From NCBI GenBank assembly GCA_018064405.1, contig JAGHVG010000003.1:1-49151 (forward strand): 49,151 bases of DNA. The letters run 5' to 3'. A model generated the notes under the pieces. The model saw nothing but the letters and a program-made list of their open reading frames with translations, was not told where the DNA came from and ran no database searches. Within the stretch, counting starts at the first letter, position 1. Every line of letters starts with the position of its first letter. This document shows, in pieces, positions 1-49,151 of the stretch. The DNA is from Candidatus Enterousia scatequi (GTDB lineage Bacteria; Pseudomonadota; Alphaproteobacteria; Rs-D84). The translations under genes were made by a program, and so were the position numbers.

Positions 1-6
1 CACTTT

Positions 7-70
7 TTTCCCCTGTGTCGCTCGCCATGCTCGCGTATCCTACGCTACGCTTCGGATTCATTGCGAGGGA
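7..70. repeat. Dispersed repeat, copy 1 (inverted relative to copy 2)
   Basis: The reverse complement of this stretch closely matches 10805-10868. They share TCGCAATGAATCCGAAGC, a GGATACGC core and GCGACACAGGGGAAA, with a few substitutions between. It lies outside genes and looks like a non-coding chromosomal repeat rather than an insertion sequence, since no transposase is nearby. Confidence 0.8.
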
Positions 71-149
71 GCAACGCGACCGTGGCAATCCAGTTATAAT
101 AATGTATAAAAACATATTCACTGGATTGCTTCGCTACGCTCGCAATGAC
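59..149. repeat. Nested inverted repeat (REP/MITE-like)
   Basis: The left arm carries TCATTGCGAG and then GCAATCCAG. The right arm carries CTGGATTGC and then CGCAATGA, around a 27-nt AT-rich loop. The stretch can fold into a cruciform or long hairpin. Sequences of the type CATTGCGAG...GCAATCC are common dispersed repeats in many bacterial genomes. No open frame is associated with it. Confidence 0.7.
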
Positions 150-223
150 AAGGGAGAGTAAGAAAGCAATAACGCGCAATGGCAAAGGAAAAATAACACG
201 CAATCAAACACACATTTTTATTG

Positions 224-252
224 TTGCGTTTTTATGCCAAATGTTCTAGATT
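224..252 (+). promoter_or_regulatory. Putative parC promoter
   Basis: TTGCGT and TAGATT are separated by 17 bp. The predicted start of transcription is near 259, about 20 nt ahead of the parC ATG, which leaves room for the GGAAG ribosome binding site. Confidence 0.45.
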
Positions 253-279
253 TCCCTTGATATATAATTGGAAGTCCTG

Positions 280-2517
280 ATGAAAAAAGAAGAAAAAATC
301 GTTGAAAATATCAGTTCGCAACAATTGTCTGATGCAATATCCGAACGTTATTTGTCTTATGCGGTCAGTACGATTGTTTCGCGCGCCCTGCCCGATGTTC
401 GTGATGGTCTGAAACCGGTGCACCGCCGTATTTTGTTTTCTATGCTGCGCCAAAAACTGTCGCCTGCCGCCGCATTTCGTAAATGCGCCACGGTTGTTGG
501 GGATGTGTTGGGGCATTATCACCCACATGGTGATTCATCGGTTTATGATGCAATGGTGCGTCTGGCCCAGGATTTTTCTGTGCGTTATCCACTGATTGAT
601 GGTCAGGGTAATTTTGGTAATATTGATGGCGACCCCCAGGCAGCATACCGTTATACTGAATCAAAGATGACCCAGGCCGCAATGCTGATTATGGAAGGCA
701 TTGACGAAGACAGCGTTGATATGATGCCGAACTTTGACGGCACAACCGTTGAACCAACGGTTATGCCGGGGGCGTTTCCAAACCTGCTCGCAAATGGTGG
801 GATGGGTATTGCGGTTGGTATGGCAACAAATATTCCAACCCATAATGTTTCTGAGGTTTGTGACGCGCTGAATCTGGTGGTGGACAGGCCCGATGCAACA
901 ACCGCCCAGATTATGAAGAAATTGATTGGACCCGATTTTCCAACCGGTGGTGTGTTAATTGATGATTTTGATACGATTGTAAAAAACTATGATACTGGTC
1001 GCGGCGCGTTTCGTATTCGCGCGCGTTGGGATGTTGAAGAATTGGAACGCGGTGCATCCCAGGTGGTGATTACAGAAATCCCATACGGCATTATTAAATC
1101 TAAATTAGTGGAACAAATTGGTGAAATGATAGATGCCAAGAAATTGCCACTGGTTGATGATATTGTTGATGAATCAACGACGGATATTCGTATCGTTATT
1201 ACGCCCAAGAATCGCAATGTCCCAATTGATAAAATGATGGCGCATTTGTTTGCGATGACTGATCTGGAATTCAAATTCAATATGAATTTCAACGTGATTG
1301 ATTCGCGTGGTGCGCCACGCGTAATGCCGATTGGTGATGTGCTGCGCGAATTTATCGCGCACCAGAAAAGCGTTCTGTGTCGTCGCACGAAATGGCGTCT
1401 GGGCAACATTGAACACCGATTGGAAATATTGGGCGGATTGCTGATTGTATATCTGAACCTAGATAGAGTGATAGAGATTATCCGCAACGAAGATGATGCC
1501 AAGGCTGTATTGATGGCGGAATTTAAATTAAGTGATGTTCAGGTTGAATCTATATTGAACACGCGCCTGCGTTCATTACGTAAATTAGAGGAAATGGAAA
1601 TCAAACGCGAAGATGCAGCACTGCGTCAAGAACAGAAAGATTTACAGGCGTTACTCGCCAGCGCGGAAGCCCAAAACAATCAATTAAAGGCGTGGTTTAA
1701 CGATATTAAAAAGACATACGATAAAAAAACCGCACTTGGTCGTCGTCGCACAACATGGGCGACACAAACCGAAGATATCGTTGTAAATCCAGATGATTTC
1801 ATTGAAAAGGAACCGATAACGGTTGTAATGTCAAACATGGGTTGGATACGCGCAGCCAAGGGGCACCTAGATCTGAACAATCTGGATATGAAGTTCAAGG
1901 AAGGTGACGATTTGCAGACCGCGTTTCATGCAATGTCCACTGACAAGATTAATTTGTTTGGCGCGTCTGGGAAAATGTTTACGCTCGCGGCGAACGATTT
2001 GCCATCGGCACGTGGGTTCGGTGAATCGGTACGTATGATGGCGGATATCGGTGCCCAGGAAGATATTGTATCGGTGTTCGTATTGGATACATCGGCAAAG
2101 TATTTAGTGATATCGCGTCATGGAAACGGATTTATCGTTGCGGGTGAAAACTGTATTGCCCAAACAAAATCTGGGAAACAGGTTATGAATGTTGATGATA
2201 AAAAACCTGCGACAATGTGCATACCGGTGACGGGGGATACAATCGCAATATCGGGTTCAAATGATAAATTGCTGATATTCAAAACGGCTGAGATTCCTGA
2301 AATGTCACGTGGCAAGGGTGTGATTTTACAAAAATACAATGCGGAACGCACATACGTTTTGGATGCAATGTTCTTTGATATGGCTGACGGGTTTGGTTGG
2401 ACAACTGGGCGTGGCACAACCAAATTAGACGATATTACGCCATGGGTTGCAAAACGCGCATCCCAGGGTCACACAATTCCGGTTGGATTCCCCCGCAGTG
2501 GAAAGTTTAACAAGTAA
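280..2517 (+). CDS. parC: DNA topoisomerase IV subunit A
   Basis: This is the ATP-independent breaking and rejoining subunit of topoisomerase IV, which works with ParE to decatenate sister chromosomes. The N-terminal SERYLSYAVSTIVSRALPDVRDGLKPVHRRI block is the GyrA/ParC signature. The catalytic Tyr lies in the QAAYRYTES segment (cf. AAxRYTE). The tower and coiled-coil region and a shortened beta-pinwheel C-terminus follow. About 745 aa fits ParC of Alphaproteobacteria; GyrA is usually longer and has a GyrA box (QRRGGKG), which I do not see. The track starts at a TTG (268) that overlaps the ribosome binding site GGAAG. The ATG at 280 (MKKEEKIVEN) sits 5-6 nt after that site and is preferred. 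The gene stands alone and ends in a strong terminator. Confidence 0.93.
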   Translation: MKKEEKIVENISSQQLSDAISERYLSYAVSTIVSRALPDVRDGLKPVHRRILFSMLRQKLSPAAAFRKCATVVGDVLGHYHPHGDSSVYDAMVRLAQDFSVRYPLIDGQGNFGNIDGDPQAAYRYTESKMTQAAMLIMEGIDEDSVDMMPNFDGTTVEPTVMPGAFPNLLANGGMGIAVGMATNIPTHNVSEVCDALNLVVDRPDATTAQIMKKLIGPDFPTGGVLIDDFDTIVKNYDTGRGAFRIRARWDVEELERGASQVVITEIPYGIIKSKLVEQIGEMIDAKKLPLVDDIVDESTTDIRIVITPKNRNVPIDKMMAHLFAMTDLEFKFNMNFNVIDSRGAPRVMPIGDVLREFIAHQKSVLCRRTKWRLGNIEHRLEILGGLLIVYLNLDRVIEIIRNEDDAKAVLMAEFKLSDVQVESILNTRLRSLRKLEEMEIKREDAALRQEQKDLQALLASAEAQNNQLKAWFNDIKKTYDKKTALGRRRTTWATQTEDIVVNPDDFIEKEPITVVMSNMGWIRAAKGHLDLNNLDMKFKEGDDLQTAFHAMSTDKINLFGASGKMFTLAANDLPSARGFGESVRMMADIGAQEDIVSVFVLDTSAKYLVISRHGNGFIVAGENCIAQTKSGKQVMNVDDKKPATMCIPVTGDTIAISGSNDKLLIFKTAEIPEMSRGKGVILQKYNAERTYVLDAMFFDMADGFGWTTGRGTTKLDDITPWVAKRASQGHTIPVGFPRSGKFNK

Positions 2518-2547
2518 AACAAATCGCCCGTGTGGGCGGTTTGTTTT
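2517..2547. terminator. Bidirectional terminator between parC and a membrane protein gene
   Basis: A 13-bp stem (AAACAAATCGCCC / GGGCGGTTTGTTT, one G-T pair) closes on a GTGT loop. T tracts follow on both strands, serving the convergent genes. Confidence 0.85.
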
Positions 2548-2999
2548 TATTTTCTATTACGCTTTTTTGTTTCAGTATCACCAAAACCTAAATCAAATTC
2601 GCCATCCATAATATCCTGAAGAAACTTTTTGAACTTTGGGTGACGTTTGGCATAGTTTTTAACACCTGCGATTGCTGCACCGGTAATATAACGTTCAATA
2701 TCTTCACGTGATACGTTACGTGTAATACTTTCACGAACGTGTCCAACAACATCCATTATTGCACCACGTGCACGATTTAGAAAACGATGTCTGCGCGCGT
2801 TTATAATCGCAGCAACCCACATCCATATCAAAAACGCCAGCACAGGTATTATCACCGCAGCAATAAAATACCGCATCCAATCCTGGCATGCCGCAACACC
2901 CAACAATGGGTTGCACATACGTTCACAATGCAATATTACAACAACGATTATTTCGTATAAGGCAAAAATCGTAAAACCTATCTTGGTACGTAAAAACAT
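2547..2999 (-). CDS. Hypothetical two-pass membrane protein
   Basis: I do not recognise a family. The 150-aa protein has a hydrophobic segment at about residues 5-24 (IGFTIFALYEIIVVVIL) and another at about 44-66 (FIAAVIIPVLAFLIWMWVAAII). Between them is a short loop with three cysteines (CERMCNPLLGVAAC). A basic, soluble C-terminal half follows (NARRHRFLNRAR, KRHPKFKKF) and ends KKRNRK. The start is well supported by GGAGGAAC six bases ahead of the ATG. An extended -10 (TGTTATACT) lies upstream, so the gene probably has its own promoter. It is convergent with parC and unrelated to the nrd operon behind it. The Cys-rich loop would be periplasmic if the basic tail is cytosolic. Confidence 0.7.
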   Translation of the reverse strand: MFLRTKIGFTIFALYEIIVVVILHCERMCNPLLGVAACQDWMRYFIAAVIIPVLAFLIWMWVAAIINARRHRFLNRARGAIMDVVGHVRESITRNVSREDIERYITGAAIAGVKNYAKRHPKFKKFLQDIMDGEFDLGFGDTETKKRNRK

Positions 3000-3068
3000 T
3001 TTGTTCCTCCATTTCTATACATGGACAGTATAACACGGAATATGCCTATATACACCAAGAACAAAAAC

Positions 3069-3770
3069 CTATTCACGCCAAGTGACCGATTCAAACATAG
3101 AATCTATTGTTTTACGCAAATCACAATCTGTAAAAAACTGTGATCGCGCCGCATCAGATGTTTTATTTTCATCAGATTCAAAATGCGGTATATATTTTTG
3201 TATTGCTATTTTATGCACACCACGTGATGCACAATCGTTCGCAATATCCAATAAATCTTGTTTTGTAATAAAATGCGGATCGCATGTGATACGAACCTCT
3301 AAATCCTTGCCGGTTTTTAGCCACACATCCAATGATTTTGACATTAAATCATACGCAGTACCATTACCGACCAATGATTCATACTTGTCACGCGGTGCCT
3401 TGTAATCAAGGCCAATCCAATCAACATAATCAGAAACATCAGCAAGTAAGTTTGGGTAAAAACCGTTCGTATGCAATCCTATTTTAAACCCCAATTCGCG
3501 CACACGTTTTATATAATCAATTGTGGCTGCCCCCTGCATCAATGCTTCGCCCCCAGAAAAAACAACCGCTTCTAATTTGCCGACACGATCGCGCAGCCAA
3601 TTAAATACTTTGTCGGCATCATATTCTCCTTCCCCAGGCGTAATCAAATGTTGATTAGAACAATACGCACAACGAATTGGGCAACCACGCAAAAACAAAA
3701 CACAAGATAACTTACCCGGATAGTCAATCGTTGTAAACGAAACCAATCCACCAATTTGAATGTCTGGCAT
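3069..3770 (-). CDS. nrdG: Anaerobic ribonucleotide reductase activating protein
   Basis: NrdG is a radical SAM enzyme. It uses S-adenosylmethionine and a 4Fe-4S cluster to install the glycyl radical on class III ribonucleotide reductase. The cluster motif CPIRCAYC (CxxxCxxC) is near residue 30, in the usual N-terminal context (GLVSFTTIDYPGKLSCVLFLRGCP). GGEAL, the SAM-contact motif, lies near residue 75. The length of about 233 aa is normal for the longer NrdG type. The track start at 3785 is a TTG inside the preceding gene. The ATG at 3770 (MPDIQIGG) is seven bases after that gene's stop and fits translational coupling. It is the third gene of the nrdD, glycyl-peptide, nrdG operon. Confidence 0.93.
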   Translation of the reverse strand: MPDIQIGGLVSFTTIDYPGKLSCVLFLRGCPIRCAYCSNQHLITPGEGEYDADKVFNWLRDRVGKLEAVVFSGGEALMQGAATIDYIKRVRELGFKIGLHTNGFYPNLLADVSDYVDWIGLDYKAPRDKYESLVGNGTAYDLMSKSLDVWLKTGKDLEVRITCDPHFITKQDLLDIANDCASRGVHKIAIQKYIPHFESDENKTSDAARSQFFTDCDLRKTIDSMFESVTWRE

Positions 3771-3777
3771 AGTAAAT

Positions 3778-3963
3778 TTAAGCAACCTTTTTCAATAAAT
3801 CAGTGTGACGTTGACCAGCGGTTAAACTGTTCGCTTCGGTAAAAGTTTTACGTTCGCAGAATTCAGAATACTTACCGATATTAAAGTTAGATACAGGTCT
3901 GATAAATCCCATTGAACGCGAAAATACTTCACATTTTGTTCTGTTACAATCACAGGTTGCCAT
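3778..3963 (-). CDS. nrdD: Separate glycyl-radical domain of class III ribonucleotide reductase
   Basis: This 61-aa protein matches the extreme C-terminus of class III NrdD. The stretch SRSMGFIRPVSNFNIGKYSEFCERKTF aligns with the family ending RVxGYxRPV..WN.GK..EF..RK. Gly19 would carry the glycyl radical. The N-terminus is cysteine-rich (CDCNRTKC). It is not a frameshift artefact: the large NrdD gene ends at its own TAA, 35 bases separate them, and AAGGAG stands a normal distance ahead of this ATG. The radical glycine would therefore be supplied in trans, in the manner of the autonomous glycyl radical cofactor GrcA for pyruvate formate-lyase. I am sure of the homology and the gene boundary. 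That the peptide docks on the large subunit is inference. Confidence 0.85.
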   Translation of the reverse strand: MATCDCNRTKCEVFSRSMGFIRPVSNFNIGKYSEFCERKTFTEANSLTAGQRHTDLLKKVA

Positions 3964-3998
3964 TTTTACTCTCCTTTTTTCTCTTTGTTTTTATTTTT

Positions 3999-6014
3999 TT
4001 ATTGTTCGTTGTGGTTTGCCGCATTTTCTGCATCACATTTTGGACAGTATTCAAACCGCCCCGCCAAATATCCATGCTTTGGACAAATGGAAAATGTCGG
4101 TGTCAGTGTCATATATGGAATCTTGTAGTTTTCAAATATAGTTCTGACAATTTTTTCTGCAGCTTCACCAGAAGATACAGGTTCACCCATATACAAATGC
4201 AACATTGTGCCACCAGTATACTTACGTTGTAATTCTTCCTGGTGTTCCAATGCAACAAACGGATCATCAGTATAATTTACAGGTAATTGCGTTGAATTTG
4301 TATAGTATGGCGCATCGGGCGTTCCAGCCGTTATAATATCAGGGAAATTTTTAACGTCTGTTTTCGCAAAACGATACGAACATCCTTCGGCTGGGGTTGC
4401 TTCCAAATTATACAGATTTCCTGTTTCTTCCTGGAAATTTGCCAAATGTTCACGGATAAAGTCCATCACATCCAATACCAATTTTTTACCAAATGGGGTT
4501 GCAATATTGTCACGCCCATTTGTAAAATTCAAAACCATTTCGTTTGCACCGTTAACACCAATCGTTGAAAAATGGTGATTCCAGTTTCCTAGATACCGAC
4601 GTGTAAACGGATACAGACCACGTTCCATATTTTTGGATATAATTTTACGTTTGATTTCCAGCGCATCACGACCCAACGTTATCAAACGTTCCAATTCACG
4701 GAACAGACCGTCACGATTGCCTTTGTATAAATATCCCAGACGTGCCAAATTAATTGTAACCACACCAATAGAACCCGTTTTTTCAGCAGATCCGAACAAA
4801 CCACCCCCACGTTTTAACAATTCACGCACATCCAAGCGCAATCTGCAACACATAGAACGCACATCAGTCGGATTCAAATCAGAATTCAAAAAGTTCTGGA
4901 AATTTGGAATTCCATACTTTGCCGCCAAATCAAACAATGGTTTTACATTTGGATGATTCCAAGGAAAATCGTCAGTTATATTATATGTTGGGATTGGAAA
5001 TGTAAATGGACGACCCTGGGCATCACCTTCGGTCATAACCTCTATGAATGCTTTATTAATAGTGTCCATTTCATTTTGCAAATCACCATACGTAAAATCA
5101 ACATGCTTTTTACCAACAAAAGGATGCTGATCACGTAAATCCTTTGGACAGGTCCAATCAAATGTGAAATTAATAAACGGTGTCTGGGTTCCCCAACGGC
5201 ATGGAACCGCACAATTAAACACCAACGTCTGCATAGCGTTTTTAACATCTGCGTAAGACAAATTATCAATACGCACATATGGTGCTAAATATGTATCAAC
5301 CGAAGAAAATGCCTGAGCACCAGCAAATTCATTTTGCAATGTCCCTAAAAAGTTAACCATATGCGAAATGGCAGTTGCCATATGTCTGGCCGGTTCACAT
5401 TGTAAATACCCAGGAACACCGTTAAAACCCTCATACAACAATTCACGCAACGACCAACCCGCACAATAACCCGTTAACCACCCTAAATCATGAACATGAA
5501 TGGCGGCAGATTTATGCGCGTCTGCGATTTCACGTGGGTATAAACTAAGCCAATATTCTGCGGTTACACGTTCACTGGTCCGTAAAATCAAACCACCAAT
5601 AGAATAACCAATATTTGCGTTTTCCTTAACGCGCCAATTTGAACCACCGACATAACCTTCTATGACTTCAACTGCATCAACAGATGCATCACGAATTTCA
5701 CTGCGTTTTTGACGATATATAATATAACTCTCTGCCGTCTTGTATGCGTGGGCATCCATCAGCGATTGAACAACAATGTCTTGAATTTGTTCAACAGTTG
5801 GAACCGTATCCACAAACAAAGCATCCAATTTATTCAAAACGTTCTGCGTAATTTTAACAACCGTTTCAAACGGAATTTCCTGTGTCACAGCAACCGCGCT
5901 GGAAATTGCAGCAAAAATCTTGCTTGCATCAAAGGGCACAACATCCCCAGAACGTTTTTGAACGTTCGCAATGTGACATTTTAATTGTGGTGTCTGTTTT
6001 TCATCCATTGTCAT
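3999..6014 (-). CDS. nrdD: Anaerobic ribonucleoside-triphosphate reductase, catalytic part
   Basis: Class III reductase makes deoxyribonucleotides from NTPs without oxygen. An ATP-cone at about residues 13-100 (VQKRSGDVVPFDASKI) gives allosteric control. The ten-stranded barrel follows, with the Cys-containing segments NCAVPCRWG and SMCCRLRLD. Near the C-terminus is the zinc site CPKHGYLAGRFEYCPKC. The protein then stops (NHNEQ), without the RVxGY glycyl-radical tail that normally follows; that tail is encoded by the next gene. The start is ATG 6014, with AGGA just upstream; ATG 6008 is also possible. It is transcribed from a promoter overlapped by two NrdR boxes. It heads an operon with the glycyl peptide and nrdG. 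Confidence 0.94.
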   Translation of the reverse strand: MTMDEKQTPQLKCHIANVQKRSGDVVPFDASKIFAAISSAVAVTQEIPFETVVKITQNVLNKLDALFVDTVPTVEQIQDIVVQSLMDAHAYKTAESYIIYRQKRSEIRDASVDAVEVIEGYVGGSNWRVKENANIGYSIGGLILRTSERVTAEYWLSLYPREIADAHKSAAIHVHDLGWLTGYCAGWSLRELLYEGFNGVPGYLQCEPARHMATAISHMVNFLGTLQNEFAGAQAFSSVDTYLAPYVRIDNLSYADVKNAMQTLVFNCAVPCRWGTQTPFINFTFDWTCPKDLRDQHPFVGKKHVDFTYGDLQNEMDTINKAFIEVMTEGDAQGRPFTFPIPTYNITDDFPWNHPNVKPLFDLAAKYGIPNFQNFLNSDLNPTDVRSMCCRLRLDVRELLKRGGGLFGSAEKTGSIGVVTINLARLGYLYKGNRDGLFRELERLITLGRDALEIKRKIISKNMERGLYPFTRRYLGNWNHHFSTIGVNGANEMVLNFTNGRDNIATPFGKKLVLDVMDFIREHLANFQEETGNLYNLEATPAEGCSYRFAKTDVKNFPDIITAGTPDAPYYTNSTQLPVNYTDDPFVALEHQEELQRKYTGGTMLHLYMGEPVSSGEAAEKIVRTIFENYKIPYMTLTPTFSICPKHGYLAGRFEYCPKCDAENAANHNEQ

Positions 6015-6036
6015 ACATTCCTATTTTTTGTCAAAA

Positions 6037-6052
6037 ACACAACATATAGTGT
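6037..6052. promoter_or_regulatory. NrdR box 1
   Basis: ACACAACATATAGTGT is a near-perfect match to the palindromic NrdR box (acaCwAtATaTwGtgt). It lies just downstream of the predicted nrdD transcription start. NrdR is the ATP/dATP-sensing repressor of bacterial ribonucleotide reductase genes. Confidence 0.8.
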
Positions 6053-6069
6053 CTTTTTAATTTCTTTGG

Positions 6070-6085
6070 ACACAATATATAGTAT
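6070..6085. promoter_or_regulatory. NrdR box 2, overlapping the nrdD -10
   Basis: ACACAATATATAGTAT matches the NrdR box. It begins 33 bp from box 1, about three helical turns, as in known tandem NrdR sites. It covers the -10 hexamer of the nrdD promoter, so binding should block RNA polymerase. Confidence 0.82.
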
Positions 6086-6103
6086 ACACAAAAACAGAAC
6101 AAC
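6074..6103 (-). promoter_or_regulatory. Putative nrdD operon promoter
   Basis: On the minus strand, TTGTTC, a 17-bp spacer and TATATT are present. The -10 lies inside NrdR box 2. This is the only good sigma-70-like match between the boxes and the poly-A/T tracts upstream. Confidence 0.6.
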
Positions 6104-6374
6104 CCTTAAAAATTATTTTTTTTTAATTTTTTTATTGATTTTTTTTTGTGCCAGATTTCTGTGCTGTTGCCGCATCCGAATCGCAATCAAGTTTGATACT
6201 ATTTTTTATTTTGTATAAAAAAGAGAGTTTTTTAATACCAAAGCGATTCGTAAAAACACAAAATATTGACATTATATTCGCAGCACAAACTATATGTTGA
6301 CAAAATTTGCTACAAACTTGACAAAATAGTTTTTGTATATATATTATATTCTAAACATATGTAGGTATATAAAA
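6104..6374. promoter_or_regulatory. AT-rich intergenic region with stacked -35 elements
   Basis: There is no gene here. Long A/T tracts lie at 6107-6147. CGAATCGC (6177-6184) and GCGATTCG (6243-6250) form an 8-bp inverted repeat. Three TTGACA hexamers face right, at 6266, 6297 and 6318. The last is followed after 18 bp by TATTAT (6342-6347) and is the likely promoter of the 69-aa gene at 6375. Confidence 0.5.
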
Positions 6375-6584
6375 ATGAACGAAATAGAAATGATAGATAA
6401 AAGAATCGCCATGCTGAAACAACAGAGTTTGGTATATCAACAAAAGCTGATGGCTGTTAACGAATCTGGCGAGTCCAAATCACAAATCACAGAACTTGAA
6501 AAAAATATTACATCTATACAGAACACAATCTGTTTATTTATGCGCAAAAAAAACCAACTGATTAGCGCAATGAATATACGCTAA
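6375..6584 (+). CDS. Small coiled-coil protein, unknown function
   Basis: The protein is 69 aa, highly charged, and predicted to be mostly helical with heptad-like hydrophobic spacing (MIDKRIAMLKQQSLVYQQKLM and ITELEKNITSIQNTICLFM). I do not recognise it. The ATG at 6375 (MNEIEMIDKR) is chosen over the track start at 6333, because the upstream 14 codons run through the predicted promoter. The ribosome binding site is weak (TAGG). A good promoter (TTGACA, 18 bp, TATTAT) lies in front. It stands alone ahead of tRNA-Asp. It could be a small structural or regulatory peptide; there is no toxin-antitoxin partner beside it. Confidence 0.55.
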   Translation: MNEIEMIDKRIAMLKQQSLVYQQKLMAVNESGESKSQITELEKNITSIQNTICLFMRKKNQLISAMNIR

Positions 6585-6602
6585 AAAATATGTAAAAAGT
6601 GC

Positions 6603-6629
6603 TTGCATTTAATACACAATCGGTATACT
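6603..6629 (+). promoter_or_regulatory. Putative tRNA-Asp promoter
   Basis: TTGCAT and TATACT are 15 bp apart (slightly short), 17 bases ahead of the tRNA. Confidence 0.4.
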
Positions 6630-6645
6630 ATATGCAGTGCTTTAC

Positions 6646-6723
6646 GGGGTTGTAGCTCAGCTGGTTTAGAGCGTCTGCCTGTCACGCAGAAGGTCGAGGG
6701 TTCGAGCCCCTTCAATCCCGCCA
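6646..6723 (+). tRNA. tRNA-Asp (GTC)
   Basis: A full cloverleaf is present: acceptor GGGGTTG/CAATCCC (one G-U), a D-arm with GCTCAG, anticodon loop CTGTCAC giving GUC, a T-arm with GGTTCGAG, discriminator G, and an encoded CCA. It is followed at once by a terminator. Confidence 0.97.
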
Positions 6724-6730
6724 GGAATTT

Positions 6731-6760
6731 AAAACCGGACTTTTTGCCGGTTTTTTGTTT
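6731..6760 (+). terminator. Terminator after tRNA-Asp
   Basis: An 8-bp stem AAAACCGG/CCGGTTTT is followed by a T-rich tail. Confidence 0.85.
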
Positions 6761-6857
6761 GGTTTGATACCTTGAAAAATAAAAGAAAAAGAACTACACT
6801 TAAAAAAGCGTAAAACAAATAATGATTTTTGAAACATAACAAACAAAAGGTAGATAA

Positions 6858-7592
6858 ATGCACTTAACAACATCACAAAAGATGTACGATAATTTGGCGG
6901 CAGGATATAGAACTTATTCTCAATCTCGGCTATTGTATTTAAATACCGTTGATTCTGTGGTTAAACAATATTTGACATCAAAATCTTCAATTATAGATTT
7001 CGGCTCTGGGGACGGGGTTCGTATTCATAATATTGCCAAAAACATTACAACCAAATTATGTTTGGTTGAAAATTCGGATAATATGCTGGCTAGAATAAAA
7101 GGGTTATATCCACACGCATTGGTATTAAGTCAAAGTTTTTCTGACACAAATTTTTATACAGATAATAAATATGATATTGCAACTTGTTTATGGAATGTGT
7201 TGGGACATTTAGGCAATGAACAACAGATATTAACAGGTCTGAAAAACATAAAAAAGTCTGTCTGCCAAAATGGTATTGTGATTTTGGATGTTAATAATCG
7301 TCATAACATCTCACAGTATAAAAAGAAAGCAGTTAGAAATATTATAAAGGATTTGTTTACATATAAATTTGGAAATGGCGATATAAAATTTAATATTTCA
7401 ATGAACGGTCAAAATATACCATCATACGTTCATATATTTAATAAATATGAAATTGAAAAACTGATTAAAGCAGCTGGGTTTGTTATTAAATCTAAATTTT
7501 ATATAAATTATGCAAATGGTAACATTGAAAAATCACCATTATTCGGTCAACTATGTTACATCTTGACCGTTAAAAAACAAGATATAAGATAA
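6858..7592 (+). CDS. Class I SAM-dependent methyltransferase
   Basis: The 244-aa protein has the Rossmann methyltransferase fold. Motif I is at about residues 45-55 (IIDFGSGDGVRI), an acidic residue after strand 2 (LVENSDNML) would bind the ribose, and the post-motif region reads ATCLWNVLGHL. A later strand is VILDVNNRHN. The substrate cannot be told from sequence; the closest general type is a small-molecule or lipid/quinone-like methyltransferase. The start has AAAGGTAG at good spacing. The base composition is clearly more AT-rich than in housekeeping neighbours (Lys/Asn/Ile codons ending in A/T), a hint of acquisition. It is convergent with the radical SAM gene, which has the same AT-rich style. 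Confidence 0.8.
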   Translation: MHLTTSQKMYDNLAAGYRTYSQSRLLYLNTVDSVVKQYLTSKSSIIDFGSGDGVRIHNIAKNITTKLCLVENSDNMLARIKGLYPHALVLSQSFSDTNFYTDNKYDIATCLWNVLGHLGNEQQILTGLKNIKKSVCQNGIVILDVNNRHNISQYKKKAVRNIIKDLFTYKFGNGDIKFNISMNGQNIPSYVHIFNKYEIEKLIKAAGFVIKSKFYINYANGNIEKSPLFGQLCYILTVKKQDIR

Positions 7593-7603
7593 AACACATT
7601 AAT

Positions 7604-7632
7604 AATACCGCCCATACGGGCGTTTTTTTATT
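7604..7632. terminator. Terminator between methyltransferase and radical SAM genes
   Basis: A CGCCC/GGGCG stem with an ATAC loop is followed by seven T on the plus strand. It overlaps the last codons of the convergent radical SAM gene. Confidence 0.75.
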
Positions 7633-8596
7633 TAGTGTGCGTTGTAAAAGGATCCAGCAAGATGTTCCGGTACAAATTCTTACGAATTGTATTTAATGGA
7701 ACTACACCTCCATCTGACTTTTGCCACCGCGTAGCAATCTTATGACCTGAATTTTCACCAAGGGAAACCATACCCGCATTATCAAATGCAACAAGAACAT
7801 TACCATCACCTACGAATTTATATTGTGGCAAATCTACCTTTAGTGCATCTGATAAATCAGAAGCACGACCATGACTAAATAATGTCCCGTAGCTAGAATA
7901 CAATACAATTTTATTGTTTATTATTTTTATTGGTTGTCCTTGTGATGTAAACGCATCAATATACCCCACATGCGCAGACCGAAGAACTTTATTTAATTCT
8001 TTATTAAAATTATCAGTATAATCTATATCTGTATTTAACGAAGAAACATGTATACAAACATGTGAATTTAACAGCCCCATAATTATACGAATGTTATTCT
8101 GAATACAATTTGAATGAAACCTATCCACAGACAAAGATATTTGCAATTTTGGTGCATTTAGTCGTCCACCATCAGAAAGCGCATCCCCAGGATATTTTGC
8201 CAAAATATTATGCAAATCGTTAAATATCTCCCCCCCCCAATTTGTATTTGCCCACCCTGCATTTGTTTTAATATCTGTACTTAAACCATTATCCAAAGAA
8301 AAAGTTAGCAATCGTGACACATATTTTTCATAACCAAATTTATATGACGAAAATACCTCGCCCCCAGTAAAAATAACATCTCGTGAAAAACTAGGTTGTT
8401 GAATTGCCTGGGATATGTAGTCACATATAATATCTGCATTAATATACCGTCTTTCACGATGCGGTCCTGCATTTTCACAACAATGTCCACATTTATAATA
8501 GCAATAATGCGTAGTTTTAAAAATCAAAGCATACGGCAAACATCTATACAGTTTACCTGCATTAAAAAGGGTTTGAATATACTCTTTATCTATCAT
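7628..8596 (-). CDS. Radical SAM protein, unknown substrate
   Basis: The 4Fe-4S motif CYYKCGHC (CxxxCxxC) lies near residue 33 and is followed by GPHRERR. FTGGEVF, the SAM-binding GGE motif, is near residue 75, and a partial barrel follows (LQISLSVDRFHSN). There is no clear C-terminal SPASM cysteine cluster. At 322 aa it resembles generic radical SAM/peptide-modifying or metal-cofactor proteins, but I cannot name a substrate. The track start (8650) runs back through a promoter. The ATG at 8596 (MIDKEYIQ) is preferred and appears leaderless. It is AT-rich like the convergent methyltransferase, and the two may be a small acquired modification pair. That is inference only. Confidence 0.78.
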   Translation of the reverse strand: MIDKEYIQTLFNAGKLYRCLPYALIFKTTHYCYYKCGHCCENAGPHRERRYINADIICDYISQAIQQPSFSRDVIFTGGEVFSSYKFGYEKYVSRLLTFSLDNGLSTDIKTNAGWANTNWGGEIFNDLHNILAKYPGDALSDGGRLNAPKLQISLSVDRFHSNCIQNNIRIIMGLLNSHVCIHVSSLNTDIDYTDNFNKELNKVLRSAHVGYIDAFTSQGQPIKIINNKIVLYSSYGTLFSHGRASDLSDALKVDLPQYKFVGDGNVLVAFDNAGMVSLGENSGHKIATRWQKSDGGVVPLNTIRKNLYRNILLDPFTTHTK

Positions 8597-8604
8597 AATA
8601 AACA

Positions 8605-8632
8605 ATACTACACAAAATATAATTTTTGTCAA
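8605..8632 (-). promoter_or_regulatory. Promoter of radical SAM gene (leaderless arrangement)
   Basis: On the minus strand, TTGACA, 16 bp and TAGTAT are present. Eight bases later comes the ATG (8596), with no ribosome binding site between, so transcription should start at or within a base or two of the start codon. Confidence 0.6.
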
Positions 8633-8682
8633 CACAAAAACATAAAGCAAGTGTCAGGCATAATAACGCTTTATGATGGTAT

Positions 8683-8714
8683 TACAAAAAAAACACCATC
8701 GCACGATGGTGTTT
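8683..8714 (-). terminator. Terminator of the FKBP-like lipoprotein gene
   Basis: A 10-bp perfect stem AAACACCATC/GATGGTGTTT with a 4-nt loop is followed by a long T tract on the minus strand. Confidence 0.88.
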
Positions 8715-8734
8715 GGATATTTCAAGAACACATA

Positions 8735-9064
8735 TTATTCTTTAACAATTTCATTAACAGTGACTTTGAATACAACGTCCTGACCCGCCAATGCAGGAAC
8801 ATAGTCCGCAGGGAATGTGACGTTGATTTCACGTGTTTCGCCGGCCTTGGCACCAACCAACTGTTCTTCAAACCCAGGAACAAATTGGCCAGAACCCAAT
8901 TTCAATGCGAAACCAGTTGCGGTACCACCTTCAAATTGAACACCGTTTTTATCAAACCCAGCGAAATCAATAATAACTGTATCGCCGTTCTTGGCACCAT
9001 TATTACCGCACGCAGCCAGCATAACAGTCCCACATACACCCAATATTGTTGCAAATTTTTTCAT
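8735..9064 (-). CDS. FKBP-type peptidyl-prolyl isomerase lipoprotein
   Basis: The 109-aa protein has a lipoprotein signal peptide ending in the lipobox LAAC-G (Cys19), so it should be lipid-anchored and face the periplasm. The mature part is a short FKBP domain of the trigger-factor style: GDTVIIDFAGF, LGSGQFVPGFEEQLVGAKAGETREINVTFPADY, then LAGQDVVFKVTVNEI. It would help proline isomerisation or folding of exported proteins. There is no extra chaperone domain. The start has AAAGGATG. Upstream is TTGACC, 17 bp, TTAGAT. It forms its own transcript with a strong terminator. Confidence 0.87.
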   Translation of the reverse strand: MKKFATILGVCGTVMLAACGNNGAKNGDTVIIDFAGFDKNGVQFEGGTATGFALKLGSGQFVPGFEEQLVGAKAGETREINVTFPADYVPALAGQDVVFKVTVNEIVKE

Positions 9065-9104
9065 TTTTCATCCTTTTTTTATTAACCGATTTGTTATAGG
9101 TCTA

Positions 9105-9148
9105 AGATAAATCTAATACAAAAGCAACCAATCGGTCAATAACAAAAT
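9105..9148 (-). promoter_or_regulatory. Putative promoter of FKBP-like gene
   Basis: On the minus strand, TTGACC, 17 bp and TTAGAT are present. The -35 lies in TTGACCGATT, which recurs as an imperfect inverted copy (AATCGGTTAA) near the ribosome binding site. This may be an operator or a leader hairpin. Confidence 0.4.
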
Positions 9149-9166
9149 TCAGGGTATTTATAAAAT

Positions 9167-9721
9167 TTAATTGTTATAAACGCAACGGAACCCATATTCA
9201 CGCATGGTTGCACCTTCGGCCTCTATTCTATAATCAAAATAGGGGGTTGGGCGCATTGCCTCAAACGATGGGTTATCATAAACAATCACTATGCTATCCG
9301 CGTTACGACCACAAACACGTTTCATTTCAAAATCAGCCACCCGCGATAATATTGTCCGGCTATCGCCGTCAATATCCATACCATCCGCATTCTGAACCAT
9401 ACGCAGGCGCATTTCACGCACGTCAGTATTCCCCAGCAATATTTCAACACGGACCATTGTTCCCTTGTATTCCTGCCAACGTGTTTCCTTGCGCGAAGTA
9501 TTCCATTTTTGCTGGGTTGCCTGTTTATCAGCATCAGTTTTTGGTTTATACGAATCGACATTTGCATACTGATTATCAGATTGCATAAATGTAGATGTGC
9601 GTTCATTATACAGCGGCGCATTAGCACCACCGTTCGCAAAATCATCCTGGTTATATGCAGTCCCACCGCATGCAGCCAACGATAAAATAGACAATACAGA
9701 TAGCAAAAATTTTGTTTTCAT
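9167..9721 (-). CDS. Hypothetical lipoprotein
   Basis: The 184-aa protein starts with a lipoprotein signal (MKTKFLLSVLSILSLAAC-GG). The following ~60 residues are low-complexity and polar. The C-terminal part (about residues 80-184) looks folded: VRVEILLGNTDVREMRLRMVQNADG, a DSIVIVYDNPSFEAMRP segment and a final C (FRCVYNN) that could pair with VCGRN. I recognise no family. It shares a divergent promoter region with the VirB11-like gene. That neighbour belongs to a secretion-type family, but a lipoprotein partner role is only a guess. The start has AAAGAGAG upstream. Confidence 0.72.
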   Translation of the reverse strand: MKTKFLLSVLSILSLAACGGTAYNQDDFANGGANAPLYNERTSTFMQSDNQYANVDSYKPKTDADKQATQQKWNTSRKETRWQEYKGTMVRVEILLGNTDVREMRLRMVQNADGMDIDGDSRTILSRVADFEMKRVCGRNADSIVIVYDNPSFEAMRPTPYFDYRIEAEGATMREYGFRCVYNN

Positions 9722-9749
9722 ATTTTTCTCTCTTTCATTCTTTTATTCA

Positions 9750-9798
9750 ATTTTATCAAACAAACTGTTTTGATTCAAGCGTTGATTTATGATAAAAT
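9750..9798. promoter_or_regulatory. Divergent promoters with overlapping -35 boxes
   Basis: Leftward (minus), TTGAAT (9773-9778), 17 bp and TAAAAT (9750-9755) drive the lipoprotein. Rightward (plus), TTGATT (9770-9775), 17 bp and TAAAAT (9793-9798) drive the VirB11-like gene. The two -35 hexamers overlap, so polymerases should compete. The plus -10 ends seven bases before ATG 9806. Confidence 0.6.
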
Positions 9799-9805
9799 AA
9801 CATGC

Positions 9806-10765
9806 ATGGCGAATGTAGTTCTTGATTCTTTGTTGAAACCGTTGGCGGAATTTTACAAGCCGTCATTTGTAGAGGAAATCGCAATAAATCATGCGGGCGA
9901 AGTATGGATGCGCCTGCATGGTGCACGTGTTCCATGGGTTTCGTATCGGGCAGAACAATTAAGTAAACAATATTTGGTTGATTTAATTCATACCGTTGCA
10001 AATATTTATGAATTACCATTTGATCCAACGCATGGGATTCCGGTTGTGTATGCGACGTTGCCTGGGAACCACCGATTTTCAGCAATCGCCGGTCCAAACG
10101 TTCAATATGATGAAGATGATGTGACGGGTGGTGTCGCGTTAAATATTCGTGGTGGAAATGCTCCACAGACAGATTTCAAAAATTACCATCTGGAAAAAGG
10201 TAAAAAATTATTAAAGGTTAAAACACGCAAATCAGAACGCCCCGATGATCCATACGAACGATTGATGTCCGCCATTAATGATGGCAGTCCGATTTTGATA
10301 AGCGGTGCAACCGCAACCGGTAAAACAACATTTTTGAATCATATGCTGACACTGATTGATCAAAACAGTCGTGTTATTACGGTTGAAGACGCACGTGAAA
10401 TTCATGTTCCACAAGCGAACCGGGTTCACTTTGTCCTGTCCCGCACAGAACAGAGTAATAATTTTAATTATGCGCGCCTGCTGGATTTGGTTGTGCGTAT
10501 GACGCCCGATGTAATAATCGGCGGTGAAATTTCAACCGACAATGCATCGGTGCTGTGGGAAATGTTGGGAACGGGGCACGACCATTTTTATACAACAATT
10601 CATGCCGAAAGTGCTGAGGCAGCATACGCTGCATTTGCCGACCGCATTTTACATACGCAACCGGCATATGATCGCACAGATTTAATTGCAGAGATGAAAA
10701 AGAAAATTCGTGTTGTGCAACTCGCCCGCGATGGGTCCCTGCGTGCCGTGACAGAGGTTGTATAA
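9806..10765 (+). CDS. VirB11-family secretion/conjugation ATPase
   Basis: A hexameric traffic ATPase of the type II/IV secretion superfamily. The N-terminal domain (residues 1-110) has the VirB11 pattern FVEEIAINHAGEVWM. The Walker A is GATATGKTT near residue 170. An Asp-box VITVEDAREI, a Walker B VIIGGEIS and a His box HDHFYTTIHAESA follow. The length (319 aa) fits VirB11, not the longer PilB/GspE. The track start (TTG 9770) lies in the promoter, so ATG 9806 is used; it has no ribosome binding site and looks leaderless. Other vir/trb genes are not in this window, so the rest of a type IV secretion system would be elsewhere. RGEx in VirB11 is GGEI here. Confidence 0.88.
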   Translation: MANVVLDSLLKPLAEFYKPSFVEEIAINHAGEVWMRLHGARVPWVSYRAEQLSKQYLVDLIHTVANIYELPFDPTHGIPVVYATLPGNHRFSAIAGPNVQYDEDDVTGGVALNIRGGNAPQTDFKNYHLEKGKKLLKVKTRKSERPDDPYERLMSAINDGSPILISGATATGKTTFLNHMLTLIDQNSRVITVEDAREIHVPQANRVHFVLSRTEQSNNFNYARLLDLVVRMTPDVIIGGEISTDNASVLWEMLGTGHDHFYTTIHAESAEAAYAAFADRILHTQPAYDRTDLIAEMKKKIRVVQLARDGSLRAVTEVV

Positions 10766-10804
10766 ATAAGGGCTATTTTTCACAAAAACTTTTTCTATTA
10801 CTCA

Positions 10805-10868
10805 CCCCTCGCAATGAATCCGAAGCATAGCGCAGGATACGCAAGCGAAGCGCGCGACACAGGGGAAA
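10805..10868. repeat. Dispersed repeat, copy 2
   Basis: This is the reverse-complement counterpart of 7-70, in the gap between the VirB11-like gene and the terminator of the minus-strand repeat-protein operon. Shared blocks are CTCGCAATGAATCCGAAGC, AGGATACGC and GCGACACAGGGGAAA. Confidence 0.8.
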
Positions 10869-10882
10869 CACGGGCATTTGTT

Positions 10883-10912
10883 ACAACAAAAAAAACACCG
10901 CCCGATTGGGCG
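10883..10912 (-). terminator. Terminator of the repeat-protein operon
   Basis: An 8-bp stem CACCGCCC/GGGCGGTG with a GATT loop is followed by eight T on the minus strand. Confidence 0.85.
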
Positions 10913-10950
10913 GTGGTGAACGAAAGAATTGCTCCGTCGCGACGGGTTCA

Positions 10951-11838
10951 TCAATTGCCAAAGGACGAAAACACGGCAGAACGAAAAGACGAAACAGCCT
11001 GAACGCGGTTACCGCAGCCATCCGCACAAGAGCCAGCGCAATTGGAAGACGACGCGTGCCCGTGGTCGAGCACCCAACGCGACACAGCCGGACTTTGCAT
11101 ATTACACCAACAATATATACAATCTGCACCATCTGCATCCTTGCCCGATAATCCCTTGGACGCATCTATAAATGTATTACTATATTCGCCCGTCCCATAT
11201 GGGGAATATCCACTCGTTCTGCCTAAACCTTCGGCTTCGGATAAACATGTTGCCTCACCCGTGACCACACCCCATGAAAATGTTGCACCCCATGTCCCGT
11301 TTTCTGTTAAGCCATAGGTACTTGGAACTACTTTTGGACCGCTGTTTGTACTTTCGCTTCCAGTTGGATTTATATAACCGTATACACTACCATTCGTGGA
11401 ACTGTTTATACAACTTTCCATTCCAAAATCATATTGACCCGATGGACAGGTCAGGGAATATTTTTGAAACTCTAACCTGAAACCACCCGTGGTTCCATCC
11501 CATACCACATCATATTTACCATTCGTTGGTGCATGGGGTAATGTATCCTGTTTGTTGTTTAATGCCGTCGTCAGGGCATTTTGCGTCATACCGCCATCAA
11601 CACCCGTCCCGGTGTTATTGTATAACTTTATTATCCCAGGTTTCGTACTGGTCCCTGTTTCATACGGTGTTGTGTTGGTCGTGCTTATTACATCATCTAT
11701 GATTATTACCCCAGAACCCGCGGTTAATAATCCCTGTTTCCCATTTGCACCATTATCAACATAGTCCGTTGACGCAATATCACCATACGCAGCACCACAT
11801 ACTGTCATTATTGTAGTAATTATACATGTCTTTTTCAT
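10951..11838 (-). CDS. Secreted repeat protein with Cys-rich C-terminus
   Basis: The 295-aa protein has a signal peptide (MKKTCIITTIMTVCGAAYG-D). It continues with DIASTDYVD and a tail-fibre-like KQGLLTAGSGVIII. Then comes one copy of the module seen in its neighbour (YETGT..GI.KLYNNTGT..DG..TQNALTTALNNKQDTLP). From about residue 125 it differs: glycine/serine-rich, with cysteines in pairs (TCPSGQYDFGMESC, CIYCWCNMQSPAVSRWVLDHGHASSSNCAGSCADGC). These suggest a disulfide-bonded extracellular domain. Family and function are unknown; a surface or adhesive role is inferred from secretion and the phage-fibre-like modules. GGGGGGAA stands six bases before the ATG and overlaps the stop of the upstream gene, so the two are coupled. 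Confidence 0.75.
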   Translation of the reverse strand: MKKTCIITTIMTVCGAAYGDIASTDYVDNGANGKQGLLTAGSGVIIIDDVISTTNTTPYETGTSTKPGIIKLYNNTGTGVDGGMTQNALTTALNNKQDTLPHAPTNGKYDVVWDGTTGGFRLEFQKYSLTCPSGQYDFGMESCINSSTNGSVYGYINPTGSESTNSGPKVVPSTYGLTENGTWGATFSWGVVTGEATCLSEAEGLGRTSGYSPYGTGEYSNTFIDASKGLSGKDADGADCIYCWCNMQSPAVSRWVLDHGHASSSNCAGSCADGCGNRVQAVSSFRSAVFSSFGN

Positions 11839-11841
11839 ATT

Positions 11842-12444
11842 TTATTCCCCCCGTTTTTCAAATATAAATTGTTGATTTTTGCCATCCCATACCAATGTGT
11901 ATTGGTCATCATCGTTTGGTCCCGTCGGTAACGCATCTTGCTTTGTCCCCAATGCCGTCGTTATTGCATTTTGGGTTATCGTGCCATCTGTATTTGTGCC
12001 GGTATTGTTATACAGCTTTGTTATTCCAGATGTATCCACATTACCAGTGCCGTATGTTATATATTTTGCGTATACAAATTGACCACTGGTACCGTCCCAC
12101 GTTAAACCATATTTTTCACCGTCGTTTGGTCCCGTCGGTAACGCATCTTGCTTTGTCCCCAATGCCGTCGTTATTGCATTTTGGGTTATCGTGCCATCTG
12201 TATTTGTGCCGGTCGTATCGTATAATTTTGTTACCCCAGATGTGTCCGCAGTGCCCGTTTCATATTCCGCAACCGCAACATCCGCACTGATGGTGCCATC
12301 AGGTGCAATCGTTATGCCATCGCCCGCGGTTAATTTATTCTGTTTGGTTGATAAAACATCATCCACATATGTCGTTGATGCAATATCACCGTATGATATA
12401 TTACATATTGTTATTAAACCTAATATTATAAATATTCGTATCAT
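11842..12444 (-). CDS. Secreted protein with tandem tail-fibre-like modules
   Basis: The 200-aa protein has a signal peptide (MIRIFIILGLITICNISYG-D). Next comes STKQNKLTAGDGITIAPDGTISA, a stretch typical of phage tail-fibre and collar-like beta structures. Two tandem ~70-aa modules follow: TSG(V/I)TKLY(D/N)(T/N)TGTNTDGTITQNAITTALGTKQDALPTGPND. The modules share a 92-bp identical DNA segment. The track start is GTG 12456; ATG 12444 is preferred because it begins the signal peptide cleanly and has GGAG/AAGG upstream. It is paralogous to the next gene and coupled to it. The likely fate is export, perhaps surface display. The function is unknown. Confidence 0.75.
   Translation of the reverse strand: MIRIFIILGLITICNISYGDIASTTYVDDVLSTKQNKLTAGDGITIAPDGTISADVAVAEYETGTADTSGVTKLYDTTGTNTDGTITQNAITTALGTKQDALPTGPNDGEKYGLTWDGTSGQFVYAKYITYGTGNVDTSGITKLYNNTGTNTDGTITQNAITTALGTKQDALPTGPNDDDQYTLVWDGKNQQFIFEKRGE
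11912..12003. repeat. 92-bp perfect direct repeat, unit A
   Basis: Identical to 12122-12213. The offset is 210 bp, exactly 70 codons, so recombination between copies adds or removes one protein module in frame. Confidence 0.95.
12122..12213. repeat. 92-bp perfect direct repeat, unit B
   Basis: Second identical copy, within the same gene as unit A. Identity extends through third codon positions, which implies recent duplication or ongoing conversion. Confidence 0.95.
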
Positions 12445-12465
12445 TTCCTTTCGCACTCCCCCGAT

Positions 12466-12609
12466 TTAATCTTGGTGGTGGCGTATCAATGCGCTAAATA
12501 CACCACCAAAAAAACCACCGAATTTGCTTGGTGGTTCAGGAGGTTCATAACAATCATCTGAATTGTGTGCCTTATTCAATATATTCGGCAACCCTCCTGA
12601 ACCAAACAT
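12466..12609 (-). CDS. Possible 47-aa leader peptide or small protein
   Basis: This open frame is too short for the ORF track. It reads MFGSGGLPNILNKAHNSDDCYEPPEPPSKFGGFFGGVFSALIRHHQD and ends 21 bases before the ATG of the repeat protein. The Pro-rich then Gly/Phe-rich layout looks protein-like. However, no good ribosome binding site precedes its ATG, and it runs across a hairpin plus seven T that also reads as a terminator. It may be a real small gene, a leader peptide or chance. Confidence 0.3.
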   Translation of the reverse strand: MFGSGGLPNILNKAHNSDDCYEPPEPPSKFGGFFGGVFSALIRHHQD

Positions 12610-12615
12610 CAGGAG
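12508..12615 (-). promoter_or_regulatory. Putative transcription attenuator ahead of the repeat-protein operon
   Basis: In minus-strand order there are three segments. Segment 1 is CTCCTGA (12615-12609). Segment 2 is GGTTCAGGAGG (12603-12593). Segment 3 is CCTCCTGAACC (12543-12533). Segment 2 can pair with either 1 or 3. Segment 3 overlaps the left arm of a terminator, AACCACC/GGTGGTT followed by seven T (12536-12508). Pairing 2:3 should block the terminator, while pairing 1:2 should free it. Confidence 0.5.
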
Positions 12616-12624
12616 ATTTATCGT

Positions 12625-12646
12625 CAGATATTAAAAAAAGACGCAA
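12625..12646 (-). terminator. Possible weak terminator downstream of priA
   Basis: On the minus strand, GGGCGC ATT GCGTCT (with two G-T pairs) is followed by a run of T. It could end the priA transcript or a short RNA starting near 12717. Confidence 0.35.
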
Positions 12647-12649
12647 TGC

Positions 12650-12763
12650 GCCCGTTCTTATACCGTTTCTGACGCAGATGACCGGGTTATGACACCCCAC
12701 CACGATAATTCATCGTGGCAAGAATATTTTACAATATCGTACCAATATAAGTAAAGAAAATTT
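12650..12763 (-). other. Structured non-coding stretch after priA
   Basis: There is no gene here. On the minus strand, TTTACT, 18 bp and TAAAAT (near 12725-12755) could be a promoter. Just after it is the perfect hairpin CCACGAT GAATT ATCGTGG. Then comes a GGGT/ACCC hairpin. CGTCAGA can pair with TCTGACG beyond the poly-T. The stretch may be a leader of the repeat-protein operon. I recognise no known riboswitch or RNA family. Confidence 0.35.
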
Positions 12764-14950
12764 TTACATAAAATTAATCGGACCGACATCAATCTTTACG
12801 CGTATGTTTGTCGGTGTCTTGACAGACGAAATCCATTTCTTAACAACCGTCTGCAAATCAGAGCGGACATCCCCCATCACCAAGAATCGCATACGATACC
12901 AATTACGAACCTGATATATCTGCGCCGCAATCGGTCCCATAATTTTTGCATTTGTTAATTTTGGTGCCGCCGCCCCCAGCGCAGATGCGTATTGTTTTAA
13001 TGGTTGTTCCCGCTGTCCCTCAATAATAACCGCAATCAGATTTCCGAACGGGGGCATTTTTGCCGCCGCACGCGATGCCATGTCGGACGCAAAAAATTCA
13101 TCACGATTGCCCGCACATATCGCATTTATTACCGGGTTATCCGGTTGATATGTTTGCAATAACACACGCCCAGGCGCATTTCCACGACCCGCGCGACCTG
13201 CAACCTGAAACAGTTGTTGAAATGTGTGTTCGGGCGCACGAAAATCAGTTCCATATAAACCCATATCTGCATCAACAACACCAACCAATGTCAGATTTGG
13301 GAAATGATGACCCTTGGCCAGAATCTGTGTGCCGATAATAATATCAATTTCGCCAGATTCCATTTTTGCAACCAGTCGTTCCAATGTCTGGCGCGTCATG
13401 ATTGTATCACTGGATACTAATGCCGTTCGCGCGGATGGAAAACGTGCAGCAATTTCCGCATCTATACGTTCCAGCCCTGCCCCACGCATTGATACATCAT
13501 CACCACAATCTGGACATTTTTTCGGTAATTCCATTGTGCGACCACACATGTGGCATAATAATTTTCCAATTCGTTTGTGATACGTCATACCAACCGAACA
13601 ATCGGGGCACTGTGCCACCCAACCACATTTGCGGCACTGAACAATTGGTGCATAACCACGCCGATTGATAAACAACATAACCTGGTGTCCCGCTGACAGC
13701 GTTTCATCAATCGCATGACATAGCGGTTCAGACAAATTACCCGCACACGTTTCATCCCTCACTGTATAGCTTGTTGGGCGATTTTCACGCATATCAATTG
13801 TTTCAATCTGTGGTAATTGCGCACCACCAAAACGCGACGTTAATTTTAATTGTTTATATTTTCCCAATTTAACATTTTGCAGTGTTTCTTCGGATGGGGT
13901 TGCAGATGCCAACACTATTGGAAAACGCGCCATTTTTGCACGCAGAACCGCCATATCACGTGCATGATAATTCCCCATATCTTCCTGTTTATATGATGTA
14001 TCATGTTCTTCATCAACAACAATCAGACCCAAATTCTGCCATGGCAAAAACAGGGCACTGCGCGTGCCAACAACAATTCTGATTTTACCGTCCGCAACGC
14101 CACGCCATATTTCACGTCGACGTGCAGATGTTAAATTACTATGCCATACAACAGGTGCCGCACCAAAACGTGATGTAAAACGATTCATAAATTGTGCTGT
14201 CAACGCAATTTCCGGCATCATCAATAATACTGATTTGCCATTATTATATGCGCGCAACACAGAATCAAAATAAACCTGGGTCTTGCCAGATCCGGTTATA
14301 CCGTCCAATAAATATACCGAAAAACCACCTGCATCAATTCCGCGCCCTATTTCATCCGCCGCAGATTGCTGCTCCGTATTCAATGTGACATTTCCCATAT
14401 CATGATAATCAAAAATCAATTCTGTTTTGGCACGCACAGACGTAGCAACCAACGTTCCGTTTTTTATCAGGCCATTAATAACAGCCAATGTGGCATGTGT
14501 TATATTCCTGATATCCGAAACAGACATCGCATCGTTATCATTTGATGCAAATGCATCCGCAATAATCTGACGTGCATCGGTCATACGGACCGCGTTATCA
14601 AAGTTAAATGTATATAATTGTTCCTGTTTAGGCGGTAAAAACGCATCCGGCACATTTATAATCAAACGCAGCACCGCCCCAGGTGCCATCAATGTCCATT
14701 CAGACATTTTCTGAATCCACAACAAATCATCAACCGATAAACCAGACGGAAAAATTTCAGAAACGTTTTTTATTTTTGACGCGTCAAGTCCACTGTCCCC
14801 AATGCCATAAATTACACCTATATATTTACGGTTCATTACCGTTACCGCAACAAATTGTCCAAGCCCCGCATCACCAGTCAGACGATAATCATAACCTGTA
14901 TTTATGACATTGGGTATTAAAACTTTAACAACTGTTCCGGCATTAAACAT
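12764..14950 (-). CDS. priA: Primosomal replication restart helicase PriA
   Basis: PriA is a 3'-5' DNA helicase that reloads the replisome at repaired forks. The N-terminal 3'BD and winged-helix regions occupy about residues 1-190. Walker A is DGITGSGKTQVY near residue 215, and the Walker B is VVDEEHD. The paired zinc cluster lies between about 435 and 480: CRKC, CPDC, CHMC, CPDC. The helicase C motifs follow (GTQILAKGHHFPNLTLVGVVDAD, VAGRAGRG). The length (728 aa) is typical. The ATG has no ribosome binding site; a promoter whose -10 ends six bases earlier suggests a leaderless message. It lies 23 bases downstream of miaA. Confidence 0.96.
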   Translation of the reverse strand: MFNAGTVVKVLIPNVINTGYDYRLTGDAGLGQFVAVTVMNRKYIGVIYGIGDSGLDASKIKNVSEIFPSGLSVDDLLWIQKMSEWTLMAPGAVLRLIINVPDAFLPPKQEQLYTFNFDNAVRMTDARQIIADAFASNDNDAMSVSDIRNITHATLAVINGLIKNGTLVATSVRAKTELIFDYHDMGNVTLNTEQQSAADEIGRGIDAGGFSVYLLDGITGSGKTQVYFDSVLRAYNNGKSVLLMMPEIALTAQFMNRFTSRFGAAPVVWHSNLTSARRREIWRGVADGKIRIVVGTRSALFLPWQNLGLIVVDEEHDTSYKQEDMGNYHARDMAVLRAKMARFPIVLASATPSEETLQNVKLGKYKQLKLTSRFGGAQLPQIETIDMRENRPTSYTVRDETCAGNLSEPLCHAIDETLSAGHQVMLFINRRGYAPIVQCRKCGWVAQCPDCSVGMTYHKRIGKLLCHMCGRTMELPKKCPDCGDDVSMRGAGLERIDAEIAARFPSARTALVSSDTIMTRQTLERLVAKMESGEIDIIIGTQILAKGHHFPNLTLVGVVDADMGLYGTDFRAPEHTFQQLFQVAGRAGRGNAPGRVLLQTYQPDNPVINAICAGNRDEFFASDMASRAAAKMPPFGNLIAVIIEGQREQPLKQYASALGAAAPKLTNAKIMGPIAAQIYQVRNWYRMRFLVMGDVRSDLQTVVKKWISSVKTPTNIRVKIDVGPINFM

Positions 14951-14956
14951 AACAGT

Positions 14957-14985
14957 AAAATAGCCGTTTTGTTTTATTTTTGCAA
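14957..14985 (-). promoter_or_regulatory. priA promoter (leaderless arrangement)
   Basis: On the minus strand, TTGCAA, 17 bp and TATTTT are followed by six bases and the priA ATG. The -35 overlaps the last codons of miaA. Confidence 0.55.
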
Positions 14986-15864
14986 CAATATATCTATATC
15001 TGCGTCGGTCGGCACATGATTGATAATAACATCGGCGTCATACTGTGTTCTGAACCATGTTCGTTGGCGTTTTGCGTATTGATTCGTTTTTGTAATCCAA
15101 TTTTCAATACATTTTTCGTAACTTATTTTACCATTAATATAATCAACCAACTGGGTCGCACCAATTGCACGTGACGCATCAAAATCGTTGGCAATTATAT
15201 CTTCTGCCTCGCCCATGGCACCCGATGCAACCATTTCAGGAACGCGCGTTGCGATACGTTCACGCAAAACATCAGCATCAGGATTTATCAGCACCCGCAC
15301 CGCATCCGGCGCAATCGCACCGATACGACGTTTTTTCTGAAATTCAGTAATGTGGTGACCGGTTTCCAAAAACACCTCTAACGCACGGGATATTCGCTGG
15401 GGATCCGTTGCATTAAAATCATCAGGCAACATTTTACGTGCACTATCCACATCAAACATTACCAATTCACGTGCTAAATTCCTGTTATCATCGCTAATAT
15501 CCGGCATTGGTGACATACCGTTGATGATGGCGTTTATGTAATATCCCGTTCCACCAACAAAAATTGGAACCTTATTTTGCGACAACGCATCATCATACGC
15601 CTGCCCTGCCAGCGACAAATATTCAGACACACTGATTTGACTATCCAAATCCATGATGGAAAATAACCTGTATGGAACACCATCTATATCATCCGAAATA
15701 TCACGACCTGCAAAAGGACTGGCTGATATGTTTTCTATACCGCGATAAATCTGGACACTATCACAATTTATAATAACCCCACCAATACGCATTGCCAGCG
15801 CATGCGCAAACCCAGATTTTCCAGATGCTGTCGGTCCAGTAATAATAAATGATGTTTGTACCAT
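14974..15864 (-). CDS. miaA: tRNA dimethylallyltransferase
   Basis: MiaA adds an isopentenyl group to A37 of tRNAs that read codons starting with U. The P-loop GPTASGKS is at residues 9-16. The DSVQIYRG motif near 34 holds the conserved Asp that contacts A37. VGGTGYYINAIINGM is the family's VGGTGLY block. RRIGAIAPD follows, and the C-terminal QYAKRQRTWFR is the family's final motif. The length (296 aa) is normal. The ATG at 15864 has no ribosome binding site; a near-consensus promoter ends seven bases before it. The gene precedes priA. Confidence 0.96.
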   Translation of the reverse strand: MVQTSFIITGPTASGKSGFAHALAMRIGGVIINCDSVQIYRGIENISASPFAGRDISDDIDGVPYRLFSIMDLDSQISVSEYLSLAGQAYDDALSQNKVPIFVGGTGYYINAIINGMSPMPDISDDNRNLARELVMFDVDSARKMLPDDFNATDPQRISRALEVFLETGHHITEFQKKRRIGAIAPDAVRVLINPDADVLRERIATRVPEMVASGAMGEAEDIIANDFDASRAIGATQLVDYINGKISYEKCIENWITKTNQYAKRQRTWFRTQYDADVIINHVPTDADIDILLQK

Positions 15865-15871
15865 GTCATAT

Positions 15872-15900
15872 ATTATACATTTTGTATTTTATAACTGCAA
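15872..15900 (-). promoter_or_regulatory. miaA promoter (leaderless arrangement)
   Basis: On the minus strand, TTGCAG, 17 bp and a perfect TATAAT are followed by seven bases and the ATG. This is the clearest of the leaderless promoters in the window. Confidence 0.7.
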
Positions 15901-15923
15901 GAAACCAAAGTAAAAAAATCCGA

Positions 15924-15953
15924 TTGTCTATTATACAAAATAAATGATAAAAT
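15924..15953 (+). promoter_or_regulatory. Putative gapA promoter
   Basis: TTGTCT, 18 bp and TAAAAT are followed by a leader of about 27 nt with AAAGGA ahead of the ATG. Confidence 0.5.
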
Positions 15954-15986
15954 TGATGCATAAGGAATAAATGAAAGGATGACAAT

Positions 15987-16985
15987 ATGAACAAAATTAG
16001 AGTTGCTATTAACGGGTTTGGACGTATCGGACGTATGGTTTTGCGTGCTGCATTGGAATCAAAACGCGATGACATTGAATTTGTTGCAATAAATGATTTG
16101 GCACCAATTGAACAAAACGCATATCTGTTGCAATACGATTCTGTGCATAGAACAATGCCACTGGATGTTAAAACAGATGGCGATTATATAATTGCAGGTA
16201 ATCAAAAAATCAAATGTATTTCTGAACGCGATCCAAACAATTTGCCATGGGGAAAAATGGATATAGATATCGTCATGGAATGCACAGGTCTGTTCACCGC
16301 TGCGGACAAGGCACGTGTACACCTGGAACGCGGTGCAAAACGCGTGTTGGTATCTGCACCATCCGCAGGGGCAGATGCAACAATCGTTTATGGTGTTAAT
16401 GATAAAACATTAAAAAAATCTGACTTAATCGTTTCAAACGCATCATGCACAACAAATTGTTTGGCACCTGTGGTAAAGGTGTTGGATGAACATTTCGGAA
16501 TTGTAAACGGATGGATGACAACCATTCATGCCTACACCGGCGACCAGCAATTATTGGATAAAACGCACAAGGATTTCCGCCGCGCACGTGCCGCCGCCCT
16601 GTCTATGATTCCAACCAGCACCGGTGCCGCCAAGGCAATTGGATTGGTGTTACCACAACTGGCGGGAAAACTAGATGGTATTGCGATTCGCGTTCCAACA
16701 CCTGATGTTTCGGTCGTTGAATTAGTGGCAAATTTGAAAAACAATGCAACACCAGATGAAATTAATTCTGTGATGAAAAATTCAGTATCTGATATTTTTG
16801 CATACAACGAAAAACCCTTGGTTTCCATTGACTTTACACATGACGACCACAGCGCCACTTTGGACGCATCACAAACAAAAATGGTGGGGGATAAAACCGT
16901 TCATTTGACCGCATGGTATGATAATGAATGGGGATTTTCAAACCGTATGTGTGACACAGCCGTCGCAATCGGAAAGTTAATATAA
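15987..16985 (+). CDS. gapA: Glyceraldehyde-3-phosphate dehydrogenase, type I
   Basis: This glycolytic enzyme oxidises and phosphorylates glyceraldehyde-3-phosphate with NAD. The N-terminal Rossmann motif is INGFGRIGR. The active-site block is SNASCTTNCLAP, with the catalytic Cys near residue 152. The phosphate-binding segment TGAAKAIGLVLP and the C-terminal WYDNEWGFSNR are intact. The length (332 aa) is standard. The start is set by AAAGGATG at good spacing. It is convergent with a small HTH gene only nine bases away, with no evident terminator between. With lactate dehydrogenase 450 bp further on, this is consistent with lactate fermentation. Confidence 0.97.
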   Translation: MNKIRVAINGFGRIGRMVLRAALESKRDDIEFVAINDLAPIEQNAYLLQYDSVHRTMPLDVKTDGDYIIAGNQKIKCISERDPNNLPWGKMDIDIVMECTGLFTAADKARVHLERGAKRVLVSAPSAGADATIVYGVNDKTLKKSDLIVSNASCTTNCLAPVVKVLDEHFGIVNGWMTTIHAYTGDQQLLDKTHKDFRRARAAALSMIPTSTGAAKAIGLVLPQLAGKLDGIAIRVPTPDVSVVELVANLKNNATPDEINSVMKNSVSDIFAYNEKPLVSIDFTHDDHSATLDASQTKMVGDKTVHLTAWYDNEWGFSNRMCDTAVAIGKLI

Positions 16986-16994
16986 CCATAATGA

Positions 16995-17231
16995 CTATTT
17001 GATTTTTTTGGGAAACAATTTTGCAAACTGTTGAACAGATGTATGTGTTGCGGTTAATACCTTGGCGATCGTTTCTGTGGATATCCAACGTGGTTGACCG
17101 CGTGGTGAAAAACGTTTGCATTTGTTAAATACCGTTGAATCCAGACCACTTAATCGCGCCAATGCAGAACACGTCATATTATTCTGTTTAGCCAAATTAT
17201 CAATCGCATGCCATAATGCTGTGTGTAACAT
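16995..17231 (-). CDS. Stand-alone helix-turn-helix protein related to S24/LexA-like regulators
   Basis: The 78-aa protein matches the DNA-binding domain of an alphaproteobacterial repressor-like family: an AID.LA segment, then SALARLSGLDSTVFNKCKRFSPRGQPRWISTETIAKVLTAT. In that family the HTH is usually fused to an S24 peptidase-like domain. Here the protein stops at FPKKIK, just after the HTH. It is either a natural short form or a truncated remnant; the frame and ribosome binding site (AAAGGAA) are intact, so it is probably expressed. A small palindrome, CATGTACATG, lies just upstream and could be an operator. The target genes are unknown. The family assignment is from memory of its motif. 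Confidence 0.75.
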   Translation of the reverse strand: MLHTALWHAIDNLAKQNNMTCSALARLSGLDSTVFNKCKRFSPRGQPRWISTETIAKVLTATHTSVQQFAKLFPKKIK

Positions 17232-17401
17232 AATATATTTCCTTTCATGTACATGATTGTATGCTTTTTTTGATTTTATTCATATTATCACACGCAGTGG
17301 TTGAAAATACGTTTACAAATATGAATAAAAACAAACAAAACAGAAACTTTACCGAATCGCACATAAAAACATAATCTTATGCAAACGGCATAAAAATATG
17401 A

Positions 17402-17407
17402 TATAAT
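17402..17407 (+). promoter_or_regulatory. Putative ldh extended -10
   Basis: TGATATAAT is an extended -10, 23 bases ahead of the ldh ATG. The -35 is weak (TTATGC, 18 bp). The 17232-17400 stretch is otherwise AT-rich with no gene. Confidence 0.45.
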
Positions 17408-17429
17408 CAATACAAAGAAAGGATTTATC

Positions 17430-18350
17430 ATGAAGGTTGCTATTATCGGAATTGGGTCTGTGGGATCGGCTGTTGCGACAGCAGTAAAAAACACAGGTCT
17501 GTTTAATGAAATTGTTTTATTTGATCGTGATGGTGCGCGTGCACGCGCCGCTGCCGAAGATTTAGGTCATGCATCGGCATTTGAACGCGACATAAAAATA
17601 ACAGATGTCAGTAATTATCGTGGAATACGTGGTTCTGATATTGTTGTTATTGCAGCAGGGGCCAACCAAAAACCAGGTCAGCCACGCAGTGAATTAGTAA
17701 AAACGAATGCTAGCGTGATATCAGACGTCATCCCAAAGGTTATGCAAAACGTTGATAAAAACAAAATTAAAATAGTCATTGTCACAAACCCATTGGATGC
17801 AATGGTTATATTGGCGCAAAAATTATCTGGTCTGCCATCAGAACGCGTCATAGGGACAGGAACAATGTTGGATTCTGCACGTCTGCGCACAATTTTGTCC
17901 AGGCATTTATGCGTATCACCACAATCAATAAATGCGTATGTCTTAGGCGAACATGGCGATTCAAGTGTTATCAACTGGTCATCTATTACGATTGGATCCG
18001 TGGCATTGAACGATTTTTGCCGCCAGGTTAAAATGCCAATATCTGCATCTGCAAAAAAAACTATTGAACACAGGGTTCATGCTGCGGCATATGAAATTAT
18101 CCAGGGACGTGGTGCAACATGGGACGGAATTGCTGCCGCAGTTGCTGATTTACTACGCACCATAATCAACAACGAAAATCGTATTGTGACGGTTAGTTGT
18201 GTTTCAAAAAATGTTGCCTTATCGTTGCCACGAATTGTTGGTGAATGTGGATGTGTTGCAACGCTAATGCCCCAAATGTCAAAGGCAGAATCTGAACAAC
18301 TACAAACCAGTATTAGTGCAATACGCGCAAATTATAAATTAATAAAATAA
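17430..18350 (+). CDS. ldh: L-lactate dehydrogenase
   Basis: This enzyme reduces pyruvate to L-lactate with NADH, regenerating NAD in fermentation. The Rossmann motif is GIGSVGSAVA. The substrate loop reads AGANQKPGQPR, with Gln at the specificity position where malate dehydrogenase has Arg, so lactate is preferred. VTNPLDAM, GTGTMLDSARLR (substrate Arg) and GEHGDSS (catalytic His) are all present. The length (306 aa) is normal. AAAGGA precedes the ATG. It is followed by a terminator hairpin. Confidence 0.92.
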   Translation: MKVAIIGIGSVGSAVATAVKNTGLFNEIVLFDRDGARARAAAEDLGHASAFERDIKITDVSNYRGIRGSDIVVIAAGANQKPGQPRSELVKTNASVISDVIPKVMQNVDKNKIKIVIVTNPLDAMVILAQKLSGLPSERVIGTGTMLDSARLRTILSRHLCVSPQSINAYVLGEHGDSSVINWSSITIGSVALNDFCRQVKMPISASAKKTIEHRVHAAAYEIIQGRGATWDGIAAAVADLLRTIINNENRIVTVSCVSKNVALSLPRIVGECGCVATLMPQMSKAESEQLQTSISAIRANYKLIK

Positions 18351-18373
18351 ATCGGACTACAATCCGATTTATT
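18346..18373 (+). terminator. Terminator-like hairpin after ldh
   Basis: An 11-bp stem AATAAATCGGA/TCCGATTTATT overlaps the ldh stop. The tail is AT-rich rather than a pure T run. Confidence 0.6.
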
Positions 18374-18419
18374 ATCAAATTTTTTGCTATATAATTGGTC
18401 ATATAAAGGGGAAACGTAT

Positions 18420-18713
18420 ATGGCATACAGTATAGTGTATACATTATGTTCTGACGGATTCGGATTTGATGCCAAGTGTTATGGTAAAAATATTGGCAAG
18501 ATAACATTTGCACGTATAGGCCCAAACAAGTTTATAATTGATCATACAGCAGTCATTACAGAGTATCAACATATGCAGGTTGGTCTAAACTTGGTGCGTC
18601 AGGTTGCAGATTTAGCGCGAAAACAAAACAGAAAAATTTTCCCATTATGCCCGTTCGCACGTGCAATGTTTAACAGATATGCAGAATTTAACGACGTCAG
18701 AATATCACATTAA
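18420..18713 (+). CDS. Small GNAT-fold N-acetyltransferase-like protein
   Basis: The 97-aa protein fits the short YjdJ-type GCN5-related group (PF14542-like). A beta hairpin (KITFARIGPNKFIIDHTAVITEY) is followed by the acetyl-CoA loop region MQVGLNLVRQVADLARKQNRKIFPLCPFARAMFNRYAEFNDV. The PLCPFA and HTAV segments are characteristic. The usual GxGxG/A of the pyrophosphate loop is degenerate (QVGLN). The track start at 18384 is upstream of the ribosome binding site AAAGGGGAAA; ATG 18420 is used. The substrate is unknown. Confidence 0.75.
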   Translation: MAYSIVYTLCSDGFGFDAKCYGKNIGKITFARIGPNKFIIDHTAVITEYQHMQVGLNLVRQVADLARKQNRKIFPLCPFARAMFNRYAEFNDVRISH

Positions 18714-18786
18714 TTATTTGTAATTTTATCCTTGCACCAGATATTATTGCTATCTATAATACGCAGGTATGTAAAAGGAGAAAATT

Positions 18787-19353
18787 ATGAAATCACCATT
18801 TATTTTAACTGCTTTATTAGGCATGACAATCGCCGGGGGCGCATCAGCTGCGGATATCACAATATATTATTCACCATCATGTCCGCATTGTCATCACGCA
18901 CGTGATTTTATAAAAAACAATTTGATATATGAATATCCTTCTATAAAGGTGACAGAGGTTAACGTTACGCGGCCTGAACATCAGGGTGTGTTTTCAGACG
19001 CATTGAAAAAATGCGAATATGAATCTGGTGGTGTTCCTGTGCTTGTTGTCGGGGAAAAATGTTTCCAGGGCTATGCTGATTATATGCAATCTGATTTACG
19101 CACAGCGGTTGAAGCCGACTTGTCCGAAGAAAACAAAACATTTGCAAAAAATGTTGTATCTGAAATGGATGAGGATGCAACAAAATATAAAACAGAGCAC
19201 GCATCTGAGGCCGCAAAAATAACAGAATACACATCTGATACAGGTGAACAAAAAAAAAATAACACAGGATCAGTAATCGGCTTTTACGCTTTATTGGTCG
19301 TATTAATTGCTGCATTAGGTTTTGTACTGGTACGGAAACCAAAAAAGAAATAA
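18787..19353 (+). CDS. Membrane-anchored thioredoxin-fold protein
   Basis: The 188-aa protein has a signal peptide (MKSPFILTALLGMTIAGGASA). It then has a thioredoxin/glutaredoxin-like domain beginning ITIYYSPSCPHCHHARDFI, with the redox motif CPHC near residues 35-38. The cis-Pro segment GGVPVLVVGEKCFQGY is conserved. An acidic linker follows. The C-terminal transmembrane helix (SVIGFYALLVVLIAALGFVLV) is followed by KPKKK, so the domain faces the periplasm. The likely role is a periplasmic thiol oxidoreductase; a further Cys pair (CEYESGG..C) may matter. AAAAGGAG precedes the start. cvpA follows 12 bases later. Confidence 0.82.
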   Translation: MKSPFILTALLGMTIAGGASAADITIYYSPSCPHCHHARDFIKNNLIYEYPSIKVTEVNVTRPEHQGVFSDALKKCEYESGGVPVLVVGEKCFQGYADYMQSDLRTAVEADLSEENKTFAKNVVSEMDEDATKYKTEHASEAAKITEYTSDTGEQKKNNTGSVIGFYALLVVLIAALGFVLVRKPKKK

Positions 19354-19365
19354 ACAGGAATAACC

Positions 19366-20094
19366 ATGTTTGATTTAACGATTCTAGATTATATTTATGT
19401 TGGTGTTATAATTTTATCAACCGTGTGGGCAACCGTTCGTGGTGGGGTGTATGAAACAATATCTACACTGGCATGGGTGGTTGCCGCGGTTGCAGCTAGG
19501 TTTGTATCACCATGGTTGGATGGATTATTACAATCCTGGTTTAAATTATCCGAATCAACTGTGGGGACACTTGTTGCATCTTATTTCATTGTGTTCTTTG
19601 TAATTTTGTTATTAACAGGAATTGTTAATTCTAAATTACGCGACAGGATTCAACGCAGTGTCTTAAACGTTACCGATAAAACGCTAGGCGTTATATTTGG
19701 AATCATACGTGGCATTGTGCTAATGGGCGGTTTATACTGGTTATCGTTATGGTATTATTCCGACACACCACAATTACCGTCCTGGGTGGAAAACGCACGC
19801 ACACGCCCAATTATGCAAATGACGGCGGTTAAGATAGACCAGTGGTTTGTACCTGGGGCTGAAAACAAATTATTACAACGTGATGTTGCAGGATCCAAAG
19901 AAGCGATAGAGATTTACAACAACCTAATAAATCCCGCAATACAAAACAAACAAGAATCTGAATCAACCCAGGAAGGTGATACTGGCTATAAATCGTCGGA
20001 AAGAACGGCATTGGAAAATCAGTTATTACAAATAGAAACCGTTGCTAATGTTATAGAGGAACGCGAATCCGCCGAAGAAACAAATAAAGAATAA
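19366..20094 (+). CDS. cvpA: CvpA family membrane protein
   Basis: CvpA-family proteins are inner-membrane proteins first linked to colicin V production and later to envelope stress. Four hydrophobic segments lie in the first ~135 residues: LDYIYVGVIILSTVWATVRG, ISTLAWVVAAVAARF, TLVASYFIVFFVILLLTGIV and GVIFGIIRGIVLMGGLYWLSL. The RGGVYE motif after the first segment is typical of the family. A charged cytosolic tail of about 90 residues ends in Glu-rich coils, longer than in E. coli. It probably shares a transcript with the thioredoxin-fold gene. Confidence 0.85.
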   Translation: MFDLTILDYIYVGVIILSTVWATVRGGVYETISTLAWVVAAVAARFVSPWLDGLLQSWFKLSESTVGTLVASYFIVFFVILLLTGIVNSKLRDRIQRSVLNVTDKTLGVIFGIIRGIVLMGGLYWLSLWYYSDTPQLPSWVENARTRPIMQMTAVKIDQWFVPGAENKLLQRDVAGSKEAIEIYNNLINPAIQNKQESESTQEGDTGYKSSERTALENQLLQIETVANVIEERESAEETNKE

Positions 20095-20105
20095 AAAAAT
20101 AATTA

Positions 20106-20142
20106 ATAAAAAAACACCGCCCAAATGGGCGGTTTGTTTTTA
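20106..20142. terminator. Bidirectional terminator between cvpA and proS
   Basis: A stem ACCGCCC/GGGCGGT with an AAAT loop has T tracts on both strands. It serves convergent cvpA and proS. Confidence 0.85.
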
Positions 20143-21576
20143 ATATGATTTTGCTACAAAGACATATGTCGGATCAGAATCATCCAAACAACGTCTTGAT
20201 ATTTTATATTTTTCTATCAGTGCATCAAATTCAGCATTCGCTGTTTGGTCGTATTTGATACGGAAAAACCCGATTGTTCCCTTGGCTAATTCTTGTTCTA
20301 AATCTGACAAACAGGATACATTGTGTATCATATTCTTGTTACGTTTTTGTGCAGCACGCAACATATCTGATTGCATCTGATTTAACATATCATTTGCCTG
20401 TTTTACCAAATCGTCACAAGACAATGTCTGTTTAGAATCCTTGCCTAAATCGCGACGTGTTATTGTCACAGAATTACTGTCCATTTCACGTGGTCCAATT
20501 TCAACACGCAGGGGAACACCACGCTTAATCCATTTCCACATTTTATCGGGTGCGCGCATATCAGATGTATCAACCAACACACGAATACCAGATTCACGTA
20601 ATTTGTCACCCAATTTTTCAGCATAACAAGTTAATTCGTCAGAAATCTCATCTCGTGTAATCGGAATAATCACAATTTGATATGGGGCAACCGCCGGTGG
20701 CAATACCAATCCATCATCATCAGAATGCGTCATAAACAATCCGCCCATCATACGCGTTGATGTTCCCCATGATGTTGTCCACGCATGTTGCAATTTTCCA
20801 TCTGTTCCCAAAAACTGAATACTAAATGATTTTGAAAAATGCTGACCCAAATCATGCGATGTTCCCGCCTGTAACGCCTTGCCGTCTTGCATAATTTGTT
20901 CGGTCGTATAAGTATGGTCAGCACCAGCAAATCTTTCTTCAGGTGTCTTTTCACCCATAATCACAGGTATAGCCAATACTTGTTCCATATAATCAGCATA
21001 TAATTTATGCATTTTACGTGCATCTGCGTTTGCCTCTTCATGTGTGGCAAAAACATTATGACCTTCCTGCCAGTTAAATTCTGATGTTCGCAAGAATAAA
21101 CGTGGGCGCATTTCCCAGCGCATAACATTTACCCATTGATTCAATTTTAATGGCAAATCACGCCATGATTGGACCCACCGCGACATCGCATCACCAATGA
21201 TTGTTTCAGATGTTGGACGAATAACATATGGATCTGTTAATTGTGAATCAGGATCTGGCTGTAATTTTCCATCAATCATTTTTAATCTGTGATGCGTGAC
21301 AACCGCACATTCCTTAGCAAATCCAGCAACATGTTCTGCTTCTTTGTTAAAAAAATCAACCGGTATCAATAATGGAAAGTTCGCATTCAAAACACCACAC
21401 GCTTTTATACGTTTATCCATTTCATCACGCATTAATTCCCATATTGCCCATCCATAAGGTTTAATTGTCATACAACCACGCACAGGTGAATTTTCCGCTA
21501 AATCAGCGGCGACAATTAAATTTTGATACCATTCACTAAAATTTTCTGCACGGGTTGGTGTAATAGCTGTTTTCAT
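20140..21576 (-). CDS. proS: Proline--tRNA ligase, archaeal/eukaryotic type
   Basis: This class II synthetase charges tRNA-Pro. The core motifs are GCMTIKPYGWAIWELM (motif 1 region), VMRWEMRPRLFLRTSEFNWQEGHNVFATHEEA (motif 2) and GTSTRMMGGLFMTHSDDDGLVLPP (motif 3). The anticodon-binding domain begins at about residue 300 (PYQIVIIPI). The C-terminus ends in Tyr (VFVAKSY), typical of the archaeal/eukaryotic-like branch. The bacterial-type insertion domain is absent. Only one Cys remains where that branch often has a four-Cys zinc site. Most Alphaproteobacteria carry a bacterial-style ProRS, so transfer is likely. It starts two bases after the olsA stop, and AGAGAAG serves as ribosome binding site. 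Confidence 0.93.
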   Translation of the reverse strand: MKTAITPTRAENFSEWYQNLIVAADLAENSPVRGCMTIKPYGWAIWELMRDEMDKRIKACGVLNANFPLLIPVDFFNKEAEHVAGFAKECAVVTHHRLKMIDGKLQPDPDSQLTDPYVIRPTSETIIGDAMSRWVQSWRDLPLKLNQWVNVMRWEMRPRLFLRTSEFNWQEGHNVFATHEEANADARKMHKLYADYMEQVLAIPVIMGEKTPEERFAGADHTYTTEQIMQDGKALQAGTSHDLGQHFSKSFSIQFLGTDGKLQHAWTTSWGTSTRMMGGLFMTHSDDDGLVLPPAVAPYQIVIIPITRDEISDELTCYAEKLGDKLRESGIRVLVDTSDMRAPDKMWKWIKRGVPLRVEIGPREMDSNSVTITRRDLGKDSKQTLSCDDLVKQANDMLNQMQSDMLRAAQKRNKNMIHNVSCLSDLEQELAKGTIGFFRIKYDQTANAEFDALIEKYKISRRCLDDSDPTYVFVAKSY

Positions 21577-21578
21577 TT

Positions 21579-22409
21579 TTACTTCTCTTGTTTATCTTTT
21601 AATTCCATATATTTATCCGAAACTATTTTATGCAGTTTCAATGCAATTTCTTTTCTGTCCATATTCCCCAAACGGGGCACAGGTAAAACGTGAATATCAA
21701 CTAAAAATCCGCCCAAAACCATAATGTGAAACACCTGGCCAAATGCACTGCGTTCATGTTCACATTTTGGTCCCATATCTTGTTTTGCATTATCAAAATA
21801 TCCAAAATGATTTGCCATATCAATATCACTGATTATGCCACCATCACGATAGCGATAATTCATCACAACCGGTTGAATCGTTAGATTATCATTACCCTCA
21901 ACAATATTAAACAGTGTACTTTTAAATTCCTTAACGTACGCACCGTTGGTGGTTGTTCCCTCAGGAAATAAAAACATGGGATATGGTGAATGCTGCATTT
22001 GATTACGCACCACGTTTAACGCATCCATAGCATGCGATGGACGACGATCAACAAATATGACACCAAACTTTTTTGCCAACCAGCCAACAACTGGATATCC
22101 TGCAATATCTATTTTTCCAAAAAATGTTGCGCCAAATGCAATCGGCATAGAAACAAATTCAAACACAGATATATGATTGCATACGCATAACAATGGACGT
22201 TTTCCAGATAACGCACCATGGACACGAACGCGAACCCCCGTCCAAAATGCCATTGTGCGCATAAAAAAACGCATATACGCAACAGATGCACGCCCCGTTG
22301 GTATCAGGCATAAAATAGGTATATGCAACAAAACCGTAACCCAGAACAATATAAATTTAAATACGGCAAATGTTGTATTCAAAAAATTTTGTTTGCGTGG
22401 ACGTTGCAT
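21579..22409 (-). CDS. olsA: Lysophospholipid-type acyltransferase, probable OlsA
   Basis: This is a PlsC-family membrane acyltransferase. A hydrophobic N-terminus (FAVFKFILFWVTVLLHIPILCLI) anchors it to the inner membrane. The catalytic block is NHISVFEFVS (NHx4E variant of NHx4D). FGKIDIAGYPVVGWLAKKFGVIFVDR and FPEGTTTNG are the acceptor motifs. Because it overlaps olsB by one base (TGATG), I read it as OlsA, which O-acylates lyso-ornithine lipid. A role in phosphatidic acid synthesis is an alternative, since OlsA/PlsC proteins can overlap in function. proS follows. Confidence 0.82.
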   Translation of the reverse strand: MQRPRKQNFLNTTFAVFKFILFWVTVLLHIPILCLIPTGRASVAYMRFFMRTMAFWTGVRVRVHGALSGKRPLLCVCNHISVFEFVSMPIAFGATFFGKIDIAGYPVVGWLAKKFGVIFVDRRPSHAMDALNVVRNQMQHSPYPMFLFPEGTTTNGAYVKEFKSTLFNIVEGNDNLTIQPVVMNYRYRDGGIISDIDMANHFGYFDNAKQDMGPKCEHERSAFGQVFHIMVLGGFLVDIHVLPVPRLGNMDRKEIALKLHKIVSDKYMELKDKQEK

Positions 22410-23362
22410 CAGTTTTCTTCTTCGGTTGGTGCATCTTGAACAAATTCAGCATCCGCAGCATCTTCGCGTAACAAGAAGTCAAAGAACGCATGCACTGCCT
22501 TAAACGCCCCAGTAATGGGTGATGCCAAAACACGTGCCAACATATGTAACGGTCCATGTTTTATATTCAAATCTGCAAATGCGTTTTCACTGCCTGCGAA
22601 ATGTTTTTGATATGCCTTGTCAACATCTTTGGTTTGAACCATAACGAACACATCATACGATCCAAATTGCTTATCAACAAAGACACCCTTGCCAAACGTT
22701 GCCCCAAGGCGTAAATAACCCTTGATTAATGGGGTCATTTCTTTTTTGGCCCTATCTTCGTCAACAAATGCACGTGGTAAAATGTTCATCTGTGACATCT
22801 TTGGATTGACACCATCGGCAAATGCGTCTGTATTAACCGTTGCACGCAAGTGCAGTGGCGATAAATAATTATAATACAAATACGAAATAGCCTGCGCAGA
22901 ATCCGCCGGGTTTGTACCAACCCACGAAGGCACACCAAATAATATTGCAATTTTACGTTTTACAACATATTCACACAGACCCGCCCACAACAAACGCATG
23001 ACCAATCCGTTTTCACGATATGCCGCATCAACGCATGCACGCGACATTTCGGCAATATTACCATTGATGTTTTTTATTTTAGCAATATTAAATTCTGTTT
23101 CTGTATAGAAACCGCCCATCTTTTCAGCACCTTTGCGATCAATAATACGGTATGTTCCGACAATTTTACCATTGTGGAAAACAGCCATATATTCTGCATA
23201 TGTATCGTATGCATCATATTCTTCACGTAAATTTTGCTGTTCATCTGTGGGGGTTGCGTTTTCTTCTTCACAAAACACAGTATAACGCAACTGGCGCACC
23301 TGGCGTCTTTCTTCTTTATTACGTGTCAATCGCACTTCGTAATCACGAACTTTTATTGCCAT
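22409..23362 (-). CDS. olsB: L-ornithine N-alpha-acyltransferase
   Basis: OlsB transfers a 3-hydroxyacyl group from acyl-carrier protein to ornithine, the first step of ornithine-lipid synthesis. The GNAT-like fold has the family pattern: RQLRYTVFCEEENA near residue 25, KIVGTYRIIDRKGAEKMGGFYTETEFNIAKI, MSRACVDAAYRENGLVMRLLWAGLCEYV, and ILFGVPSWVGTNPADSAQAISYLYYNYLSP. After about residue 230 there is an extra C-terminal extension ending in acidic residues. AAAGGA precedes the ATG, and a good promoter with an extended -10 lies upstream. It leads the olsB-olsA-proS operon. Confidence 0.87.
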   Translation of the reverse strand: MAIKVRDYEVRLTRNKEERRQVRQLRYTVFCEEENATPTDEQQNLREEYDAYDTYAEYMAVFHNGKIVGTYRIIDRKGAEKMGGFYTETEFNIAKIKNINGNIAEMSRACVDAAYRENGLVMRLLWAGLCEYVVKRKIAILFGVPSWVGTNPADSAQAISYLYYNYLSPLHLRATVNTDAFADGVNPKMSQMNILPRAFVDEDRAKKEMTPLIKGYLRLGATFGKGVFVDKQFGSYDVFVMVQTKDVDKAYQKHFAGSENAFADLNIKHGPLHMLARVLASPITGAFKAVHAFFDFLLREDAADAEFVQDAPTEEEN

Positions 23363-23391
23363 AACATAAATCCTTTATCAAATATAGGTTA

Positions 23392-23420
23392 AGAATACCA
23401 AACAAGTGGCAAATTTTCAA
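23392..23420 (-). promoter_or_regulatory. olsB operon promoter
   Basis: On the minus strand, TTGAAA, 17 bp and TATTCT are present, with the TG of an extended -10. Confidence 0.55.
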
Positions 23421-23424
23421 TATT

Positions 23425-24468
23425 TTATTTTAATTCGTCCGCCAATGTCGCAATAGCAATCGCGTACCAATTAGAACTGTTCCATTTTTTAATACGATAA
23501 AAATTGGGATATGTTAAATACCCCACAACAACGGGCGTTGGTTGAACGTCAGTGTCATCAGATTCAATGTTTGTATCCGTATTTTCTTCAAATTCCTGTT
23601 TATCCACAATTAATCCTGCAAGCATATCTGAATCAGGTATAGCACTGCCATCGGGATTTGTAATTCCATAATACGTCCATTCTGACAAAGTTTTCTTGAC
23701 GTCGCCACCCAAAAAACTTCTGTCTATATTTGCAGGCACCACAACCTTGCGTACAATTTTTTCATGTGGATTCCATCCCAATTTATGCAGATAATTGCCC
23801 GCACTAAGCATTGCATCACCCACACTATTAATAATATCAATACGCCCGTCACTATTACCGTCAACACCATATTGCGCAAGCGTTGTTGGAATAAACTGGA
23901 AATGACCCATCGCGCCAGCCCAACTGCCATATATTGAATTTATATCTAAGTGGTTTTTATCTGCAATCTTCATCAACGCAAACAGTTGTTTACTAAAAAA
24001 CTTTTCACGACGTCCATCATACATCAATGTTAAAAACGCATCGGTTAATTTATGTCGTGCCTTGACAGCACCAAAATTGGATTCCATACCCCAAAAAGCC
24101 AATATAACATGTGGCTGAACACCATACATATTTTCAACGCGTGCCAACATTGTTGGATATTGTTTCCGCATTTTACGTCCATTTATAATGCGTTTTTCGC
24201 TGACCGTACGGTTCAGATAACCGTTCAAGGTTAATTTAAATTCTGATTGGTTTTTATCGCTTTTCACAATAGACGGTATAAAAACAGGCGATTTTAGTGT
24301 CGCATCAATGGTTTCCTGGGAAATGTTTTCTGACGTGGCACGTGAACGAACATCTGCAATAATGTTATACCACCTGTCAATGTCAAAATCCCCGCCATCA
24401 GCGTGCAAATATCCAGGAATACAAAACAAAAATAACACACTTATTAAGTGTCTTGCCTTTATCATCAT
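23425..24468 (-). CDS. mltB: Lytic murein transglycosylase (MltB family)
   Basis: This enzyme cleaves peptidoglycan between MurNAc and GlcNAc, leaving an anhydro end. A signal peptide (ARHLISVLFLFCIPGYLHA) directs it to the periplasm; there is no lipobox. The catalytic Glu is in WGMESNFG. YGSWAGAMGHFQFIPTTLAQYGVDGNSDGRIDIINSVGDAMLSAGNYL is the MltB signature. The C-terminal tail has the VVGYLTYPNFYRIKKWNSSNWYAIAI segment. The length is 347 aa. Two adjacent ATGs (24468, 24465) could start it; neither has a ribosome binding site. An extended -10 ends six bases upstream, so the message is probably leaderless. Confidence 0.92.
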   Translation of the reverse strand: MMIKARHLISVLFLFCIPGYLHADGGDFDIDRWYNIIADVRSRATSENISQETIDATLKSPVFIPSIVKSDKNQSEFKLTLNGYLNRTVSEKRIINGRKMRKQYPTMLARVENMYGVQPHVILAFWGMESNFGAVKARHKLTDAFLTLMYDGRREKFFSKQLFALMKIADKNHLDINSIYGSWAGAMGHFQFIPTTLAQYGVDGNSDGRIDIINSVGDAMLSAGNYLHKLGWNPHEKIVRKVVVPANIDRSFLGGDVKKTLSEWTYYGITNPDGSAIPDSDMLAGLIVDKQEFEENTDTNIESDDTDVQPTPVVVGYLTYPNFYRIKKWNSSNWYAIAIATLADELK

Positions 24469-24474
24469 GTTTAC

Positions 24475-24483
24475 ATTATACCA
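24475..24483 (-). promoter_or_regulatory. mltB extended -10 (leaderless arrangement)
   Basis: TGGTATAAT on the minus strand is followed by six bases and ATGATG. A TTGAAA lies 15 bp upstream. Confidence 0.6.
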
Positions 24484-26007
24484 TTAAAATGATAATTTCA
24501 AGCCAGCATATAATCCGAACGATTGCCAGGTTGCACTTTTTAATGCCTCTGTTATATGTTCTGTATACGCAGGTGTTGTTTCCACTACCCACTTACCATC
24601 AGAATTTAGGTAGAATTCTGTATATTCCGCCCAATACTGTTCGCCATCTATCTTTCCAATATGATAGCAATTTGTATCCGCCTTTAACGCCAACTGCAGA
24701 CGATCAGACAACTTTAAATCATATTCTATTTCTGCCTTATACGAATAAGACCCGTTTCTGCCTTCATCTAGGAAACTTGGGTTCTGTTGCCAATCTGTAC
24801 GGTTTGGCCATGTGCCTTCGGATGAATATTTTGGCAACCCAAACTGGACATAAAAACGCAGTTTATCCGACAAGGTCATTTGTTTTTCCACTTCTAGTCC
24901 TAGGTAAAAACCACTCCACGTTGTTTCATAAATATGCGTTGTTCCACCAACAATAACAGGGCCATCCCCACCAATAATAACACAATGGTCTGCGTCAACG
25001 CCCCATGGAATCGTTCCCATATCAACGTTATAATAATCGCCGACGTTAATTGTTGATCCAATTGGTGTTATCAATCCTGTTGAACCAACGTTTGCCAATT
25101 TAATATCTGTGGGTGACAAACACACCTGATCCAGCCCTGCCCCGTACGCATCTGCGGCCATATCAATTGGAACCGTATAATATTGGGGCAAGCCCTGGTC
25201 ATCAACAGTTCCAAAGACATAATCCCCACCTGTTGTCAGTAAAGGAACATATACACCCGGGTTTGGATAGTAATGGTTGGACATCTGCAAATTATGCTTA
25301 AATATTTCATATCCGATACGGGGCGATAATTTCCAACCACCTATATCCCATATATGATGTGCAGACAAACCGAAATCTATGTGATGTGTTTTCCCGCTTT
25401 CGTCACCGATAGATACTGTGAAAATACCATATGTTGGATCAGACCAATCGTATGGTTTTAAATCATAATCCATGGACATACCACCATGCGACATAGATCC
25501 ATATGTATATTCACCGTATACACCCAAATCAAAACTGCCCAATGTGAATGTGTGTGTTAATCCTGCGGTAATTTCGTTAAAAACCATATCGTCCCATTCC
25601 AGTACAGAATTCACACCTGTTTCAAACTGAAAATCGGCGAACCGACGACTATATTCGGCATAAATATTAGTTTTCTTTTCTGAATCCACCGGCATTGCAA
25701 CGCCGTTTGTCGTCATTGTGCTGTTATTTGCATAGTTATTGAACACACCACTATTCCCAGCACCGCCAACATTATTTTGTTGAACAGGAACCTGATACGA
25801 ATATGAGCGACTGCCCACCACCTGTTTTTGACTGGACGAAGAAACATAATTTGTATAACCCTGCCCCTGATACTTGTTATACCCCGCCTGATTGGCATTT
25901 GGTTGGGTGGCTTTCTGATAATACGCAGGCACCCCTTCGGATGCAGCAAACGCAGCAAACGGCAGCATACAACCAATTAAAATACTATAAAAATCCTTTC
26001 TCATCAT
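24484..26007 (-). CDS. Outer-membrane beta-barrel protein, unknown function
   Basis: The 507-aa protein has a signal peptide (DFYSILIGCMLPFAAFA) and then a ~100-residue Gln/Asn/Ser-rich linker. From about residue 110, many alternating aromatic/polar strands follow (NIYAEYSRRFADFQFETG, LTHTFTLGSFDLGVYGEYTYG, HHIDFGLSAHHIWDIGGWKLSPRIGYEIF). The last strand is SFGLYAGLKLSF, ending in Phe, as needed for BAM-dependent insertion. The strand layout resembles omptin-like 10-strand barrels, but I cannot place omptin catalytic residues with confidence. A large loop holds two Cys (DQVCLSPTD, DHCVIIGG). A TATAAT lies 14 bases before the ATG. Confidence 0.78.
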   Translation of the reverse strand: MMRKDFYSILIGCMLPFAAFAASEGVPAYYQKATQPNANQAGYNKYQGQGYTNYVSSSSQKQVVGSRSYSYQVPVQQNNVGGAGNSGVFNNYANNSTMTTNGVAMPVDSEKKTNIYAEYSRRFADFQFETGVNSVLEWDDMVFNEITAGLTHTFTLGSFDLGVYGEYTYGSMSHGGMSMDYDLKPYDWSDPTYGIFTVSIGDESGKTHHIDFGLSAHHIWDIGGWKLSPRIGYEIFKHNLQMSNHYYPNPGVYVPLLTTGGDYVFGTVDDQGLPQYYTVPIDMAADAYGAGLDQVCLSPTDIKLANVGSTGLITPIGSTINVGDYYNVDMGTIPWGVDADHCVIIGGDGPVIVGGTTHIYETTWSGFYLGLEVEKQMTLSDKLRFYVQFGLPKYSSEGTWPNRTDWQQNPSFLDEGRNGSYSYKAEIEYDLKLSDRLQLALKADTNCYHIGKIDGEQYWAEYTEFYLNSDGKWVVETTPAYTEHITEALKSATWQSFGLYAGLKLSF

Positions 26008-26062
26008 ATTCTTTGTACACCATTATATCACAAATCTGCAACCGAAAAAAGTCATTTGTAAT

Positions 26063-26090
26063 TTGATTTTTTGATATCTGGGGTTATGAT
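26063..26090 (+). promoter_or_regulatory. hemW promoter (leaderless arrangement)
   Basis: TTGATT, 16 bp and TATGAT are followed by six bases and the ATG at 26097. Confidence 0.5.
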
Positions 26091-26096
26091 ATTTTT

Positions 26097-27152
26097 ATGG
26101 ATTTGGCACATAATATTTATATTCACGTTCCCTTTTGCATATCAAAATGCAAATATTGTGCTTTTTTTTCCCAGGCATCTGTGGCACCTGACTGGGATAC
26201 TTATTCCAAACAAATCATAACAGAAATAAATCATTGGGCCGATATTTTGAATCACTGTGTTGTGCCAACGATATTTTTTGGTGGTGGAACACCGTCACTG
26301 ATGCCGACAAACATTTTGGACAACATAATAACCGCAACAAACAAAAATTTTCATATTTTAAGCAATTGTGAAATAACATTGGAATCAAATCCGGGAACGT
26401 TGCCTGGCGATAAATTGAACGAATTTGTATCATGTGGTGTGAACCGGTTATCCGTAGGGGTTCAATCTTTGAACGATAAAGACCTAAAATTTCTGGGGCG
26501 CAGACATGATGTTAAAACAGCACTTACATTATTAGATCATGCATTATGCAAAAACATAAATCTTAATGCAGATTTTATATATGGCCTGCCCGGACAAACG
26601 CCGGCGGATATAATTCAATTATGTCACGATATAAACAAGATTGGACTAAAACACGTTTCAATGTATGAACTAACAATTGAAGAATCAACGCCATTTGGCA
26701 AAATGAATTTAGACATGCCCAGCAATTCAGTTATGGCAGACATGTATTGTGCAATAAATGATTCATTGAATCTGCCACGGTATGAGGTTTCAAATTACGC
26801 AGCCCCGGGTTTTGAATGTCGTCACAATCTGAATATTTGGAATGGGGGTGCATACGTTGGATTTGGCCCGACCGCTGCGGGGCGACCATTTTTTAACAAT
26901 CATTGGCACGAACAAATTGGTGCAGACACTAAATGTGTTGAATTGTCAGATACAGACCGCGCAGTTGAACAACTTATTACGGGTATGCGAACGATTCGTG
27001 GTGTTGAAATCACAGACAATATTGCAAAAATATTAAACACAGATTTTATAAAAAATAATTCTGACTTGATTAAGATAGACAAGAATCGTATATTTGCCAC
27101 AACCCAGGGCATGTTAGTTTTGGATAATCTGTTATTAAACATGGTAAAATAG
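26097..27152 (+). CDS. hemW: HemW-like radical SAM protein (heme chaperone)
   Basis: This HemN-like family was long annotated as oxygen-independent coproporphyrinogen oxidase. HemW itself binds heme and inserts it into respiratory proteins. The N-terminal YIHVPFCISKCKYCAFFS gives the CxxxCxxC cluster motif; in HemW a Phe follows the last Cys, as here (CAF). GGGTPSLM and ESNPGT are conserved. The GVQSLNDKDLKFLGR and YGLPGQTPADI blocks match the family. The length (351 aa) is HemW-like; true HemN is about 450. The ATG has no ribosome binding site. It overlaps the M13 peptidase region by close spacing (one base). Confidence 0.9.
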   Translation: MDLAHNIYIHVPFCISKCKYCAFFSQASVAPDWDTYSKQIITEINHWADILNHCVVPTIFFGGGTPSLMPTNILDNIITATNKNFHILSNCEITLESNPGTLPGDKLNEFVSCGVNRLSVGVQSLNDKDLKFLGRRHDVKTALTLLDHALCKNINLNADFIYGLPGQTPADIIQLCHDINKIGLKHVSMYELTIEESTPFGKMNLDMPSNSVMADMYCAINDSLNLPRYEVSNYAAPGFECRHNLNIWNGGAYVGFGPTAAGRPFFNNHWHEQIGADTKCVELSDTDRAVEQLITGMRTIRGVEITDNIAKILNTDFIKNNSDLIKIDKNRIFATTQGMLVLDNLLLNMVK

Positions 27153-27153
27153 T

Positions 27154-29136
27154 ATGGAACACAAGGCATTAAATATAATTGGAATTATTGTGGTTGCATT
27201 GGCAATCGCTGCATCAGCATTAATATTAAAAGGGGGCAAAATGAGCATTGGCATAGACATTAAAAACATGGACACAACCGCGATTGCAGGTAATGATTTT
27301 TACGATTATGCAACGGGCGGATGGCGCCGCGCCAACCCGATTCCTGATGATTATGTCAGATACGGTTCGTTTGATGTATTGGCGAATACCAATCTGGAAC
27401 GCGTTCGTGGTATTGCTGAATCAGATAAGGGAAAAATCGGCATGCTATACAGTATTGCGATGGACGAAAAAAAATTAAATGCCGATAAAACAAATCCTGT
27501 AAAAAAGTATCTGGATGAAATTGATACAATACCAAACAAAGATGCGATTGCGGCATACCTAGGGCGTAACCACGGGTTTATATCTGCGTTTTGGGGTGAT
27601 GGGGTTGGACCCGATGAAATGGACAGCGAACATTATTTATATAATATTGGGCAATCAGGGATTGGATTGTCACGTGATTATTATTTTGACGATGACGAAA
27701 AATCTGTTCAGGTTCGCAAAAAATACCCTGAATACATAAAACAACAAATGAACAATTTTGGCATAGACGTTGATGCAAAACGTTTATACAATCTGGAAGA
27801 ACGCATGGCCAAATCTTTCTATACAAAGGAAAAGTTGCGTGATCCACATGCGAACTATCATAAAATGCACATTTCACAATTACGGTCTGAATTTCCAAAC
27901 TTTGATTGGGATGCATATTTTGCCGCGCGCAACATATCCCCAGAATATATCAACGTAAATCAGCCAGAGGCAATCAAAGAATCCATCGCGATTATAAATG
28001 ATACTGACCTGGATTTATTAAAAATGTATTTAAAATATCGTGTTGTAAATTCTGCATCTGGGGTATTGGATGATGCAACATACGACATTGCTTTTGATTT
28101 TTATAATAAATTTATGTCGGGTCAAAACGAAAAAAAGCCACGTTGGAAACGCGCGGTTGCAATGATTGACGATTCGCTGGGCGAAGAAATTGGTCGTCTG
28201 TATGTTGATAAATATTTTTCAGGTGCGGCAAAAAAGCGTATGCAAAAAATGGTCAAAAACCTGCAATCTGCACTAAAAATGCGCATTGATGGTTTAACAT
28301 GGATGTCAGATGAAACAAAAAAACGCGCATTGGAAAAACTGAATACGTTTAAGGCAAAAATTGGATATCCAGACACATGGCGCGATTACAGTAAATTAGA
28401 AATAAAAAACGATTCGTTGTTTGAAAACATGATGCGTGTCGCGCTGTTTGAAGACAGATTCTGGTTGGATAAAATTGGCAAACCGGTTGACCACAGTTTG
28501 TGGTATATGAATGCGCACGAAGTAAACGCGTATTATGATCCATCAACGAACGAAGTGTGTTTTCCTGCCGGCATTTTACAATATCCGTTCTTTGACATGG
28601 ATGCAGATGATGCATTTAATTATGGTGCGATTGGTTCGGTTATTGGGCATGAAATGACACATGGTTTTGATGACCAGGGACGTCAATTTGACAAAGATGG
28701 CAATATGCAGGATTGGTGGACAAAATCTGATGCAGATGCATTTACAAAACGTGCTAATGTGATGCGTGATTTCTTTAATGAAATATTGGTTGCCCCGGAT
28801 ACACATGCAAACGGTGAATTTACATTGGGTGAAAATCTGGCGGATTATGGTGGTGTTACGGTTGCATATACCGCATATAAAACATTTGGCAAATCATCAG
28901 AAACCGTTGATGATTTAACCCCGGACATGCGGTTCTTTATCGCCTATGCGATGACAGAAGCGGGAAACATTCGTGATGATGAAATCCTGCGCCGCACCAA
29001 GACGGATCCGCATTCATTATCACGTTGGCGTGTGAATGGAATATTGCCCCATATTGATGGATGGTATGATGCGTTTGGCATTCTGCCACAATATAAATTA
29101 TATGTTGCGCCAAAACATAGGGTAAAGATATGGTAA
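27154..29136 (+). CDS. pepO: M13 family zinc metallopeptidase (PepO/neprilysin-like)
   Basis: This endopeptidase of the neprilysin family cuts short peptides. The zinc motif HEMTH lies in SVIGHEMTHGFDDQGRQFD, and the third ligand Glu in GENLADYGG. VNAYYDPSTNEVCFPAGILQ is the substrate-binding NAYY block. The length (660 aa) is normal. The first 29 residues form a membrane anchor (ALNIIGIIVVALAIAASALIL). A second ATG at 27241 (MSIGIDIKNMD) is preceded by the strong ribosome binding site AAAGGGGG, while the first ATG has none and relies on coupling to hemW. Two forms, anchored and soluble, are possible. It ends at a bidirectional terminator. Confidence 0.93.
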   Translation: MEHKALNIIGIIVVALAIAASALILKGGKMSIGIDIKNMDTTAIAGNDFYDYATGGWRRANPIPDDYVRYGSFDVLANTNLERVRGIAESDKGKIGMLYSIAMDEKKLNADKTNPVKKYLDEIDTIPNKDAIAAYLGRNHGFISAFWGDGVGPDEMDSEHYLYNIGQSGIGLSRDYYFDDDEKSVQVRKKYPEYIKQQMNNFGIDVDAKRLYNLEERMAKSFYTKEKLRDPHANYHKMHISQLRSEFPNFDWDAYFAARNISPEYINVNQPEAIKESIAIINDTDLDLLKMYLKYRVVNSASGVLDDATYDIAFDFYNKFMSGQNEKKPRWKRAVAMIDDSLGEEIGRLYVDKYFSGAAKKRMQKMVKNLQSALKMRIDGLTWMSDETKKRALEKLNTFKAKIGYPDTWRDYSKLEIKNDSLFENMMRVALFEDRFWLDKIGKPVDHSLWYMNAHEVNAYYDPSTNEVCFPAGILQYPFFDMDADDAFNYGAIGSVIGHEMTHGFDDQGRQFDKDGNMQDWWTKSDADAFTKRANVMRDFFNEILVAPDTHANGEFTLGENLADYGGVTVAYTAYKTFGKSSETVDDLTPDMRFFIAYAMTEAGNIRDDEILRRTKTDPHSLSRWRVNGILPHIDGWYDAFGILPQYKLYVAPKHRVKIW

Positions 29137-29170
29137 TAAAAAACCGCCAAAATGGCGGTTTTTTATTTTT
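29136..29170. terminator. Bidirectional terminator after pepO
   Basis: A 9-bp stem AAACCGCCA/TGGCGGTTT with an AAA loop has T tracts on both strands. Confidence 0.85.
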
Positions 29171-29408
29171 CAAATTCTTTTATATCTTTTATAACCTGGG
29201 CATAATGGTCATTTGCTTTGTTCAATTTTTTTTGGGCAAGTATAACATCCGCTTCATATTCTGTTACCTTTGTATAATCAGAACATTCATCCAATGCAAC
29301 TTTTTCCGAATCGTATTCGCGTTGTGCCGCATCAACTTCATCCCGTGCATTAAAGCGCATTTGATCAAATATAGTTGCCTGTTTAAATTTTTCTTTTTTG
29401 CTTGTCAT
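29163..29408 (-). CDS. Small coiled-coil protein, unknown function
   Basis: The 81-aa protein is almost wholly helical and charged. Heptad-like patterns occur at ARDEVDAAQREYDSEKVALDEC and VTEYEADVILAQKKLNKANDHYAQVIKDI. It has one Cys. I recognise no family. GGGGG lies ahead of the ATG. It starts 17 bases after ihfA and is probably co-transcribed with it. Confidence 0.65.
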   Translation of the reverse strand: MTSKKEKFKQATIFDQMRFNARDEVDAAQREYDSEKVALDECSDYTKVTEYEADVILAQKKLNKANDHYAQVIKDIKEFEK

Positions 29409-29425
29409 AAATGCCCCCTGTTGTT

Positions 29426-29713
29426 TTAATTACCTGCGACACGTTTTCTAAATTCAGCAGATGGCCGGAACGATGTGACCCGACGTGCAGAAATTAGTGC
29501 CGGCACACCCGTTTTAGGGTTACGTCCCAATCGGGCAGATTTTGTTAAAATCTTGAAAGTTCCAAGACCTGCAAATTTAACCGCATCATCACGTATCAGC
29601 GATTCATTTATTTCATCAAAAACAATATCAACCAATTTATACGCATCCGCCATTGTTAAACCAAATTTATCGCGCAATCTGGATGCAAAATCATTACGTG
29701 TTATTGTCGTCAT
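29426..29713 (-). CDS. ihfA: IHF/HU family DNA-bending protein, probably IHF alpha
   Basis: The 95-aa protein has the full HU/IHF fold: TRNDFASRLRDKFGLTMADAYKLVDIVFDEINESLI, then VKFAGLGTFKILTKSARLGRNPKTG, the DNA-intercalating arm with the conserved Pro, and VTSFRPSAEFRKRV. The RxGRNPKTG block and DAVKFAGLGTF favour IHF alpha over HU. It bends DNA and acts in replication, transcription and site-specific recombination. It could assist the invertase encoded next to it. The ATG at 29713 with AGAGG is used instead of the track start at 29734. TTGCTT, 17 bp, TATTAT lies upstream. Confidence 0.85.
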   Translation of the reverse strand: MTTITRNDFASRLRDKFGLTMADAYKLVDIVFDEINESLIRDDAVKFAGLGTFKILTKSARLGRNPKTGVPALISARRVTSFRPSAEFRKRVAGN

Positions 29714-29734
29714 ATTTATACCTCTATACACCAC

Positions 29735-29763
29735 ATAATACGCGACAAACCCTAAAAAAGCAA
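29735..29763 (-). promoter_or_regulatory. ihfA promoter
   Basis: On the minus strand, TTGCTT, 17 bp and TATTAT are present, about 20 bases ahead of the ihfA ATG. Confidence 0.6.
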
Positions 29764-29773
29764 GGGCAATAAT

Positions 29774-30373
29774 TTATATGGCGGGTTGTTCATTTATAAA
29801 TGTGTACAATGTTCGTTTATCAACTTTCATAATTCTGCAGATTTCGTTTTTGCTGACGCCTTGGGACATCAGCTCTGCAATTTTGAGTTTATTCTTGCTA
29901 AGCTTCAAACTTCTTGATCGTGCGCCCAGTGGTCGCCCCAGTTTTTTGCCTGATGCTTTCATTCGCGCCAAGCTTTCGCGCACCCGTTCCTGCAACAGGG
30001 TTTTAGATAGTTCAGCGGTCAAACTGAATGCAAATGCCAGAACCTTGGATTGAATATCGGCGCCCAGGCGAAAATTTTCCTTTAATGTCCAAACCTGGCA
30101 ATTTTTTTCAAGGCACGTTTGCAATATACCCATAACTTCCAACAAACTGCGCCCCAGGCGTGAAATTTCGGTTGTGATTAAAATATCCCCTGATTGCAGT
30201 TTTTTTAACAATTCACCCAATTTACGTTCAGATAACTTTTTACTGCTGGAAATTGTTTCCTGTAACCACGAATCAATAGATATATTATTTGCGCGCGCAA
30301 ACTTTTCAATAACGAAACGTTGGTTTGCTTCGTTTTGATGTGCGGTTGAAACGCGACAATATCCGTAAATCAT
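29774..30373 (-). CDS. Serine site-specific recombinase, DNA invertase type (Hin/Mpi-like)
   Basis: The 199-aa recombinase inverts DNA between paired sites. The N-terminal catalytic domain starts IYGYCRVSTAHQNEANQR, with the nucleophile Ser9, and continues with DILITTEISRLGRSLLEVMGIL, which holds the active-site Arg residues. DIQSKVLAFAFSLTAELSKTLLQERVRESLARMKASGKKLGRPLG is the E-helix and linker to DNA binding. A C-terminal HTH (MSQGVSKNEICRIMKVDKRTLYTFI) reads the site. The overall sequence is closest to the Mpi invertase type known from Bacteroides. GGGGGAAATT gives a good ribosome binding site. It is divergent from the adhesin gene with two hix-like sites between. Confidence 0.93.
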   Translation of the reverse strand: MIYGYCRVSTAHQNEANQRFVIEKFARANNISIDSWLQETISSSKKLSERKLGELLKKLQSGDILITTEISRLGRSLLEVMGILQTCLEKNCQVWTLKENFRLGADIQSKVLAFAFSLTAELSKTLLQERVRESLARMKASGKKLGRPLGARSRSLKLSKNKLKIAELMSQGVSKNEICRIMKVDKRTLYTFINEQPAI

Positions 30374-30445
30374 AATTTCCCCCTTTTTTTAATGTAAAAA
30401 ACAACAAAAAAAAGCACGCGACAAAACGTCACATGCAACGCATAT

Positions 30446-30474
30446 ATTGTACCATAAAAATCCACAAAAATCAA
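30446..30474 (-). promoter_or_regulatory. Invertase promoter
   Basis: On the minus strand, TTGATT, 17 bp and TACAAT with TGG in front (extended -10) are present. It lies outside the invertible segment, so recombinase supply should not depend on its orientation. Confidence 0.6.
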
Positions 30475-30497
30475 AAACTTTTTCCGATTTAGGTGGT

Positions 30498-30523
30498 GGA
30501 AAAAAAACCTTGGTTTAATGTCA
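30498..30523. repeat. Left hix-like recombination site
   Basis: 26 bp centred on TT (30510-30511), with core AAAAACCTTGGTTT. This is the exact reverse complement of the right core. The half-sites begin GGTTT on both sides. Confidence 0.75.
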
Positions 30524-30626
30524 ACCATTTTTTTTACTTTTTTTCCTAACGTCAAAAATGCGTTTTTCCCTAAAAACCGCCATTTTTTAATTTGACAAAT
30601 TACAGATTTGTAGTGGTGCAAAAACC
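30512..30626. other. Predicted invertible segment (inverton)
   Basis: AT-rich DNA, centre-to-centre length 117 bp, bounded by inverted hix-like sites. It has no gene. It carries an outward-facing TTGACA near each end: 30519-30524 on the minus strand and 30592-30597 on the plus strand. Confidence 0.65.
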
Positions 30627-30640
30627 AAGGTTTTTGTACC
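30615..30640. repeat. Right hix-like recombination site
   Basis: 26 bp centred on AA (30627-30628). The two 12-bp arms are inverted copies with one mismatch (GGTTTTTGTACC and GGTTTTTGCACC). The core AAAACCAAGGTTTTTG is identical to the centre of Salmonella hixL as I recall it. Confidence 0.78.
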
Positions 30641-30670
30641 GTTCAGTTAACAAGAGGGAAGTGAGAATTT

Positions 30671-30703
30671 ACAACCTTCTTTGGTTAACCAAACTAAAAG
30701 GAA
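30671..30703 (+). promoter_or_regulatory. Leader hairpin that can mask the adhesin ribosome binding site
   Basis: TTTGGTTAACCAAA (30680-30693) is a perfect 14-bp palindrome. Outside it, CCTT (30675-30678) can pair with the AAGG of the ribosome binding site AAAAGGA. In RNA this could limit translation. As DNA it could also be an operator. Confidence 0.4.
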
Positions 30704-30708
30704 AAAAC

Positions 30709-32568
30709 ATGAAAGTAAGAAATATTGTTTTCAGTGGCGCGATGGCATCTATCCTGATGATTGGTGCTGCAACTGCTGATGCACTGTCACATGATGGGAC
30801 TAAAAAAGTTAATAGTCCTGCCACAATGACAAATCCAGATTACACAACAGCCAAGACATCAAATGTGAATTTTGACGGTGATTACACAACAAAAGATGCA
30901 TCGGGAGCATCAGTTGTTAATAACGTTGCAGAAACATTAACAGAATATACATTCAATTATTCTGGAACAAATGCAGACGGAACAGCAAAAGCAGTAAATG
31001 ACGTAAATGTAACAACAGGTGTTTCTAAATCTAATTTTGCATATACTACAAAAACCGGTTCAACAACAGATGAAACTTTGGCTTCAGACAAAACATATAC
31101 AGCAAGTGATTATGACGCCCCGACCGCAGCGAATGGTACAAATGCAAAAGTTGCGGGCGACTATAAACTTGATGCAGCAACATCTGTTCAAAAATCATCT
31201 TACTCTTATGCTGATGCTCAAAATGCTGGTGAATATGTTGAGTTGGGCGATTCTGTTAGAACATTGAAATCTAGTTTTAAATTGAGTAACGAAGATCAAA
31301 CTGATTTTGAATATACAAGTCAAACCAGCACAATTAATGGTAATTTATATACATTTACTGACGAAGCAACCGGAACAGATTACATGTTAAACGGAGATGG
31401 TACTGCTGTTTGGTACGCTGATTCAAAAACAGCTGCTGACCCGGATGGTAACCAGGCATTAGCAGATTTGTTCGCTGCTCAGAAAAAAGCATATGCAGAT
31501 GATATGACTGCTTTAGGGACAAAAACATCTGCTTTGGGAACATTACAAGAACAAGAAGATAGCAACTATAATGCTGCCAAAGGCGTTTTTGATGAAGATA
31601 CCACAACACAGGGTAAATTGGCAACTTATTTCGCAACATATACAGATGCAGTTAATGCATATGAAACCGCGACATCAGCAACATCTGCATTTGAAACAAC
31701 GAAAGCAAATTGGGAAACTGCTAGCACAGATTACACAAACGCGTTGGCAATGTATAACACTTCTATTATTGACACTGTTGATAGTGAAATCGCAGCCAAT
31801 AATGTTGTTATTACAGAACAAGTAGAAGGTTTGATTGCAGAAAAAGAAGCAAACATGTCTGAACAGTTGGGTTATAATGTTGCAAACAATCCTGCAAACG
31901 AAAAAGCAGAAAAATCTTTGGTAAATTCATTGAAAATGAATGAAGATAAAGAAACAGGCAAAATAACATCTGTTGTTGGTGCTATCAACGAAAACACAAA
32001 AGCTATCGCTGATGAAGCAGGTGTTCGTTCGGTCATGGATAAAGCATTAGCAGATAGAGCCACTGCGAGCGAAAACGCAATTGCTAAATTGAATGGTAAT
32101 GCAGAAACAGAAGGTTCTGTTGCTTATGGAGACGCACAGACACTGGCATCTGCACAATCTTATGCTAAATCTTATGCTGACGCAGGCGATTTAGCATTAA
32201 GCGGGAAAATTGCTGAAGAAGCTGCAGCACGCGCAAACGAAGATGCTAAATTGCAATCAGCAATTGATGCAAACCGTAACGATATCGCAATGTTAGATTC
32301 CAAAATGAATGATTTGGATGAAAACTTGTCTGCAGGTATCGCGAGTTCTGTCGCACTGTCATCTGTCGCAGTCGCCAATGTCCAAAAGGGCGAAATGTCC
32401 ATCGGTGGCGGTTACGGCAACTACAATTCCAAATCTGCAATGGCATTTGGCGCAGCGTTGGGTATTACCGACAACTGGTCCGCGAATGCTGGCGTCGGGT
32501 TTGGATTCGGCAAAGACACGAAAGCGTCTTTCCGCGTTGGAACAAATTACAAGTTTAAGTTGTTCTAA
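30709..32568 (+). CDS. Trimeric autotransporter (YadA-like) adhesin
   Basis: The 619-aa protein starts with a signal peptide (VRNIVFSGAMASILMIGAATADA). The N-terminal ~270 residues are Thr/Asn/Ala-rich with loose repeats (NVNFDGDYTTKDASG, SNFAYTTKTGS, SSYSYADAQ). From about residue 270, long coiled-coil stalk segments follow (FAAQKKAYADDMTALGTKTSALGTLQEQEDSNYNAAK; IAEEAAARANEDAKLQSAIDANRNDIAMLDSKMNDLDENLSAGIAS). The last ~75 residues are the YadA anchor: VALSSVAVANVQKGEMSIGGGYGNYNSKSAMAFGAALGITDNWSANAGVGFGF, ending KFKLF. It should form a trimeric barrel in the outer membrane and display the stalk and head. AAAAGGAAAAAAC precedes ATG 30709; the track start at 30592 lies in the inverton. Expression is probably phase-variable. 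Confidence 0.88.
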   Translation: MKVRNIVFSGAMASILMIGAATADALSHDGTKKVNSPATMTNPDYTTAKTSNVNFDGDYTTKDASGASVVNNVAETLTEYTFNYSGTNADGTAKAVNDVNVTTGVSKSNFAYTTKTGSTTDETLASDKTYTASDYDAPTAANGTNAKVAGDYKLDAATSVQKSSYSYADAQNAGEYVELGDSVRTLKSSFKLSNEDQTDFEYTSQTSTINGNLYTFTDEATGTDYMLNGDGTAVWYADSKTAADPDGNQALADLFAAQKKAYADDMTALGTKTSALGTLQEQEDSNYNAAKGVFDEDTTTQGKLATYFATYTDAVNAYETATSATSAFETTKANWETASTDYTNALAMYNTSIIDTVDSEIAANNVVITEQVEGLIAEKEANMSEQLGYNVANNPANEKAEKSLVNSLKMNEDKETGKITSVVGAINENTKAIADEAGVRSVMDKALADRATASENAIAKLNGNAETEGSVAYGDAQTLASAQSYAKSYADAGDLALSGKIAEEAAARANEDAKLQSAIDANRNDIAMLDSKMNDLDENLSAGIASSVALSSVAVANVQKGEMSIGGGYGNYNSKSAMAFGAALGITDNWSANAGVGFGFGKDTKASFRVGTNYKFKLF

Positions 32569-32593
32569 CAAAATCTTGTTTGTGTTAAAGCGC

Positions 32594-32630
32594 GCACAGG
32601 GGAATTTCGATTTCCCTGTGTGTTTTATTT
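32594..32630 (+). terminator. Adhesin terminator
   Basis: CACAGGGGAA/TTTCCCTGTG (one G-T pair) with a 6-nt loop is followed by TGTTTTATTT. Confidence 0.8.
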
Positions 32631-32667
32631 GCAAATCTGATTATTTCAGTGTAAAATATGTCCGCCT

Positions 32668-32743
32668 GTCCCCATAGTTCAACTGGATAGAATAGGGGTT
32701 TCCTAAACCCTTGATGCAGGTTCGATTCCTACTGGGGATACCA
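32668..32743 (+). tRNA. tRNA-Arg (CCT)
   Basis: Acceptor GTCCCCA/TGGGGAT (one terminal G-U), a D-arm AGTTCAACTGGATAGAAT, an anticodon loop TTCCTAA giving CCU, T-arm GGTTCGATTCC and encoded CCA make a full cloverleaf. It reads AGG codons. Confidence 0.96.
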
Positions 32744-32800
32744 ATAAATTATTCAATGTCGCATGACATTGGATAATTTATTCCCAGTGGGAAGCGAACC
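32722..32800. repeat. Long inverted repeat that includes the tRNA-Arg 3' end
   Basis: GGTTCG-TTCC-ACTGGG and AATAAATTAT-CAATGTC on the left recur in reverse complement on the right (GACATTG-ATAATTTATT, CCCAGT-GGAA-CGAACC), around GCAT. Only a 6-base stretch (GATACC, the acceptor end) is missing from the right arm. The inner 18-bp stem may also serve as terminator. Confidence 0.85.
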
Positions 32801-32815
32801 ATAAAAGCGCCCATA
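32796..32815 (-). terminator. Possible terminator of the 188-aa gene
   Basis: On the minus strand, GCGCC TATG GGCGC is followed by TTTTAT. The rest of 32821-32966 holds no gene I can see; it has a G/C-homopolymer patch near 32830. Confidence 0.45.
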
Positions 32816-32966
32816 GGCGCGATACTTGGGCGCCCCCCCACACACAATTTAGCCCTTACGTGTGAAAAGGGGATGGTTGACGAACATCAATGTGAATGCC
32901 AACCAAGTTATCAAAAAAAAACGTTCCAAAGAACAGTTTTTTTCCGTACCGTGTTAATTTCTTCAT

Positions 32967-33533
32967 TTATCTGGTATGCAGCAATCTACTAAATCTAGAT
33001 TTTAATCGTTTATTATTTTTTACACATATATTTTTATTTGCACGATTAAACTGCTCTTTTTTGGGTTGTGTATTACCGCCATAGCGTACAATGTAGTTGT
33101 CTATAACCGTATATTTTTTATAGTGATATTTTTTAAAACCATATTTTAGTGCGCGCAACACCTTTAGTGCTTCGCGTCTTTCAGAATCTGGGATATCAAA
33201 CACATCACGATGCATTGCAGACATACTGGACCCAGCACGAGAAAACCATCCCCATCCACAAAAAAAATACCTCTCGAACAGGACAGATAAATAATAATCC
33301 CGAACTGGTTTACGCTTTTCCATCGCTAGATACTTAAATATTTCGCGAACAGGTTTTACATCAATATGTGTGAAATGATCATCGGGAATATTCTTCACTA
33401 TGTGCCAAATGTGCGCGGGTTGGTCCAATGATAACAAGCCATATTGTTTAGCAACATCATAATTATCAACACCAACGGCCGCATCGTGTGGTAATTTGCA
33501 CTTATGTTTTTTTTCAAAATCTGCCTTTAACAT
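32967..33533 (-). CDS. Hypothetical basic protein
   Basis: I do not recognise this 188-aa protein. It has no signal peptide or membrane segment. It is rich in Lys, Arg, Tyr and Phe (DYYLSVLFERYFFCGWGWFSRAGSS, YGFKKYHYKKYTVIDNYIVRYGG) and ends in a very basic tail (FNRANKNICVKNNKRLKSRFSRLLHTR), so nucleic-acid binding is possible. The track start is GTG 33551. ATG 33533 is better placed, with AAGGAG about nine bases upstream. It is next to the tRNA-Arg inverted repeat and AT-rich, and could be part of an inserted segment. Confidence 0.6.
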   Translation of the reverse strand: MLKADFEKKHKCKLPHDAAVGVDNYDVAKQYGLLSLDQPAHIWHIVKNIPDDHFTHIDVKPVREIFKYLAMEKRKPVRDYYLSVLFERYFFCGWGWFSRAGSSMSAMHRDVFDIPDSERREALKVLRALKYGFKKYHYKKYTVIDNYIVRYGGNTQPKKEQFNRANKNICVKNNKRLKSRFSRLLHTR

Positions 33534-33591
33534 TTCCCTTTTCTCCTTCACTTTGCATTCATTATATCATATGTCTAATTGTCATGGCAAA

Positions 33592-33619
33592 TTGATTTTA
33601 ATAAAAAACGGTATATAAT
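33592..33619 (+). promoter_or_regulatory. Promoter of the Cys/His membrane protein
   Basis: TTGATT, 16 bp and a perfect TATAAT are present, with a leader of about 20 nt carrying AGAGGA. Confidence 0.6.
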
Positions 33620-33644
33620 AAAAATTACGAAGAGGATAGCCAAT

Positions 33645-33977
33645 ATGAAAAACAAAGCCGTTAAAATTGGAATTATCGCATCAATATTGCCACACCTGTT
33701 CTGCTGTGTGTTGCCAATCGTGTTATCTATCATCAGTTTATTTGCACCCGAATTCGCACACAGTGGATATTTTATTCCCGAATGGATTGAACCATGGATA
33801 TTTGTGTTTTCGGCATTAATGCTGGGGGTGTCGTGGATAATGGTTGTGCGCGACTGCAAATGCCAGTGCGAACACTGCCACGGACACGATAACCACAAAA
33901 CCCAGAAAATTATTCTGACCGTTGTGACGTTGCTGTTTTTTGTTAGCATAATGTTGCATATTTTCGCACATCACTAA
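33645..33977 (+). CDS. Small membrane protein with metal-ligand-rich loop
   Basis: The 110-aa protein has three hydrophobic segments: IGIIASILPHLFCCVLPIVLSIISLFA, IEPWIFVFSALMLGVSWIMVV and IILTVVTLLFFVSIMLHIFA. The first holds a Cys pair (HLFCC) inside the membrane. Between the second and third lies DCKCQCEHCHGHDNH, with four Cys and three His. This combination resembles MerT/MerC-type or other heavy-metal transport proteins, but I cannot name a family. ATG 33645 with AGAGGA is used rather than the track start 33579. It is monocistronic. Confidence 0.72.
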   Translation: MKNKAVKIGIIASILPHLFCCVLPIVLSIISLFAPEFAHSGYFIPEWIEPWIFVFSALMLGVSWIMVVRDCKCQCEHCHGHDNHKTQKIILTVVTLLFFVSIMLHIFAHH

Positions 33978-34006
33978 AAATATTTTTTTGTTGTGTAAAT
34001 TTTCAT

Positions 34007-34035
34007 TTGTTTTAACTGTTTGTTTATGATACAAT
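34007..34035 (+). promoter_or_regulatory. Promoter of the 669-aa secreted protein
   Basis: TTGTTT, 17 bp and TACAAT with TGA in front (extended -10) are present, 27 bases before the ATG. Confidence 0.55.
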
Positions 34036-34062
34036 ATCATTGATGAACAGAGAGATGATACC

Positions 34063-36072
34063 ATGAAAAGATTATTTGTTGTTATTGGCAGTTTACTCGC
34101 TTTGCCCGCATTTGCTGAGGTTGAGCCACAATATCTGTATGACGAAGGCATCTTGATTACCGAAGAAGAAGTTGCACCAGTCGTTGCAGACGAACAGCCG
34201 GCACCTGCCGCTGATACAAGTTTGCAGCAGCAAAGTAGGCCCACAGCACAAACATATCAACGTGGTGCACAAACATCCCGCACCTCATCACGAACAACTG
34301 TTTCGCGCACAGGCAATGTCCAAAACGATTCACGTCGGGCAGCAACGATTCGTTCCGCACGTGGCGTCAGCGCACGTTCCGCAGCAACCGCACGTAATAC
34401 AAACAATCGTCAAACTGTCGCACGTGTCGGTGTGGGGGGGACAGCAACAGTAGCGGCATCAATGTCAGGCACAAATTCCACCACATCACGGATTTCGTCG
34501 TTAGGGAGCAGCGACAAATCATTATATAATGCACAAACATACGGAACACGTTCATCTGGGGTGCGTATGGCAACCACCAACGTAGTTGCAAATAACAATA
34601 CATCTACAACAGATACATTGGACAACATAGTTGAAATGACCGATTATTGCAAGGCACAGTATGCGCTGTGTATGGATAATTACTGTAACGTTTTGGACGA
34701 CAACCAGGGACGTTGTTCTTGCTCGGCAAATTTGCAAAACTATGCCAAGACAGAAGCAGCATTAGCAGAAGCAACAGAGGCACTGCAAGATATCGCACAG
34801 GAAATACAATATATCGGATTATCCGCAGAAGAAGTGGAAACATTGTTTAGTCAAACGGAGGCAGAAATCGCGTTGGCAGGTTCAAACGATACCAGCGAAC
34901 TGCAAAGTAATTTGGATAAAATTAAACGTATGATTGTTGATGTGCAATCTGGAAAATCCAGATCATCAGGTGTTACAGCAACGTCTGGGATAGCGATGGA
35001 TTTGTCAGGATTATTGGATTTTTCATTTGATAGCAATGGATTTGATCTGTCGTCGTTGCTGACAACAGCTGGCGCAACAAACAACACATCCAGTATTTCA
35101 AATCAACGTGGTGCGAACCTGTATAAAACTGCGGCTGCACGTTGCAAGGCATCTGTGCTGAATACGTGCGCAAATCAGGGGGGGGACATTTCTATAGTAA
35201 CCAATGCGTATGATTTGGAAATAGACAAGGCATGTTTCGCGTATGAACGCGCACTGACTGATGCAAATAATAATATGAACGCAACCGTCAGAAACGCAAA
35301 ATCCGTTTTGCAAAAGGCACGTTTGATGGTTGCACAAAATAAAAATGTGTATGACCTGCGCGGATGTGTCGAAGCATTGGATTCCTGTATGCAATCTGAT
35401 TTCGTTTGTGGCTCAGATTACGAAAGTTGTTTGGATACAACAGGTAAATATATCGTTGATGGCCAGGTATTGGTCGGGTCTGAACCTGGAAAAACAGGCG
35501 ATACAAAAGGATTATATGCAGACACATGGGGCGCAACGGCAAATAGCCCATGGGGAAGCAGTAATTTAACAACATATATTAAAGACAAAATCGCAACCAC
35601 AGCAATTACAACAGCTAGTAATGATATGGCGACATATTTGCAGTATCGTATAGGATATCATAGCGATAGCGACAACCGTAACTATGGTATGTGTGTGTCG
35701 GTTCTGAATCAGTGCCAGAATTATACGTATGAAAAGGGTACCGATGGTAAGTCCAAGTATAAAAATGATAACATGGTTATAAAGGAATACTTGACACGTA
35801 CGCTGCCACGTATCAAGGCAGCGCAGGATCAAATATTGGCGGAATATGCCGAAGATTGCATTACCGATGTTGAATCTTGTTTGACAGCCAATAATTATAG
35901 AGCAATAGAAAACCCTGATACCGCTGCAAACAAAATCGCAATTAATGCCTGTAAAGCAACTATCACAACATGTCAATCTGTGAACCTTGATGTGAGCGCA
36001 AGTGTTGACGACGTGAAAACATGGGTCAAAAATGTTATGGATGGCATATATTCAAATATGACTACGGAATAA
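34063..36072 (+). CDS. Large secreted Cys-containing protein, unknown function
   Basis: The 669-aa protein has a signal peptide (MKRLFVVIGSLLALPAFA-E). Residues 40-185 are a low-complexity Ser/Thr/Arg/Ala/Gln region (TSRTSSRTTVSRTG, RRAATIRSARGVSARSAATAR), likely disordered. From about 190 it is mostly helical, with paired cysteines spaced like CKAQYALCMDNYC, CSCS, CVEALDSCMQSDFVC and CVSVLNQCQNY. These suggest several disulfide-pinned helical hairpins. A long helix near 230-260 (AKTEAALAEATEALQDIAQEIQ) may form a coiled coil. I recognise no family. It is probably periplasmic or surface-exposed. It ends at a strong terminator. Confidence 0.72.
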   Translation: MKRLFVVIGSLLALPAFAEVEPQYLYDEGILITEEEVAPVVADEQPAPAADTSLQQQSRPTAQTYQRGAQTSRTSSRTTVSRTGNVQNDSRRAATIRSARGVSARSAATARNTNNRQTVARVGVGGTATVAASMSGTNSTTSRISSLGSSDKSLYNAQTYGTRSSGVRMATTNVVANNNTSTTDTLDNIVEMTDYCKAQYALCMDNYCNVLDDNQGRCSCSANLQNYAKTEAALAEATEALQDIAQEIQYIGLSAEEVETLFSQTEAEIALAGSNDTSELQSNLDKIKRMIVDVQSGKSRSSGVTATSGIAMDLSGLLDFSFDSNGFDLSSLLTTAGATNNTSSISNQRGANLYKTAAARCKASVLNTCANQGGDISIVTNAYDLEIDKACFAYERALTDANNNMNATVRNAKSVLQKARLMVAQNKNVYDLRGCVEALDSCMQSDFVCGSDYESCLDTTGKYIVDGQVLVGSEPGKTGDTKGLYADTWGATANSPWGSSNLTTYIKDKIATTAITTASNDMATYLQYRIGYHSDSDNRNYGMCVSVLNQCQNYTYEKGTDGKSKYKNDNMVIKEYLTRTLPRIKAAQDQILAEYAEDCITDVESCLTANNYRAIENPDTAANKIAINACKATITTCQSVNLDVSASVDDVKTWVKNVMDGIYSNMTTE

Positions 36073-36073
36073 T

Positions 36074-36101
36074 AAAACAACGCCCCTTTGGGCGTTTTTT
36101 A
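36074..36101 (+). terminator. Terminator after the 669-aa protein
   Basis: AACGCCC/GGGCGTT is followed by a T6 tract. The rest of 36102-36370 is AT-rich leader DNA without a gene; a TTGACC near 36165 may belong to the promoter of the 111-aa gene. Confidence 0.82.
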
Positions 36102-36370
36102 TTACTAATATTTTCCTACAAATCCGGCATTTTTTATTTTTTTATAAAATTTATATTTTTTCCACTTGACCAGCGAATCGGTTTTATTCTAAGATGTTTG
36201 TATAGACAAAGGGAACAGTTTAAAAAACCCAGAAAACCAATAAAAAACCGGTATTCTGGGAAAAATAAAACAAAATAAATGTAATTTTTATGTAAATGTG
36301 TAAATACGTCAGTAAATACAAAAAACATAAAAATTATACGGAATAAAAAAAAGAAAAGGAGGGTAAAACC

Positions 36371-36706
36371 ATGCAAACAAATATCAAAGACATTATGATT
36401 GCCCTGGATCAAGTATTAACAACAACTGTATGGGTCAATCAGGATCGCCAAATCGTATCACTTAGCGATGAATTACATATCGGCAATAACAATGCACCAC
36501 GTTCAATCGAAGATTTGCCACGTACATCATTGATTGGTGCCTATGTTTCGTTGCAAATTCGTACAGATAATTTTGACATCGCCGCAGAAACATTGGAAAC
36601 ACAGGATTTAGCACTGCGCGTTAAATCAATGGTTTTCGCAGAAGCGAAAAAGATTTTAGATGCAGCAAAACCAAGTATGTCAGGTAAAACGTTCAAGGCC
36701 GCATAA
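36371..36706 (+). CDS. Hypothetical cytosolic protein
   Basis: The 111-aa protein has no signal peptide or membrane segment. The N-terminal half (IKDIMIALDQVLTTTVWVNQDRQIVSLSDELHIG) looks alpha/beta. The C-terminal half (AAETLETQDLALRVKSMVFAEAKKILDAAK) is helical. I recognise no family. The ribosome binding site AAGGAGGG is one of the best in the window, after a long AT-rich leader, so the gene is probably well expressed. It ends at a strong terminator. Confidence 0.68.
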   Translation: MQTNIKDIMIALDQVLTTTVWVNQDRQIVSLSDELHIGNNNAPRSIEDLPRTSLIGAYVSLQIRTDNFDIAAETLETQDLALRVKSMVFAEAKKILDAAKPSMSGKTFKAA

Positions 36707-36737
36707 GTAAGTTTCCAGATAACTGGAAGGAAGGGAG

Positions 36738-36772
36738 AACTGCCGACAAAGTAATTTGTCGGCAGTTTTATT
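36738..36772 (+). terminator. Terminator after the 111-aa gene
   Basis: A 12-bp stem AACTGCCGACAAA/TTTGTCGGCAGTT is followed by TTATTT. Confidence 0.85.
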
Positions 36773-36915
36773 TAACGATCATGATGAAACATACAGCCAC
36801 AGTGGTGTGGTTCTATTTTCTTTTCTGCCGTTTTTACTTTCTTTTCTACTTTCTTGACCGCCTGTTTAACGGATTTTTTTGCTGTTTTTAATTTATCTTT
36901 TTTTGCCAATGTCAT
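36772..36915 (-). CDS. Lys-rich small protein with His/Cys tail
   Basis: This 47-aa gene is missing from the track because of its length. Its first 33 residues are Lys/Ala/Val-rich (MTLAKKDKLKTAKKSVKQAVKKVEKKVKTAEKK), like a histone-H1-type or amphipathic helix. It ends IEPHHCGCMFHHDR, a dense cluster of four His and two Cys that could bind metal. AAAGGAGGAATAC ahead of the ATG is a near-perfect ribosome binding site, which supports it as a real gene. The function is unknown; DNA binding and metal binding are the two obvious possibilities. Confidence 0.7.
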   Translation of the reverse strand: MTLAKKDKLKTAKKSVKQAVKKVEKKVKTAEKKIEPHHCGCMFHHDR

Positions 36916-36934
36916 GTATTCCTCCTTTGGTTGG

Positions 36935-36965
36935 CAAAAAAATTATACCGCGTTAGCGGTATAAT
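36935..36965 (-). terminator. plsX terminator
   Basis: A perfect 10-bp stem ATTATACCGC/GCGGTATAAT with a GTTA loop is followed on the minus strand by seven T. Confidence 0.88.
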
Positions 36966-36992
36966 AACTATCTGTATAAAAACCTAATAATA

Positions 36993-38060
36993 TTACTCTG
37001 TTGGTTGCAATTCAGAACGAATAGCGGACAATTCAGATGCACGCTTGGCAATTTTGTTGTTTAAATTCGCATGCGATAAATCAGCCGCATATTTTATAGA
37101 ATTTGCAAATGCCAGCGCATCACTGTTTCCATGTGTTTTGACCGAAAACCCATTAAGCCCCAAAAATGTTGCGCCTGCATATGAACGTGGATCCAATTTG
37201 TGTTTCAGACGCTTGAAAACATGAACTAAAAAGAAAGATCCAACCAATGCCAGCAAAGAACCCTTTAAATTTGCCTTTAGAACGCGCGAAACCATTTTAG
37301 CGGTACCTTCAACCGTTTTTAACATAACATTGCCTGTAAACCCATCTGTAACGACAACCTGGACCACACCAGCGGTCACATCATTACCTTCAACAAAACC
37401 AATATAGTCATATGGCAATTTATCACGATGCGCCATTAACACATCATTTAATTCCTTTAACGTGTCACGACCCTTGGTTGTTTCTTCGCCAATATTCAAA
37501 ATACCAAGTTTTGGTTTTTTCATATTCCCAATTACTTCGGCATAAACACTGCCCAAAATAGCAAAATCAAACAGGTTTTCCGCACTGCACTGAACATTTG
37601 CCCCCAAATCAAGGCCAACAACACGTGAATCACCGTTCCCAGACGGCAACATTGTTGTTATCGCAGGACGCGATATACCTTCAATTGTTTTTAATGCCAA
37701 TTTAGACAACGACATCAATACCCCAGTGTTTCCCGCACTGATTACCACAGATGAATTGCCCATGCGAACATCGTTTATCGCCATGTACATTGATGTATTC
37801 TGGGCATGACGAATTACATCGCGAATCTTGTCGGTTGGTTTGATAATGTCAGGCGCATCCACAACAACACAATTACGCATTACACGTGGATATTTTGACA
37901 ATATACGGTTTAAAATCTGGGCATCACCAAATATGCGAAAAAACACTTTTTCTTCGCCATATTGGTACAAGAACTGATTTATTCCACCCAATGCCGCAGC
38001 CGGACCCTTGTCCCCACCAAATGCATCAATCGCTATAATTTTTTTTGTTGATTGTGTCAT
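36993..38060 (-). CDS. plsX: Phosphate acyltransferase PlsX
   Basis: PlsX makes acyl-phosphate from acyl-ACP for PlsY, the first committed step of phospholipid synthesis in most bacteria. The N-terminal block IIAIDAFGGDKGPAAALGGI is the family signature. ISAGNTGVLM, RPAITTMLP, VVGLDLGANVQCSAENL and GFVEGNDVTAG follow, then VVTDGFTGNVMLKTVEGTAK. The length of about 355 aa is standard. The track start (38117) is a TTG with an untypical extension. ATG 38060 (MTQSTKKIIAIDAFGG) is chosen on conservation, although it has no clear ribosome binding site. It lies downstream of rpmF, as usual in Proteobacteria. fabH does not follow here. Confidence 0.94.
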   Translation of the reverse strand: MTQSTKKIIAIDAFGGDKGPAAALGGINQFLYQYGEEKVFFRIFGDAQILNRILSKYPRVMRNCVVVDAPDIIKPTDKIRDVIRHAQNTSMYMAINDVRMGNSSVVISAGNTGVLMSLSKLALKTIEGISRPAITTMLPSGNGDSRVVGLDLGANVQCSAENLFDFAILGSVYAEVIGNMKKPKLGILNIGEETTKGRDTLKELNDVLMAHRDKLPYDYIGFVEGNDVTAGVVQVVVTDGFTGNVMLKTVEGTAKMVSRVLKANLKGSLLALVGSFFLVHVFKRLKHKLDPRSYAGATFLGLNGFSVKTHGNSDALAFANSIKYAADLSHANLNNKIAKRASELSAIRSELQPTE

Positions 38061-38129
38061 GCTAATAAAAAAGGCAGAATTCTGGCACGAACACCACGCA
38101 CCACCATTCCGCCACAATGTGTTCAGTTA

Positions 38130-38279
38130 TTATTTTGCGCCACATGCAGGACATACATGATGTGGGCGTTTCTTTTCACCGCACGCTTTGCATACACTGC
38201 AAGGCATAACCTTTAATGCATCATGTGATTGACGTTGTGCACTGCGTGCTTTACTTGTTTTACTTCTTGGCGTTGCCAT
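38130..38279 (-). CDS. rpmF: 50S ribosomal protein L32
   Basis: At 49 aa it is too short for the track. MATPRSKTSKARSAQRQSHDALKV matches the L32 N-terminus, and the zinc ribbon is CSVCKACGEKKRPHHVCPACG. AAAGGATAGC stands ahead of the ATG. It is linked to plsX, the conserved rpmF-plsX pair. Confidence 0.95.
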   Translation of the reverse strand: MATPRSKTSKARSAQRQSHDALKVMPCSVCKACGEKKRPHHVCPACGAK

Positions 38280-38344
38280 TTTGCTATCCTTTTATCTTAC
38301 GACGTTATATTTTATTACAATCTTGCAGATTTGCAAGAAAAACT

Positions 38345-38743
38345 TTATTCCGATATTACACGCGCCACAAACATACCGTGATTATGCATAAAACCAATCA
38401 CAGCATCATGATCGTCCAAACCAAAATAAAATTTATAGCCCTGTTTTTCCAGATTTTCAATCGTATGCAATTTATATTCTGCGGTTGTGCCAGGGTAATC
38501 GTGCGATTTACAAAATACGCGCTTTTTTATATTCGGCAACAGACCGTCAATAAACGCGTCAACCTTTGCCTGACCCATGGCCCAACGACCAGTGATAAAA
38601 ACAATTGTAAAATCACGTCCCAGTGTTTCCAAAACACGTATCATGTTCCAGTTTGGTTCACCAAAACGGTCATAATCAGGCACCGCGAACTTCTTGCTCA
38701 CGACACCATCTATATCACAAAAAATTGCAGGTACTTCTTGCAT
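38345..38743 (-). CDS. HAD-like phosphatase family protein
   Basis: The 132-aa protein has the HAD-type motif I FCDIDGVVS (DxDG) and motif II FITGR. A later acidic motif is LDDHDAVIGFM. With no cap domain it resembles the small polynucleotide-phosphatase-like or capless HAD proteins. The substrate is unknown. The first Asp of motif I is present. The track start (38788) lies within the rpoC terminator, so ATG 38743 (MQEVPAIFCDIDG) is used. No ribosome binding site or promoter is obvious, so it may depend on read-through from rpoC. Confidence 0.75.
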   Translation of the reverse strand: MQEVPAIFCDIDGVVSKKFAVPDYDRFGEPNWNMIRVLETLGRDFTIVFITGRWAMGQAKVDAFIDGLLPNIKKRVFCKSHDYPGTTAEYKLHTIENLEKQGYKFYFGLDDHDAVIGFMHNHGMFVARVISE

Positions 38744-38747
38744 AACA

Positions 38748-38788
38748 AAAAATTTGCCCGACATGTCATATTTATGACACACGGGCAA
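38748..38788 (-). terminator. Terminator of the rplK-rpoC operon
   Basis: A long two-part stem, TTGCCCG/CGGGCAA outside and TGTCATA/TATGACA inside, is followed by TTTTTT on the minus strand. Confidence 0.88.
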
Positions 38789-38803
38789 TGTTTTTCCTAT
38801 AGG

Positions 38804-41800
38804 TTAAATATCCAACAACTGTTGTTGTTCGCCACCTTCACGTGCCAATTTTTCAGCACGTTCTTCTTCCTTGGCAATTTCGCGCACACGACGAACGTAT
38901 GCACCTGTTCCCACAGGAATCAGACGACCAACAATCAGGTTTTCATTGATACCAACCAATTTATCGGTTGATCCACTAATCGCAGCATCCACCAAAACCT
39001 TGGTTGTTTGTTGGAACGATGCGTTGGATATAAATGAACGTGATGTCAATGACGCACGAGTCAAACCAACCAAAACCTGTGATGCTTCGGCGATGCGACC
39101 ACCATCGTGTGCAACACGTGCATTTTCTTCTTCAAAATCAACACGGTCAACAACCTGGCCCATCAAGAAACCTGTATCACCTGGATTCGTAATTTCAACA
39201 CGACGTGTCATTTCACGAATCAAGATTTCAATGTGTTTGTCATTAATGGCCACACCCTGCAAACGGTAAACCTGCTGGATCTGTTCAACCATAAATGTTG
39301 CCAATGCTTTCTGACCCAAGATACGCAAAATATCCTGAGGTACTGGTTCACCGTCAACCAATTTGTCCGCCTTGCGAACGGTATCACCACTGCGCACCAG
39401 CAAATTTGTTCCCTTTGGAACAGCATATTCAACAGGTGCTGTGCCATCATCAGGTTCAATACGGATGATAATTTTGGACTTAGAATCTTCCAATTCGACC
39501 GTACCGTCAATTTCAGCCAACAACGCAGGGTTTGCAGGATGACGAACCTCTAGCAATTCTTCAACACGTGGCAGACCGCCCGTAATATCGCTTGTCTTTT
39601 TGGTCTGGACAGGAATACGTGCCAAAATATCACCCGCCTTGACTGTATCACCGTTATTAACATTTAATACAGAATATATAGGCAACAGGTATTCAGCAAT
39701 CTTCTTGCCGCCCAATGATATTACTTCGCCCTTATCATTAACCAATGTGACCGATGGATTCAACGCTTTCTTGGTATTTGTTTTCCAGTTAATAACCTTG
39801 CGCGATACAATACCGGTCATGGCATCAACTTCTTCCAAATAAGATACGTTTTCAATCAAATCGTTAAAGCATACTGTTCCGTCTTTTTCGGCAATGATTG
39901 TGTTGGAATATGGATCCCATTCTGCAACCTTATCACCCTTAGCCACTGTATCACCGTCATTAACAATCAACATAGACGCATATGGCAATGCCATGCTGAA
40001 CAATTTTGAACCCTTGGCATCAACAACGGCAATTTCACCGTTACGTGACAGAACGATAACGCGTCCTGCGGAATTCTTGATTGTATTAACGCCTGTGAAT
40101 TTGACTTTACCAGCAACAGGAACTTCTATAAAGTGGCTTTCGGAACCACCCTCAGCAATACCACCAATATGGAAGGTACGCAACGTTAACTGTGTTCCAG
40201 GTTCACCAATGGATTGACCTGCAACAACACCGACCGCTTCGCCAACATGAACCAATGTTCCACGCGACAAATCCATACCATAACATTTTGCACACAGACC
40301 GTCACTGCAACATGTCAAAACACTGCGAACATCAACACTCGGCAGGCCAGATTCATTAATCTGTTTCGCTGCCGCCTTGGTAATCAATTCACCGGCAGGA
40401 ACGATAACTTCCTTGGTCACAGGATTGATAACATCACATGCCGCTGTACGACCCAATACCACGTCACCCAATGGCACAGATAATGTTGAACCCTGATATA
40501 CTGGCTTTGCAGTAATGAATTCAGATGTTCCACAATCGTGTTCAGTAATAACCGTGTTTTGCGCCAATTCAACCAAACGACGAGTCAGGTAACCTGCCTC
40601 AGCGGTTTTCAAAGCGGTATCTGACATACCCTTACGCGCACCGTGGGTTGACGTAAAGTATTCAGACATGGTTAAACCTTCCTTAAAGTTCGAAATAATA
40701 GGAACTTCAATAATTGAACCATCTGGCTTCTGCATCATACCACGCATACCCGCCAACTGCTGAATCTGACCCTTAGATCCACGGGCCTTGGACACAGCCA
40801 TCATATGAATAGAATTCCAATTATCACCTTCGGTCTTACCCAATGCAGCATATGCCATATCACCCAGTTTATCGGTTGTCTTCTGCCACAGGTCAATCAA
40901 TTTGTTATGACGTTCACCACTGGACAACAAACCGTTTTGATATTGCGTTTCAATTTCAGCGGCCTGTTTTTCAGTGTTCTTTATCATTTCATCTTTTTCA
41001 GCAGGAATAACGATATCATTAAACCCGATTGAAATGCCACTGCGTGCACCCTGTTCAAAACCAGTGTTCTTTAACGCATCGGCCAGCAAAATCATTGCCT
41101 TGTCGCCACAACGTTCATATGTTGTTGCCAATAAAGATTTGATTTCACCAGATGGCATAACCTTGTTCACCAAATCAAACGGCATTTTGTCTGACTTTGG
41201 CAATAATTCACCCAACATCATACGGCCAGCCGTCGTTTTGTATAATTTACCGTTAACACGTGCAACAATTGGTGTGTGCAATGTAATTGTTTTGTTTTGC
41301 AACGCCAACTGCACTTCGTCCATACCGGAAAAGCGTGGTGATTTATCAGTATGTTCGCCATTCATCAATGAAATATAGTAAATACCCAGCACCATATCCT
41401 GGGACAATACTGTCATAGGTTCACCGTTTGCAGGCGACAATATGTTGTTTGTTGACAACATCAATGTACGTGCTTCCAATTGCGCTTCTAACGAAATTGG
41501 CACGTGAACAGACATCTGGTCACCGTCAAAGTCAGCATTAAATCCCTTACACACCAATGGGTGCAGACGGATTGCCTTACCTTCTATCAAGACGGGTTCA
41601 AACGCAATCAGTGACAATCTGTGCAATGTTGGTGCACGGTTCAACAATACAGGATGTTGGTAAATAACCTTTTCCAAGATTTCCCATACGATTTCTTCAC
41701 CGTTTTCAACCATTTTACGTGCGGTTTTCAACGTATTTGCATAACCACCCGCCAACAAACGTGCAAACACAAATGGTTTAAATAATTCCAATGCCATTGT

Positions 41801-42913
41801 TTTTGGCAAACCAACCTGGTGCATATTCAATGTTGGTCCAGGGGTAATAACCGAACGACCCGAATAATCAACACGTTTACCCAACATGTTCATACGGAAA
41901 CGTCCAGATTTACCGCGCAATGAATCAGACAATGATTTCAATGGACGACGATTCTGGGATACCATTGGACGCGCCTTGTGACCATTATCAAACAATGAAT
42001 CAACCGCTTCCTGTAACATACGTTTTTCATTACGAACGATGATATCAGGTTCATGCATTTCCATAAACCGTTTCAAACGGTTGTTACGAATAATAACACG
42101 ACGATACAAATCGTTCAAATCAGATGCCGCAACGTGACCCGCATCCAATGTGACCAATGGACGCATATCTGGTGGAATCACAGGGATGATATCCGGCAAC
42201 ATCCATGCAGGTTCTGTTTTAGAATCCAAGAATGCTTCAACCAATTTCAATTGTTTGATGATTGATTTACGTTTTGCCTCTGACTTGGTTTCCGCCAATT
42301 CTGCACGCAGACGCGTTCTTTCATCACCCATATCCAAATTTGCGATAATTGCACGAACACCTTCGGCACCAATGCCAACACGGAAAGAATCTTCACCAAA
42401 TTCTTCCTTCTTTGCCTGATATTCATCTTCACTGATGACATCATACAATTTCAAACTAGTAAGCCCTGGTTCAATAACGATATACGCATCGTATGAAATA
42501 ACCTGCTCTAACTTCTTTTGTGGCAAATTATTCAACAGTGTTGCGATTTTACCTTCACGCAAGAACCATGTGTGTGCCACAGGCATCGCCAACTTAATAT
42601 GCCCCATACGTTCACGACGAACAGACGATGGGCCAACTTCAACCCCACAACGTTCGCAAACAACCCCGCGGTATTTAATACGTTTATATTTACCGCATGC
42701 ACATTCATAATCTTTTACTGGGCCAAAGATTTGCTGACAAAACAAACCCTCGGGTTCTGGTTTCAAAGAATGATAATTGATGGTTTCTGGTTTTTTAACC
42801 TCACCATGTGACCACGACAGAATTTCCTCTGGGGACGCAATGGTAATACGCAGTGCATCAAACTGTTCTTTGGTTTCAATTTGTCCAAATATCTTTTGCA
42901 ACATATTTGTCAT
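38804..42913 (-). CDS. rpoC: DNA-directed RNA polymerase subunit beta'
   Basis: This is the catalytic beta' subunit. The N-terminal zinc ribbon is CACGKYKRIKYRGVVCERCGVEV. The catalytic Mg loop is NADFDGDQM near residue 460. The bridge helix and trigger loop region includes GARKGMSDTALKTAEAGYLTRRLV. The second zinc site is CCSDGLCAKCYG. The C-terminus is FQQTTKVLVDAAISGSTDKLVGINENLIVGRLIPVGTG. AAAAGGAGC precedes ATG 42913 (MTNMLQKIFG); the track's extra 27 residues run into the rpoB-rpoC hairpin and are not conserved. At 1369 aa it is normal for Alphaproteobacteria. Confidence 0.97.
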   Translation of the reverse strand: MTNMLQKIFGQIETKEQFDALRITIASPEEILSWSHGEVKKPETINYHSLKPEPEGLFCQQIFGPVKDYECACGKYKRIKYRGVVCERCGVEVGPSSVRRERMGHIKLAMPVAHTWFLREGKIATLLNNLPQKKLEQVISYDAYIVIEPGLTSLKLYDVISEDEYQAKKEEFGEDSFRVGIGAEGVRAIIANLDMGDERTRLRAELAETKSEAKRKSIIKQLKLVEAFLDSKTEPAWMLPDIIPVIPPDMRPLVTLDAGHVAASDLNDLYRRVIIRNNRLKRFMEMHEPDIIVRNEKRMLQEAVDSLFDNGHKARPMVSQNRRPLKSLSDSLRGKSGRFRMNMLGKRVDYSGRSVITPGPTLNMHQVGLPKTMALELFKPFVFARLLAGGYANTLKTARKMVENGEEIVWEILEKVIYQHPVLLNRAPTLHRLSLIAFEPVLIEGKAIRLHPLVCKGFNADFDGDQMSVHVPISLEAQLEARTLMLSTNNILSPANGEPMTVLSQDMVLGIYYISLMNGEHTDKSPRFSGMDEVQLALQNKTITLHTPIVARVNGKLYKTTAGRMMLGELLPKSDKMPFDLVNKVMPSGEIKSLLATTYERCGDKAMILLADALKNTGFEQGARSGISIGFNDIVIPAEKDEMIKNTEKQAAEIETQYQNGLLSSGERHNKLIDLWQKTTDKLGDMAYAALGKTEGDNWNSIHMMAVSKARGSKGQIQQLAGMRGMMQKPDGSIIEVPIISNFKEGLTMSEYFTSTHGARKGMSDTALKTAEAGYLTRRLVELAQNTVITEHDCGTSEFITAKPVYQGSTLSVPLGDVVLGRTAACDVINPVTKEVIVPAGELITKAAAKQINESGLPSVDVRSVLTCCSDGLCAKCYGMDLSRGTLVHVGEAVGVVAGQSIGEPGTQLTLRTFHIGGIAEGGSESHFIEVPVAGKVKFTGVNTIKNSAGRVIVLSRNGEIAVVDAKGSKLFSMALPYASMLIVNDGDTVAKGDKVAEWDPYSNTIIAEKDGTVCFNDLIENVSYLEEVDAMTGIVSRKVINWKTNTKKALNPSVTLVNDKGEVISLGGKKIAEYLLPIYSVLNVNNGDTVKAGDILARIPVQTKKTSDITGGLPRVEELLEVRHPANPALLAEIDGTVELEDSKSKIIIRIEPDDGTAPVEYAVPKGTNLLVRSGDTVRKADKLVDGEPVPQDILRILGQKALATFMVEQIQQVYRLQGVAINDKHIEILIREMTRRVEITNPGDTGFLMGQVVDRVDFEEENARVAHDGGRIAEASQVLVGLTRASLTSRSFISNASFQQTTKVLVDAAISGSTDKLVGINENLIVGRLIPVGTGAYVRRVREIAKEEERAEKLAREGGEQQQLLDI

Positions 42914-42945
42914 GTATTCTGCTCCTTTTAGTCGCTTAAAAGTGC

Positions 42946-42993
42946 TTTGCGGCAGCGTGCTGTGGGTCACCCCACAACATGCGCCCGCTGCCA
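42946..42993 (-). other. rpoB-rpoC intergenic hairpin
   Basis: Nested pairing GGCAGCG/CGCTGCC and TGTTGTGGG/CCCACAGCA with a GTGA loop has no T run. It is likely an RNA-processing or stability element rather than a terminator. Confidence 0.6.
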
Positions 42994-42995
42994 CA

Positions 42996-45900
42996 TTAAT
43001 CTATTTTCTTTGGTGTCATCGCCAGACCCAATCCACGCAATTCGCGAACGAATACGTTGAATGCTTCTGGGGTGCCGGTTTGGATATCATTGCTGCCGGA
43101 AATGATGGCTTCATACATCTTGTTACGGCCGGTAATATCATCAGATTTCACCGTTAACATTTCACGCAACAGATGTGCGGCACCATGAGCTTCCAATGCC
43201 CACACTTCCATTTCACCCAAACGCTGACCACCCATGTGGGCCTTACCAGACAATGGCTGTTGTGTAACTAATGAATAGTTGCCAACAGAACGTGCATGAA
43301 TCTTTTCGTCAACAAAGTGATGCAATTTCATCATGTACATAACACCAACCGTCACAGGACGTGCAAATTTTTCACCCGTCATACCATCATACAATGTGAA
43401 CTGACCGGTTTCTGGCAGTTTTGCCAATTTCAACATTGATTTAATATCATCCGGACTTGCCCCGTCAAATGTTGGGGTTGCCATTGGAACACCATCACGC
43501 AATAACGCGGCTTCGGCACGAACATCTGTATCGGTCATTTTGGCTAATTTTTCAGCTGTGTCTTTGCCATAAATCTTGCCCATGATGTTACGCAAATCGT
43601 CCGTTACGGCACGTTTTTGTTTAACTTCGTCCAAGACCTGGCCAATTTGCTGACCCAATGTGCGCGCCGCCATACCAAGGTGAGTTTCCAAAATCTGGCC
43701 AATGTTCATACGTGAAGGCACACCCAATGGATTCAAAACGATATCAACTGGGGTTCCATCTTCCATATGTGGCATATCTTCAATTGGAACAACCTTGGAT
43801 ACAATACCCTTGTTTCCGTGACGACCCGCCATTTTATCACCAGGTTGCAATTTCATTTTATGTGCAATGTACACCTTGACTTCTTTCAAGACACTGGCAC
43901 TTAATGAATTGCTTTCTGTTGCCTTGGCAATTTCAGCATCGGCCTTTTCATTTAACAATTTTAATTTGATTGTTAATTCTTCACGCAATTCATCCAGTTT
44001 TGCCTGGGTTTCTTTGTTCTTAACAACCAATTTTTTAACATCAGATGCCTTGATTCCTTCAAATACTTCGGCTGTGATTTTCTTGCCAATAAATGGTTTG
44101 ATACTGCCGGTGCCAGAATCAATTGTTTGACCTTCTACGATTTGGAAAACCTGTTCTGCGAAACCATTTTCAATGATGGATGTTTCTTCATCACGATCCT
44201 TGTTGATTTTCGCAATTTTTTCCAATTCAATCATCTGGGTACGTTCATCTTTCTTAACACCATGACGTGTCAAAACATTAACGCCAATAACGGTACCTTC
44301 TTCGTTTGGTCCAACACGCAGAGATGTATCCTTTACATTTAATGCCTTTTCACCAAAGATGTTACGCAACAGTGCTTCTTCGGGGGTCAACAATGTTTCA
44401 GATTTTGGTGAAACACGACCAACCAAAATATCGCCCTGTTTTACACGCGCACCAACGTAGATGATGCCAGATTCATCCAAATTCTTTAATGATTCTTCAC
44501 TGACGTTTGGAATATCACGTGTGAAACTCTCAGGCCCTAACTGAGTATCACGAACCTTGAATTCTTTTTCAACAATCTTAACAGACGTAAACGCATCATC
44601 ACGTGAAATACGTTCTGAAATCACAATTGCGTCTTCGTAGTTATAACCACGCCATGGCACAAATGCGACCAATACGTTACGACCCAATGCCAATTCACCA
44701 TAATTCATTGATGAACCATCAGCAATTATATCGCCCGCAGAAATACGGTCACCGACATGAACCAATGGTTTTTGGTGAATCAATGTTTCACTGTTAGAAC
44801 GTTCAAATTTTTCCAGGTTATAAATATCCACACCCGTCACAACGTTGCGTGAATTCATACATTTAACCACGATACGATTTGCATCCACAGATTCAACAAC
44901 ACCGCTGTGCTTTGCAACCTTACCAGTGCGGGAATCACGTGCCACTTCGCGTTCAATGCCGGTACCAACCAATGGTGCCTGGACACGTAATAGCGGAACG
45001 CCCTGACGTTGCATGTTTGAACCCATCAATGCACGGTTAGCGTCGTCATTTTCCACAAATGGAATCAGTCCTGTGGCGATGGATACCACCTGACGTGGTG
45101 CCACATCAATCAGGTCAACTTCGACCTTTGGAATCATGGTAAATTCGCCATCAACACGCGCAGTTACCATATCTTCGGTTAAAACACCAGATGCATTTGT
45201 TGGGGTATTACCCTGGGCAATTTTGTGACCCAATTCTTCATCAGCGGTCAAATATACCAATTCGTCTGTAACCTTGCCATTTTTAACAACATAGTATGGC
45301 GTTTCAATAAACCCATATGGATTTACACGTGCATATGTTGCCAAATGGTTAATCAGACCAATATTTGCACCTTCGGGTGTATGAATTGGGCATAAACGAC
45401 CATAGTGTGTCGGATGAACGTCACGCACATCAATCCCAGCACGTTCACGGTTCAATCCGCCAGGACCCAACGCAGATATACGACGTTTGTGTTCCAATTC
45501 AGCCAACGGATTATACGCATCCATAAACTGTGACAACTGTGATGTTCCCAAGAATTCAGATACCAATGACATTAATGGCTTAACATTAATAACATCCTGA
45601 GGCTGCATATTTGCAATATTCGGTGAAGACAAACTTTCACGAACCAAGCGGTCAATACGCAACATACCCGTACGGAATGTTTGTTCCAACAATTCACCAA
45701 CTGTACGTACACGACGATTTGACAGGTTATCAATATCATCAATTGTATCCTTGTGATCAATGATGTTTGTTAAGGTCTTTAACACCGCCAAGAAATCAGA
45801 TTTGGTCAACAAACGATCATCTTCGGGACGTTTACCAGAATCAATCTTTAAACGTTTGTTCATTTTGAAACGACCAACCGCAGATAAATCATAATATGAT

Positions 45901-47132
45901 TCATCAAAACCCTGACGCAAGAACAGATTTGTCGCTGCTTCAACCGTTGGACGTTCGCCCGGACGAATAATGTTGTAAATTTCAATCAACGCATCATCAC
46001 GATTTGTAATTTTATCTGCAATCAAAGTGTTGCGCATATGTGCAGTAATTGTTGCATTATCAATCGCAATTAGTGATATTTCCTTGACACCTAATTTTGC
46101 AATATCAGACAAAATTTCTTCGGTGATTTCGGTACCGGCAGGATATAAAACTTCGTCGCCATTCATGATTGGGTCAAACAAATATTCACCAACCAATGAT
46201 TCAGATTCAACACCATATTCCTTGACTGCACTTGTAATTTTGGATAAACGTTTTGCGTTTAATCTGTCACCCTTAGACGCCAATGGCTTTTTATCCTTGG
46301 TTCCCAAAATATCATAATTCAAACGGAATTTATCTAAACCTTCAAAATTTGCTGTGTTACCAACCCAAATTTTGCCATTGAATGACAAAGGTAGACGTTT
46401 GTAAAACGCACCCAGTATTTCAGTATCAGACATACCCTTGATACCCAATTTACGTGGATCCGCATTCCATTTCTTTTCTTCATCAGCCGCCGGCAAGCAA
46501 CGTAACAAAACCGTTGCAGGAATTTTACGACGACGATCAATACGAACATAAATAACACCCTTGGATTCTTCAAAATCAATCCAGCTGCCATGTTCAGGAA
46601 TGATACGTGCTGTATATGTTGTTGGGTTTCCAGCAACCTTGGCTTCTTTTGTGGTTGCGAACACGACACCTTGGGCACGATGCATTTGTGATACGATAAC
46701 ACGTTCAACACCCGCAGCGATAAAGCTGCCACGTTCTGTCATCAATGGAACTTCGCCCATAAATATTTCTTGTTCTTTGATATCACGAAGTGTTTTTTTA
46801 CCATCTTCTGCGACATCCCACAAAATCAATCTCAACTTCAATTTCAACCTGCGTGAATAATTCATATTACGCAGCATACATTCCTTTACATTATAAACAG
46901 GTTTTTCAAGTTTATATTCCACAAATTCCAAGTCCGCAACACCTGCGTAATCTTTGATTGGGAACATAGATGAAAAAACGTTTTGCAAACCAATGTTTTT
47001 ACGTTTTTCAGGTTCAACATCTGCCTGCAAAAAATCTTTGTAAGAATTGTATTGTATTTCAACTAAATCAGGAAGTGGAGTTTGCAAAAAACTTTTACCG
47101 AAAGATTTTCTAAGTTTCTGGATAACTGCCAT
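42996..47132 (-). CDS. rpoB: DNA-directed RNA polymerase subunit beta
   Basis: This is the beta subunit, 1378 aa. The rifampicin region reads GTSQLSQFMDAYNPLAELEHKRRISALGPGGLNRERAGIDVRDVHPTHYGRLCPIHTPEGANIGLI. The rifampicin-site positions look mixed relative to E. coli: FMDAYN replaces FMDQNN and EHKRRISALG replaces THKRRISALG. GDKMAGRHGNKG and MGGQRLGEMEVWALEAHGAA are the C-terminal signatures. AAGGATT precedes ATG 47132 (MAVIQKLRKSFGKSF); the track start adds 40 unconserved residues. Confidence 0.97.
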   Translation of the reverse strand: MAVIQKLRKSFGKSFLQTPLPDLVEIQYNSYKDFLQADVEPEKRKNIGLQNVFSSMFPIKDYAGVADLEFVEYKLEKPVYNVKECMLRNMNYSRRLKLKLRLILWDVAEDGKKTLRDIKEQEIFMGEVPLMTERGSFIAAGVERVIVSQMHRAQGVVFATTKEAKVAGNPTTYTARIIPEHGSWIDFEESKGVIYVRIDRRRKIPATVLLRCLPAADEEKKWNADPRKLGIKGMSDTEILGAFYKRLPLSFNGKIWVGNTANFEGLDKFRLNYDILGTKDKKPLASKGDRLNAKRLSKITSAVKEYGVESESLVGEYLFDPIMNGDEVLYPAGTEITEEILSDIAKLGVKEISLIAIDNATITAHMRNTLIADKITNRDDALIEIYNIIRPGERPTVEAATNLFLRQGFDESYYDLSAVGRFKMNKRLKIDSGKRPEDDRLLTKSDFLAVLKTLTNIIDHKDTIDDIDNLSNRRVRTVGELLEQTFRTGMLRIDRLVRESLSSPNIANMQPQDVINVKPLMSLVSEFLGTSQLSQFMDAYNPLAELEHKRRISALGPGGLNRERAGIDVRDVHPTHYGRLCPIHTPEGANIGLINHLATYARVNPYGFIETPYYVVKNGKVTDELVYLTADEELGHKIAQGNTPTNASGVLTEDMVTARVDGEFTMIPKVEVDLIDVAPRQVVSIATGLIPFVENDDANRALMGSNMQRQGVPLLRVQAPLVGTGIEREVARDSRTGKVAKHSGVVESVDANRIVVKCMNSRNVVTGVDIYNLEKFERSNSETLIHQKPLVHVGDRISAGDIIADGSSMNYGELALGRNVLVAFVPWRGYNYEDAIVISERISRDDAFTSVKIVEKEFKVRDTQLGPESFTRDIPNVSEESLKNLDESGIIYVGARVKQGDILVGRVSPKSETLLTPEEALLRNIFGEKALNVKDTSLRVGPNEEGTVIGVNVLTRHGVKKDERTQMIELEKIAKINKDRDEETSIIENGFAEQVFQIVEGQTIDSGTGSIKPFIGKKITAEVFEGIKASDVKKLVVKNKETQAKLDELREELTIKLKLLNEKADAEIAKATESNSLSASVLKEVKVYIAHKMKLQPGDKMAGRHGNKGIVSKVVPIEDMPHMEDGTPVDIVLNPLGVPSRMNIGQILETHLGMAARTLGQQIGQVLDEVKQKRAVTDDLRNIMGKIYGKDTAEKLAKMTDTDVRAEAALLRDGVPMATPTFDGASPDDIKSMLKLAKLPETGQFTLYDGMTGEKFARPVTVGVMYMMKLHHFVDEKIHARSVGNYSLVTQQPLSGKAHMGGQRLGEMEVWALEAHGAAHLLREMLTVKSDDITGRNKMYEAIISGSNDIQTGTPEAFNVFVRELRGLGLAMTPKKID

Positions 47133-47177
47133 GGGTATCAATCCTTTTTTTATATATGCGTTTTGCAAACGAAACAG

Positions 47178-47260
47178 TTTGTATGTTTTTCGCACCTGCG
47201 CCCGCCACAGAAAAATTCCATGACGGGCATAGATGACGCTGCGGTTTCCCACAACGATTT
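47178..47260 (-). other. rplL-rpoB intergenic hairpin (attenuator-like)
   Basis: GCCCG/CGGGC encloses CATGG/CTGTG with an ATTTTT loop. In enterobacteria a partial terminator and an RNase III site lie at this place. This hairpin may set the lower rpoB level by a similar route. Confidence 0.5.
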
Positions 47261-47275
47261 TTTATTTGATAGATA

Positions 47276-47641
47276 TTATTTCAATTCTACCTTTGCGCCA
47301 GCGGCTTCCAAAGTAGCTTTCATTTTGTCAGCTTCGTCTTTGGCAACAGCTTCTTTAACGGCCTTTGGTGCAGATTCAACCAAAGCTTTTGCTTCGCCCA
47401 AACCTAAACCTGTGATGTCTTTAACAGCCTTAATAACAGCCAATTTGTTTGCACCAGCTTCTGCTAATACAACATCAAATTCTGTTTTTTCTTCGGCCGC
47501 AGCAGCAGCAGGACCAGCAGCAACTGCAACAGCAGCAGCAGCGCTAACGCCCCATGTTTCTTCCAATGCTTTGGATAATTCAACTGCTTCTTGGACAGTT
47601 AATTTTGACAATTCTTCAACTATTTTTTGAATGTCTGCCAT
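47276..47641 (-). CDS. rplL: 50S ribosomal protein L7/L12
   Basis: This stalk protein, 121 aa, has the N-terminal dimer domain ([23 protein letters not shown]), an Ala-rich hinge ([18 protein letters not shown]) and the C-terminal factor-binding domain ([46 protein letters not shown]). AAAGGAGT precedes the start. Confidence 0.97.
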
Positions 47642-47666
47642 TTTATTACTCCTTTAGAGTTTTAAG

Positions 47667-48143
47667 TTAATTCTTTTTTCCATACTCTGCGGAAACACGC
47701 GCCAAACGCGATGCAGGTTCAACCAATATACGCGCGATAGTAGAACGAATTTCCAACAGGGAAGGAAGCTTGGATAATTGCACGATGCCATCCATATCTA
47801 AAACATCTGCATCCATTTTACCACCAACGATTGTCAAATTTGGATGTTCATCCGCAAATTTGGCCAATACTTTGGTAACCGCCAATGCATCTGTTGCAAA
47901 TGCAACCGCCGTTGGACGTTTCATCATATCGGATACAGGCGCAAAATCGGTATCTTTTAATGCCAATTTCATCAAACGGTTTTTGACAACTTTGAACAAA
48001 GAAACCTTGTCACGTAATTCATTACGCAAAGATTCCAATTCTTTAACCGTCAAACCATGATTTTCAACAACGAAAATACCGTTTGCATCTTTCAAGGATG
48101 ACTGCAACGCTGAAATCAAATCTGATTTTTCTTCGCGTTTCAT
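47667..48143 (-). CDS. rplJ: 50S ribosomal protein L10
   Basis: L10, 158 aa, anchors the L7/L12 dimers to the ribosome. The N-terminal REEKSDLISALQSSLKDANGIFVVENHGLTVKELESLRNELR is typical, followed by FKVVKNRLMKLAL and the C-terminal L12-binding helix region. It represses its own operon by binding the leader RNA in front of it. AAGGGTATGAT precedes the start. Confidence 0.96.
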   Translation of the reverse strand: MKREEKSDLISALQSSLKDANGIFVVENHGLTVKELESLRNELRDKVSLFKVVKNRLMKLALKDTDFAPVSDMMKRPTAVAFATDALAVTKVLAKFADEHPNLTIVGGKMDADVLDMDGIVQLSKLPSLLEIRSTIARILVEPASRLARVSAEYGKKN

Positions 48144-48325
48144 TATATCATACCCTTACTTCTTCTTGTTGTTAACTTTCCATCCAGATTGCTCTGGGTG
48201 GGGCTTGTTGTTCCTGCCCCAAAGAATTTTCTTTGTCTATGATGGAAATTAAGCTTGCGCACCATCAGTCTCGGACAGAAATCTCAGTTGGATGTGCACG
48301 CGAAAAACACATACACATCCTGATA
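48144..48325 (-). promoter_or_regulatory. L10 leader RNA (autoregulatory)
   Basis: This is the untranslated stretch between rplA and rplJ. The minus-strand RNA has GGATGTG/CACATCC, then TGTCCGAGACTGATGG pairing with CCATCATAGACA (kink-turn-like, as in the ribosomal L10 leader family), then GGGGC/GCCCC before the ribosome binding site. L10(L12)4 is known to bind this type of leader and repress rplJ-rplL. Confidence 0.72.
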
Positions 48326-49000
48326 TTATTTTGCTTCAACCTTTAAGCCAGGGCCCTGGGTTGTTGCAACACTGCATGCCAGGATATATTGACCCTTAGA
48401 CGATGCAGGTTTTACCTTTTTCAACTGTTCAATCAATGCATTTGCATTTTCAACCAATTTATCAGTTGCAAATGACATTTTGCCCAAACCAGCATGAATA
48501 ATCCCGTTCTTTTCAGCACGATATTCAATCTGACCAGCCTTGGCAATTTTGACAGCCTCACTAACATTGTTTGTTACTGTACCTAATTTTGGATTTGGCA
48601 TCAAACCCTTTGGTCCCAAAACACGTGCCACTTTGGACATCTTTGGCATCATGTCAGGTGTTGCGATCACACGGTCAAAATTAATATTGCCCGCTGCGAC
48701 CTGATCAATCAATTCTTCGCCGCCAACAACGTCAGCACCTGCTTTCTTGGCATCATCCTGTGCATTGACAGTAAATACTGCAACGCGCACAGTTTTACCT
48801 GTGCCGTTTGGCAAAGATAACATACCACGAATGTTTTGGTCATTTTTTGTAACATCAATACCCAAACGGATAGCGATTTCCAATGTTTCGTCAAACTTTT
48901 TAGAACAATATGGACGCAATGCTTCAATTGCATCTGCGATTGCATACACCTTATCTTTGTCCAAATTTGCCCATGTTTGTTGTTTTTTTGTCTGTTTCAT
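48326..49000 (-). CDS. rplA: 50S ribosomal protein L1
   Basis: L1, 224 aa, binds the 23S L1 stalk and acts as an operon repressor in some bacteria. FDETLEIAIRLGIDVTKNDQNIRGMLSLPNGTGK, then GVIATPDMMPKMSKVARVLGPKGLMPNPKLGTVT (here DRVIATPDMM) and IEYRAEKNGIIHAGLGKMSF are the family blocks. AAGGTGGAGGA overlaps the rplK end and sets ATG 49000. The track start adds 12 residues that belong to rplK in another frame. Confidence 0.96.
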   Translation of the reverse strand: MKQTKKQQTWANLDKDKVYAIADAIEALRPYCSKKFDETLEIAIRLGIDVTKNDQNIRGMLSLPNGTGKTVRVAVFTVNAQDDAKKAGADVVGGEELIDQVAAGNINFDRVIATPDMMPKMSKVARVLGPKGLMPNPKLGTVTNNVSEAVKIAKAGQIEYRAEKNGIIHAGLGKMSFATDKLVENANALIEQLKKVKPASSKGQYILACSVATTQGPGLKVEAK

Positions 49001-49002
49001 TG

Positions 49003-49151
49003 TTAATCCTCCACCTTTACGCCCATAGAACGGCATTGACCCGCAACAATATTCATAGCAGATTCAATGGTAGAGCAATTCAAATCAGGCATTTTATCCT
49101 GGGCAATCTGTTTGATTTGATCTTTGGTTATTGTGCCAACGAAATCACGAC
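49003..49151 (-). CDS. rplK: 50S ribosomal protein L11, C-terminal part (cut by window end)
   Basis: Absent from the track. The frame reads [48 protein letters not shown] and then TAA, the rRNA-binding C-terminus of L11 (MPDLN, GxxRSMG(V/I)). The gene continues beyond position 49151. Confidence 0.95.

Follow-up and report, generated by a model that had tools for sequence, protein, structure and literature searches.

The window, by which we mean the whole analysed stretch of 49,151 nt from Candidatus Enterousia scatequi, comes from a genus which we take to belong to the gut Alphaproteobacteria and whose genomes measure about 1 Mb. On its minus strand lie, in this order, a -10-like box, a spacer of 6 nt, a structured RNA of 211 nt that ends in an intrinsic terminator, and a repeat-protein gene. 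This gene (11842-12444, minus strand), the presumed target of the RNA, encodes a protein with a signal peptide; its ATG is at 12444 with AAAGGA before it, and a GTG at 12456 is an alternative start. Positions 10951-12444 hold two adjoining genes for signal-peptide repeat proteins with a common N-terminal DIAST-YVD motif, and N-termini related to these proteins also recur behind other leader copies in the genome. Between the terminator and the ribosome site stands an extra hairpin, GGTGGTGTATTTAGCGCATTGATACGCCACCACC (12474-12507, minus strand), which among the copies that we read occurs in the window's genome only; we infer that its right arm could possibly pair with the right arm of the terminator as well. 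When further loci of the window's genome were inspected (L004, L005 and L007), some were found to share only this 3' hairpin and the gene start (12507-12444) while the RNA was absent, a sign of leader recombination.

The leader RNA (12509-12719, minus strand, as are all following features) is matched over its full length by our covariance model R1 (174.1 bits, E 8e-54), which was built from 35 copies and has the window copy itself in its training set. Six nucleotides downstream of the -10-like box TAAAAT (12726-12731) the RNA begins with P1, a 5' hairpin with the arms GCCACGA/TCGTGGT (12699-12719), for which we observed double changes in 7/7 pairs and 97.4% of cells paired. It is followed by P2, a small hairpin GGGG...CCC (12684-12698) with limited covariation in alignment A5, whose loop carries the strand P3a, TCATAAC (12686-12692), by the strand PKa, CATCTG (12675-12680), and by P4, a stem CGTCAGA/TCTGACG with a variable apical hairpin (12622-12674, 94% of cells paired). 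Then come segment 1, CTCCTGA (12615-12609), which is the 5' arm of P5, and segment 2, GGTTCAGGAGG (12603-12593). The 3' half consists of P6, a short stem with the conserved A-rich loop GAATATATTGAATAA (12567-12592, 91.8% of cells paired), the P7 hairpin ACAAT/ATTGT (12550-12566, 99.3% of cells paired) with the strand PKb, CAGATG, in its loop (12560-12555), P3b, GTTATGA (12545-12551), segment 3, CCTCCTGAACC (12543-12533), and the terminator ACCACC...GGTGGT with its T run (12509-12535, helix 89.9% paired). Segment 3 overlaps the left arm of the terminator (12535-12530), and the closing arm (12519-12514) is followed by the T run. The original prediction had placed the three segments on the minus strand exactly here and had seen that segment 2 can pair with either neighbour, which held. 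It had described a CCACGAT/ATCGTGG hairpin as a further structured stretch; this hairpin is real but not separate, as it is P1, with which a single RNA of about 210 nt begins. It had missed P2, the long-range pairings P3 and PK, P4, P6, P7, the -10-like box and the existence of other copies.

The leader stretch folds at -104.7 kcal/mol (z -5.95), a value that none of 100 shuffles equalled. Across the 114 distinct copies in alignment A5, 93.6% of the cells of the main fold, P3b included in the counts, are paired, compared to 70.2% with shuffled partners, and 45 of 46 main-fold pairs show changes on both sides. For the same copies the covariation score is 0.615, against 0.193 for shuffled partners and at most 0.063 for partners slid along the sequence. 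It has to be considered that A5 was fitted to most of the structure under test, which biases it in favour of that structure; PK and the pairing of segments 2 and 3 are not in the model. Sequence comparison supports each of P1, the long-range P3, P4, P5 (segment 1 with segment 2), P6, P7 and the terminator.

P3 and PK together form a long-range interaction with nearly perfect covariation, whose strands lie in the hairpin loops of P2 and P7. P3 was paired in 37/37 first copies, and 99.7% of its cells are paired with double changes in all six counted pairs; PK, which joins the strand 3' of P3a to the P7 loop, has 81-86% of its cells paired and double changes at all six of its pairs. Our broader model R2, a shorter model without P4 that was made from rows with the insert columns omitted, does not contain PK, so its hits test this pairing afresh: 30 of 35 class-level R2 hits have a PK of 6 nt or more without mismatch, compared to 3% with mismatched partners. 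P3 is nested with PK, whereas neither is nested with P2 or P7. This leaves two possibilities that we cannot distinguish, namely loop pairing with P2 and P7 intact, or melting of these two hairpins. We also noticed that the 23 analysed copies of one genome (G120, L101-L125) have 23 different PK strands and only 14 different P3a strands, and such diversity of PK could perhaps stop paralogous RNAs from pairing with each other.

The central claim of the original prediction was that the three segments follow the logic of a transcription attenuator, and the test it had set, covariation in the three segments of homologous leaders, was run. All three covary. In P5, 97.8% of the cells of segment 1 are paired with segment 2, while in the alternative helix of segments 2 and 3 the value is 94.1% compared to 79.5% for shuffled partners, with double changes in 10/10 pairs. 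One column of segment 2 pairs with segment 1 as UA in 60, AU in 37 and CG in 8 copies, and the same column pairs with segment 3 as AU in 59, UA in 38 and GC in 7 copies; since this one column covaries with both partners, all three segments change together. Two mutually exclusive conserved pairings, of which one includes the terminator and the other frees it, are what we required of a riboswitch-like element, and they are present. The attenuator logic is supported by this covariation, while premature termination in vivo remains inferred.

Conservation of the 47-aa reading frame had been named as grounds for refuting that claim; the corresponding rival is a leader peptide with ribosome-mediated attenuation. 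An open frame of 47 codons does exist (12609-12466); however, the position of its ATG is an ATG in only 3/117 copies, and the lengths of the stems vary regardless of the frame. As no conserved short frame overlaps the segments, we rejected this reading, which is all but excluded. A second possibility is that the element is a mobile repeat (a miniature element) that is structured by chance, which would agree with the many copies per genome and with signs of intragenomic copying of leaders. Against it stand the compensatory changes between copies at nearly every pair and the single place and orientation in front of genes, and no terminal repeats were seen, although target duplications were not systematically searched. 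We therefore consider a mobile repeat very unlikely.

Using BLASTN with the leader we found further copies, both elsewhere in the window's genome and in the majority of its relatives. Model R1 finds the leader in 134/141 genomes of the genus. Counts in four well-assembled genomes are 32, 59, 27 and 61 copies, while the fragmentary genome of the window gave 8 matches, of which one is weak. In the same order, the leader is present in 26 of the 27 genomes sampled from other genera of the same taxonomic family and in 7 of the 18 sampled from other families. Among 385 genomes sampled in the class, R1 detects the leader in eleven more distant Alphaproteobacteria, and R2 in 30 genomes outside the genus. 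The copies occur in two forms, class I (CTCCTGACC) of about 210 nt and class II (CTCCAACC) of about 170 nt, the latter sometimes in tandem. Such tandem class II copies (L032 and L127-L134, up to three in L032) each have their own -10-like box and terminator, with no gene between them.

The position of the copies relative to genes is very regular. In 130 of 138 copies a reading frame begins near the terminator, with a median of 28 nt from the T run to the start; the start codon of these 130 frames is ATG in 119 cases and a ribosome site is usual. A T run of at least 4 closes the 3' end of 133/138 copies, and 80/138 have a match of at least 5/6 to TATAAT 4-9 nt upstream of P1, 70 of these at 6-7 nt. 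By a simple heuristic measure, the N-terminus is hydrophobic in 92 of the 106 downstream proteins. Pfam names few of the downstream proteins (helix-turn-helix in 7/84, a few outer-membrane proteins and repeats), and by reading the sequences we also found prepilin-like proteins, lipoproteins and XRE regulators behind the copies of distant genomes.

These data bear on the possibility that the RNA is a free-standing, trans-acting sRNA with its own promoter-like box and terminator, for which read-through into the gene would be incidental. In its favour, both ends of the RNA, which is about 170-220 nt long, are defined, tandem copies occur without an intervening gene (L032), and trans action has been proposed for sRNA-Xcc1 (PMC12444791, citing Chen 2011) and for Brt1 (PMC5387305). 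However, the fixed distance to a start codon that is nearly always ATG, and the selection on a pairing of segments 2 and 3 that competes with the terminator, speak against it. We regard a purely trans-acting RNA as unlikely, while a dual role in cis and in trans is not excluded.

A further alternative is control of translation, in which segment 3 (CCTCC) would mask the Shine-Dalgarno sequence unless it is held by segment 2. This would agree with the observation that CAGG, which is complementary to segment 3, occurs in the ribosome site of 37/61 class I copies but of only 1/29 class II copies, and with three distant loci (L300, L301 and L303) that lack a T run and have a complementary GGAGG before the start. 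On the other hand, a T run ends nearly every copy, 24 of the 61 class I copies, the window copy included, lack CAGG, and the CAGG association was not corrected for shared descent, so that common descent may explain it. As a general account translational control therefore appears unlikely, though for some relatives without a T run, where segment 3 faces the Shine-Dalgarno sequence, we infer that the same switch may act on translation. In two other loci (L282 and L284, from genomes G272 and G482) P3b reads TTTCTGA and is complementary to TCAGAAA just upstream of the start codon, possibly another translational form.

From these observations we consider it likely that the leader is a cis-regulatory, conditional transcription attenuator whose default state is off. 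Sequence comparison shows the fold with its two alternative pairings, the -10-like box and the terminator, and a constant location of the leader upstream of start codons. The default state, the read-through, the switching and the nature of the signal as a ligand or a protein are inferred; no RNA data from the genus were available, and the identity of the signal is unknown. Transcription would start at the first base of P1 or close to it, and P1, P2, P4 and P5 would fold first. After synthesis of P7 and P3b, P3 and PK would close the domain around P5, segment 3 would be left free, the terminator would form and the downstream gene would stay off. A signal that unsettles the domain or favours the other fold would let segment 2 pair with segment 3 instead, which would take 2-3 bases of the left arm of the terminator and allow transcription into the gene.

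Several points do not sit easily with this model. The helix of segments 2 and 3 overlaps the terminator arm by only those 2-3 bases, the first copy of a tandem class II array has no gene directly behind it, and there is no candidate for a ligand. Moreover, constrained pseudoknot-free folds of the window copy give -65.9 kcal/mol for the state with P3, P5 and the terminator, and -69.5 kcal/mol for the state with segments 2 and 3 paired, thus slightly favouring the alternative state. We infer that these energies are close enough for a switch and that P3 and PK, along with the order in which the strands are made, would tip the balance to the P3/P5/terminator state; because the default-off state rests on P3, PK and folding order against the computed energies, it is itself only an inference.

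We then asked how far the element is known. The original prediction had called it possibly new and could assign no riboswitch class. The latter held, as no Rfam family, and hence no riboswitch, was matched at cut-off by the window copy; low-score hits to Lysine, isrK and psRNA14 were disregarded. Terminator-type riboswitches such as that for c-di-GMP likewise have a compact domain, loop-mediated pairings and a three-segment expression platform, and those of the c-di-GMP type likewise occur in many copies before genes for surface proteins; the leader differs from them in having no Rfam riboswitch match at cut-off and no known ligand. Since no GGDEF gene was found in 59 genomes of the genus (the control was positive in 8/14), c-di-GMP is unlikely as the signal. 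The claim of novelty holds only in part, as a relative matches the Rfam family RF02221 (sRNA-Xcc1) over its 3' half and the Brt RNAs of Bartonella look alike.

The 87-nt consensus of RF02221 comprises segment 2, P6 with a AAUACAAUA...GAAUAA loop, which the P6 loop motif of the window copy resembles, P7, P3b and segment 3, and is drawn in the fold that pairs segments 2 and 3. The order of segment 2, P6 with an AAUA/AAUAA loop, P7, P3b and segment 3, which we took as the mark of RF02221, is met by our family. RF02221 does not match the window copy, neither at the gathering cut-off nor up to E 10. The class-level copy L276, however, matches it above cut-off with 56.2 bits, and two R1-found Enterousia copies (G115) reach 39.7 bits (E 6e-6) and 35.2 bits (E 7e-5), below the cut-off of 53. 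In the other direction model R2 barely scores RF02221 loci, and BLASTN of L276 against plasmids gave no match. RF02221 was found in 54 of 329 sampled Pseudomonadota genomes, in 36 of them over cut-off. At its loci, partner strands for P3 and PK, which are not in the Rfam model, lie upstream in the same order: in 30 loci the mean match was 8.07 for the upstream complement of P3b, compared to 4.83 for mismatched partners, and 6.83 compared to 5.37 for the complement of the P7 loop. A flexible search also recovered P2 arms of 4-5 bp around P3a in 22/22 RF02221 loci tested.

Second copies of P3a and PKa lie downstream near the ribosome site of RF02221 loci, with matches of 5.80 versus 4.49 (sd 0.14) and 6.53 versus 4.90 (sd 0.16), respectively; in Enterousia copies such downstream strands were sought and were absent. 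Within L304-L333, for instance in L308, L319, L320 and L331, P3a and PKa are repeated beside the Shine-Dalgarno sequence, an example being CCGAAAAGGAGCAAACAGCCATG in L320, and many of these loci have a hairpin with a T run between PKa and segment 2. It is possible that P3b and the P7 loop choose there between the 5' partner and a 3' partner that buries the ribosome site. The published description of sRNA-Xcc1 is that of an 88-nt sRNA whose ends were mapped (PMC2996969), without placing it in a longer leader, and it sits upstream of symE in Xanthomonas integron cassettes (PMC12444791). We think it likely that it belongs to a longer leader which can also switch at the level of translation; this is inferred, and its action in trans is a proposal.

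The Brt RNAs of Bartonella (Brt1-9) are 194-203 nt long, occur in up to 34 copies and lie 10-18 nt upstream of XRE genes; by RNA-seq they are abundant while the next XRE genes are nearly silent, and their authors found no similar sequence outside Bartonella by BLAST (all PMC5387305). According to a review, deletion of the 3' stem-loop of brt1 raises transcription of trp1, the next gene, and low heme elicits a response from a reporter placed behind brt1 (PMC8070961); as reported, the deletion data would fit, by analogy, the attenuator model. We examined five leaders from Bartonella plasmids, one of them on B. grahamii pBGR3, where one plasmid Brt has been counted (PMC5387305). All five stand before XRE genes and show the order P1, P3a, PKa, P5, P6, P7 with PKb, P3b and segment 3, and P3 and PK change in step among them. 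A first, loose descriptor was dropped since 5% of shuffles passed it. A strict one (P1, P3, PK in the P7 loop, P5, and segments 2 and 3 paired) fits 5/5 of these leaders, which are however related to each other; it was also passed by 68 of 67,550 shuffles and, within pBGR3, by 3 of 931 other stretches. Neither R1 nor R2, the latter also with its filters off, matched the Bartonella leaders, which differ in the loop of P6 and lack a clear T run.

The downstream genes differ as well: Brt RNAs precede XRE genes, whereas most Enterousia copies precede genes for secreted proteins. Thus the window copy, standing before a repeat-protein gene, does not meet the requirement that a Brt RNA precede an XRE gene, but some other copies do. 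In one genome (G488) about a dozen copies were found with our models, of which nine lie directly upstream of XRE genes of one family; a protein of this family is 43% identical to the XRE protein of pBGR3, and the Enterousia XRE protein behind L117 is 40% identical. We read G488 as a bridge between the Brt RNAs and the present family. We hold that both groups work alike, although no covariance model links them; their common descent is likely but not proven.

Taken together, our findings support the attenuator of the original prediction and place it in a large and only partly described family, whose effect on transcription, default state and signal are inferred. Whether the Enterousia leaders, the Brt RNAs and sRNA-Xcc1 form one superfamily of the Pseudomonadota, with a long-range helix displayed in loops, a three-segment switch and an undiscovered signal, which in the gut lineage would have become a main controller of secreted proteins with up to about 60 copies per 1-Mb genome, is a proposal that could as readily prove wrong as right. 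A full and testable fold is now given for an RNA that was previously known in pieces, namely a 3' half as supposed trans-acting sRNA in Xanthomonas and transcripts confined to Bartonella that are tied to the control of adhesins and biofilm, and we suggest that sRNA-Xcc1 and the Brt RNAs are both leaders belonging to a single switch. In host-associated Alphaproteobacteria with reduced genomes, dozens of secreted and surface proteins appear to be under the control of one RNA, a density that is unusual among the leader RNAs known to us. Once the identity of its signal is known, regulation in these uncultured gut bacteria would become accessible to experiments.
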